Part shown: positions 1 to 39,293 of the stretch, piece after piece | How positions within the stretch are numbered: the first letter of the stretch is position 1 | How the letters are laid out: each line of letters starts with the position of its first letter | From: Sedimenticola sp. | Lineage (GTDB): Bacteria; Pseudomonadota; Gammaproteobacteria; Chromatiales; Chromatiaceae | DNA: 39,293 nt | Assembly (NCBI GenBank): GCA_026994195.1 | Contig: JALWRH010000114.1 | Span: forward strand, 1 to 39,293 | Reading direction: 5' to 3' | The notes under the pieces: generated by a model | Databases searched by the model: none | The model's input: only the letters and a program-made list of their open reading frames with translations | Told to the model about the DNA's origin: nothing | Made by a program: the position numbers and the translations under genes

Positions 1-1
1 G

Positions 2-1240
2 CCTCAGCAGGCACGCAAGGAAGGGGTTTGCGAGGCGGATTTCTTTCATGCTGTCCACGAAGAGCTGTCGCGGCCGGGCACCTGTGCCCTCGGCTACAAC
101 AGCATCCGCTTCGACGACGAGTTCACCCGTTACGGCCTGTACCGCAATTTTTACGACCCTTATGCGCGGGAATGGCAGAACGGCAACTCCCGCTGGGACA
201 TCATCGATGTGGTGCGCCTCACCCACGCCCTGCGTCCCGAGGGTATCGAATGGCCTGTGGATGAGGAGGGCGTCGCCAGCTTTCGTCTGGAAAAGCTTAC
301 TGCCGCAAATGGCATAGCCCATGAGGGGGCGCATGATGCCCTGGTGGATGTGCATGCCACCATTGCCATGGCGCGGCTGGTTAAAGAAAAACAGCCACGC
401 CTGTTCGACTACGTTTTCAACAACCGCGACAAGCACAGCTTGGGGCAGCAGCTGAATCTGCGTGACAGGCGTCCCGTGGTGCATGTTTCTGCCAAGTACC
501 CGGCCCGTCTGGGCTGCATTGCCGTGGTTGTACCTCTGGCCATGCATCCGACCAACAAGAATGGTGTCATTGTTTATGACCTGCGGACAGATCCCCAACC
601 CTTGTTCGACTTGCCGGCAGCGCAGATTCGGGAAAAGCTCTATACACGCACCGAAGACCTGGAGGAGGGAGAGGCGCGCATTCCATTGAAGATGATCAGT
701 CTCAATCATGCGCCGGTGGTGGTGCCCGTCAATACCCTTTCAGCCGAGGCCAGGGAGAAATGGGATCTCGATGCAGAACGTGAACAGCGGCACTTGCAGC
801 AGATTCTGGCGGTGCCGGGCCTGGAAGCCAAGATTCGCGAGGTGTACAGCGAGCAGCCCTTCGCGCCGGTGAACGATCCCGACCAGGATCTCTATGGTGG
901 CTTCATATCCAATCATGACCGGCGGCTGTGCGAGCAGGTGCTGCGACAGACCCCCGAACAGTTACGGGGTTTTCACCCGGCCTTCGAAGACCACAAGCTG
1001 ACGGAACTGCTGTTCCGCTACCGGGCGCGCAACTGGCCGCAAAGCCTGGACGCCGGGGAAAAGCAGCGCTGGGAAGCGTATCGCCGTCAGCGGCTTATGG
1101 ACCCGGAAGGGGGTTCCAGCATCACGCTGGATGCCTACCAGAAGGAACTGTCACAAAGGGTGGTGGATCCCGGGTTGACGCCCAGGCAGCGTCAGATCGT
1201 GGATGCTCTGCTGGACTGGCCGGCGGAGATTGGACTTTAG
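2..1240 (+). CDS. sbcB: Exodeoxyribonuclease I, 5' end cut by window
   Basis: This is the 3' part of exonuclease I, the 3'-5' single-strand DNA exonuclease of mismatch repair and recombination. The reading frame is open from base 2, so about 60 N-terminal residues with the first DEDD acidic residues lie outside the window. Visible hallmarks are GYNSIRFDDEFTRYGLYRNF, then YDPYAREWQNGNSRWD and, further on, EGAHDALVDVHATI with the exonuclease III-motif His/Asp pair. The SH3-like and helical C-terminal ExoI domains follow (RDRRPVVHVSAKYPARLGC; ARNWPQSL). The stop is at 1238-1240. The next gene converges on it across a REP-like palindrome. Identification is secure; the true start is not in the window. 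Confidence 0.95.
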   Translation, partial: PQQARKEGVCEADFFHAVHEELSRPGTCALGYNSIRFDDEFTRYGLYRNFYDPYAREWQNGNSRWDIIDVVRLTHALRPEGIEWPVDEEGVASFRLEKLTAANGIAHEGAHDALVDVHATIAMARLVKEKQPRLFDYVFNNRDKHSLGQQLNLRDRRPVVHVSAKYPARLGCIAVVVPLAMHPTNKNGVIVYDLRTDPQPLFDLPAAQIREKLYTRTEDLEEGEARIPLKMISLNHAPVVVPVNTLSAEAREKWDLDAEREQRHLQQILAVPGLEAKIREVYSEQPFAPVNDPDQDLYGGFISNHDRRLCEQVLRQTPEQLRGFHPAFEDHKLTELLFRYRARNWPQSLDAGEKQRWEAYRRQRLMDPEGGSSITLDAYQKELSQRVVDPGLTPRQRQIVDALLDWPAEIGL

Positions 1241-1281
1241 CCTCTAACTTTCACCAGGGCGGGGGCAAATACCGTGAATCT

Positions 1282-1299
1282 GTCGGGCTGAAGCCCGAC
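1282..1299. repeat. REP-like palindrome between convergent genes
   Basis: GTCGGGC (1282-1288) and GCCCGAC (1293-1299) form a perfect 7-bp stem with loop TGAA. With its flanks it reads tGTCGGGCTGAAGCCCGACc. I recall the reverse form, GGTCGGGCTTCAGCCCGAC, as a widespread REP-like extragenic repeat in gammaproteobacteria. It lies between the ends of sbcB and the Na/Pi cotransporter gene. There is no U-run, so any terminator role is inference. Confidence 0.6.
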
Positions 1300-1313
1300 C
1301 TACGCTGAGGGGT

Positions 1314-3029
1314 TCAGGCGGCTTCCTGGGGTTCTTTTTTCTTTTTCTTGCGGGTATCGGCCTGCAACACTTCTTTGGCAATACGCTTGGTGAAGTAATA
1401 CACCCGTTTCAATGCCTCCAGCAGTTCTGTTTCCGTCTGGTAGGTGAGGCGCCTCTGGGGGGCGTCGGCGGTCATGCGACGGACCACGTGGCGTTCGATA
1501 TCGGCGGCCAGGCGATTGATCTCGTTTTTGGCTTTCACCACTTTTCTGGCGGGTTTGCGATCCATGCGAGTGACGGCCTGGGTGGCTTTTTCCAGGAGAT
1601 GGATGAGGGTGTCCACCATGTCCTCGATGAGTTTTCGGGTTTCTTCTCCTACCACCAGTCCTTCCGCCAGACGTTTTCGTCCTACGTGGATCAGGTGCAG
1701 TTTGAGGCTGTCGCCGATGTTTTCGTAGTAGGATGCAATGGCCAGGTAGCGGTGCGCGAGTTCCGCCTCCCGGGTACTCAGGTCGCCCTTGGATAGGGCC
1801 TGCAGGTAATCGAGAATGGGAGCATGCAGCATACCCACTTCACTGTCCATGCGGTTCAGTTCCGACAGTTCCTGGGTGTTGCCTGTCATGGCCAGTTGAA
1901 CGCCTTTGCGCAGCATGGGCAGCAGATGTTCCGCCATGCGCCCAATCTCCATGCGCACCCGGTCCAGCGCCAGGGCTGGGGTATCCAGGAGGGTCTTGTC
2001 CAGGTACTTGGGTGTCACCTTGTGCGCCTTCTCTTCCTCCGTGACCGGCACCAGCCAGGTCACCAGACGGGCGAACCAGGAGGTGAAGCCGATGAACAGG
2101 ATGGTGTTGCCCACATTGAACAGAGTGTGGGCGTTGGCGATCTGGCGGGGGGTTTCCGCCGCCAGGCGTTGAATACCCTGAAGCTCCTGGTGACGGGGGG
2201 AGATGTCGCGGATGAAAGTAGCGAACTCGGGAATGAACCAGAACCAGATGATGACCCCCAGGGTGTTGAAAAGGATATGCACCAGGGCCGTGCGCAGGGC
2301 TTCCCGGGACTTGCCGATGGCGGCCAGCAGGGCGGTAACGCAGGTGCCGATGTTGGCGCCGAACACCAGGGCGATGCCCTGGTCCAGGGTGATCAGGCCC
2401 TGGGTGGCCAGGACAATGATCACGCCAGTGGTGGCGGACGAACTCTGTACCACTGCAGTAAAGGCGGCGCTGGCCAGGATGCCATACAGGGGGTGCTTCA
2501 TTTCCTGCAGGAACTGAATAAACGGTGGATAGTCCCGCAGGGGCGAGGTGGCGTCTCCCATGAGGCTCATGCCAAAGAAGATCAGGCCGAAACCGAAGAT
2601 CATGGTGCCCGTGCGCTGGACTACTTCATTGCGGCTGAGGAACTGCATGGCAAAACCCATGGCCACGATGAGCAGGGCGAAATGGGTGATCTTGAAAGCG
2701 ATAATTTGTGCAGTGACTGTGGTGCCGATACTGGCGCCCATGATGATAGGAATCGACTGCTGCAGATGCATCAGCCCGGCGGAGACGAAGCCCACGACCA
2801 ACACCGTGGTGACGGACGAAGACTGGATGATGGCCGTGACCAGGGCGCCGGCCACCACGCCTTTGAAGCGGTTGGTGGTCATACGCGCCAGGAGGGTTTT
2901 CAGGCGCCGTCCGGTACTGGCCTTGAGGGCGTTGGTGAGCAGCTCCATGCCATACAGGAAGATGGCCAGGCCACCCGCCAGGCCCATGAGTATGGCGCCT
3001 ACTTCAAGAGTTTGCCCGCTATCGGTCAA
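1314..3029 (-). CDS. Na/Pi cotransporter family protein with PhoU-like C-terminus
   Basis: This 571-aa inner-membrane protein belongs to the NptA/YjbB Na+/phosphate cotransporter family. Two inverted-repeat transport units are visible, each with the substrate-site signature QSSS (IIQSSSVTTVLVV near residue 68; VVQSSSATTGVIIV near 192), followed by GASIGTTVTA and GANIGTCVTA. The C-terminal ~200 residues are helical and charged, like PhoU, and the protein ends in a lysine run (RKKKKKEP). Its start codon overlaps the stop of the 94-aa gene by 4 bp (ATGA), indicating translational coupling. In such proteins the PhoU part may tune flux. Whether this one imports or exports phosphate cannot be told from sequence. 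Confidence 0.9.
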   Translation of the reverse strand: MTDSGQTLEVGAILMGLAGGLAIFLYGMELLTNALKASTGRRLKTLLARMTTNRFKGVVAGALVTAIIQSSSVTTVLVVGFVSAGLMHLQQSIPIIMGASIGTTVTAQIIAFKITHFALLIVAMGFAMQFLSRNEVVQRTGTMIFGFGLIFFGMSLMGDATSPLRDYPPFIQFLQEMKHPLYGILASAAFTAVVQSSSATTGVIIVLATQGLITLDQGIALVFGANIGTCVTALLAAIGKSREALRTALVHILFNTLGVIIWFWFIPEFATFIRDISPRHQELQGIQRLAAETPRQIANAHTLFNVGNTILFIGFTSWFARLVTWLVPVTEEEKAHKVTPKYLDKTLLDTPALALDRVRMEIGRMAEHLLPMLRKGVQLAMTGNTQELSELNRMDSEVGMLHAPILDYLQALSKGDLSTREAELAHRYLAIASYYENIGDSLKLHLIHVGRKRLAEGLVVGEETRKLIEDMVDTLIHLLEKATQAVTRMDRKPARKVVKAKNEINRLAADIERHVVRRMTADAPQRRLTYQTETELLEALKRVYYFTKRIAKEVLQADTRKKKKKEPQEAA

Positions 3030-3310
3030 TCGTCGATCCAGTTCTTCAGGGCGTCGATGATTTTCTTTGCCTGATCCTTGCTGGAGATGTTGAACTTGGA
3101 TTTGGCCATGTATTCGCCATTGCGCTTCTGGTAGCGGCGGATGGTGAATTTGTCCGGACCGTATTCCTGTTTGGCGTTGTTCCAGTCCTGGTAACGGAAG
3201 ATGATAGTGGTCCAGGCGCCCTTGGTGAGGATTTGCTTGTCCAATTCCTTGACCAGTTCCTGGCCGCCTTCGCTGTAACTGATGGAAATTTCGTCGGGTG
3301 TGCTTGCCAT
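3026..3310 (-). CDS. 94-aa conserved-looking soluble protein
   Basis: I do not recognise a named family. The 94-aa product has no signal peptide or membrane helix. It is rich in charged and aromatic residues (TTIIFRYQDWNNAKQEYG; KFTIRRYQKRNGEYM) and ends in a helix (SSKDQAKKIIDALKNWIDD). Beta strands followed by a C-terminal helix suggest a small alpha/beta domain. It lies 12 bp after the ankyrin lipoprotein and overlaps the Na/Pi gene by 4 bp, so the three are probably one transcript. The coupling suggests a role linked to the transporter, but this is inference. Confidence 0.8.
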   Translation of the reverse strand: MASTPDEISISYSEGGQELVKELDKQILTKGAWTTIIFRYQDWNNAKQEYGPDKFTIRRYQKRNGEYMAKSKFNISSKDQAKKIIDALKNWIDD

Positions 3311-3322
3311 GTCGGTATTACC

Positions 3323-3961
3323 TCAGGTTGCGCCATTGCGTTGTAAAAGCTGGGCAATATCCCGCAAACCCAGGGAATTTGCAATGGCCAATGCTGTTTT
3401 CCCCCTAGCATCCTTGACCGTCACATCTGCGCCGAAGCTCACCAGATGCTTGGCTTGCTTGTGGTTACCCTGGCGGATGGCCAGCAACAAAGGCGTGTCG
3501 CCATTCGTATCCCGCAGGTTCATGTCCGCTCCATGTTGACTGAGATAGCGATAGACCTCGCGTTCACTCACCCCCTGGCGTACTGCGGCCAGCAGCAGGG
3601 CGTTGGCATCCATGTTTACGCCAGCCTTGAGAAGCAGGTCGGCAATACGCAGCTGCGAGCCCAGTACGGCATGATAGAGGGCATCATGACCCCGGGCATC
3701 CTTGCGTGCCACATCAACCCCATTCTTTAACAGCAGGCGCACGATGGCTGTGCGCCCGTTGCGCACGGCAACATGCAGGGGCGCATAACCGTCTCTGTCC
3801 AGCTGGTTCATGTCGGAACCCCAGCGGATGTGCCTTTCGATCTGTTCGATGTCACCCCGCTGCATGGCCAGATACAGGGGCACCGTGGGCTTCTCCGGAT
3901 TCTCGCAACCGGTGAGCGCAAAAAGGAGTAGAACAAGAAGGATGGCTGTTTTCATATCCAC
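3323..3961 (-). CDS. Ankyrin-repeat lipoprotein
   Basis: This 212-aa protein starts with a lipoprotein signal peptide, MDMKTAILLVLLLFALTGCE, whose lipobox LTGC predicts lipidation at Cys19. The rest is about five ankyrin repeats with the usual G-x-TPLxxA pattern: DRDGYAPLHVAVRNGRTAIV, DARGHDALYHAV, NGDTPLLLAIRQGNHKQA and GKTALAIANSLGLRDIAQLL. Ankyrin repeats mediate protein-protein contact, here presumably on the periplasmic face of a membrane. It heads the minus-strand unit ankyrin - 94 aa - Na/Pi transporter and is divergent to the membrane protein at 4013. The partner is unknown. Confidence 0.88.
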   Translation of the reverse strand: MDMKTAILLVLLLFALTGCENPEKPTVPLYLAMQRGDIEQIERHIRWGSDMNQLDRDGYAPLHVAVRNGRTAIVRLLLKNGVDVARKDARGHDALYHAVLGSQLRIADLLLKAGVNMDANALLLAAVRQGVSEREVYRYLSQHGADMNLRDTNGDTPLLLAIRQGNHKQAKHLVSFGADVTVKDARGKTALAIANSLGLRDIAQLLQRNGAT

Positions 3962-3964
3962 GCA

Positions 3965-3985
3965 ATGGTGTTACTTTGGCACCAT
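3965..3985. promoter_or_regulatory. Inverted repeat in divergent intergenic gap
   Basis: ATGGTG (3965-3970) and CACCAT (3980-3985) are separated by 9 nt in the 51-bp gap between the ankyrin lipoprotein (minus) and the 120-aa membrane protein (plus). Its size and position fit a shared operator. No regulator is assigned and chance is possible. Confidence 0.3.
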
Positions 3986-4012
3986 GATAACAAAGGAATC
4001 CGTTTGCCGTTC

Positions 4013-4375
4013 ATGCTGACGAAATTGGTTTTCACTCTGGCGGTGATTGGAGTGGTCATCCTCCTGGTCCGCTTTCGTGGCCGTCCCGCCAGGGCGCCAG
4101 TCCAGGTGCCACCAGCGCGATCAGGCGCTCCCTGGATGAAGGGGCTGGCTCTTGGCGTGGTGACCCTCATGGTTCTGGGATCCGCTCTGGGATTCTGGCT
4201 GTACTGGCGTGATGCGCATCAGGTGATGCAGGTATGGGTCATTGACAGCCAAACAGGACATCGCAGTGAATACCGGGCTTACCGGGGATCCCTGGAAGGC
4301 CGGAGCTTCGAAACCCTCGATGGTCGTCGTGTGCGCCTGGCGGAAACCGAACGCCTGGAAGTGGCTTCTGAATAA
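4013..4375 (+). CDS. 120-aa two-helix membrane protein
   Basis: I do not recognise a named family. The chosen ATG gives MLTKLVFTLAVIGVVILLVRF, a first membrane helix, then a basic proline-rich linker (RGRPARAPVQVPPARSG). A second helix (GLALGVVTLMVLGSALGFWLYW) is followed by a ~55-residue soluble C-terminal domain of beta character (QVWVIDSQTGHRSEYRAYRG; SFETLDGRRVRLAETERLEV). A longer in-frame start at 3965 adds 16 residues lacking signal character and is less likely. The stop overlaps the K+ channel start (TAATG), so it is co-translated with it and may be an accessory subunit; this is inference. Confidence 0.75.
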   Translation: MLTKLVFTLAVIGVVILLVRFRGRPARAPVQVPPARSGAPWMKGLALGVVTLMVLGSALGFWLYWRDAHQVMQVWVIDSQTGHRSEYRAYRGSLEGRSFETLDGRRVRLAETERLEVASE

Positions 4376-5982
4376 TGGCAGTATCAGATTTCGTCATTCG
4401 ACTTGCCTACAGCCTGGAAGAATCCGGCGCTTATGGGCGGGCCAAGAAAGCAGCCTACGACCTGCTGGAAAATCCCCACGCCCGCATTCGGCCCTATTTC
4501 GATATCTTCATGATGCTGCTGGTGCTGAGCAGCGTGTTCTTTCTGCTCTACAGCGTCAAGCATCACCTGGGCGCCTGGTCCGGGTATTTCGAGGACATGG
4601 TGGTGACCCTGTTCATTCTCGAATACCTGGGGCGCATGTGGGTCTATGACGACGTACACCGTATTGTTATCGATGAATATGAAAAAAGTGATCTGATCAA
4701 CGAGCCTTTCCGCCTGTCCCGGGCATTGTGGACCATATTCCGCAGCAAATGGAATTACGTGAGTTCACCCATGGCCATTATCGATCTGCTGGCCATACTG
4801 CCCAGTTACCGGCCTCTGCGTATTTTGCGCCTGTTCCTGCTGTTCCGGCTGTTCAAGTTGTTCCGCTATGCGCACAGCATCCAGCAGTTCAGCTCCGTGC
4901 TGCGGGAAAAGCGCCTGGAGCTGTTCACCCTGTTCAGTTTCCTCATGTTCGTGCTGCTGGTGGGGTCTTCCGCAATCTATCTGTTTGAATCCCGGGAGAC
5001 CGGGGGGGATATCGACGGCTTCTTCGAAGGCATCTACTGGGCCCTGGTGACCCTGTCCACGGTAGGATATGGCGATATCACGCCGCATACGGTGGAAGGC
5101 CGCCTGGTGACCATGGTGCTCATTATCAGCGGCCTGGGGGTCATTTCCTTTTTTACCTCTATCATCGTGTCCGCCTTTCAGGAGAAGATGAGCGAAGTGC
5201 GCGACCGGCGGGTTTCCCTGCTTCTGGAGAAAAAGAAGCGTTACACGGTGATTTGCGGTTTTGGACGCGTGGGGCAGGTGGTGGCGGGATACCTGGCCAG
5301 GGACAAGCTGCCTTTCGTGATCATCGATGCGGACGAGGATGCTGTGGACTTGGCCCGGCGGGAAGGCTACCTGGCGGTACAGGGCAAGGCAGAGCGCATT
5401 GGCCTGTTGCAGACCCTGGGCGTGGGGCGTTCGGCGGGCAAGATTTTGTGCCTCACCGGCGACGACGTGGTGAATGTGTTCGTCACCCTATCGGCGCGCC
5501 AGCTGGATGACAAAATCGAGATCATTTCCCGGGCCAACCATCACCAGACGGTCAATAAGCTGCTGCATGCCGGAGCCAACCATGCCCTGGAACCTTTCAA
5601 AATCGTCGGTCTGATCGCAGGTGAGTATGTGGGGCAGCCGGTGGCTTTCGAAGCCATACACGGTATTGTCATGGGCGAAGATGATATCCGTCTGGAAACC
5701 ATCCATATTCCCCCGCGATCCTGGCTGGATGGCAAGACCATCGGCGACCTTCCTCTGAAGGAGATGCGTCTGATCCTGTTCGGGGTCATCACCACCCTGG
5801 ATCGCAGCAGCGACCATGTGCGCAGTCATTTCGACCTGGAAGAACAGCGGTTCCAGTTCAACCCGGGGGCTGATTTTGTGCTGCTGGGTGATGACATGCT
5901 GCTGGTCTTCGGACACCAGTACAGCGTGTTGCGCCTCAAGCAGAAGCTCAAAATCCGGCGCTGGAGGAGAAAGGATGCGTAA
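4375..5982 (+). CDS. Voltage-sensor K+ channel with C-terminal RCK (TrkA-N/TrkA-C) domain
   Basis: This 535-aa six-helix potassium channel is Kch/Kv-like. S1 is near residues 40-60 and S2 near 72-90. A charged ~40-residue insertion sits between S2 and S3 (92-128). S4 (146-164) carries Arg/Lys mostly every third residue (RPLRILRLFLLFRLFKLFRY), a classical voltage sensor. The pore has selectivity filter TVGYGD (229-234). After the S6 helix comes an RCK domain with intact nucleotide motif GFGRVG (295-300) and an acidic strand end (VIIDADED), then a TrkA-C domain near the C-terminus. It overlaps its neighbours by 1 bp upstream and 8 bp downstream, so it sits in a tightly coupled operon. Ligand (NAD(H), ATP or Ca2+) is not predictable here. 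Confidence 0.95.
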   Translation: MAVSDFVIRLAYSLEESGAYGRAKKAAYDLLENPHARIRPYFDIFMMLLVLSSVFFLLYSVKHHLGAWSGYFEDMVVTLFILEYLGRMWVYDDVHRIVIDEYEKSDLINEPFRLSRALWTIFRSKWNYVSSPMAIIDLLAILPSYRPLRILRLFLLFRLFKLFRYAHSIQQFSSVLREKRLELFTLFSFLMFVLLVGSSAIYLFESRETGGDIDGFFEGIYWALVTLSTVGYGDITPHTVEGRLVTMVLIISGLGVISFFTSIIVSAFQEKMSEVRDRRVSLLLEKKKRYTVICGFGRVGQVVAGYLARDKLPFVIIDADEDAVDLARREGYLAVQGKAERIGLLQTLGVGRSAGKILCLTGDDVVNVFVTLSARQLDDKIEIISRANHHQTVNKLLHAGANHALEPFKIVGLIAGEYVGQPVAFEAIHGIVMGEDDIRLETIHIPPRSWLDGKTIGDLPLKEMRLILFGVITTLDRSSDHVRSHFDLEEQRFQFNPGADFVLLGDDMLLVFGHQYSVLRLKQKLKIRRWRRKDA

Positions 5983-6700
5983 GATCTGTAAACGGATCGT
6001 AGTGGTTGGCGCCACGCCTGTGGGATTGGAAGTGGCCCGCCAGCTTACCCAGCGAGGCCAGGCCGTGAGTATCGTGGATGATCACAAGGCAGACGTGGAC
6101 AAGGCGCATTCCCAGGGTTTTGCCGTGGAGCAGATCAACCTGCAGGATGACGACGAACTGCGGCGTGTGGGTATTGGTGATGATGCTGATGTGCTGTTTG
6201 CCCTGCACAATGATGATGCCAGCAATGTGTTCCTGGTGATTTCCGCCAAGGCCATTGCTCCGGAACTGCCCATAGTATCCATCAGCGGCTCCCGGGATAC
6301 CATTGAGCGCCTGTATGCCGCAGGAGCCACCAAGGTGATCGATCCTTACCGTATCAGCGGCTACAAGATCTACGAACTCATGCATCGTTCGGTGATTGCC
6401 GAGACCATGGAACGCACGGTATTTGGAAAGGTGGATCTGGATATCGCTGAAATCCATGTGGAGGAGGGCAGCTTTCTGCACGGCAGGTATCTGGATGAGT
6501 TGTCCCTGGACGAGCGCTACAACCTGATAGTGCTGGGGGTAGTGGACAGGAACTTTGGCGATCATCTCATCTTTGCCACGGATCCCCGACGCCATCGCAT
6601 GGACAAGGGCGATGTGCTGGTCATTATCGGGCCGGAAGATGCTTTCGCCCGTTTCCATCATGACCTGAAACCGGAGCCGGCTGGTGAGGACCCTGTTTGA
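5975..6700 (+). CDS. Stand-alone RCK/TrkA-family regulatory protein
   Basis: This 241-aa soluble protein has a TrkA-N Rossmann domain (residues ~7-125) and a TrkA-C domain (~150-230). The start ATG at 5975 follows a strong GGAGGAG ribosome site inside the channel gene and overlaps its end by 8 bp. Longer in-frame starts are antisense-like nonsense. The dinucleotide loop reads VVVGATPVG, so the second Gly of GxGxxG is Thr; the acidic strand end is present (SIVDDHKAD). Since K+-channel gating rings need eight RCK domains, a second, separate RCK subunit paired with a channel carrying one RCK suggests a hetero-ring. That assembly is inference. It could also serve TrkH at 9209. Confidence 0.9.
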   Translation: MRKICKRIVVVGATPVGLEVARQLTQRGQAVSIVDDHKADVDKAHSQGFAVEQINLQDDDELRRVGIGDDADVLFALHNDDASNVFLVISAKAIAPELPIVSISGSRDTIERLYAAGATKVIDPYRISGYKIYELMHRSVIAETMERTVFGKVDLDIAEIHVEEGSFLHGRYLDELSLDERYNLIVLGVVDRNFGDHLIFATDPRRHRMDKGDVLVIIGPEDAFARFHHDLKPEPAGEDPV

Positions 6701-7514
6701 ATTTCTGTTATTGGCATTTGCCTGGCTGGCGGGTTCTGCGCTGCAGGCTGAAACTCTTTACTACGAAGCCAGCTATCAGGGACTGTTCAGCGCGGGGCAG
6801 CCCATTGCCATTGCTGCTGTTTCTCTGGAAACCCTGCCGGTAGAGGCTGCGGGGGCTGAAAAACACTACCAGTCCACCATGCAGGTCACCTCGCAACCCT
6901 ATACCTTTGTGGAGAAACATTACCCTATGAGGGTGCGTTATCGCAGTCTATGGACCTCCCAGCCACTGGCAGTAACTGCCCTGGAAACCTACGAAAAAAC
7001 CCACAAGCTGAAGCATCAGATCATCTGGGTGGACTGGAAAGGCAAGCGTATGCTGCGTTTCCGCTCCCGGGGGAAAGGGGCGGGACAACATGTTTTTCCG
7101 GTGTCACTACAGAGCTGGCTGGCGCCGGGAGAAGCGTTTCAGTTTCACAAATATGGCCGGCACAAGGTGCCTCAGGGAATGCTGGACTGGCTGTCAATGC
7201 TCCAGGCAGTAAGAGGCCGGGAACTGCGGCATGGACTGCGGTACCACTATGCTGTTACCGATGGAAAGCACCTGTATCACTATCGGGTAAGCGTGGAAAA
7301 ACGCCATCTGCTGGTAGTGGATGGCAAAGAATACCGAACCTGGAAACTGCGTTTCGATGCCACTGAAGAAGGAAAACCCGGTCCGGCTCACCGGCCTGTC
7401 TATGTGTGGTTGGCTGATGATGCAAAGCACACGCCTCTGCAGTTCGAAAGCCGCCATCCCCTGGGGCGCTTTACCATCAGGTTTTCTGCAGAAGCGGCTT
7501 CAGCCTTTCAGTGA
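6684..7514 (+). CDS. DUF3108-type periplasmic protein
   Basis: This 276-aa protein has a signal peptide (MRTLFEFLLLAFAWLAGSALQA, cut after AxA near residue 22). The mature part is rich in beta strands: ETLYYEASYQGLFSAGQ, KHYPMRVRYRSLW, KTHKLKHQIIWVDW and, near the end, VYVWLADDAKHTPLQFESRH. This resembles the DUF3108 family, periplasmic proteins of unknown role in Proteobacteria. The start overlaps the RCK gene by 17 bp and the stop overlaps the convergent gene at 7500 by 15 bp. Family assignment is by pattern recall, with moderate certainty. Confidence 0.75.
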   Translation: MRTLFEFLLLAFAWLAGSALQAETLYYEASYQGLFSAGQPIAIAAVSLETLPVEAAGAEKHYQSTMQVTSQPYTFVEKHYPMRVRYRSLWTSQPLAVTALETYEKTHKLKHQIIWVDWKGKRMLRFRSRGKGAGQHVFPVSLQSWLAPGEAFQFHKYGRHKVPQGMLDWLSMLQAVRGRELRHGLRYHYAVTDGKHLYHYRVSVEKRHLLVVDGKEYRTWKLRFDATEEGKPGPAHRPVYVWLADDAKHTPLQFESRHPLGRFTIRFSAEAASAFQ

Positions 7515-8207
7515 CAGATTGTCGGTGTCGGGGATGGGCACGGGTTCTTTCTCCTGAACAAACTCTTCCAGGGAGCCGGTATTGGCTGGTTGGGCCTGAA
7601 GATGGCTGATGTCCGGCAGTCTGTCCTCCGGGAAAGTTGCCTCTGGCTGGATGGGTTTGTCGTCTCTGGCGATATCAAGGTTGCTGACATCGGGCAGGGG
7701 GACGGTAGGTTTTTCTTCCACGAACTCTTCCAGGGAGCCGGTGTTGGCCGGACTGATATCGAGGCCGCTGGTATTGACAGGAGGGGGGGCTGGTTCGGGT
7801 GGCGCGGGCATGGGGCTGACGGGCGCCATGTCCAGGTTTTCACCCGCATGAGCCGCTACAGGTGTTTCATTTTCTGCCGTGCGGGGCAGGGGATTGAGAT
7901 TCGCGCCAGCGGGCAGCAGACTCCATAGGGAAGGGGTTTCCTCGGCGTTGCGGGGCTTTTCCTGTTGCGGAAGTTCCCCTGCGGGGACGATATGAACCAG
8001 GGCGCCAACCTTGCGGAAGACTTCCCGGAATTTCCCGGACTGTTCCACGTTGACGTCTTTCTTGATGCGGCGGAGTTTGCCTGTGAACAAGGCATCCAGT
8101 TTGGCGCCAGACAGCTTAAATATTTTCCCTACGCCTTCTTTGACCTGCTCGGGGTCTTTGCCTTCGAGAATCTCGCCAGAAAAGTAGATGTCAAATTTGT
8201 GCTGCAC
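7500..8207 (-). CDS. Protein with small N-terminal domain and repeated GSLEEFV/PDxSxL motifs
   Basis: The 235-aa product starts with a ~75-residue alpha/beta domain (KFDIYFSGEILEGKDPEQV ... FREVFRKVGALVHIVPAG). I recognise this pattern in diverse gammaproteobacterial proteins but have no name for it. After a proline-rich linker come two copies of PANTGSLEEFVxEK (residues ~150 and ~208) and several short motifs of the form PD(V/I/T)(S/D)(N/H)L: LPDVSNLDI, LPDISHLQA and IPDTDNLSL at the C-terminus. No signal peptide or membrane helix is seen. The repeats are visible in the DNA too (ctcttccagggagccggt occurs twice), so they are a recent duplication or under constraint. Function is unknown. Confidence 0.8.
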   Translation of the reverse strand: MQHKFDIYFSGEILEGKDPEQVKEGVGKIFKLSGAKLDALFTGKLRRIKKDVNVEQSGKFREVFRKVGALVHIVPAGELPQQEKPRNAEETPSLWSLLPAGANLNPLPRTAENETPVAAHAGENLDMAPVSPMPAPPEPAPPPVNTSGLDISPANTGSLEEFVEEKPTVPLPDVSNLDIARDDKPIQPEATFPEDRLPDISHLQAQPANTGSLEEFVQEKEPVPIPDTDNLSLKG

Positions 8208-8375
8208 TTGAATTTCTCCTGCTGTTTCGCAGGAATCCCCGAAATCATGGTTTCTGTACCCGAAAGACTAGCATACCGGAAGGGGTTTTCCGGGGATTTT
8301 TCCTCTGTATTGCAGGCTGTTTCAGGTTTTTTGCCTAGGAGGGGAGTGGGGCAGGCAGCGTCCCGGGGGGCAGGA

Positions 8376-8409
8376 GCCAAACCGCTATTGCATACAATAG
8401 CGGTTTGGC
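8376..8409. repeat. Perfect 15-bp stem, 4-nt loop hairpin
   Basis: GCCAAACCGCTATTG (8376-8390), loop CATA, CAATAGCGGTTTGGC (8395-8409) form a flawless 15-bp stem 18 bp past the stop of the haem protein gene. Neither strand has a U-run after it, so it is not a standard intrinsic terminator. It may be a 3'-end stabiliser or extragenic repeat. Confidence 0.7.
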
Positions 8410-8427
8410 CCTCCGTTGCAGGTGATG

Positions 8428-8997
8428 TCAGAAAGTCTTTTTCAGTACAAAAGCGCCACGGATATCGCCTTCTTTGAAACCACGGGCGCGATCTGATGGA
8501 TACAGGGACTTGAGGCGCATTTCCACTTCGGGCTTCACTTGCTCGCCACCATGGCAGTTCAGACAAACTTTGGCAGTGGGGATGGCTTTCATGTAACGGA
8601 ATACCTTTTTACCGTTCTCCTCGACGACATCCGAATAGTCCAGGGTCTTGGGATCGGCGCCAGCGGCTTTCCGGGCCTCGAACTCCTCCATGACCTTGCG
8701 TTCCCAGGGAAGAGGCACATTGGCGGTGGAGCGGGGCTTGAGACTGGTGCGGGCCACGGTCCAGCCGCTGCTGGTGCTGACTTGCTCCGTAATCTCGGGG
8801 GCTTTTTCATTGCACACACTGATGGCGTTGACCGGCCCACCTTCTTTCATGGCGGCTTTCAGCTCGCTCTTGAGTTGAGTTGCGAACTGCTTGATCACTT
8901 TGCGTGCTTCCATGACCATTTCCTGATTGTCCGCCGCCATGGCGGGCAGGGCGATGCTGGTTGCGAGCAGAGCGCTCACGATGAATCGGGTTTTCAT
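8428..8997 (-). CDS. Tll0287-like (DUF3365) mono-haem periplasmic protein
   Basis: This 189-aa protein begins with a clear signal peptide, MKTRFIVSALLATSIALPAMA. The start is chosen because AGGAGG lies 8 nt upstream; the in-frame start 22 codons earlier lacks signal character. Mature features are a helical segment (EARKVIKQFATQLKSELKAA), VCNEKAPEI, then FRYMKAIPTAKVCLNCHGGE with one CxxCH haem site, and a C-terminal RARGFKEGDIRGAFVLKK. This order matches the Tll0287-like haem domain family (formerly DUF3365), used as haem-based sensors or small c-type cytochromes. As a free periplasmic protein it is probably a redox carrier or sensor subunit. Confidence 0.85.
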   Translation of the reverse strand: MKTRFIVSALLATSIALPAMAADNQEMVMEARKVIKQFATQLKSELKAAMKEGGPVNAISVCNEKAPEITEQVSTSSGWTVARTSLKPRSTANVPLPWERKVMEEFEARKAAGADPKTLDYSDVVEENGKKVFRYMKAIPTAKVCLNCHGGEQVKPEVEMRLKSLYPSDRARGFKEGDIRGAFVLKKTF

Positions 8998-9208
8998 GTC
9001 TTTTGCCTCCTGGTCGTTATATGCCAGACTGAATTTGAATAAAGCATAGTTTTCCGTATTCAATCAGAATCGTGCATTGTGCCTTGACGGCTCCTTGCGC
9101 AGCATTGACAAATATCAGTAATTTTCAGGGTTCTTCCTGTCTTTTGGTGGCAATGAACCGTTGTTCGGGAGTATGCTTTGCTGCCATGAAAGCATTCGGA
9201 TTCATTCA

Positions 9209-10654
9209 GTGCAACTGCTCATAGTCTCCAGAACTTCTGGACTGCTGGCTTCCATGTTCAGCCTGTCACTGTCAGTGCCTGTGCTGGTGGGCCTGTGGTA
9301 CGAGGAGCCGGTGATGCGCGACTTTCTTCTGCCCCTCGTGCTGACCCTGGGAGCCGGTCTTTTGCTGTGGTTGCCTTGGCGGAAAAAACAGTCCCGCATC
9401 AGCCGCAAGGACGGTTTCCTCATTGTCACCCTGTTCTGGGGCTTGCTCAGTTTCATGGGCGCCTGGCCCTTGTTCCTGTCTTTGGATATGGATTTCATCG
9501 ATGCCCTGTTCGAATCCGCTTCCGCCATCACCACCACTGGCGCCACGGTGATCACCGGACTCGACGACCTGCCACGCTCAGTATTGCTGTATCGACAGGA
9601 ATTGCAGTGGATGGGAGGAATGGGCTTGATTGTGCTGGGTATTGCCGTACTGCCCATGCTGGGCATCGGTGGTATGCAGCTGTACCGGGCCGAAGCCCCG
9701 GGCCCTATGAAGGAAGAAAAGATGACACCGCGCCTGGCAAGCACTGCCCGTGCCCTGTGGCTCATCTATCTGTCTCTGACGGCTGCCTGCGCCTTTGCCT
9801 ACTGGGCGTTTGGCATGGAGCCTTTCGATGCCATTGCCCACAGCTTGTCCACGGTTTCGACTGGGGGCTTTTCGACTCACGATGCCAGCCTGTCATGGTT
9901 TCACAGCAGCCAAATCGAGTTTGTATCCGTGGTTTTCATGCTGCTGGCTTCCCTGAACTTTGGCGTTCACTATCTTGCCATCTACCACAAGGCGCCCCGG
10001 CAGTACTGGGAGGACGTGGAAGCGCGTAGCTTTTTGATACTGGTGCTGGTTCTGGTAATCCTGGTGGGGCTGATGTTGCGCCTGGAAGGCGATTATCATG
10101 AGCTGCCTTCCAGCCTGAGGGATGCCGCCTTTGAGGTGGTGTCCGTCATCACCAGTACAGGGTTTGGCACCGTGGACTTCACCCAGTGGCCCGATTTTCT
10201 GCCGGTGCTGCTCATTTTCATCAGCTTTATCGGTGGTTGTGGCGGTTCTACAGCCGGGGGCATGAAGGTGATGCGGGTGTTGATGCTCTTCAAACAGGGC
10301 ATGCGTGAAATCCGCAAGCTGATTCATCCCAATGCCATTCTGCCCGTGCGTCTGGGGAATCATGTAGTGGATCAGCGCATCATGAACGCCGTGTGGGGTT
10401 TTTTTGCCGCCTATACAGTAGTGTTCGTGGTGCTCATGCTGCTTATGATCCATGCCGGGCTGGATCAGGTCTCAGCGTTTTCCGCCGTGGCCACCTGCAT
10501 GAACAACCTGGGTCCCGGCCTGGGGGTGGTGGCGAGCAATTTCCAGGATGTGAGTGACATGGGTAAATGGATCTCCATTCTGGCCATGCTCCTGGGCCGT
10601 CTGGAAATCTTTACCATATTGATCCTGCTCACGCCGTCTTTCTGGAAGGATTGA
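9209..10654 (+). CDS. trkH: TrkH-type potassium uptake protein
   Basis: This Trk K+ transport subunit has four M1-P-M2 repeats. The pore segments are visible in order: SASAITTTGATVITGLDDLP, HSLSTVSTGGFSTHDAS, VVSVITSTGFGTVDF and ATCMNNLGPGLGVVASNF. Length after the chosen start is 481 aa, normal for TrkH. The GTG at 9209 is preferred because its product (VQLLIVSRTSGLL) aligns residue for residue with the E. coli TrkH start. ATG at 9173 or TTG at 9161 would add 12-16 unusual residues. None has a good ribosome site. TrkH needs a TrkA/RCK regulator; the stand-alone RCK gene at 5975 is the nearest in the window. Confidence 0.93.
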   Translation: MQLLIVSRTSGLLASMFSLSLSVPVLVGLWYEEPVMRDFLLPLVLTLGAGLLLWLPWRKKQSRISRKDGFLIVTLFWGLLSFMGAWPLFLSLDMDFIDALFESASAITTTGATVITGLDDLPRSVLLYRQELQWMGGMGLIVLGIAVLPMLGIGGMQLYRAEAPGPMKEEKMTPRLASTARALWLIYLSLTAACAFAYWAFGMEPFDAIAHSLSTVSTGGFSTHDASLSWFHSSQIEFVSVVFMLLASLNFGVHYLAIYHKAPRQYWEDVEARSFLILVLVLVILVGLMLRLEGDYHELPSSLRDAAFEVVSVITSTGFGTVDFTQWPDFLPVLLIFISFIGGCGGSTAGGMKVMRVLMLFKQGMREIRKLIHPNAILPVRLGNHVVDQRIMNAVWGFFAAYTVVFVVLMLLMIHAGLDQVSAFSAVATCMNNLGPGLGVVASNFQDVSDMGKWISILAMLLGRLEIFTILILLTPSFWKD

Positions 10655-10708
10655 GGCTGGGGCAAAGTCCCTCTGCCTGATAGCAACTGCAACGAGAGGT
10701 GATGCAAA

Positions 10709-10858
10709 ATGATGGATATGAACTTTCTGGTGATAGGTGGACCGCTGGTTTCATTGCTGGCGGGTATTGCCATCCTGATCTGGCCCAAACTGCTCAATTA
10801 TATTGTTGCCTTCTACCTGATACTGTTTGGTTTGATCGGATTGTTGGCGGTGATCTGA
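10709..10858 (+). CDS. 49-aa DUF3096-like membrane protein
   Basis: This small gene encodes a 49-aa product that is nearly all membrane: MMDMNFLVIGGPLVSLLAGI, then AILIWPKLLNYIVAFYLIL, then FGLIGLLAVI. Two helices flanking a WPKLLNY turn is the pattern of the DUF3096 family. An AGAGGTG ribosome site lies just upstream. It starts 54 bp after trkH and is probably co-transcribed, but a functional link to K+ uptake is only inference. Confidence 0.85.
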   Translation: MMDMNFLVIGGPLVSLLAGIAILIWPKLLNYIVAFYLILFGLIGLLAVI

Positions 10859-10862
10859 GATA

Positions 10863-10895
10863 TTAACCCGGGCATCTATATAGGTGCCGGGTTAA
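10863..10895. terminator. Hairpin between convergent genes, possible terminator
   Basis: TTAACCCGGGCA (10863-10874) pairs with TGCCGGGTTAA (10885-10895) with one bulged G, just after the DUF3096 stop and before the end of the convergent hydrolase gene. Neither strand has a proper U-run (the plus strand continues with A residues), so termination is weakly supported. Confidence 0.35.
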
Positions 10896-10963
10896 AAATT
10901 ACGGATTCTGGGAAGGAATGGGTGATTCAGTGCCCGCTTCCTTCCCGTTGCAACCGTAACCTG

Positions 10964-11791
10964 TCAGAGTATGTCGGCGAGCAGCCTGCCGTCGGCGGGT
11001 GTCAGTTCATGTCCCTGTACAGTGATGTACACTTTGGATTTGCCACGCAGGGCGGGTACCTGGTTCATGTCCTGACTGAAAGGTGGCACCACCAGGTCAC
11101 CGGCAATCACATAGCCGCCGCTGCGGATGATGGATACATATTCGATATCCGGATGGGGCTGGATGTTAAGCCAGTACAGCAGGGTGCCCGGCGCCGGCGG
11201 CACCAGATTGAACAGGATGCCCCGGGATACCTCCAGAGTATTGTACATGCGGTCACCGATTTCCTCGCGCACGATCCATTCCTTGATCATGCCGAACATG
11301 CCGCCGTCGTCCACGGCATCCGAAGCGCGAATGGCCTTGTCCGTGCCCAGGTGGGGTGCGGCGATGGTGATGAGTCGCTTTACCTGCCCCGCGCCATGCT
11401 GAACCAGCATCAGGCGCGCCACTACCCCCCCGGCTGAGTGACCCACGATGGTAATGTCTTCTCCGGGGTGCTTCTGTGAAATGCGGTCCAGGGCTGCCTT
11501 GAGCCAGCTGGCCTGGAAGGCGGCGGGTGCCAGGGAAGGCAGATTGACTGTGTAAAACAGCTTGTCACTGTCCTTGTGCGCTATAGGTTGGTCGATGAAT
11601 CCCGTGGGGGATATACCCAGATATCCGGCCTGTTGCCAGCCAGCCTGGCGCAACATGGCGTTTACGCCACTGTACTCCCAGGTACTGGCGTCACTCAGAT
11701 ACCCATGCACCAGCACGGCGACTTGGGCCTGGGCGGACAGGGGGGCGGTAAAGATGAGAATCGACAACAACAGAATGCGGTAGATGGACAT
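10964..11791 (-). CDS. Secreted alpha/beta hydrolase, lipase-like
   Basis: The 275-aa protein has a signal peptide (MSIYRILLLSILIFTAPLSA, cleavage after AQA near 22) and an alpha/beta-hydrolase fold. The oxyanion-hole segment is AVLVHGYLSDASTWEY (25-40). The nucleophile elbow is GHSAGG with Ser119, followed by RLITIAAPHLGTDKA, typical of bacterial lipases and PGAP1-like esterases. A late Asp and the C-terminal GHEL could complete the triad. It stands alone on the minus strand with an AT-rich promoter region upstream. Substrate cannot be read from sequence; a triacylglycerol lipase or phospholipid esterase is plausible. Confidence 0.88.
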   Translation of the reverse strand: MSIYRILLLSILIFTAPLSAQAQVAVLVHGYLSDASTWEYSGVNAMLRQAGWQQAGYLGISPTGFIDQPIAHKDSDKLFYTVNLPSLAPAAFQASWLKAALDRISQKHPGEDITIVGHSAGGVVARLMLVQHGAGQVKRLITIAAPHLGTDKAIRASDAVDDGGMFGMIKEWIVREEIGDRMYNTLEVSRGILFNLVPPAPGTLLYWLNIQPHPDIEYVSIIRSGGYVIAGDLVVPPFSQDMNQVPALRGKSKVYITVQGHELTPADGRLLADIL

Positions 11792-11826
11792 GGCGGCTGC
11801 CTCTGATTCGAAATAATAATAAGTAT

Positions 11827-11852
11827 ATTATAATACACTGATTAATCAAGTG
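11827..11852 (-). promoter_or_regulatory. AT-rich promoter with near-palindrome upstream of hydrolase
   Basis: On the minus strand a TATAAT hexamer occupies 11832-11827, 36 bp before the hydrolase ATG. Next to it, CACTGATTAATCAAGTG (11836-11852) is a near palindrome around GATTAATC, placed over the -35 area. This fits a repressor or activator site; no regulator is known. Confidence 0.4.
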
Positions 11853-11932
11853 AGACACACCATAATTCGGCTGTGTTGCCCCCGTTTACAACAAGGCGCC
11901 CAATCACTTCTACAGCCATTCCACAGCAGGTT

Positions 11933-14323
11933 TCAATAGCGGTAGCGCAACAGGCGCAGGGCGTTCAGAACCACGATGATGGTGCTGCCTTCATGAAAGA
12001 TCACCGTGCTGCTCAGGCTGATGCTCTGTCCCAGAGCTGCGAGGATGAGGAAGAGGATCACCCCCAGGGAAATGCCGAGGTTCTGCATGATGATGCGCCG
12101 GCTGGCGCGGCTCAGACCCACAGCGAAAGGCAGCCTGCCCAGGTCATCGGCCATGAGGGCCACGTCGGCGGTCTCCAGGGCTACGGCCGTGCCGGCCCCG
12201 CCCATGGCGATGCCCACGGTGGCCGTGGCCAGGGCCGGTGCATCATTGACGCCGTCTCCGGTCATGGCCACTTTGCCATGAGCTTCCTTGAGGCGGTTGA
12301 TGACCAGCAGCTTGTCTTCGGGCATCAGTTCCGCCTGCACTTCGGTGATGCCGGTCTGCCTGGCGATCTGATCTGCCACCTTGCGGTTGTCTCCGGTGAG
12401 CATGACCAGTTTTCGTATGCCCAATTCATGCAACTGTTGCAGCGCTTCGTGTATTCCCGGGCGAGGGGTATCGGCGACAGCCAGTATGCCAAGGATCTTT
12501 TTGCCCAGGCTTACGGCCATTGTGGTTTTGCCTTCTGATTCCAGGGCGGCGATGCGTTCCTCCAATGCATTGTCCAGTTCATACCAATTGGTTTCCTGAA
12601 ACAGGCGCAGAGAGCCGATGAGTGCCGTCTGGCCGTCTATCATGCTCATGATGCCACGGCCTGCCAGGTTTTCCATACTGCCGGCGGAAGGCAGGGACAG
12701 GGCCTGTTGCCGGGCTTTTTCCACCACGGCCCTGGCGATGGGATGATTGGACTGTTGTTCTACTGCGGCGGCTGTAGCCAGCAATTCCCCCTCGGTACTG
12801 CCGTTCAGGGGCAGCAGGTCGGTGACCTGAAAGTTTCCCTGGGTCAGGGTGCCGGTCTTGTCAAAGGCCATGACCTCTATCACCCCCAGGTTTTCCAGGT
12901 GTACGCCGCCCTTGATGAGTACCCCGTTGCGCGCCGCCTGGCCGATCCCCGCCAATACCGCTGCCGGCGTGCCGATGGCCAGGGCGCAGGGAGAAGCCGC
13001 CACCAGGAGCAGCATGCCGGTGTAGAAACTCTTGGGCAGGGCTGCCCAGCCGAACAAAGGAGGCAAAATGATCACCAGGGCCACCAGAATGAGTATGGCG
13101 GGGACGAACCAGGCGGTGAAACGCCGGGTGAACTGCTGGGTGGGACTTTGCTGGCTTTGGGCATTGGCCACCATTTCCATGACCCGGTTCAGGGTGTTGT
13201 CTCGGGCCAGACGGGTGACTCTCACCTCCAGGGCGGCTTCCATGTTGATGGTGCCGGCAAATACTTCATCTCCGGGCTGCTTGTCCACAGGAACGCTTTC
13301 CCCGGTGATGGGGCTTTGATCCACGGCGCTTTCACCTTCCTCGACCTTGCCGTCCACCGGTAGGCGGTCTCCCGGGGGTACTACCACCAGGTCGTCGATG
13401 TTCAGGGCTTCCACGGGGACTTCCAGAAGCTTGCCGTCACGCCGGGTTCGGGCCGTGGCGGGCATGAGTTCGGCGAGAGCATTCACGGCGTTACGCGCAC
13501 GATCCAGGGCATAGTGCTCGCCGGCATGGCCCAGGCTGAACAGGAACAGAAGGAAAGCGCCCTCCGCCCACTGGCCCAACAGGGCTGCGCCCAGGGCGGC
13601 GGCCAGCATGAGGATGTCCGTGTCGAACTTGCCCCGCAGCAGGGCGGGCAGGGCATGGGTGGCGATATCGTAGCCGCCCGCCACATAGGCAATGAAGTAA
13701 AGAATACGCGCCTGATCCGCGCCCAGAGAGAAAAAGCTTTCCCCGATCCATCCCGCGAGAAAGCACAGGCCCGCCAGGGTAACCAGGATATAGGTCCAGC
13801 GTTCCTGCAGGGCATGGGGAAGAAAGGCTGGGGCGCTGCCGTGATCGTGAGCATGATCGTCGGACTCTTTGCCAGTGCGGGCCGCAGCTATAAAGCCCAG
13901 TTTGCGCATGGTGGCTTCGATGCGCTGACGATCCAGGCGTTCGGTTTCATAGGCGACGAAAGCCAGACCCGCGGCGGTGTTGACGCTGGCGTGTAGCATG
14001 CCCGGCAGTTTTTCCAGGGTCTTTGCAAGCACGCTGGCGGCATCGGGGGATACATGGCTTTCAAAAGGGATGCGTTCGTGCCGGTACTGTCGGGTGAAGT
14101 TGCTGCCGGCCTTTCTGGCCAGGGATTCCACGTCTTGCAGGGATATGAGATTGGGATCGTAATGAATGCAGAGCTGGACGGGGTCTCCCTGCCTGATATG
14201 CGCCTGGTAAATGCCCTTGTGCTGTAACAGGGTTTTTTCCAGGTTGTCCAGACAGCTGTCATGGGCATCTTCCACCTCCGGCAGCAGCAGGGGAATGTCG
14301 AGTTTTAGGGTTTTTTCGCTCAT
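11933..14323 (-). CDS. P1B-type metal ATPase, SPC (P1B-4-like) class
   Basis: This 796-aa heavy-metal ATPase has TGES at 340-343 (actuator), SPC at 444-446 in the transport helix, DKTGT at 488-492 (phosphorylation), NHPIARAVV (the HP motif), GDGVNDAPAL, and a last helix with HEGST at 777-781. SPC plus HEGxT is the signature of the P1B-4 subgroup, linked to Co2+, Zn2+, Fe2+ or Ni2+ export, rather than the CPC of Cu/Zn pumps. The N-terminus holds two HMA-like folds (about 8-75 and 92-150) without CxxC metal sites, then a His/Asp linker (DDHAHDHGS). It ends the minus-strand unit gloA - thioredoxin - PlsC - ATPase, starting 9 bp after plsC. The transported ion is uncertain. Confidence 0.92.
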   Translation of the reverse strand: MSEKTLKLDIPLLLPEVEDAHDSCLDNLEKTLLQHKGIYQAHIRQGDPVQLCIHYDPNLISLQDVESLARKAGSNFTRQYRHERIPFESHVSPDAASVLAKTLEKLPGMLHASVNTAAGLAFVAYETERLDRQRIEATMRKLGFIAAARTGKESDDHAHDHGSAPAFLPHALQERWTYILVTLAGLCFLAGWIGESFFSLGADQARILYFIAYVAGGYDIATHALPALLRGKFDTDILMLAAALGAALLGQWAEGAFLLFLFSLGHAGEHYALDRARNAVNALAELMPATARTRRDGKLLEVPVEALNIDDLVVVPPGDRLPVDGKVEEGESAVDQSPITGESVPVDKQPGDEVFAGTINMEAALEVRVTRLARDNTLNRVMEMVANAQSQQSPTQQFTRRFTAWFVPAILILVALVIILPPLFGWAALPKSFYTGMLLLVAASPCALAIGTPAAVLAGIGQAARNGVLIKGGVHLENLGVIEVMAFDKTGTLTQGNFQVTDLLPLNGSTEGELLATAAAVEQQSNHPIARAVVEKARQQALSLPSAGSMENLAGRGIMSMIDGQTALIGSLRLFQETNWYELDNALEERIAALESEGKTTMAVSLGKKILGILAVADTPRPGIHEALQQLHELGIRKLVMLTGDNRKVADQIARQTGITEVQAELMPEDKLLVINRLKEAHGKVAMTGDGVNDAPALATATVGIAMGGAGTAVALETADVALMADDLGRLPFAVGLSRASRRIIMQNLGISLGVILFLILAALGQSISLSSTVIFHEGSTIIVVLNALRLLRYRY

Positions 14324-14332
14324 GAATGGGAT

Positions 14333-15082
14333 TCAGTCCAGGTGGCGGTGCTGCCATTCCAGGAAAGCGGCATATACGTGGTTGCAGTAACTTTCCTTGT
14401 CGTTGAACTGCTCGGGCTGAAAGGCATCGTACAGGTGATAGTTGACGCGGTTGTTGCTGCTGAGCATGAAGTCCAGGATCTTGCGCGGCAGGCTTTGTGA
14501 CGACCAGTGAAAATCGTCCTGGGATTCATAGTGCAGAAAAACCGGCAGTATGGGAATACCGCTGCGCAGAGACAGGTCGAAAGCGCCGTAGCGGAAGTGG
14601 TCGTGCAGGCGCTTGCCCTTGATGCCTCCTTCCGGGTAGAGGGCGATATTGTGTCCAGCTTCCAGCGCTTCCAGCATGGCCTGGCTGGCCTGTTGGCGGG
14701 AATCACGGGATTCCCGATGTACGTACAGGGTGCCCGCCGCGGCGCTGATACGCCCGGCGATGGGCCAGTTTCTGACTTCTATCTTGGCCAGGCTGAGTAC
14801 CGGGAACAGGGCGGGTATGCCGATATCCTCGAAGGCCGAGGGATGATTGGCGATGAGAATATACTGACGGGGAACAGCTGCTTTGTTGCGCTGGTGCAAA
14901 CGCAGATCCACCCCCAGGGCATCGGTCCAGGCCTTGCACCAGAGCCTGAACAGCATGCGGAACCAGGGACGCCCATGCTTTTTCTCCGGCAGGAAGGAGA
15001 GGGCGTAGAGCAGGGTGGTGAGAAAGGTCAGTTCCAGCCAGCCGGCCAGCATCCACAGCCAGCGCAGCAAAGGGCGGATCAC
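14333..15082 (-). CDS. PlsC-type 1-acyl-glycerol-3-phosphate acyltransferase
   Basis: This 249-aa membrane-associated acyltransferase starts at GTG 15082, overlapping the thioredoxin stop by 4 bp. An N-terminal hydrophobic helix (LLRWLWMLAGWLELTFL) precedes motif I, ILIANHPSAFEDIGIPALF. Here the residue five after His is Glu instead of the usual Asp of HX4D. Motif III is present as LYPEGGIKGKRLHDHFRYGA (usual FPEGT) and motif IV as GIPILPVFLHYE. The family acylates lysophosphatidic acid or related acceptors at the inner membrane. The changed motifs suggest a paralogue of the housekeeping PlsC, perhaps with another acceptor. Confidence 0.85.
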   Translation of the reverse strand: MIRPLLRWLWMLAGWLELTFLTTLLYALSFLPEKKHGRPWFRMLFRLWCKAWTDALGVDLRLHQRNKAAVPRQYILIANHPSAFEDIGIPALFPVLSLAKIEVRNWPIAGRISAAAGTLYVHRESRDSRQQASQAMLEALEAGHNIALYPEGGIKGKRLHDHFRYGAFDLSLRSGIPILPVFLHYESQDDFHWSSQSLPRKILDFMLSSNNRVNYHLYDAFQPEQFNDKESYCNHVYAAFLEWQHRHLD

Positions 15083-15477
15083 CCGTTTCCCTCCAGGAAA
15101 TCCTGCAGGAGCTCAGGCTTTTTTTGCCCTATAAGCACCTGGCTGACGGCTCCCCCTTCAATGAGCAGGATGGTGGGGGTGGCGCGGATGCCGATTTCTT
15201 TCGCCAGATCCAGGTGCTGACTGATGTCCAGGGTATAAACATGGGGATGACTTTGGGCCAGGCCACTGATCTGCGGCAGCATGGCTTTGCAGGGTGCGCA
15301 ACCGGGGCTGTGGCAGAAAACCAGGGCACGCTTTTCTGACGGGAAATCAGGAAAAAGACTGTGCAGGACGGATACAGACTGTCCTTTGGACTGCATGGCC
15401 TTGTGCCGGATATAGAGCTGTATGCCAAACACCAGGGCAATGATACCGAAGACGATGAAAGGTGTGGCGTCTTGCAC
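15079..15477 (-). CDS. Membrane-anchored thioredoxin-like protein
   Basis: The 132-aa protein has an N-terminal membrane helix (FIVFGIIALVFGIQLYI, residues ~5-21), then a thioredoxin fold. The active site is CHSPGCAPCKAML with CAPC instead of CGPC, followed by VYTLDISQHLDLAKEIGI and the cis-proline segment RATPTILLIEGG. It lies 6 bp after gloA and overlaps plsC by 4 bp. The type II-like anchor could place the redox domain on either face; a short N-terminus before the helix does not decide this. It is probably a thiol reductase of the envelope or cytoplasmic face. Confidence 0.87.
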   Translation of the reverse strand: MQDATPFIVFGIIALVFGIQLYIRHKAMQSKGQSVSVLHSLFPDFPSEKRALVFCHSPGCAPCKAMLPQISGLAQSHPHVYTLDISQHLDLAKEIGIRATPTILLIEGGAVSQVLIGQKKPELLQDFLEGNG

Positions 15478-15483
15478 GGGGCG

Positions 15484-15879
15484 CTATTCCTCCGCCCATT
15501 TGTCATTGAGCAGTTCAATGGGGTAGCCGTCGGGATCTTCCAGAAAGGCGATAATGGTGCTGCCGGCATTCATGGGGCCCGCATCCCGCAGGATTTTCAC
15601 ACCCTGTTCTCTGGCAACGCGGGTGGCTTCATAGACGTCGTCCACGGCAATGGCAATATGGCCAAATGCGGTTCCCAGGTCATACTGCTCAACCCCCCAG
15701 TTGTAGGTCAGTTCCAGCACAGTGTTGGAGGCTTCATCCCCGTAGCCCAGAAAGGCCAGGGTGAATTCCCCTTCTGGATACTCCTGCTGCCTCAATAACC
15801 GCATGCCAAGTATTTTTGTATAAAAATCAATGGATTTATGCAGGTTGCCGACGCGTAGCATGGTATGCAGAAAACGCAT
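15484..15879 (-). CDS. gloA: Lactoylglutathione lyase (glyoxalase I)
   Basis: The enzyme turns the hemithioacetal of methylglyoxal and glutathione into S-lactoylglutathione. The 131-aa start [13 protein letters not shown] is chosen because GGAGAG lies 6 nt upstream and because numbering then matches E. coli GloA exactly: metal ligands His5, Glu56, His74 and Glu122 are all present (LHTML, VLELTY, GHIAI, PIELLND). An earlier in-frame start would add 17 residues absent from the family. It heads the minus-strand operon gloA - thioredoxin - PlsC - metal ATPase, which suggests a stress theme (electrophile, thiol, metal). Confidence 0.96.
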
Positions 15880-16015
15880 TTCTTTACTCTCCAGGACGTA
15901 TTGGTTGTTTTTCGAGCTGTCCTTGAGCATAGCTGCTTTACGCCGGGGTCACAAATGCAGTCAGATCTGAACGCTGAGAGGGTTTTGTGAACCCGTCGAG
16001 GATAAATCTCCGCTT

Positions 16016-16048
16016 CTTAATCTTCATTTAATCTTGCTCTCCCATAAT
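16016..16048 (+). promoter_or_regulatory. PmrA/QseB-type direct repeat and -10 of the cytochrome gene
   Basis: CTTAAT (16016-16021), spacer CTTCA, TTTAAT (16027-16032) fit YTTAAK-N5-YTTAAK, the known PmrA/QseB box with 11-bp period. A -10 hexamer CATAAT (16043-16048) follows after exactly 10 nt, so the second half-site replaces a -35 element. The start codon is 42 bp further. The regulator gene at 18939 has a nearly identical site, so it is the likely activator. Confidence 0.72.
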
Positions 16049-16089
16049 CAGCCATACGTAATGACCAGACTCCCCGGAGGAGCTTCCTC

Positions 16090-18612
16090 ATGAAAATCAC
16101 CCCGAAACTACAGATCGGCCTGCTGTTGATGCTGGCCGCCTTCTGTATTATTCCTGCCGCCGCAATGGCGGATATCAATACTGCCACAGGCCTGAGTCCG
16201 TCCAAGAGTGAAGATGACGGTGAAAATGATCTGGGCCGTGGCAAGAACCTTTCCATCAAGGAGGCAGTTTGGGATAAGGAGAAAAAGCGCCTGAAGGCCA
16301 AGGGAAAGGGGCCGGATGGAAAAACCGTACACCTGGAATCAGTGGCATCCGGTGATGAACTTGATTCAACGCGTATCAGATCCAGCAAATGGAAGATCAA
16401 GGTTTCCCTGCATGACAAGGTTCCCTGCCGTGTAAGAGCCCGCCTGGATAACGGTGATTCCGTGGAGAAGGACGTAAAAGATGCGCCCAAGGACTGTGAT
16501 GGTGGTGGTACGCCACCTCCTCCCCCACCCCCAGTGGCGGGCGATTTTACGGTACTGGCCGCCAATGATCTGGGCATGCACTGCGCCGACCAGGATTTCC
16601 GTCTGTTCAGTATCCTGCCGCCCTACAACGTGATGAATGCCCAGGTATTGCGCAAGGGTGATGAACCTCAGCTGCTGACCCCTGCGGACGGTATCCAACT
16701 GACCTACCGGGCAGTTCAGGGTAATCTCATTGACCCCACGCGTCCGAATCTGCCGCCCATCGCGACAAACTCCATTACCTCTACGAATCAGAATGACCTG
16801 ATCAGTGGTATCTACAAGTCCAATTTCTGGGATATTGCATCCGGTCCTACAGGTCAGGCTATTGGTTTCCTGGCATATGAGAAGCTGTATCCGCCAGGCA
16901 TTCTCGGCTTGTTCCCCTTTGAGGCGGATCTGGGCTTGCCAGCGCCCAATGTGGAAGAACTGTACCTGACCAATCCCGGCCACCTGACTGCAGAGCAGTC
17001 AGAAATGCCCGGTAAGGCTAATCCTTATCATGCCAATGAAGCCAAGCCTTTCCATGCCTATTACCAGGATTTTCCGTTCTTCATCAATTTCCCCTTTGGT
17101 TACACCATTCGGGATTTCAAGCGATTCGCGGCTGAAGGCATTCCCACAGGCTATATCGATGATCAGGGCCGTACCAATGCCTATCCGTTGATGCGGGTTC
17201 AGGCCTGGGATTCCACCGGCAAGATGCTGGCGTCCGTGGATACTGTAACTCCCGTGGCTTCCGAAGCGGATTGCGCCATCTGCCACGCCAGCCAGAACGT
17301 GTGCGACTATGACACCACCAATACCCTGGTGTGTGATGATATCGCCAACTTCAAGTATCCTGGCGTGAACTTCATTACCGATGCCAGCGGTGTGATTGGT
17401 GCTACACCTGAACAGCAGGTGATCAACGCCGCCAAGATCAACGTCATGCGCCTGCATGATCACAAGAATGGCACCAGCATTGCGCCGCTGAACGATGATG
17501 GCACCAATGCTGATGGCAGTACGCCCAACGTAGTCTGCGCCAACTGTCACTATTCTCCTGCTCTGGACCTGGCGCATCTCGGTCCCACCGACGACAATGG
17601 CAAGGAACAGACTCAGCATGTAAGTATGTCCCGTGCTATGCATGCTGTGCATGGCAACCTCCCCAACGTGGATCCCAGCCTGTATGGGAACCTGTTCCCC
17701 ATCATGCCGCCACCTGATCAGCGGGGCGGTCTGGATGTGGATGGCCTCTTGGGGGAAACTTGCTACAACTGCCATCCCGGCAAGCGCACCAAATGTCTGC
17801 GGGGCGCCATGGGCGGTGCCGGCACCGTCTGTCAGGACTGCCATGGCCAGATGACTCAGGTGGGCGACGATTTCACCGAGAATTTCGCCAGTGTGCCTTT
17901 CCCGGCAGGGGCCAACCTCAACAAGCGGGTCTCCTGGGCCAGCGAGCCCAAGTGCCAGTCTTGCCATGTGGGTGATGTCCTGCAGGTTGCGCAGCTGCGC
18001 AACAGTGGACAGCTCAATGATGTCGTCGTGAATGCGGTGGACAGTCTGGGCAATCCCGATGGGCTGCGCCTGCAGATGACTTATCGCAAGTCTGATCACA
18101 TCATGAATGGCGGTCCCACGGACTTGACCTTGCTGGATTTCCCCAATTCCCGTTTCGCCACCACGGAAGCCTTGTACAGGCTGAGCGGCGTTGGGAACAA
18201 AGGGCATGGCGACCTCAGTTGTGAGAACTGCCATGGCAGCACCCATGCCATCTGGCCCAATAAAAACCCGTTCTCCAATGACAACAAGGCTGCTAACGAT
18301 CTGCAGGGCCATGCAGGCCCCATCATAGAATGTTCCACCTGTCATACCAGTGATCCTGGAATAACCCTTGATGGACCCCATGGTATGCATCCTGTTGGCA
18401 ATACAGCCTTCTCAGCAGGTGGGCATGAGCATCTTGCAGAAAGGAACAAAGATGCCTGTCGTGCCTGCCATGGCCAGAATGGAGAAGGCAGCGTACTGTC
18501 CCGTGCCGCAGCGGACCGTGTCCTCGACAAAGATGAGCATGGCAACAACACCATCAGCATCGCGAAAGGCGACCCGGTAACCTGTACGCTCTGTCACAAG
18601 AACAAGCTCTGA
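16090..18612 (+). CDS. Nine-haem c-type cytochrome with large haem-free N-terminal part
   Basis: The 840-aa exported protein has a signal peptide (MKITPKLQIGLLLMLAAFCI..., cut near residue 27 after AMA). A ~90-residue beta-like domain (52-137, LSIKEAVWDKEKKRLKAKG to APKDC) is followed by a poly-proline linker (141-148). A conserved-looking domain opens with LAANDLGMHCADQDFRLFSI. The nine CxxCH sites all lie in 395-836: CAICH, CANCH, CYNCH, CQDCH, CQSCH, CENCH, CSTCH, CRACH and CTLCH. Plentiful free His residues can serve as second axial ligands. GGAGGAG precedes the start by 8 nt. A strong terminator follows. It is probably a periplasmic or surface electron carrier; no standard enzyme signature was seen. 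I do not know a family name for the DLGMHC domain. Confidence 0.93.
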   Translation: MKITPKLQIGLLLMLAAFCIIPAAAMADINTATGLSPSKSEDDGENDLGRGKNLSIKEAVWDKEKKRLKAKGKGPDGKTVHLESVASGDELDSTRIRSSKWKIKVSLHDKVPCRVRARLDNGDSVEKDVKDAPKDCDGGGTPPPPPPPVAGDFTVLAANDLGMHCADQDFRLFSILPPYNVMNAQVLRKGDEPQLLTPADGIQLTYRAVQGNLIDPTRPNLPPIATNSITSTNQNDLISGIYKSNFWDIASGPTGQAIGFLAYEKLYPPGILGLFPFEADLGLPAPNVEELYLTNPGHLTAEQSEMPGKANPYHANEAKPFHAYYQDFPFFINFPFGYTIRDFKRFAAEGIPTGYIDDQGRTNAYPLMRVQAWDSTGKMLASVDTVTPVASEADCAICHASQNVCDYDTTNTLVCDDIANFKYPGVNFITDASGVIGATPEQQVINAAKINVMRLHDHKNGTSIAPLNDDGTNADGSTPNVVCANCHYSPALDLAHLGPTDDNGKEQTQHVSMSRAMHAVHGNLPNVDPSLYGNLFPIMPPPDQRGGLDVDGLLGETCYNCHPGKRTKCLRGAMGGAGTVCQDCHGQMTQVGDDFTENFASVPFPAGANLNKRVSWASEPKCQSCHVGDVLQVAQLRNSGQLNDVVVNAVDSLGNPDGLRLQMTYRKSDHIMNGGPTDLTLLDFPNSRFATTEALYRLSGVGNKGHGDLSCENCHGSTHAIWPNKNPFSNDNKAANDLQGHAGPIIECSTCHTSDPGITLDGPHGMHPVGNTAFSAGGHEHLAERNKDACRACHGQNGEGSVLSRAAADRVLDKDEHGNNTISIAKGDPVTCTLCHKNKL

Positions 18613-18638
18613 TATAGCAGGAGCGTATTCGCCTATAG

Positions 18639-18669
18639 CCCGCACCGGAATGTCGGTGCGGGTTTTTTT
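18639..18669 (+). terminator. Intrinsic terminator of the cytochrome gene
   Basis: CCCGCACCG (18639-18647), loop GAATGT, CGGTGCGGG (18654-18662), then seven T residues. This is a textbook Rho-independent terminator 27 bp after the stop, separating the cytochrome from the two-component genes. Confidence 0.93.
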
Positions 18670-18703
18670 ATAGAGGTTTTTTCGGCAGAAGGTAAAGATC
18701 CGG

Positions 18704-18736
18704 ATTAAGCTTCAGTTAAGCTCTTGTTGTTAGGAT
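18704..18736 (+). promoter_or_regulatory. PmrA/QseB-type direct repeat and -10 of the regulator gene
   Basis: ATTAAG (18704-18709), spacer CTTCA, GTTAAG (18715-18720), then a 10-nt gap and TAGGAT (18731-18736). The layout copies the site at 16016 with the same 5-nt spacer and the same 10-nt distance to the -10. It suggests autoregulation of the two-component operon. A long leader of about 200 nt lies between it and the start at 18939, holding a 21-codon open frame (18869-18934). Confidence 0.68.
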
Positions 18737-18938
18737 GATGCGGTGGGGGATGTAAAAAACCAATTAAAACATATGCTTGTGAAATATCTATCAGGCCTGT
18801 ACGGATGAGTGGGAGAAGAAGTTCACGCCTTGCAGCAGGCCCCAAAGCTGGCCTGGTGAGGAAGACACATGGCGATGAGATCCATCCTGTGGATGACAGT
18901 CGAAAGTGAGATCGTGCTGACCGGAGTGCAATGACACC

Positions 18939-19604
18939 ATGAAAATACTGTTGCTGGAAGATGATGCCTTGCTGGGGGAATGCGCCCGGGTGGGACTGGC
19001 GCAGCGGGATTTTGCGGTGGAGTGGGTGACAGAGATCCGTCTTGCAAGGCGTTTGTTGCGGGGACAGGGGTATGACTGCCTTCTGTTGGACCTGAGTCTG
19101 CCCGATGGGGACGGGCTGGAGTTTCTCCGGGAGCTTCGGGAAAGCGGCAATGTCGTCCCTGTGGTTGTGATTACTGCGCGTTATGAAGTGGAAGAGCGGG
19201 TCAAGGGGCTGGAGTATGGAGCGGACGATTACCTGACCAAGCCTTATTCCCTGGATGAGCTGGCAGCCCGGTTAAGGGCGGTGTTGCGGCGCCGTGAGGG
19301 ACGGGCCAGCAATGTGCTAGCCTGCGGCAACATCTACCTGGATCCCCTGGCCATGTTAACCCGCATCGATGGAGAACCGGTGGATCTTCCTCCCATGGAA
19401 TTCCGTCTCCTGCGCGCCTTCATGCAACAGGCCGGAAAGATCCAGACCCGGGAAAGCCTGCTGCAGGCGCTGCGTGGCGATGGGGCAGAGGACGTGGCCA
19501 GTAATCTTCTGGATGTGCATATCCACAACCTGCGCAAGAAACTGGGCAGTGGTCGTATCAAGACAGTGCGCGGTCTGGGCTATATTTTCCTGCGGGAGGC
19601 GTGA
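18939..19604 (+). CDS. OmpR/PhoB-family response regulator, QseB/PmrA type
   Basis: This 221-aa regulator has an N-terminal receiver domain with acidic pocket LLEDDALLG, phospho-acceptor Asp51 in LLLDLSLPDGDGLEF, the switch Thr in VVITARYEVEERVKGLEYG, and the lysine in YLTKPYSLDELAARL. A winged-helix DNA-binding domain follows (PMEFRLLRAFMQQAGKIQTR; VDVHIHNLRKKL-like DVHIHNLRKKLGSGRIKTVR; GLGYIF). Sequence style matches the QseB/PmrA/TctD group, which binds TTAA direct repeats like those at 16016 and 18704. It overlaps the kinase gene by 4 bp. The likely targets are itself and the nine-haem cytochrome. Confidence 0.94.
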   Translation: MKILLLEDDALLGECARVGLAQRDFAVEWVTEIRLARRLLRGQGYDCLLLDLSLPDGDGLEFLRELRESGNVVPVVVITARYEVEERVKGLEYGADDYLTKPYSLDELAARLRAVLRRREGRASNVLACGNIYLDPLAMLTRIDGEPVDLPPMEFRLLRAFMQQAGKIQTRESLLQALRGDGAEDVASNLLDVHIHNLRKKLGSGRIKTVRGLGYIFLREA

Positions 19605-21058
19605 GTTTGCACCTTTCCGCATCACTGAGCCGGCGCCTGCTGATCATATTGGCGGCAGCCATGCTGGTGGCCCTGGTGGTTACGGTTTACAGCCTCCTGG
19701 AGTATGTGGACAAAGAAGCCGAGGAAGTTCTGGATACGCGGCTGCTGTTGACGGCAGAGAATCTGCTTCGCCAGGCGCGGCGGCAGTTGCGGGAAGGCAA
19801 TCTGAATGAAGTGTGGCTGAGCCTGGAAACCGTACGTGGCTTGGAAAACGCCTGGCTGACCAAGTTTGCCCTGGCGGACAAGACAGCTTTTGATGAGGAG
19901 CAGGAAAGAACCCGGATACGTTCTTACATCTGGCTGACCGGCAGCGAAGGGAAAGTGGTGGTAGGACAGATTCTGCCCGGTTATAACCCTAACCATGCCC
20001 GGGAAAGAAAGTTGAGAAGCGTCCAGTATGATGGTGCGGAATGGCGTGTGGCCGAGGTTCACCAGGACGGTTTGCATCTGCATATTGCCCAACGGGAGGA
20101 TCTGCGCGCCTACCTGGTGAAGGAGATTGGCATGAAGCTCATGGAAAAGCAGCTCATTGCCATCCCGGTCATTATTTTCGTACTTTGGCTGGGTATCCGG
20201 CGGGGCCTGCGTCCCCTGTCCCGTTTGAGTGATCAGATTGCCAGCCGCAAGCCGGACAATCTCAAGCCGGTGCAACTGGACCAGGTGCCGGTTGAGATCA
20301 AACCTCTGGTTGAATCCATCAATACCCTGCTGGCGCGCCTGGAGGCGAGCCTGGAGAGCGAACGCCGCTTTACATCAGACGCCGCTCATGAGCTGCGCAG
20401 CCCTCTGGCCGTGGTGCGCAACCTGGCCAGGATACTGGCAGGCGCCCACAGTCTGCAGGAAGTGCAGTCATCGGCGCTGCTCCTGGACAAGAGTGCCGTG
20501 AGAATGGCGGAACTGCTCTCCCAGTTGCTGCATCTGGCCCGCCTGGACAGCCTGGTGAATATGAAGGACCTGCGGCCCGTTTCATTGCGTGGGTTGATGC
20601 GGGAAGTGATAGGAGAGCTGTTGCCCAATGCCATTTCCCATGGGGTGAATCTTTCCTATATGGCTGAAACGGAATTCCAGATCATGGGGGACCGGGGTTT
20701 GCTGAAACTGTTGTTTCAGAATGTCCTTGGCAACGCCATCAAGTATGGCAAGAAGGACGTAGAGGTTCATGCCCACGTGCTGAATCAGGTATTGACCATC
20801 AAGGTTCTGGACGATGGTTCCGGTGTGGCTGCGGAAGATCTGCCGAGATTGTTCGAACGCTTTTTCCGCAGTCAGGACGCCAAGCAGCAGGCAGAAGGCA
20901 GCGGCCTGGGCTTGTCCATTGTCCGTCGGGTAGTGGAACTGCACGGTTTCACAGTAGGGGCCAGCAACCGTAGTGATGGTGGACTGTGCGTGGAAGTGGG
21001 TATTCCTGCGACTGCCTGGGAGCATGCAGAGGGTTCGGAGCAGGAGTCTGTCAGTTGA
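19601..21058 (+). CDS. Sensor histidine kinase, QseC/PmrB type
   Basis: This 485-aa inner-membrane kinase starts at GTG 19601, in a 4-bp overlap with the regulator. TM1 is at about 12-32; a periplasmic sensor region runs to ~183 (with WLTGSEGKVVVGQILPG); TM2 is at 185-198. The HAMP-like linker (RRGLRPLSRLSDQIASRKPD) and VPVEIKPLVESINTLLARLE are typical of QseC. The H-box is ERRFTSDAAHELRSPLAVVR with His263. ATPase boxes follow: NVLGNAIKYG (N), VLDDGSGV (G1), LFERFFRS (F) and GSGLGLSIVRRV (G2). The stimulus is unknown; adjacency to a multihaem cytochrome suggests a redox or electron-acceptor signal, which is inference. Its end overlaps the convergent gene by 8 bp. Confidence 0.94.
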   Translation: MSLHLSASLSRRLLIILAAAMLVALVVTVYSLLEYVDKEAEEVLDTRLLLTAENLLRQARRQLREGNLNEVWLSLETVRGLENAWLTKFALADKTAFDEEQERTRIRSYIWLTGSEGKVVVGQILPGYNPNHARERKLRSVQYDGAEWRVAEVHQDGLHLHIAQREDLRAYLVKEIGMKLMEKQLIAIPVIIFVLWLGIRRGLRPLSRLSDQIASRKPDNLKPVQLDQVPVEIKPLVESINTLLARLEASLESERRFTSDAAHELRSPLAVVRNLARILAGAHSLQEVQSSALLLDKSAVRMAELLSQLLHLARLDSLVNMKDLRPVSLRGLMREVIGELLPNAISHGVNLSYMAETEFQIMGDRGLLKLLFQNVLGNAIKYGKKDVEVHAHVLNQVLTIKVLDDGSGVAAEDLPRLFERFFRSQDAKQQAEGSGLGLSIVRRVVELHGFTVGASNRSDGGLCVEVGIPATAWEHAEGSEQESVS

Positions 21059-21818
21059 TATGCTCCTCCAGGCGGATGCCCAGTATTTCCAGCATGGTAC
21101 CGCCAAAAGCGCCTCCGATAGCGCCACCCAGCAGTCCCAGAGGCGCCGCATCCAGCACTCCTTGGTAGCGGCTGATCTGTCCCAGTTCGGGAACTGTGAG
21201 ATAGCTTTCTCCGATGATCCAGAATACGGAGGCCACGCTGACGGCGATCACTCCGCTCACCAGCGGGCCACCGGTCTTCAGCGCCAGGGAACTGCTCAGG
21301 ATCGGAAGGCGGTGTTTGATCAGGTATACGTAGCACAGCCCCACCAGGGAAACAGCAATGGCAGTGACCAGCCAATGGTTGTCCAGGAGGGAGCTGCTGC
21401 TGACGATGAAATAGAGTACAGGGCCGGAAATCAGTCCGGCGATCAGGCCGGTGCCCGTTTGCGCCAGGGGTTGGGAATCGCGAATTTCCCGTTTGGTGAA
21501 AAAGCTGCCGGCAACAAAGCCCGCCACCAATGCGATTCCCAGAAGCAACAGAGGCTGATGGTAACCGGCAAAAAGTATCTGGTAGGAAATGGCGGTGAGT
21601 ATGCCGGTCAGGCTGCCTCCCAGGGCGACCAGCATGCTGCCAAAGAAAGCGGATATGACCATTCCGGAAAGCGTGGAGGCCAGCATCAGCGCCAGCCACG
21701 GAGAAAGCCCCTCGATGAGCAAAAAACTCAGCATCCCGGCAAAGAAACCGCCAAACAGAGCGCCGGAGAACGCCCAGATCACGGCCTTGCCCAGGATTTT
21801 CAACAGTTTGTCCAGCAT
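21051..21818 (-). CDS. Gly-rich polytopic membrane protein
   Basis: I do not recognise a named family. The 255-aa product has about seven hydrophobic segments with many small residues, and glycine-zipper-like stretches at both ends: AFSGALFGGFFAGMLSFLL near the N-terminus and PLGLLGGAIGGAFGGTMLEI near the C-terminus. The middle has KREIRDSQPLAQTGTGLIAG and helices rich in Ser. It follows the 121-aa envelope protein by 7 bp on the minus strand and probably shares its transcript. Gly-zipper packing suggests an oligomeric membrane protein; nothing more can be said. Confidence 0.75.
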   Translation of the reverse strand: MLDKLLKILGKAVIWAFSGALFGGFFAGMLSFLLIEGLSPWLALMLASTLSGMVISAFFGSMLVALGGSLTGILTAISYQILFAGYHQPLLLLGIALVAGFVAGSFFTKREIRDSQPLAQTGTGLIAGLISGPVLYFIVSSSSLLDNHWLVTAIAVSLVGLCYVYLIKHRLPILSSSLALKTGGPLVSGVIAVSVASVFWIIGESYLTVPELGQISRYQGVLDAAPLGLLGGAIGGAFGGTMLEILGIRLEEHIN

Positions 21819-21825
21819 ATCCGGC

Positions 21826-22191
21826 TTATTTTTTGGCAGAAGGGCTGCGGATCAACCAGGTCTTGCCAGTGGATTGGCAGAAGGTCAAAGGGCCACTGCC
21901 ATCCCTGTTGGGTGAAAAGCGTACTTGCCGGCAGGGCATGGCGGTGTCTCTAAGGGTGTTCAGAACCCTGATATCTCCCTGCCTGCCGGATTCCGGGTTG
22001 CGCCAATGGCGGCTTTCTCCATCTTTTGCTGTGTTCAGTGCATCCTGCAGCGTCTGGGACAGGGCAGCCCAATCGGCATCACTGAGATCGCCCAGGCTGG
22101 AGTTGTGCAGCCATTGCCAGTTGCTGGCCTGACAGGCGAAGGAAACCAGGCTCAACGTCATGATCAGAAGCAAAGGGGTTTTCTGTTTCAT
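21826..22191 (-). CDS. Small periplasmic protein, RT0821/Lpp0805-like surface domain
   Basis: This 121-aa protein has a signal peptide (MKQKTPLLLIMTLSLVSFAC, ending ACQAS). The mature part contains LSQTLQDALNTAKDGESRHW, RNPESGRQGDIRVLNT, then a pair of cysteines in CRQVRF and FCQSTGKTWLI. The pattern of a helical start, W-R-N-P-x-S/T-G, and two late cysteines is reminiscent of the RT0821/Lpp0805 surface protein family (17-kDa antigen-like domain), here without its usual Gly-zipper. The Gly-zipper protein encoded directly downstream could supply that part. Moderate certainty. Confidence 0.7.
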   Translation of the reverse strand: MKQKTPLLLIMTLSLVSFACQASNWQWLHNSSLGDLSDADWAALSQTLQDALNTAKDGESRHWRNPESGRQGDIRVLNTLRDTAMPCRQVRFSPNRDGSGPLTFCQSTGKTWLIRSPSAKK

Positions 22192-22294
22192 TGGCAGTGT
22201 GTCCGGCGGTTCGCGGTATTGAAGTAATTCTACACCTTATCTGGGGATTTGCATCGTGCAGCCAAGTCAATAAGGTAAACAGGGTAGTTTTTCA

Positions 22295-22323
22295 TTGACC
22301 TGCAAGGTCAATATCAGTATTTT
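22295..22323 (+). promoter_or_regulatory. ilvI promoter with palindrome over the -35
   Basis: TTGACC (22295-22300), 17-nt spacer, TATTTT (22318-22323) is a good sigma70 promoter about 60 nt before the ilvI start. The -35 forms half of a perfect inverted repeat TTGACCT-GCA-AGGTCAA (22295-22311), a natural operator position for a repressor or Lrp-like protein. Confidence 0.6.
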
Positions 22324-22385
22324 ACAATGTTTGGATTTTGTCCCTTGAGACAAGCCCTGGTTGGGCTATTTTGGAGGTTACTGCG

Positions 22386-24119
22386 GTGGATTTGACTGGC
22401 GCTGAAATTGTCGTCCAGGCACTGAAAGAAGAAGGTGTTGAGTACGTTTGGGGTTATCCCGGTGGCGCAGTGCTGCATATTTATGATGCGCTGTTTCAGG
22501 AAAAAGCCTTGCAGCATATCCTGGTGCGTCATGAACAAGCGGCGACTCATGCTGCCGATGGGTATGCTCGCGCTACCGGTAAGGTGGGCGTGGCCCTGGT
22601 GACCTCTGGTCCCGGCGCCACCAACGCAGTCACAGGTATCGCTACTGCCTACATGGATTCCATCCCCATGGTCATCCTCACCGGCCAGGTGCCGGTTCCC
22701 TTCATTGGCAGCGATGCTTTCCAGGAAGTGGACATCACCGGTATCACGCGTCCCTGCGTGAAGCATAACTTCCTGGTCAAGCGGACTGAGGACATTGCTG
22801 AGACCATGGCGAAAGCATTTTATATCGCCCGTACAGGCCGTCCTGGCCCTGTGTTGGTGGATATACCCAAGGATGTCACGGATCCTGGCGTCCGGGTGCC
22901 CTTCGAGTATCCCAAGAAAGTCAGCATGCGATCCTACAAGCCCGTAGAGAAAGGCAATACCCGCCAGGTGCGCAAGGCAGTGGATCTGATGGTCAAGGCG
23001 CGCCGGCCGGTTGTCTACACCGGTGGTGGCGTGGTGCTGGGCGAGGCGTCAGAGGATTTGCGCAAACTCATAGCGCATACCCATTTCCCTGTGACCAACA
23101 CCCTTATGGGGCTGGGTTCCATTGCCGCGTCTGACGATCATTTTCTCGGAATGCTGGGCATGCATGGCACTTATGAAGCCAATATGGCCATGCATGAGGC
23201 TGATCTCATCATTGCTGTTGGCGCCCGCTTCGACGACCGGGTAACGGGTAAACTGGCCCAGTTCTGTCCCAATGCCAAGATCATACATGTGGATGTGGAT
23301 CCGGCGTCCATTTCCAAAAATGTACGGGTGGATGTGCCTATCGTCGGGCAGGTCAAGCCCGTACTCAAGGACATGCTCAAGTTTCTCAAGGAGAGAAAGA
23401 GCGGACCGGACAAGGCGGCGCTCAAAGAATGGTGGGCGCGCATCAAGACCTGGCGGGATGTGGATTGCCTGAAATACGCCAATTCGGATAAGGTCATCAA
23501 GCCCCAGTACGCCATTGAAACCCTGCACAAGGTAACCAGGCGGCGTAACTTCTACCTGACCTCTGACGTGGGTCAGCACCAGATGTTTGCCGCCCAGTTC
23601 TATCCTTTCGAAAAGCCGCGCCGCTGGATCAATTCCGGCGGACTGGGCACCATGGGCTTCGGCCTGCCCGCCGCCATGGGCGTGCAGCAGGCCTTTCCCA
23701 AGGCCACCGTGGCTTGCGTGACGGGCGAAGCCAGCATCCAGATGTGCATTCAGGAACTGGCTACCTGTGCCCAGCATGATCTGCCTTTGAAGATCATTCT
23801 GCTGAACAACGGTTACATGGGCATGGTGCGCCAGTGGCAGGAATTCTTCTATGACAAGCGCTATTCTCATTCCTATGTGGATGCCCTGCCTGATTTCGCC
23901 AAGCTGGCAGAGACTTATGGTCATGTGGGCATGACCATCGAGAATCCTGGCGACTTGGAGGCGGCTTACAAGGAAGCCTTTGGCATGAAAGATCGCCTGG
24001 TGTTCATGAACGTGATCATCGATCCGGAAGAGAATGTTTATCCCATGATCGAGGCGGGCAAGGGACACCATGAAATGCACATGTCCCCCCACTTGTCCGC
24101 GGAACGGGAGCTGGCCTGA
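22386..24119 (+). CDS. ilvI: Acetolactate synthase, large (catalytic) subunit
   Basis: This subunit catalyses the ThDP-dependent first common step of valine/leucine/isoleucine synthesis. A GTG start at 22386 is chosen because GGAGG lies 8 nt upstream and VDLTGAEIVVQALKEEGVEY is the normal family start; the product is 577 aa. The catalytic Glu is in RHEQAATHAADGYARATG, and the FAD/linker domain has ARFDDRVTGKL. The ThDP motif reads TGEASIQMCIQEL ... LLNNGYMGMVRQW, with GEA where GDG is usual. The gene overlaps ilvH by 1 bp (TGATG). ilvI is used rather than ilvB because of the ilvIHC gene order. Confidence 0.96.
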   Translation: MDLTGAEIVVQALKEEGVEYVWGYPGGAVLHIYDALFQEKALQHILVRHEQAATHAADGYARATGKVGVALVTSGPGATNAVTGIATAYMDSIPMVILTGQVPVPFIGSDAFQEVDITGITRPCVKHNFLVKRTEDIAETMAKAFYIARTGRPGPVLVDIPKDVTDPGVRVPFEYPKKVSMRSYKPVEKGNTRQVRKAVDLMVKARRPVVYTGGGVVLGEASEDLRKLIAHTHFPVTNTLMGLGSIAASDDHFLGMLGMHGTYEANMAMHEADLIIAVGARFDDRVTGKLAQFCPNAKIIHVDVDPASISKNVRVDVPIVGQVKPVLKDMLKFLKERKSGPDKAALKEWWARIKTWRDVDCLKYANSDKVIKPQYAIETLHKVTRRRNFYLTSDVGQHQMFAAQFYPFEKPRRWINSGGLGTMGFGLPAAMGVQQAFPKATVACVTGEASIQMCIQELATCAQHDLPLKIILLNNGYMGMVRQWQEFFYDKRYSHSYVDALPDFAKLAETYGHVGMTIENPGDLEAAYKEAFGMKDRLVFMNVIIDPEENVYPMIEAGKGHHEMHMSPHLSAERELA

Positions 24120-24622
24120 TGAGACATATCATTTCCGTACTGATTGAAAACGAAGCGGGGGCTCTGGCCCGGGTTTCCGGCCTGTTTGCTGCCCGGGGTT
24201 ACAATATCGAGTCTCTGACCGTGGCCCCCACCGAAGATGCCACCCTGTCCCGCATGACCATCGTCACCCACGGAGACGAGATGATCATCGAGCAGATCAT
24301 TAAGCAGTTGAACAAGCTGGTGGATGTGGTCAAACTGCTGGATCTGTCCGAGGGACCGCACATCGAGCGGGAACTGATGATGGTGAAGGTAAAGGCGGAG
24401 AAAGGCATGCGCGAGGAGATGAAACGCATGGCGGATATTTTCCGCGCCAACATCATCGATGTTACCGATTGCAGCTACACCATCGAACTGACTGGCGCTG
24501 GCGAGAAGCTGGACGCTTTTCTGCAGGCTGTGAACGACGATCTGATCATGGAAGTCGTGCGTTCCGGTCCTTTGGGGATTTCCCGGGGCGAAAAGGGGCT
24601 GGGGCTGTCAACAAATTCCTGA
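24119..24622 (+). CDS. ilvH: Acetolactate synthase, small (regulatory) subunit
   Basis: This 167-aa regulatory subunit starts with the ACT domain: MRHIISVLIENEAGALARVS, GLFAARGYNIESLTVAPTED, then EQIIKQLNKLVDVVKLLDL. The C-terminal domain follows (ERELMMVKVKAEKGMREEMK; DVTDCSYTIELTGAGEKLDA). These proteins bind valine for feedback inhibition and raise the activity of the large subunit. Length and order are normal. A 54-bp gap separates it from ilvC. Confidence 0.96.
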   Translation: MRHIISVLIENEAGALARVSGLFAARGYNIESLTVAPTEDATLSRMTIVTHGDEMIIEQIIKQLNKLVDVVKLLDLSEGPHIERELMMVKVKAEKGMREEMKRMADIFRANIIDVTDCSYTIELTGAGEKLDAFLQAVNDDLIMEVVRSGPLGISRGEKGLGLSTNS

Positions 24623-24661
24623 ACCCTCGGGTTCAGAACATTATTCAACTAAACAGAGTAA

Positions 24662-25693
<1,032 letters not shown>

Positions 25694-25712
25694 TCTGTTC
25701 TGCAGGCACAAC

Positions 25713-25738
25713 AAAGCCGGCCTTGAGCCGGCTTTTTT
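25713..25738 (+). terminator. Intrinsic terminator after ilvC
   Basis: AAAGCCGGC (25713-25721), loop CTTGA, GCCGGCTTT (25727-25735), followed by more T to 25738. It is a clear Rho-independent terminator 19 bp after ilvC; the A-run before it means it may also act on the convergent minus-strand transcript. Confidence 0.93.
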
Positions 25739-25758
25739 ATGCCTGGATTTCCCGGCGG

Positions 25759-26565
25759 CTATTCCGGGTCGGGGCCAAATCTTGGGTAGTCGCTTCCAGG
25801 AGGCAGGATGAATTTTTCATCGTTGCCACAGCGTGTAAGCGGCAGAACCAGCAGGGAAGGACGGGCGCCACGGCCTACTGGCATCATACGTAAAACGGCA
25901 TCCTGGCAGTCGTCACCGTTGACGTCCGCGAAATCGACCGAAAGAATGCGGTATCCGGGAGCCTTGGAATCGCGGATGCAACGCAGCCCCATGCCGGTGT
26001 GATAGATATATCCGCGGAACAGGCCGTTTTCAAAGCGGCAGTCCTTGAGGTTTTCTTTTTCCCGTGTCTGCTGCATGGGCATGGTGCTCATGAACATGGA
26101 AAAATTTGGCATACCCTGCATGGGGGGTGGGCAGGCTGCTGGATTGTGCAGCAGCAGATTCAGATCACAACCTGGGCGCAAGGGCAGGTCGGTAATGTTG
26201 GCATTGTAGAAATCATAGTTACTGACATAGTCCTGGGAAGCTTTTCCTGAGTATTTGTTTAGGAAGTTAAGGTAACGGCAATCATCGTCGGCCTTCATCC
26301 ACAAGCGCCTTTCGATGCTGTTGCCCCAGTGCCCATTGCCTTCCAGGAGCCGGCTGTTGAGCTTGCCGCAATCTTTGGGGATATTGAAGGTTTCCTTCTC
26401 ATAGCGCGAAGTCGGCAATTGAATTTTGTATTCCTTGACCTTTTCCCCCGTGTAGGGGGCGCTGAAGTAGGGGCTGGCTGCACTGGTTGCATGGCTGGAT
26501 GCAAAGCCTGTTGCCTGGAAAGACAGCAACAGGCAGAAGACAAGGTGAGGAGTGATTCTGCTCAT
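25759..26565 (-). CDS. Secreted Cys-rich protein with DxNGDxxxD loop
   Basis: I do not recognise a named family. The 268-aa protein has a signal peptide (MSRITPHLVFCLLLSFQATG, cut near ASS). The mature part has eight cysteines (KDCGK, DDCRY, PGCDL, AACPP, KDCRF, LRCIR, DDCQD, TRCGN), enough for four disulfides. A segment DFADVNGDDCQDAVLRM matches the Ca2+ loop DxNxDxxxD of dockerin/VCBS-type repeats. The start overlaps the upstream RND-cNMP gene by 4 bp (ATGA), and its ribosome site GGAGG lies inside that gene, so the two are co-translated. It may be a periplasmic partner of that RND protein. Confidence 0.82.
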   Translation of the reverse strand: MSRITPHLVFCLLLSFQATGFASSHATSAASPYFSAPYTGEKVKEYKIQLPTSRYEKETFNIPKDCGKLNSRLLEGNGHWGNSIERRLWMKADDDCRYLNFLNKYSGKASQDYVSNYDFYNANITDLPLRPGCDLNLLLHNPAACPPPMQGMPNFSMFMSTMPMQQTREKENLKDCRFENGLFRGYIYHTGMGLRCIRDSKAPGYRILSVDFADVNGDDCQDAVLRMMPVGRGARPSLLVLPLTRCGNDEKFILPPGSDYPRFGPDPE

Positions 26566-29324
26566 AATTTTCCTCCTTTGGCGTTGTTCTGTTTTTTGGC
26601 TCTCATTTCCTGTTTGCTGATCAACTTGATCATACGGCGGCTCAAGTCTGATGTCAGGTTGGCGAAGATGCGTGCGGATATCAGCGGGCGGTGGCGCATG
26701 GTGCGCTCGATGCCTTCGCGGGTCAGCACCAGCACGGTGCTGTGTTCCCTGACAACAGCATCCGTTTTTCTCGGGATATTGGCAAACAAGGCCACGTCGC
26801 CGAATACGTCTCCCGGCGTGAAACGCTCCAACAGGTTGCAGCTTTCTTCACCTATCCCGGGGAGGCAGACTTCCACTTTTCCGGTCAACAGTACGTAGAG
26901 TTCAGTGCTTACCTCGCCACGCCGGAAAATACGATCCCCCTTGTTGAATTCCACCATGCGCCCGGTCAGGATGAACTGACGAATCTGCCAGGGCTTGAGA
27001 TTCTTGAACAGGGGGCTTTTCTCCAGCACTTTCTTGCGCAGCCGCAGGGAAAGCATATCCCAGATGGTCACCAGACGCAGGGAGGATACAGCCAGGGGGG
27101 TGATGATAAAGTCGGCTATGAGCGCAGTGGCGATTACCAGTGCACCCAATGCCCCAAACTGCACGATGGGTTCGAAACTTGCCTGGGTGAATACCAGAAA
27201 GCCCGTGATCAATGCGATAGAAGTGGATACCACTGGCAGAGCTTCACCGTAGATGCTGTATTCCATGGCGCTGTTATGACTTTTTCTGGCTTTCAGTTCC
27301 CGGTTGTAACGCAACATGAAATGCAGGGTGTCGTCTACGGCAATACCGATGGCGATGGCGGCGGCCATGGTGGTGCCGATATTCAGGGGTATGCCGGCGT
27401 AACCCATGAAACCAAACATGACGATTACGGGAAAAAAGTTGGGTAAAGCAGCGAGCAGGCCAACCTTCAACTCTGTGAACAGCACACCGATGATGAGTAC
27501 GATGATGACCAATAGCAGGGCAATGGATTGCAGTTGTCCTCTGATCATGGCATTGGTTGCCGAAAGGGTGAGCACCGAATCGCCGGTGATATGGGCGCGC
27601 AGACCCGGATCCAGGTTATGATTGATGAATGCCTGCAAATCTTCCAGGGTGGACTGCAGTTCTTCGCTGGATTCGATGCTATGACGCACCAGGATCCGGG
27701 TGCGGCTGAAGTCTTCGGATACATAGGATGATACATCCTTGTGATTGAGGAAGATCATCAACTCGGTGACGATATCATCCGACTCCGGCATCATGGGTTC
27801 ATCCAGTTCCTGGAATGCCCCGTTGAGCAGAGACAGATAATTGGCAAAGGATGTCGTGGATTCAGACCAGCCCTTTTCCTGGATGTATTTTTGAATCTGG
27901 TCCAGCTCTTCCAGGTAGCGAACCTTCAGGAAGGTATCCTCGATACCCGACTCCACGACTATGGAAAGAGATTCCAGCCCTGCAAGATTCTCATTGACCA
28001 GCTCAATTTTCTGCCGAACTTCCGAATTCTCGCCCAGGCTGTCGATGGCATTGTGATTGATATGTATGCGCGGGATGCCGAAAATGGCCACCAGGGTCCA
28101 GGCGAGAAAGAAAAAGATGATCGAGCGGCGATGGCGCCACAACCATTCCCAGTAACGTTTGGCCAACAGGCGGGTCTTTCCGCTGTAGATGCGCGCCTTG
28201 CCATCCAGTTGCCACTTGCCAGCCAGGGCCAGTACGGAAGGAATGAGTATGACGGTGGCAAGAAAGTTCAGGGCCAGGCCGGTGGAGGCGACCAGACCGA
28301 ACTGCCACAGGGCTTCGATACGGCTCAAACCTACAGAGAGGAAGCCCAGGTAGGTGGTAAGGAAAGTCAGCAGCACGATGCCGCCCATGCGGCGGGACAT
28401 GTGCTTCAATGCCTCGCGGGTATCCAGGCCTGCCTTCTGTCCGTGCCGGAACTCGGCCAACAGGTGAATGTCTTCTGTGGAACCCACGATGATCAGCAGA
28501 ATCGGAATGATGGAAGTTACCACATTTATGGGAATGTCGGCGGCACCCATGAAACCCAGGGTCCAGAGAATACTGAAACCGGCGGTCATGATGGGCAGCA
28601 GGATGTCGATGACCTGGCGCAGGAGCAGGAACAGGGCAATGAGCAGGGCGCCAACAGCGAGGGGGAACAGGCTGGTCTGTTCTGTGCGGATACGTTCGGC
28701 GATTTCCGTGCGTACCTGGGGAAAACCGATGGCAAAGGATGTTCCGTACCAAGGTCGAAGTTCCTCTGCTATGGCTTCAAGTTCGTGAGTGATGATTTCA
28801 TCGTTCCACTGTGGCGGCCTCGCACCGGGCTTCTTCATCATGATGGCGACAGCCATCACATTCCGGTCGGGTGACAGCAGGATATTCCGGAGGAAAGGGT
28901 TTTTGCGTGCCTCCGCAAGAACATGCTGGGATTCTTCAGCAGAGTCCGGCAGTTTTGCCAGATAGGGTTTTTTGTCCAGGTAACCGTCCACGGTTTTGAC
29001 CCAGGGGACGGAGAACAGGCTTTCCACCTTGCTGACAAAGGGCAGGGCCTGCAGTTTCTCAATGGCTTTCTGCAAGGCCTGGAGTTTCTCCTTTGCCAGC
29101 AGGTCGTCCGATTCCAGGTACAACAGATTGGCCTGTTCGTCACCAAACAGGTCTTGCACCTTTTGATAGTACTTCTGTTCAGCATTGTTCTGGACCAACA
29201 TTTCGCTTGCAGAGATTCGCACTTCCACTTTGCCGATCTGGGAACTGGCGAGAGCGGACAGCAGCAATATGATGCCTATGCCGACGAAAGGGTGGTCTGA
29301 AAAGTAGCAGAGAATCCGGTTCAT
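26562..29324 (-). CDS. RND/MMPL-type transporter fused to a cyclic-nucleotide-binding domain
   Basis: The 920-aa protein has the RND layout of two halves. Each half has one helix, a large periplasmic loop and five or six helices. In the first half the loop is at ~35-215 and the helices at ~220-420, with STEDIHLLAEF in the TM4-like position. In the second the loop is at ~425-610 and the helices at ~615-770, with AIGIAVDDTLHFMLRYNRE. Such paired acidic residues drive proton-coupled export in MMPL/HpnN-like proteins. After the last helix comes a ~130-residue cNMP-binding domain: EFNKGDRIFRRGE, TELYVLLTGKVEV, then the phosphate-binding cassette FGDVALFANIPRKTDAVV, with the Arg kept but FGE changed to FGD. 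It lies divergent to pssA, between ilvC and pssA. Substrate and ligand are unknown. Confidence 0.9.
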   Translation of the reverse strand: MNRILCYFSDHPFVGIGIILLLSALASSQIGKVEVRISASEMLVQNNAEQKYYQKVQDLFGDEQANLLYLESDDLLAKEKLQALQKAIEKLQALPFVSKVESLFSVPWVKTVDGYLDKKPYLAKLPDSAEESQHVLAEARKNPFLRNILLSPDRNVMAVAIMMKKPGARPPQWNDEIITHELEAIAEELRPWYGTSFAIGFPQVRTEIAERIRTEQTSLFPLAVGALLIALFLLLRQVIDILLPIMTAGFSILWTLGFMGAADIPINVVTSIIPILLIIVGSTEDIHLLAEFRHGQKAGLDTREALKHMSRRMGGIVLLTFLTTYLGFLSVGLSRIEALWQFGLVASTGLALNFLATVILIPSVLALAGKWQLDGKARIYSGKTRLLAKRYWEWLWRHRRSIIFFFLAWTLVAIFGIPRIHINHNAIDSLGENSEVRQKIELVNENLAGLESLSIVVESGIEDTFLKVRYLEELDQIQKYIQEKGWSESTTSFANYLSLLNGAFQELDEPMMPESDDIVTELMIFLNHKDVSSYVSEDFSRTRILVRHSIESSEELQSTLEDLQAFINHNLDPGLRAHITGDSVLTLSATNAMIRGQLQSIALLLVIIVLIIGVLFTELKVGLLAALPNFFPVIVMFGFMGYAGIPLNIGTTMAAAIAIGIAVDDTLHFMLRYNRELKARKSHNSAMEYSIYGEALPVVSTSIALITGFLVFTQASFEPIVQFGALGALVIATALIADFIITPLAVSSLRLVTIWDMLSLRLRKKVLEKSPLFKNLKPWQIRQFILTGRMVEFNKGDRIFRRGEVSTELYVLLTGKVEVCLPGIGEESCNLLERFTPGDVFGDVALFANIPRKTDAVVREHSTVLVLTREGIERTMRHRPLISARIFANLTSDLSRRMIKLISKQEMRAKKQNNAKGGKL

Positions 29325-29452
29325 TGAAGAAGTGCCTGATGATGCGCCCCAAACCCATCCGGGGCTGGTTCAAGGCTGCAACCAGTTGCTGAGGTCCCGT
29401 GTGGATATGGGGTTTTACATTAAAATCAATCCGTTGTCAGGTTTGAGACCCT

Positions 29453-29521
29453 GCAAATGTGGCGGTACAACACCGCTGTGGTTTTGCCGCAAAGCATACC
29501 ACATGGTATTCATCATGTGGT
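29453..29521. promoter_or_regulatory. Two hairpins in the RND / pssA divergent region
   Basis: The 288-bp gap 29325-29612 has no gene. It holds a two-tier stem, GCAAA (29453-29457) / TTTGC (29483-29487) around GCGGT/ACCGC, and a perfect 8-bp inverted repeat ACCACATG (29498-29505) / CATGTGGT (29514-29521) with an 8-nt loop. These may be operators or 5'-UTR structures for pssA. No clear sigma70 promoter pair was found. Confidence 0.45.
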
Positions 29522-29612
29522 GCTCTGATCCAGGTTGGAATCCGTGAGCTTTGACTCATTGGATTTGTTATAGATATTGGGGTTCTGCTATCCACAAGCT
29601 ATACTTGCTGGC

Positions 29613-30371
29613 ATGAACGCTCACAAAGAAGATATTGTGGAAATGGATGCGCATGTGAACAAGCGGGGCAGAGGTATCTACCTGTTGCCCAACCTGTTCA
29701 CCACCGCTGCCCTGTTTTCCGGATTCTATGCCGTACTGGCTTCTATGAATTCACAGTTTGAAAAAGCAGTTATCGCCATTTTCATTGCTATGGTTCTTGA
29801 TGGGCTGGATGGCCGGGTGGCGCGCATGACCAACACCCAGACTGCTTTCGGCGCAGAGTATGACAGCCTATCGGATATGGTGGCCTTTGGTTTGGCGCCA
29901 GCCCTGGTCATGTATGAATGGGCATTACACTCCCTGGGGAAGCCGGGCTGGTTGGCCGCGTTTATCTATACCGCGGGCGCGGCTCTGCGGCTGGCGCGTT
30001 TCAACTCCAAACTGGATGTTGCTGACAGCAACTATTTTCAAGGGCTGCCCAGTCCTTCGGCAGCTGCTATAGTGGCTGCCAGTGTCTGGGTGGCGGTGGA
30101 CAATGGAATGACGGCACCGCATATGGCTGTTATTGGTGGCGTCATAACCGGTGTGTGCGGCCTGTTGATGGTGAGCAATATCCGCTACAACAGTTTCAAG
30201 CATATTGATCTGAAAGGGAAAGTACCTTTCGTTGCATTGGTTGGGATTGCGCTGGTATTTGCCATCATTCTCATGGAACCACCGCTGATCCTGTTTCTGG
30301 TTTTTGCCACCTACGCGCTTTCCGGTCCTTTGAGTGCAGTACGCTCCCTGCTCCAGCAACCCGGAAAATGA
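29613..30371 (+). CDS. pssA: CDP-diacylglycerol--serine O-phosphatidyltransferase
   Basis: This integral membrane enzyme makes phosphatidylserine, the precursor of phosphatidylethanolamine. The start ATG at 29613 gives MNAHKEDIVEMDAHVNKRG and a 252-aa product. The CDP-alcohol phosphotransferase motif DGxxGRxARxxxxxxxxGxxxDxxxD is intact in DGLDGRVARMTNTQTAFGAE continuing YDSLSDM. Before it, YLLPNLFTTAALFSGFYAV is the usual first helix, and several more helices follow. pssA next to ilvC and leuA is a common proteobacterial arrangement; here it is separated from both by inserted genes. Confidence 0.95.
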   Translation: MNAHKEDIVEMDAHVNKRGRGIYLLPNLFTTAALFSGFYAVLASMNSQFEKAVIAIFIAMVLDGLDGRVARMTNTQTAFGAEYDSLSDMVAFGLAPALVMYEWALHSLGKPGWLAAFIYTAGAALRLARFNSKLDVADSNYFQGLPSPSAAAIVAASVWVAVDNGMTAPHMAVIGGVITGVCGLLMVSNIRYNSFKHIDLKGKVPFVALVGIALVFAIILMEPPLILFLVFATYALSGPLSAVRSLLQQPGK

Positions 30372-30459
30372 CAGCTCTACCTCCTTTCCCGGTCAACCGG
30401 GATAGCGTTGTAATCAGCACCAAAGAGCCATCGGCGTCGCGATGGAATGGTAAGAACCG

Positions 30460-32970
30460 ATGAACGTCAGTCTGGCCGCTGATGCTCTTCTGGTTACCGT
30501 GGCCGTGGTTTGCACTGCGCTTCTGATCAGAAAACGCGGGGATATCTCACGCGAGTTCCGGAAGAGCTGGCGCAGTGTGATAACCGGTATGTATTGTGCC
30601 AACATCGGCCTGATCTTGAATCTGACCCGTGATTATGAGGGCCTGTCCCGGTTTCTGGTGGTTGGCCCGACAGAGATCAACCTGATACTCAAAACCCTGT
30701 TCTACGTACTCTGCATGTTGTTGATCTTCAATGGCGTGCGGCAGTGGTACCCCCTGATTCTCGGGGTGCAACGCAGTGGAGTGCAGCAGGCTAGGCTGTA
30801 TCGTAAGCTGGTGGAAGAGGCGAACAGCATATTTCTGCGTTGGGACAGCCAGGGGAAAATCGTTTCCATCAACAGGTATGGAGAGGAACTGTTCGGCTAT
30901 AGCAGGCATGAACTGGTAGGAAAGCCTGTGGTGGGTACGATTGTGGCTGACCAGGATGCGGAAGGCTTCGATCTTGCTGCCATGATAGAAGATATTCGGC
31001 GCAACCCGGAAAGCTACCGGCACAATGAAAATGAAAACATAACCCGGGATGGCCGTCATGTCTGGATAGCCTGGCGCAACACCTACATCACTGAAGGGCA
31101 AAATGATGAGCCGGAATTGCTCTCCATTGGTGTGGACATGACCGGCAGGAAACTCATGGAAGAAGCCATATATGCCCTGGCTTCTTCCATAAGTTACGGG
31201 GAAGGAGGGGACGTTTCCCTGGGGAATACCATGCGCCACCTCGCCAAAGCCTATGGCGTGAGATACGCCTACTATGCGGTCTACGCGGATGAGGAGCAAC
31301 AGTCCTTGCGCGTGCTGGCCATGTGGAATGGGCGGGAAGTGGTTTCTGGTGAGGTCTACGATATCGAGGGAACACCCTGCAAAGATGTATTGGCGGGTTC
31401 CCTGGATATCGTCGAAGAGCAGTTGCTGTCAAAGTACCCCACAGACAGTATTCTTCGGGAACTGGGGATTGAGAGCTATTTTGGCACCGTTCTCAAGGAT
31501 GCCAGCGGCAAGGTCATCGGCTTGATTTCTGTGATGGATACCCGTCCCATGCGGCTTCTGGAACAGAGTCGTTCGGTACTCTATGTGTTTGCGGATCGTA
31601 TCAGTGGCGAACTGGAACGCAGGCATGCGGAAGAGGATATTTATCGCCTCGCGCATTATGATGTCCTTACCGGTTTGCCCAACCGGTTGCTGTTTCATGA
31701 TCGTCTGGAACAGGCAGTGGCTCATGCCAGTCGCAACAAGCAGTTTGTGGCTCTGCTGTTTCTCGACCTCGACCGGTTCAAACATGTAAATGACAGTATT
31801 GGACATGCCGGTGGCGACATACTGTTGAAAGAAGTGGCGGAACGGCTGCAAAAGTGTGTGCGTGATTCAGATACCGTAGCCCGTATGGGCGGAGATGAAT
31901 TTATTGTTCTGCTTTCCGACTTCTCCAGTGAAGAAGAATTGCTGAAAACCGCCAGCCTCATGGCGGATGAGTTTGTAAAGGTGATTTCCCATCCTTTCTA
32001 CATCGAAAGTATGGAGTTCTATGTGTCCGTAAGCATTGGTATTACCGCCTTCCCCCAGGATGGAAGCAACATTGACTACCTCATCAGAAATGCGGATATC
32101 GCCATGTACCATGCCAAGGACAAAGGGCGTAACCGTTATGAGTATTACCATGCCCGCATGAACGAGATTGCGGAGAAGCGCAGTCGCATGGAAAGTGAAC
32201 TGCGGGTGGCTGTGGAAAAGGATCAGCTGAAGCTCTGGTACCAGCCCGTGGTGAATGTTAAGACGGGCAGGATTCTGTGGTTTGAAGCCCTGTTACGTTG
32301 GCAGCATCCGAAGCATGGCCTGGTGATGCCAGAGGATTTTATCGCCATGGCGGAGGAATCCGGCTTGATTCTTTCCATCGGTGAATGGGTGCTGGAAGAA
32401 GTATGCCGGCAATTGCAGACCTGGAAGGAGAGAGGTATGCCTGTAGACACCCTGGCGCTGAATCTTTCCATGCGGCAGTTGGAAAGGCCCGGACTGATTG
32501 CTGCCCTGGATCGCCTCACCCGGCAATATGGTGTCAAAGCGGAACAACTGATACTGGAAATCACCGAAAGCATGCTCATGGAAGATCCGGGCCGCACCTT
32601 GCCGGTGGTACGCATGCTGTCTGAGAGAGGTTATGCCCTGGCCATGGATGATTTTGGCACTGGCTATTCCTCATTTGGCCAACTGCAGCGGCTGAATGTC
32701 GATTCGCTAAAGATTGATCGCAGCTTTGTGGCGCGGTTGGGGGAAGGGGATAGCGCAGAGAGCATTGTTTCAGCCATTATCGGCATGGCGGGAGAACTGG
32801 GCATGCGGGTAATCGCGGAAGGCGTGGAGAGCCGGGAGCAAATGGATTTCCTGCAACAGCAGGGGTGCCATTTTATGCAGGGGTTCTACACGGGGTATCC
32901 CATGGAAGCGAAGGCCTGCGAACAATACGTCCTTGCGGAGAAACACGCTTGGCATGAGGCAAACACTTAG
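30460..32970 (+). CDS. Membrane-anchored PAS-GAF-GGDEF-EAL c-di-GMP enzyme
   Basis: This 836-aa protein has N-terminal membrane helices (~4-22, 42-57, 75-100), a PAS domain (~112-230, IVSINRYGEELFGYSRHELV), and a GAF-like domain (~235-385). The GGDEF domain (395-560) has GGDEF at 477-481 and the inhibitory I-site RDSD (468-471) five residues before it. The EAL domain (575-825) has EAL at 609-611, NLS (668-670), DDFGTGYSS (730-738) and ELGMRVIAEGVE. All key residues for both cyclase and phosphodiesterase activity are present, so it is a potentially bifunctional c-di-GMP enzyme. It sits between pssA and leuA, 88 bp after pssA. The net direction of activity cannot be told. Confidence 0.95.
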   Translation: MNVSLAADALLVTVAVVCTALLIRKRGDISREFRKSWRSVITGMYCANIGLILNLTRDYEGLSRFLVVGPTEINLILKTLFYVLCMLLIFNGVRQWYPLILGVQRSGVQQARLYRKLVEEANSIFLRWDSQGKIVSINRYGEELFGYSRHELVGKPVVGTIVADQDAEGFDLAAMIEDIRRNPESYRHNENENITRDGRHVWIAWRNTYITEGQNDEPELLSIGVDMTGRKLMEEAIYALASSISYGEGGDVSLGNTMRHLAKAYGVRYAYYAVYADEEQQSLRVLAMWNGREVVSGEVYDIEGTPCKDVLAGSLDIVEEQLLSKYPTDSILRELGIESYFGTVLKDASGKVIGLISVMDTRPMRLLEQSRSVLYVFADRISGELERRHAEEDIYRLAHYDVLTGLPNRLLFHDRLEQAVAHASRNKQFVALLFLDLDRFKHVNDSIGHAGGDILLKEVAERLQKCVRDSDTVARMGGDEFIVLLSDFSSEEELLKTASLMADEFVKVISHPFYIESMEFYVSVSIGITAFPQDGSNIDYLIRNADIAMYHAKDKGRNRYEYYHARMNEIAEKRSRMESELRVAVEKDQLKLWYQPVVNVKTGRILWFEALLRWQHPKHGLVMPEDFIAMAEESGLILSIGEWVLEEVCRQLQTWKERGMPVDTLALNLSMRQLERPGLIAALDRLTRQYGVKAEQLILEITESMLMEDPGRTLPVVRMLSERGYALAMDDFGTGYSSFGQLQRLNVDSLKIDRSFVARLGEGDSAESIVSAIIGMAGELGMRVIAEGVESREQMDFLQQQGCHFMQGFYTGYPMEAKACEQYVLAEKHAWHEANT

Positions 32971-32989
32971 GTTATAGTCAGCCTAACCT
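32949..32989 (+). promoter_or_regulatory. leuA leader promoter with palindrome over the -10
   Basis: TTGGCA (32949-32954), 18-nt spacer, TATAGT (32973-32978) is a plausible sigma70 promoter inside the end of the c-di-GMP gene. AGGTTA (32969-32974) and TAACCT (32984-32989), 9 nt apart, form an inverted repeat covering the -10 and start point, as an operator would. Confidence 0.5.
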
Positions 32990-33011
32990 TATACGAAGAA
33001 TTGTTTAGACC

Positions 33012-33104
33012 ATGATTTGGCAAGCCCAGCTTCACTGCAAACTGCGTGAACCGGTATTTTCATACCGGGGCCTGCTCCTGCCTGTTGGTCCGCTGCTGCC
33101 CTGA
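33012..33104 (+). CDS. Leucine-rich leader peptide upstream of leuA
   Basis: This 30-codon open frame starts at ATG 33012, about 27 nt after the predicted transcription start, and stops at TGA 33102-33104. Seven of 30 residues are Leu, and the last ten are LLLPVGPLLP, with codons CTG CTC CTG and CTG CTG close to the stop. This is the form of an amino-acid attenuation leader for a leucine gene. A perfect hairpin CCGGTAT-TTTC-ATACCGG (33051-33068) lies just before the Leu cluster. Weak points: no strong ribosome site precedes the ATG, and no U-run terminator follows. See the regulatory region at 33097-33199. Confidence 0.55.
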   Translation: MIWQAQLHCKLREPVFSYRGLLLPVGPLLP

Positions 33105-33199
33105 TGGGCATAGATGACACACCCGCCCTGGCGAGGGCCAAAGCAACGCAAGACAATCCAACAAAACCAGAAAACAGATCCCTGACCAACGGGATGGAG
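33097..33199 (+). promoter_or_regulatory. Candidate leuA attenuation region with alternative stems
   Basis: Four short segments can pair in exclusive ways: TGCCC (33097-33101) with GGGCA (33106-33110); GGGC (33106-33109) with GCCC (33125-33128); GCCCT (33125-33129) with AGGGC (33134-33138). Then 33139-33180 is rich in C and A and poor in G, as in Rho-loading sites. Finally ATCCC (33178-33182) can pair with GGGAT (33191-33195) next to the leuA ribosome site GGAG (33196-33199). There is no U-run, so Rho-dependent or translational control is more likely than intrinsic termination. Confidence 0.45.
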
Positions 33200-33206
33200 T
33201 TGCCTG

Positions 33207-34754
33207 ATGAGCAGTGAAAAATTGATTATATTTGATACAACCTTGCGTGACGGGGAACAAAGTCCCGGCGCGTCCATGACCCGTGAGGAGAAGATCCGCA
33301 TCGCCAAAAAGCTGGAGTTGCTGCGAGTGGATGTGATCGAAGCGGGTTTTCCCATCGCCAGTGAAGGCGATTTTGATGCAGTGAAAGCCGTTGCGGAGTC
33401 AGTCAAGGACTCCACCATTTGTGGCCTGGCCCGGGCGCTGGAAAAGGATATCGATCGCGCTGGTGAAGCTCTCAAACCCGCCAATTCAGCGCGTATCCAT
33501 ACTTTTATCGCCACTTCACCCATCCACATGCAGCAGAAGCTGCGCATGCAGCCGGATCAGGTGGTGGAGCAGGCCGTGTGGGCGGTGAAACGTGCCCGAA
33601 ACTATACGGATAACGTGGAGTTCTCTGCCGAGGATGCAGGACGTTCTGAAATGGACTTCCTGTGCCGTATCGTGGAAGCCGCTATCGATGCCGGCGCCAG
33701 TACCATCAACATTCCCGATACGGTGGGCTACAACCTGCCGCACCAGTTCGGTGAGACCATCCGTGAACTCATGGAGCGGGTGCCCAACTCGGACAAAGCC
33801 GTGTTCTCCGTACATTGCCACAATGATCTGGGGCTGGCGGTAGCCAATTCCCTGTCTGCCGTACTCAACGGTGCTCGCCAGGTGGAATGCACCATCAATG
33901 GTCTCGGTGAACGGGCTGGCAATGCCTCTTTGGAGGAAGTGGTCATGGCCGTGCGGACCCGCCAGGACATGTTCCCTTGTGACACCACCCTGGATACCAC
34001 CCAGATCGTGTCCTGCTCCAAGCTGGTGTCCAGCATCACCGGCTTCCCGGTGCAGCCCAACAAGGCCATTGTCGGCGCCAATGCTTTTGCTCACGAGTCC
34101 GGCATCCACCAGGATGGAGTGCTCAAGAACCGCGAGACTTACGAAATCATGCGCGCCGAGGACGTGGGCTGGAGCCACAATCGCATGGTGCTGGGCAAGC
34201 ATTCAGGACGTAACGCCTTTCGCACCCGTCTCAAGGAGCTGGGTATAGAGTTCAGTTCTGAAGAAAAGCTCAATGCTGCTTTCCAACGCTTCAAGGCGCT
34301 GGCCGACAAAAAACACGAAATCTATGACGAGGATCTGCAGGCCGTGGTGTCCGAGTCCGTGCATGAGCTGCGTGATCCCCGTATCAAGCTGGTGTCTTTA
34401 AAGGCTTGCAGTGAGACTGGTGAAAGGCCGGTGGCGGATGTGGTGATCTCTGTGGATGGTGAAGAAAAGGCGGTTTCTGCTGCCGGGGCCGGTCCTGTGG
34501 ATGCGGCGTTTCAGGCCATTGAATCCATGTTGAAGACGGGCGCCAGGCTGACGCTGTATTCGGTGAACAATATCACCAGTGGCACGGATTCCCAGGGGGA
34601 GGTCACCGTGCGCCTGGAAAAAGACGATAAGCTGTTCAATGGACAGGGCGCGGATACAGATATCGTTATCGCTTCCGCCAAGGCTTACATCAACGCCGCC
34701 AACCGTCTGATGACCCCTGTTGAAAGGGAGCATCCCCAGGTGGGAGACGTCTGA
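33207..34754 (+). CDS. leuA: 2-isopropylmalate synthase
   Basis: This enzyme condenses acetyl-CoA with 2-oxoisovalerate, the committed step to leucine. The 515-aa product has the family start [20 protein letters not shown], the metal site [20 protein letters not shown], and [20 protein letters not shown], followed by the linker [20 protein letters not shown]. The C-terminal LeuA regulatory domain for leucine feedback is present (~residues 390-500). GGAG lies 7 nt before the ATG. The gene is monocistronic-like behind its own promoter and leader; the UDG gene starts 4 bp after its stop. Confidence 0.98.
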
Positions 34755-34758
34755 TTCC

Positions 34759-35487
34759 ATGGACGCCAGCCGCCGCCAGCAATACCTGGATGCCCTGGGC
34801 ATCGTTTCCTGGGTGCGCCGGGATCGGGCGGCGGCTGGGTCTTCCACGGATGCAAGCGTGATGCCGGAAGCTGCAGAGCTCCAGCCTGCAAACAATTTCC
34901 TGAAGGATGAACCCGTAAAGCCGGCGGCTGCCGGAGGTTGGGAAGCGCTGGAAGCGGCTGTTGCCCACTGCACGGCCTGCGCACTGCATCGCAGCCGGAC
35001 TCATACAGTTTTTGGCGTGGGTGATCACCATGCCCGGCTGATGATCATTGGCGAGGCGCCTGGTGCTGAAGAAGACCGTCAGGGAGAGCCTTTCGTGGGC
35101 CGGGCGGGGCAGTTGCTCAATGCCATGTTGCGTGCGATTGGCCTGGACCGCAGCCAGGTGTTCATTGCCAACATACTCAAGTGCCGCCCACCGGGCAACC
35201 GCAACCCCCAGGCTGATGAAGTCAAAGCCTGTATCCATTTTCTCCAGCAGCAGGTGGCCCTGGTGCGGCCCCGGGCAATCCTGGCCGTTGGGGGGGTGGC
35301 TGCGCACAATCTGCTGCAGACTGATGATGCTGTAGGCCGCTTGCGCAGCCGGATGCATACCTATGGTGAGGAGAATACGCCCCTGCTGGTCACTTATCAC
35401 CCCGCCTACCTGTTGCGTCGGCCCGAGGAAAAGGCCAAGGCTTGGCAGGATCTGCAAAAGCTGCATGGGCTGCTGCAGGCGGACTGA
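34759..35487 (+). CDS. Family-4 uracil-DNA glycosylase
   Basis: This 242-aa 4Fe-4S uracil-DNA glycosylase removes uracil from DNA. The start ATG at 34759 lies 4 bp after leuA. After a variable N-terminus come the first two cluster cysteines (CTACALHRSRTHTVFGVGD) and active-site motif GEAPGAEEDRQGEPFVGRAG. The segment VFIANILKCRPPGNRNPQAD and then KACIHFL supply the other two cysteines. The second motif is HPAYLL near the C-terminus. The N-terminal ~60 residues (RRQQYLDALGIVSWVRRD) are typical of the DNA polymerase-related form in gammaproteobacteria. rimI follows 3 bp later. Confidence 0.94.
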   Translation: MDASRRQQYLDALGIVSWVRRDRAAAGSSTDASVMPEAAELQPANNFLKDEPVKPAAAGGWEALEAAVAHCTACALHRSRTHTVFGVGDHHARLMIIGEAPGAEEDRQGEPFVGRAGQLLNAMLRAIGLDRSQVFIANILKCRPPGNRNPQADEVKACIHFLQQQVALVRPRAILAVGGVAAHNLLQTDDAVGRLRSRMHTYGEENTPLLVTYHPAYLLRRPEEKAKAWQDLQKLHGLLQAD

Positions 35488-35490
35488 CAC

Positions 35491-35937
35491 ATGTTGCAAG
35501 CGCGCCCCATGTTGGAGGCAGACCTGCCCTTGATCATGGCCATCGAGGAGAGAGCCTATCCCCATCCCTGGAGCCAGGGTATTTTCGAAGATTGCCTCAA
35601 GATCAGTGCCTACGAATGCCGTATTTATGAGGACCAGGATGGACTTTGTGCCTATTCCGTTCTATCGACCGGGGCCGGGGAAGCCCACTTGCTGAATATC
35701 TGTGTACGGCCGGAGCGCCAGGGGCTGGGTCTGGGACGTGCCGTGCTCGAACAGGTCATCGAGCGGGCAAAAGAAAAAGGCGCCGATACGCTGTTTCTTG
35801 AGGTGAGGGTATCCAACGACAGTGCCCGCCGTCTGTATGAGTCTGCGGGATTCAATGAAATCGGTCAGCGCTTTGACTATTACCCAGCGGATCAGGGCAG
35901 AGAAGATGCGCTGGTATTTGCCCTGCCTTTGTTGTAG
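35491..35937 (+). CDS. rimI: Ribosomal protein S18-alanine N-acetyltransferase
   Basis: This 148-aa GNAT acetyltransferase acetylates the N-terminal alanine of ribosomal protein S18. It has MLEADLPLIMAIEERAYPHP and WSQGIFEDCLK at the start. The acetyl-CoA loop is RPERQGLGLGRAVLEQVIER, then LFLEVRVSNDSARRLYESAG and FNEIGQRFDYYP. This order matches RimI closely. It is coupled to the UDG gene by a 3-bp gap, a pairing seen in other gammaproteobacteria. A MITE-like element lies downstream. Confidence 0.93.
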   Translation: MLQARPMLEADLPLIMAIEERAYPHPWSQGIFEDCLKISAYECRIYEDQDGLCAYSVLSTGAGEAHLLNICVRPERQGLGLGRAVLEQVIERAKEKGADTLFLEVRVSNDSARRLYESAGFNEIGQRFDYYPADQGREDALVFALPLL

Positions 35938-35948
35938 CTTATTCAATT

Positions 35949-36105
35949 GCAATTGCTCAGCGTCATCACCTGCGGAGGCTGTAAGTTATTGATTCTACTG
36001 GGCACTGTGAATACGTCCAAGTAAGCTCTAGGGCAGCATCCTTGCTGCCGGAGCCCGAATAATCAATAACTTACAGCCTTATATATGATTTGGCTGGGCA
36101 GTTAC
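35949..36105. mobile_element. 157-bp MITE-like element with 8-bp target duplication
   Basis: Direct repeats ATTCAATT flank it (35941-35948 and 36106-36113). The outer ends match as inverted repeats at 10 of 13 positions (GCAATTGCTCAGC against GTAACTGCCCAGC, all differences being C/T), with ATCA conserved at positions 17-20. A perfect 19-bp inner inverted repeat follows: AGGCTGTAAGTTATTGATT (35976-35994) and its complement (36061-36079). The 66-bp centre holds GTGAATACGTCC and the hairpin GGCAGC-ATCCTT-GCTGCC. There is no coding frame, so it must be moved in trans. An 8-bp duplication and a GTAA end recall IS66-type elements; this link is tentative. Confidence 0.72.
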
Positions 36106-36144
36106 ATTCAATTAACCATGCCCGTCTTAACAAAGGTATCCATC

Positions 36145-36828
36145 ATGGCAGATGAAGAAAAGGAAAAAACCGCGACCAAGGAAACAAAAAAGAAGGTTGC
36201 GAAGAAAAAAACAGCAAAAAAGGCGGTCAAGAAAAAGGTGGCAAAGAAGAAAGTTACAAAGAAAAAGGCTGCCGTGAAAAAAACCGCTGTGGCAAAGAAG
36301 GAGGTTGCCGGGAAAGCTCCCGAGAAGGTTGAGAAGCCGAAAGTTGAACCCGTAGAGCCTGCTGTGTCCGTGGGAGAGAAACCCGACGCCGGAAAAGCCG
36401 ACTCTGCAAAGGATGCACCCGCAAAGGACACCAAGGCAGCAGAGACAAGAAAGCCCGCTCCTGCACCTGTGCAGGCTTCACCAGTGCCTGATACTGATTC
36501 AGACACGAGTGCAACCTGGTGGCTGAATCTGGCTCTTGCCCTGGTGCTTGCGGCCATTGCGGCCCTGATGTACGTGATGATGCAGTTTGGAGAACTCAAG
36601 GGCATGGACATGGACCGTATCTGGTCCTATTTTTCCCCTTCATCATCAGCACCTGTTACACAACAGCAAGCGGCTCCTGCGGCAGCACCGGTGGGTAAAG
36701 TCGTGGTTGTAGAGGAAGAAGTCATTGTGACGAGTCCTTCCACCTCCACCGGAGAGCTGCAGCCCCTTCCTGACGACCAGGTACAAGAGCTCTGGGATGC
36801 GCTGCTGATCGCTCCGGAAAAGCCCTGA
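36145..36828 (+). CDS. Lysine-rich histone H1-like protein with one membrane helix
   Basis: The 227-aa protein has residues 14-61 made of KKxAKK-type repeats (KKKVAKKKTAKKAVKKKVAK), like the tails of histone H1, AlgP and HctB that bind DNA by charge. An Ala/Pro/Lys linker (62-120) leads to one membrane helix (WWLNLALALVLAAIAALMYV, 125-147). About 80 residues follow on the other side, with a Val/Glu strand and LQPLPDDQVQELWDALL. The positive tail should lie in the cytoplasm. The ATG at 36145 is chosen since the upstream 20 codons enter the repeat element flank. It is coupled to the next membrane gene by a 3-bp gap. A role as a nucleoid-membrane tether is inference. Confidence 0.85.
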   Translation: MADEEKEKTATKETKKKVAKKKTAKKAVKKKVAKKKVTKKKAAVKKTAVAKKEVAGKAPEKVEKPKVEPVEPAVSVGEKPDAGKADSAKDAPAKDTKAAETRKPAPAPVQASPVPDTDSDTSATWWLNLALALVLAAIAALMYVMMQFGELKGMDMDRIWSYFSPSSSAPVTQQQAAPAAAPVGKVVVVEEEVIVTSPSTSTGELQPLPDDQVQELWDALLIAPEKP

Positions 36829-36831
36829 GAG

Positions 36832-37284
36832 ATGAAAAGCAAGTTGCTGCCGGTATTGGCGAGCCTGTTGCTCATGACCTTGGGTGTCATGCTCTATTAT
36901 TCGGCTACACCATACATGAACATCTACCTGGTGCCTGTCATCAAATCCCTGGGGATTGAACCTACGAAGCTGACGCTCATAGGGATTCTGGCGCTGGTTG
37001 CCTTCGCTGGCGCCCTGATTGCCGGTTTTTTCAGCGTGTTTCTGTTTGAGATGGTCAGTGGCGGGTATCGTCCCCTGCTCATGGGGCTGATCTTTGCTAC
37101 CCCTGTGACAGCCATTCACTTGTTCATGATTGCCAGGGTTTATCTGGATGGACTGCAAGTGCCAGTGGATGTTATCTGGCTGAATCTGGGAGAAATGATC
37201 ACCATCTATCTGAGCTATCTGCTCACCGCCTGGGCCGGCCGGGGTGTGGCACGGCGCTTCTTTGCCACAGAAGCGCCGTCCTGA
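36832..37284 (+). CDS. 150-aa four-helix membrane protein
   Basis: I do not recognise a named family. The 150-aa product has about four membrane helices: LLPVLASLLLMTLGVMLYYS, LIGILALVAFAGALIAGFFS, LLMGLIFATPVTAIHLFMIA and VIWLNLGEMITIYLSYLLT. It ends in a basic tail (GRGVARRFFATEAPS). It starts 3 bp after the lysine-rich membrane protein, so the two are likely co-translated and may interact in the membrane. The end lies 4 bp from the convergent PEBP gene. Confidence 0.8.
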   Translation: MKSKLLPVLASLLLMTLGVMLYYSATPYMNIYLVPVIKSLGIEPTKLTLIGILALVAFAGALIAGFFSVFLFEMVSGGYRPLLMGLIFATPVTAIHLFMIARVYLDGLQVPVDVIWLNLGEMITIYLSYLLTAWAGRGVARRFFATEAPS

Positions 37285-37288
37285 ACGC

Positions 37289-37840
37289 CTACCGCGAATA
37301 CAGCCCGGTGATGGTGCTGCCCGTCAGGCGGTGCTGATCGATATAGCTCTTTACTTTGGTGGCCGGGGTATCGGCATTCAAAGGCAGCTTTTCCACGTCC
37401 AGGGCGTGCAGGGTAATGTTGTAGTGATGGGTGCCGTGTCCTTTGGGCGGACAGGGTCCGCCGTAGCCGCCTGTTCCGAAGTCTGTTTTTGACTGCACAG
37501 CCTGTTCTGGCATCAGGCCGGAAGAGGGGGCGCCTGCATTGGCGGGCAGTTCCCGGGTGTCCCGGGGGATATTGAACACCACCCAGTGCCACCAGCCACC
37601 CTTCCTGGGAGCATCCGGATCATGGATGGTCAGGGCAAAGCTTTTTGTTCCAGAGGGTATGTCTTTCCATTTGAGAGCAGGGGAGATGTTGCCGCCATCG
37701 CAACCGAAGCCTTTGTATTCCTGCTGCTTCTTCATTCGCACCTGATTACTCACATCCGGGCTTTGCAGTTCCAGGGCCAGGCTAAATTGTGTGCTCGTGG
37801 CCAGCAGGCAGCCAAGCAGAAGTTTTCCCGATGTGTTCAT
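37289..37840 (-). CDS. YbhB/YbcL-type PEBP protein, secreted
   Basis: This 183-aa phosphatidylethanolamine-binding-like protein has a signal peptide (MNTSGKLLLGCLLATSTQFS, cut near SLA). Family motifs are GGNISPALKWKDIPSGTKSF, TIHDPDAPRKGGWWHWVVFN (ligand site) and YGGPCPPKGHGTHHYNITLH. The ATG at 37840 is chosen because GGGGAG lies 7 nt upstream; five earlier codons are unlikely. The exported form resembles E. coli YbcL. Ligands are not known for most bacterial members. Confidence 0.92.
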   Translation of the reverse strand: MNTSGKLLLGCLLATSTQFSLALELQSPDVSNQVRMKKQQEYKGFGCDGGNISPALKWKDIPSGTKSFALTIHDPDAPRKGGWWHWVVFNIPRDTRELPANAGAPSSGLMPEQAVQSKTDFGTGGYGGPCPPKGHGTHHYNITLHALDVEKLPLNADTPATKVKSYIDQHRLTGSTITGLYSR

Positions 37841-37939
37841 GTGTTTTCTCCCCAATAGAAGTATTGTTCCCAGAGTATAGCGTCATTTTGCAGCGGGGCG
37901 GTGCTGTGTCCTGGCCCGGAAGTTTATGGTTCCATGAGG

Positions 37940-37991
37940 TATAATACGCTAGCCTCAACACCGGGGACAGGTTTGGCATGCCCGGGTGTTG
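37940..37991 (+). promoter_or_regulatory. -10 hexamer and 5'-UTR hairpin before the glycosyltransferase
   Basis: TATAAT at 37940-37945 has no good -35. Directly after it, CAACACC+GGG (37956-37965) pairs with CCC+GGTGTTG (37981-37991, one bulge). If the -10 is used, the hairpin is at the very 5' end of the mRNA, about 75 nt before the start codon. Confidence 0.35.
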
Positions 37992-38064
37992 CACGGCCAT
38001 ATAGCGCCCTGCCTCTTCAAGGTATGGTTTGGTTTGCCCAACAACAGAGAGATTGCCTGTTTTC

Positions 38065-38784
38065 ATGGAATTGTCAGTTGTCGTACCGGTTTTCAACGAG
38101 CGGGATAATCTCAAGCCCCTGATTGATGAAATCCATTCCGCTCTGGATGGAAGCCTGGACTACGAAATCATCTACGTCAATGATGGCAGCACAGACGAAA
38201 CCCTCGCTATTCTCGATGACCTGCATCAGCACGATGAACGCCTGCGCGTTCTCAGCCACGCCAGGAGTTGCGGTCAGAGTACTGCCGTGCGCACTGGTGT
38301 GAAGGCGGCACGGGCGCCCTGGATCGCCACACTGGATGGTGATGGACAGAATGATCCGGCGGATATCATGTCCCTCTATGCCCGGGTGCAGCAGGAGGAC
38401 AGGGATCCGGATCTGTGCATGATTGCCGGCTGGCGTAAAAAACGCCAGGACAGTTCCCTGAAGAAGTTTTCCTCCCGCCTGGCGAATGGCGTGCGCGCCA
38501 GGGTGCTCAAGGACGATACTCCTGATACCGGCTGCGGTCTCAAACTGTTCAGCCGGGAAGCCTTTCTCGAATTGCCTTACTTTGATCACATGCATCGCTT
38601 CCTGCCTGCCTTGATTCTGCGTAGCGGCAAAAAGGTACAGTCCGTGGAAGTAAACCATCGACCGCGCCACAAAGGGGAAAGCAAGTATGGCGTGCATAAC
38701 CGGCTCTGGACCGGCATCGTGGATATGCTGGGTGTGTTGTGGCTGCAGCGCCGGGGCAAGCGTCCTGAGATCAAGGAGCTGTGA
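38065..38784 (+). CDS. Glycosyltransferase family 2, DPM1/ArnC-like
   Basis: This 239-aa GT-A enzyme has MELSVVVPVFNERDNLKPLI, DYEIIYVNDGSTDETLAIL, then the DxD-type TLDGDGQNDPADI and PDTGCGLKLFSREAFL. The end HRPRHKGESKYGVHNRLWTG is typical of dolichol- or undecaprenyl-phosphate sugar synthases. It has no C-terminal helices, so it is the short soluble form. ATG 38065 is the homologous start; TTG codons upstream in frame (38029, 38053) are less likely. The likely product is a polyprenyl-phosphate sugar for envelope glycan or lipid A modification. The sugar is not predictable. Confidence 0.92.
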   Translation: MELSVVVPVFNERDNLKPLIDEIHSALDGSLDYEIIYVNDGSTDETLAILDDLHQHDERLRVLSHARSCGQSTAVRTGVKAARAPWIATLDGDGQNDPADIMSLYARVQQEDRDPDLCMIAGWRKKRQDSSLKKFSSRLANGVRARVLKDDTPDTGCGLKLFSREAFLELPYFDHMHRFLPALILRSGKKVQSVEVNHRPRHKGESKYGVHNRLWTGIVDMLGVLWLQRRGKRPEIKEL

Positions 38785-38846
38785 GGGCGGTTCGTATAGG
38801 CTTTGCTGATGATTTCATCTGACAGACGCATTTCCGGGAAAACAAA

Positions 38847-39293
38847 GTGAAGCTGCATTTCCTCGTGCGTGGGCTGCTGCTCATCGCTGTCATACTGGTT
38901 GTGGCCTGGTTGCTGGGGGATATGCTGGGTAAGGACTGGATCGATGCCAATATCCGCAACCACGGTATCCGCGGACAACTGTTGTTCGTTGCCCTGGGCA
39001 GCCTGTTCGTTGCTGTGGGGCTGTCGCGGCAGTTCGTGGCCATCCTCGCAGGATATGGATTCGGTTTTGCCTATGGCCTGTTACTGGTGGAAATTGCCAG
39101 CATCATAGGCTGTCTGGTGGCCTTCTACTACGCACGCTGGTTCAGCGCCAACATGATTGCCGCGCATTACCCGGACAAGATTCGTAAAATCGATGATTTC
39201 ATCGAACGCAATCCTTTTACCAAGACGCTGATGATCCGGTTGTTTCCGGTAGGCAGCAACCTGTTGGTGAATCTGGCAGCGGGGATCTCACGC
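38847..39293 (+). CDS. TVP38/TMEM64 (VTT-domain) membrane protein, 3' end cut by window
   Basis: An open frame runs from GTG 38847 to the window end without stop (149 codons). It has an N-terminal helix (FLVRGLLLIAVILVVAWLL), GQLLFVALGSLFVAVGLSRQ, then FVAILAGYGFGFAYGLLLVE and IASIIGCLVAFYYARWF. After these come FIERNPFTKTLMIRLFPVGS and NLLVNLAAGISR. The AGYxFG and RL(F/I)PxGxN elements are those of the SNARE-associated/VTT (TVP38/TMEM64, DedA-like) family of membrane lipid-handling proteins. It starts 62 bp after the glycosyltransferase and probably shares its transcript. The C-terminus is beyond the window. Confidence 0.88.
   Translation, partial: MKLHFLVRGLLLIAVILVVAWLLGDMLGKDWIDANIRNHGIRGQLLFVALGSLFVAVGLSRQFVAILAGYGFGFAYGLLLVEIASIIGCLVAFYYARWFSANMIAAHYPDKIRKIDDFIERNPFTKTLMIRLFPVGSNLLVNLAAGISR

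Follow-up and report, generated by a model that had tools for sequence, protein, structure and literature searches.

In Sedimenticola sp., a short Leu-rich reading frame lies between a promoter and leuA, and the question arises whether it belongs to a leucine-sensing leader and, if so, at which level such a leader would control leuA. The window, that is, the whole analyzed stretch of 39,293 nt (contig JALWRH010000114.1), had received a first-pass annotation, which proposed a leucine-sensing leader that lacks an intrinsic terminator and works by Rho or by translation. The comparative data agree with this proposal. Judged from sequence comparisons, the presence of a leucine leader element as such appears close to certain, and control of leuA by leucine sensing mainly at the level of translation is the best-supported, although still tentative, output.

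The leuA locus and its leader frame

The gene leuA (positions 33207–34754; this and all leader features are on the plus strand) encodes 2-isopropylmalate synthase, as assigned with the NCBIfam equivalog NF002087 (912.7 bits, cut-off 729). It is preceded by the Shine-Dalgarno (SD) motif GGAG (33196–33199), the first base of which lies 11 nt before the ATG. The plausible promoter of the first-pass annotation, TTGGCA and TATAGT separated by 18 nt (32949–32978), was found again and has 10 of 12 matches, compared with a mean of 0.4 promoter-grade sites in shuffles of the region. Using a pattern search, comparable boxes were detected in 13 of 15 genus members (the window included), 31 of 40 family members, and 14 of 81 class members. 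The 3’-end of the adjacent upstream gene, which encodes a GGDEF/EAL protein (30460–32970), overlaps the -35 box. The gene ilvC, which had been taken for this neighbor, is located together with ilvB and the small subunit gene about 7.5–11 kb upstream of leuA. A 22-codon frame at position 22327 was considered as a second leader, before ilvB, and was rejected; it is unconserved in 13 genus loci.

The leader frame comprises 30 codons and a TGA stop codon (33012–33104), is translated into MIWQAQLHCKLREPVFSYRGLLLPVGPLLP, and ends with LLLPVGPLLP. As annotated, seven of its codons encode Leu, five of them within the last ten. Both codons preceding the final Pro encode Leu in all 15 genus members. When the last 12 codons of 136 leaders were compiled, Leu accounted for 810 of 1632 codons (49.6%) in frame, compared with 148 (9.1%) and 62 (3.8%) in the other two frames of the same stretch. 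All three stop codons occur among these leaders, and Leu is kept in frame despite synonymous change. In having a Leu-rich leader peptide directly before a biosynthetic gene, the locus resembles classical leu leaders. The main doubt voiced in the annotation, the lack of a strong ribosome site for the leader frame, still holds for the window, in which no such site is visible.

Distribution of the leader and its conserved hairpins

The leader frame and two hairpins following it were found in all 15 genus members and in 40 of the 64 other family leuA loci that were opened, namely the best 64 of 136 non-genus family genomes with a LeuA-type match, some of which are partial or paralogous (G050 and G132 were skipped). 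In the class, the element was present in 87 of 370 genomes, and 84 of 88 places lay just upstream of leuA. A DNA pattern that makes no use of protein placed 66 of 84 stretches not more than 600 nt upstream of leuA. The 88 class places were reduced to 81: three were the same places as family members (L081, L082, and L084), three had no leuA and were not leader-like (L153, L165, and L166), and in one no leuA start was found (L132). Adding the family loci, 15 from the genus and 40 from elsewhere in the family (55 in total), yields the set of 136 leaders. Family members were counted as lacking the element when the motif TGCCC...GGGC was missing, which applied to 24 of 64 loci, 23 of them with a leuA start found. 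None of these 24 was among the 67 matches of one of the R1 searches, which covered the genome of the window and draws from the order, class, and phylum, although they could still carry a diverged form. A missing conservation of the frame or its Leu codons in relatives had been named in advance as the outcome that would speak against a leader. Across much of Gammaproteobacteria, stems 1:2 and 3:4 were found to be conserved, as were the frame and its Leu codons, and the proposal therefore stands.

The four segments that had been predicted to form stems, TGCCC (33097–33101), GGGCA (33106–33110), GCCCT (33125–33129), and AGGGC (33134–33138), are all present. The first two form hairpin H1 (stem 1:2, 33097–33110), whose loop contains the stop codon of the leader; in 97 of 136 leaders, the stop codon is found at this position. 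The other two form H2, also called S1 (stem 3:4, GCCCT-GGCG-AGGGC, 33125–33138). In 82 further sequences, H1 and H2 covaried, with 35 double-change cells compared with 9.2 in shuffles, and 7 of 10 pairs were involved. The H2 loop is GGCG in 98 of 136 leaders, and in 91 of these 98 a CGC follows not more than 18 nt downstream (22.3 expected). The H2 loop may thus pair downstream as a pseudoknot (S2, 33131–33149), in the window between GCG (33131–33133) and CGC (33147–33149). An automatic test of loop versus downstream pairing in the 38 leaders without the GGCG loop gave no signal (2.71 versus 2.76, p = 0.70). The energy-only parse was judged to pick S2 or another hairpin often, and seven variant or enlarged loops parsed by hand were therefore used instead, a choice in which selection is possible. 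Six of the seven re-pair downstream and one does not. For the six, the chance values were 0 to 0.07 with downstream bases of other leaders and 0.003 to 0.49 with shuffling (L109 being the worst), and for L151 the value was 1.0. The stop codon in the H1 loop, the possible pseudoknot, and the possible pairing between the Leu codons and the start of leuA, which is described below, had been missed in the first-pass annotation.

Predicted pairing between the Leu codons and the start of leuA

In the window, the Leu-codon segment (33069–33090) is predicted to pair with positions 33184–33204, and this base stem (33069–33204), with pair probabilities of 0.77–0.99, covers the SD motif. To evaluate such pairing, leaders with a GGAG-type site and a spacer of not more than 170 nt were used (n = 105, 124, or 32). 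The pairing of the SD motif with the Leu codons was 0.418, compared with 0.265 when the codon order was permuted (p = 0.0006, n = 105) and 0.318 in GC-matched chimeras (p = 0.0025). Related sequences were treated as independent in these and all other comparisons, except where one leader per family was used. With one leader per family, the values were 0.49 versus 0.305 for permuted sequences and 0.353 for chimeras (p = 0.022 and 0.035, n = 32). Pairing above 0.3 was found in only 57 of 105 leaders. The total pairing of the SD motif was 0.814, compared with 0.800 in chimeras (p = 0.056) and 0.785 with permuted codons (p = 0.033); it barely changes in the controls because the motif finds other partners. 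Masking of the Leu codons raised the unpaired value of the SD motif from 0.19 (free leaders) to 0.31, and both control masks gave 0.21. A gain of more than 0.2 was seen in 38 leaders out of 124 when the Leu codons were masked, and in 9 and 8 under the control masks. Within the genus, only 4 of 14 members (L001, L002, L003, and L006) showed an SD motif that was freed more by masking of the Leu codons than by either control mask, which is why translational control is stated with reserve.

The base stem has no fixed register across leaders. In the register of the window, the genus sequences showed no covariation (10 double-change cells versus 6.9, a number reached by 77 of 500 shuffles; the unchanging H1 and H2 were part of this test). 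A plain duplex-energy test of the leader against the SD motif was uninformative, because a control segment gave an equal gain. The RNAalifold consensus of 14 genus sequences contains an alternative base stem, CGCTGCT (33091–33097) with AGCAGTG (33210–33216, leuA codons 2–4), the columns of which show few changes. The motif AGCAG, the complement of CUGCU, occurs in the leuA start region of all 15 genus members and of 25 of 40 other family members with the element, compared with 5 of 23 without it (p = 0.0018 for 25 of 40 versus 5 of 23); in the class, it is present in only 22 of 81.

The stem beside the leuA ribosome site that had been annotated is hairpin H3 (33178–33195), supported by folding and by genus changes (2 of 5 pairs changed on both sides). 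It lies directly before the SD motif and is mutually exclusive with the base stem. A local hiding of the SD motif by H3 was rejected, as in the window the motif abuts H3 rather than lying inside it. Compared with shuffles, the 40-nt segment that ends 8 nt upstream of leuA has a more stable fold (mean z -1.05 in 136 sequences). If folding is restricted to the 70 nt immediately preceding leuA, the mean unpaired value of the SD motif is 0.45 in 131 leaders.

The following course of events can be envisaged. With ample charged tRNA-Leu, the ribosome would reach the leader stop codon and depart, and H1 and H2 would fold. The vacated run of Leu codons would pair with the ribosome-binding or start region of leuA, which would be little translated, and the untranslated transcript might then be shortened by Rho. 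In leucine shortage, a ribosome stalled on the Leu codons would block this pairing, H3 would form in place of the base stem, GGAG would be left free, and leuA would be expressed. Going one step further, and with still more reserve, these leaders might constitute an unnamed RNA family of Gammaproteobacteria: a leucine-sensing translational leader in which a stable hairpin carries the stop codon of the upstream open reading frame (uORF) in its loop, a small pseudoknot folds the spacer, and the vacated Leu codons are thereby passed on to the ribosome-binding region of leuA.

Alternative mechanisms and known leaders

Other mechanisms have to be weighed against translational control. Under a Rho-dependent mechanism, Rho would be loaded on the linker and the C/U-rich leader whenever the leader is free of ribosomes. 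Stalling at the Leu codons would let the ribosome mask part of this site, such that leuA would be transcribed only in leucine shortage. The linker (33139–33177) is a possible Rho loading site; it is A/C-rich and poor in G, as had been noticed before (12 C and 5 G in the 42 nt from 33139). Over the 136 sequences, the C/G ratio is 1.6–1.8 in the leader (-30 to 0) and 1.9–2.3 in the linker (+40 to +70, 14–18% G). H1 and H2 could be looped out, like the boxB hairpin in phage lambda tR1, and 97 of 98 GGCG-type hairpins are not followed by a U-run (at least four T in 8 nt). However, nucleotide composition is poor evidence for Rho sites, Leu codons are pyrimidine-rich regardless, and neither the above-control pairing of the Leu codons with leuA nor the conservation of H1 and H2 would be explained; we consider this mechanism possible, but rather unlikely. 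The missing U-run, which had been recognized from the start, also contradicts a classical transcription attenuator with H2 as intrinsic terminator and helix 2:3 as antiterminator. A terminator at H2 was rejected for this reason, and the plus strand of the window’s leader contains no intrinsic terminator. From the three-way switch that had been postulated, stems 1:2 and 3:4 are retained, being conserved and covarying, whereas helix 2:3 is weak outside the family. It has 4 pairs in the window (GGGC 33106–33109 with GCCC 33125–33128), and the length of cognate runs exceeds that of permuted ones by a small margin (3.66 versus 3.56, p = 0.013), but in 35 of the 45 class members that have the GGCG loop it comprises only 2–3 contiguous pairs. 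The antiterminator was rejected because it barely exceeds permuted pairing, and a classical attenuator seems highly improbable.

A further possibility is a protein-binding site in the conserved RNA, mainly H2 and the pseudoknot, with a secondary role for the leader peptide, as favored for the actinobacterial LEU element by its authors (PMC1262725). The near constancy of the H2 core CCYGGCGRGG and of CGC, wherever present, would fit such a site. In several leaders, however, the GGCG hairpin is replaced by a plain one, and the in-frame conservation of Leu with synonymous change is hard to explain without translation; a protein site is judged to be unlikely. A chance occurrence of frame and stems can practically be dismissed. 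Taken alone, the window’s leader sequence folds just slightly better than shuffles (z -1.9, 8 of 200 equally good), and the case thus rests on conservation, which is strong: chance is refuted by conservation in genus, family, and class, by the in-frame Leu codons, and by the covariation of H1 and H2.

The leader of the enteric leu operon is represented in Rfam by the family Leu_leader. In a comparison of the window with Rfam, there was no match at gathering, and up to E = 10 only one snoRNA and one lncRNA family, both unrelated, were found. The leu operon leaders of enterics and those of Shewanella (PMC2659441) likewise have a Leu-rich leader before leuA and hairpins after the Leu codons, but they contain an intrinsic terminator and an antiterminator, in contrast to the absent U-run and weak helix 2:3 described here. 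The LEU element of Actinobacteria (Seliverstov et al. 2005, PMC1262725) is also located upstream of leuA and has a leader peptide with a Leu run and no described terminator. It contains a pseudoknot, as is proposed here, and its base stem consists of Leu codons and the leuA SD motif; the comparable pairing predicted here has no fixed register. This likeness is drawn from the published description, not from sequence, and concerns another phylum; in the leaders described here, the stop codon is mostly in the loop of the separate hairpin H1, the proposed pseudoknot joins a small GGCG loop with CGC, and the median distance between H1 and leuA is 122 nt. The authors of the 2005 study arrived at no settled mechanism for the LEU element and considered ribosome sensing improbable because of Streptomyces mutants (PMC1262725). 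In Streptomyces lividans, leuL1 (PMC8079986) is similarly a leader with a Leu run that precedes leuA, and a typical intrinsic terminator is missing; the peptide, however, is leaderless with 15 residues, and no mention of a stop-in-loop hairpin was found. In the translation attenuation of Mycobacterium smegmatis cysteine genes, a uORF hides the downstream SD motif by pairing with it and ribosome stalling frees it, as mentioned in PMC13236596; it involves cysteine rather than leucine and a different RNA and phylum. No pseudoknotted or terminator-less leuA leader of Gammaproteobacteria was recognized in the collection of open-access papers searched, which is no proof of absence.

The element would supply a leucine sensor to a large group of mostly uncultured gammaproteobacteria, and such leaders would be overlooked by attenuator searches that start from intrinsic terminators. 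For biosynthetic genes of amino acids, it provides a clean test of whether attenuation is translational or Rho-dependent, and it is relevant to the mechanism of the LEU element in Actinobacteria. If the reading as an unnamed family is true, the element shares the architecture of the LEU element, either through independent origin or through very ancient inheritance. In addition to the elements discussed above, the genus alignment (n = 14) supports a hairpin within the leader frame, H0 (CCGGTA/TACCGG, 33051–33068), in which 4 of 6 pairs were changed on both sides.

Distribution of the leucine leader

The leucine-rich frame (33012-33104), the promoter and the stems that the first-pass annotation had described upstream of leuA (33207-34754, forward strand) were found at the proposed positions in the window sequence, as were the A/C-rich stretch, the lack of a U-run and the stem adjoining the leuA ribosome site. 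The neighbourhood had to be corrected, as the gene directly upstream of leuA encodes a GGDEF/EAL protein and is not ilvC. The leuA product is clearly a 2-isopropylmalate synthase. Folding of the single leader sequence was better than that of shuffled sequences, but only slightly, and thus conservation had to decide.

LeuA was present in all 15 genus genomes, and the suggested comparison with relatives revealed the leader end and both hairpins, H1 (33097-33110) and H2 (33125-33138), in 15 of 15 members, including locus L004, the contig of which starts within the leader. Beyond the genus, 64 leuA upstream regions from the family were opened, and 40 of them contained the element. A covariance model restricted to the two hairpins was built from 53 family sequences. 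It yielded one match in the window's own genome; the order had hits in 67 of 170 genomes, and the samples taken from the class and the phylum had them in 87 of 370 and 7 of 397 genomes, respectively. At 84 of the 88 class places leuA followed within about 360 nt, and the 82 class loci with known family were spread over 44 families; at three of the seven phylum loci (L169, L172, L173) leuA was not seen downstream. In addition, a plain DNA pattern was scanned across 84,980 species, one genome each, and for 66 of the 84 stretches found leuA follows within 600 nt. Thirteen of the other 18 resemble chance, for three (L251, L256, L282) the available sequence ends before leuA could show, and L283 and L286 are the remaining two. 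We regard it as almost certain that the leucine leader is real and widespread.

In three family upstream regions (L029, L030, L034) the leader motif is missing, yet a TTGGCA...TATATT promoter remains some 100 nt ahead of leuA; the element may have been lost naturally here, with its promoter left in place. In assembly G004, contigs C494 and C226 (L175, L203, L251) both terminate within the element, as if the assembly had broken there or contained a mixture of two strains.

Leader peptide and hairpins

For the 136 leaders compared (15 genus, 40 other family, 81 class), the last twelve codon positions contain 810 leucine codons of 1632 in frame, compared with 148 and 62 out of as many codons once the frame is shifted, an excess that is partly built in because the covariance model and the choice of frame favour leucine. 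A single leucine position uses CTG, CTA, CTC, CTT and TTG, and the stop codons comprise 71 TGA, 37 TAA and 28 TAG. This synonymous variety, the three stop codons and the shifted stops speak for translation of the leader frame. The pN/pS ratio of nine close genus members pointed mildly in the same direction (0.58 in frame, 0.77 and 1.04 in the shifted frames).

The stop codon occupies the H1 loop position in 97 of 136 leaders, and the loops include GUAA, UUCG and CUAG. Seven leaders (L036, L048, L053, L054, L056, L060, L109) carry a sense codon there, and the peptide extends to LLPCGA*; other extended ends are LLPSGR*, LLPLGR* and LLPFWAFK*. H1 is retained in the extended leaders although the stop is displaced. 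The PCGA end is reminiscent of the E. coli ilvGMEDA leader peptide.

Changes on both sides were observed in 7 of the 10 pairs of H1 and H2 in 82 sequences outside the model-building set, with 35 double-change cells versus 9.2 in shuffles (equalled by none of 500), in an alignment that was fitted to the covariance model and is hence biased in its favour. H1 and H2 are nearly invariant among genus members, in which H0 (33051-33068, inside the frame) and H3 (33178-33195, before the leuA site) covary.

A GGCG loop is present in H2 of 98 of the 136 leaders. In 91 of these, CGC occurs within the next 18 nt, versus 22.3 expected from shuffling, and the remaining ones have CGT, or CGC farther on. Hand parsing of seven variant or enlarged loops, a set open to selection, showed re-pairing over 5-7 bases in six (L032, L096, L109, L115, L136, L058) and none in L151; the cases are individually weak, the run of L109 being reached by 49% of shuffles. 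An automatic test of loop pairing with downstream bases gave no signal in 38 leaders. The CGC excess and the re-paired loops support a putative pseudoknot of the H2 loop with downstream bases. A second type of leader (L113, L139, L141, L146, L148, L155, L156, L164, L167) has the usual H1 and leucine codons and a plain H2 lacking the GGCG loop, often with ACC or CCC next.

Predicted pairing with the leuA start region and the mode of output

In whole-leader folds the leuA Shine-Dalgarno motif was predominantly paired, with the 30 nt of leucine codons accounting for about half of the pairing. Masking these codons, in imitation of a stalled ribosome, raised the unpaired fraction from 0.19 to 0.31 in 124 leaders, compared with 0.21 for masks elsewhere; within the genus a specific effect was seen in only 4 of 14. 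Pairing of the motif to the leucine codons exceeded codon-order permutations and chimeras with start regions of other genomes, also with one leader per family (p 0.02-0.04), and total pairing of the motif was almost unchanged in these controls. In 48 family leaders pairing to the leucine codons was 0.402 versus 0.249 with start regions taken from leuA genes that lack the element (p 0.011), and AGCAG in the start region is associated with the element in the family. In the genus consensus fold, codons 2-4 of leuA (AGCAGTG) pair with CGCTGCT, in nearly invariant columns. Several results count against this output, among them the masking outcome in the genus and the almost unchanged total pairing given above: an earlier duplex test did not separate the pairing from a control, no fixed register of the base stem was found across the leaders, and no covariation was found for the window's own register (33069-33090 with 33184-33204, covering GGAG at 33196-33199). 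There, the base stem and H3 are mutually exclusive, an arrangement that would amount to a simple switch between two states.

The segments for the alternative stems 1:2, 2:3 and 3:4 of the annotated attenuator are present in the window; helix 2:3 is short. H2 was ruled out as an intrinsic terminator, at least four T among the next eight bases being found in 1 of 98 cases. The linker 3' of H2 is A/C-rich and G-poor throughout the 136 sequences, as would suit a Rho site but also a plain lack of structure. A translational output, judged from sequence, is the likelier reading, and we favour it tentatively; a Rho-dependent output is less probable.

Rfam 15 gave no match in the window, and none of the papers listed in searches of an open-access library was recognised as describing such an element in Gammaproteobacteria. 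A passage in PMC13236596 mentions translation attenuation for cysteine genes, with a uORF hiding the next ribosome site. The closest known system is the LEU element of Actinobacteria, with a leader containing a leucine run, a pseudoknot and a stem of leucine codons with the leuA Shine-Dalgarno motif (PMC1262725); the likeness is one of description, and membership is not claimed.

Upstream of ilvB (start at about 22386), the small frame behind a block at 22290-22330 is not conserved in 13 genus loci. The block itself, TTGACCTGC...AATATCAGTATTTTACAATGTTT, is kept in 11 of the 13 and is probably a promoter or operator.
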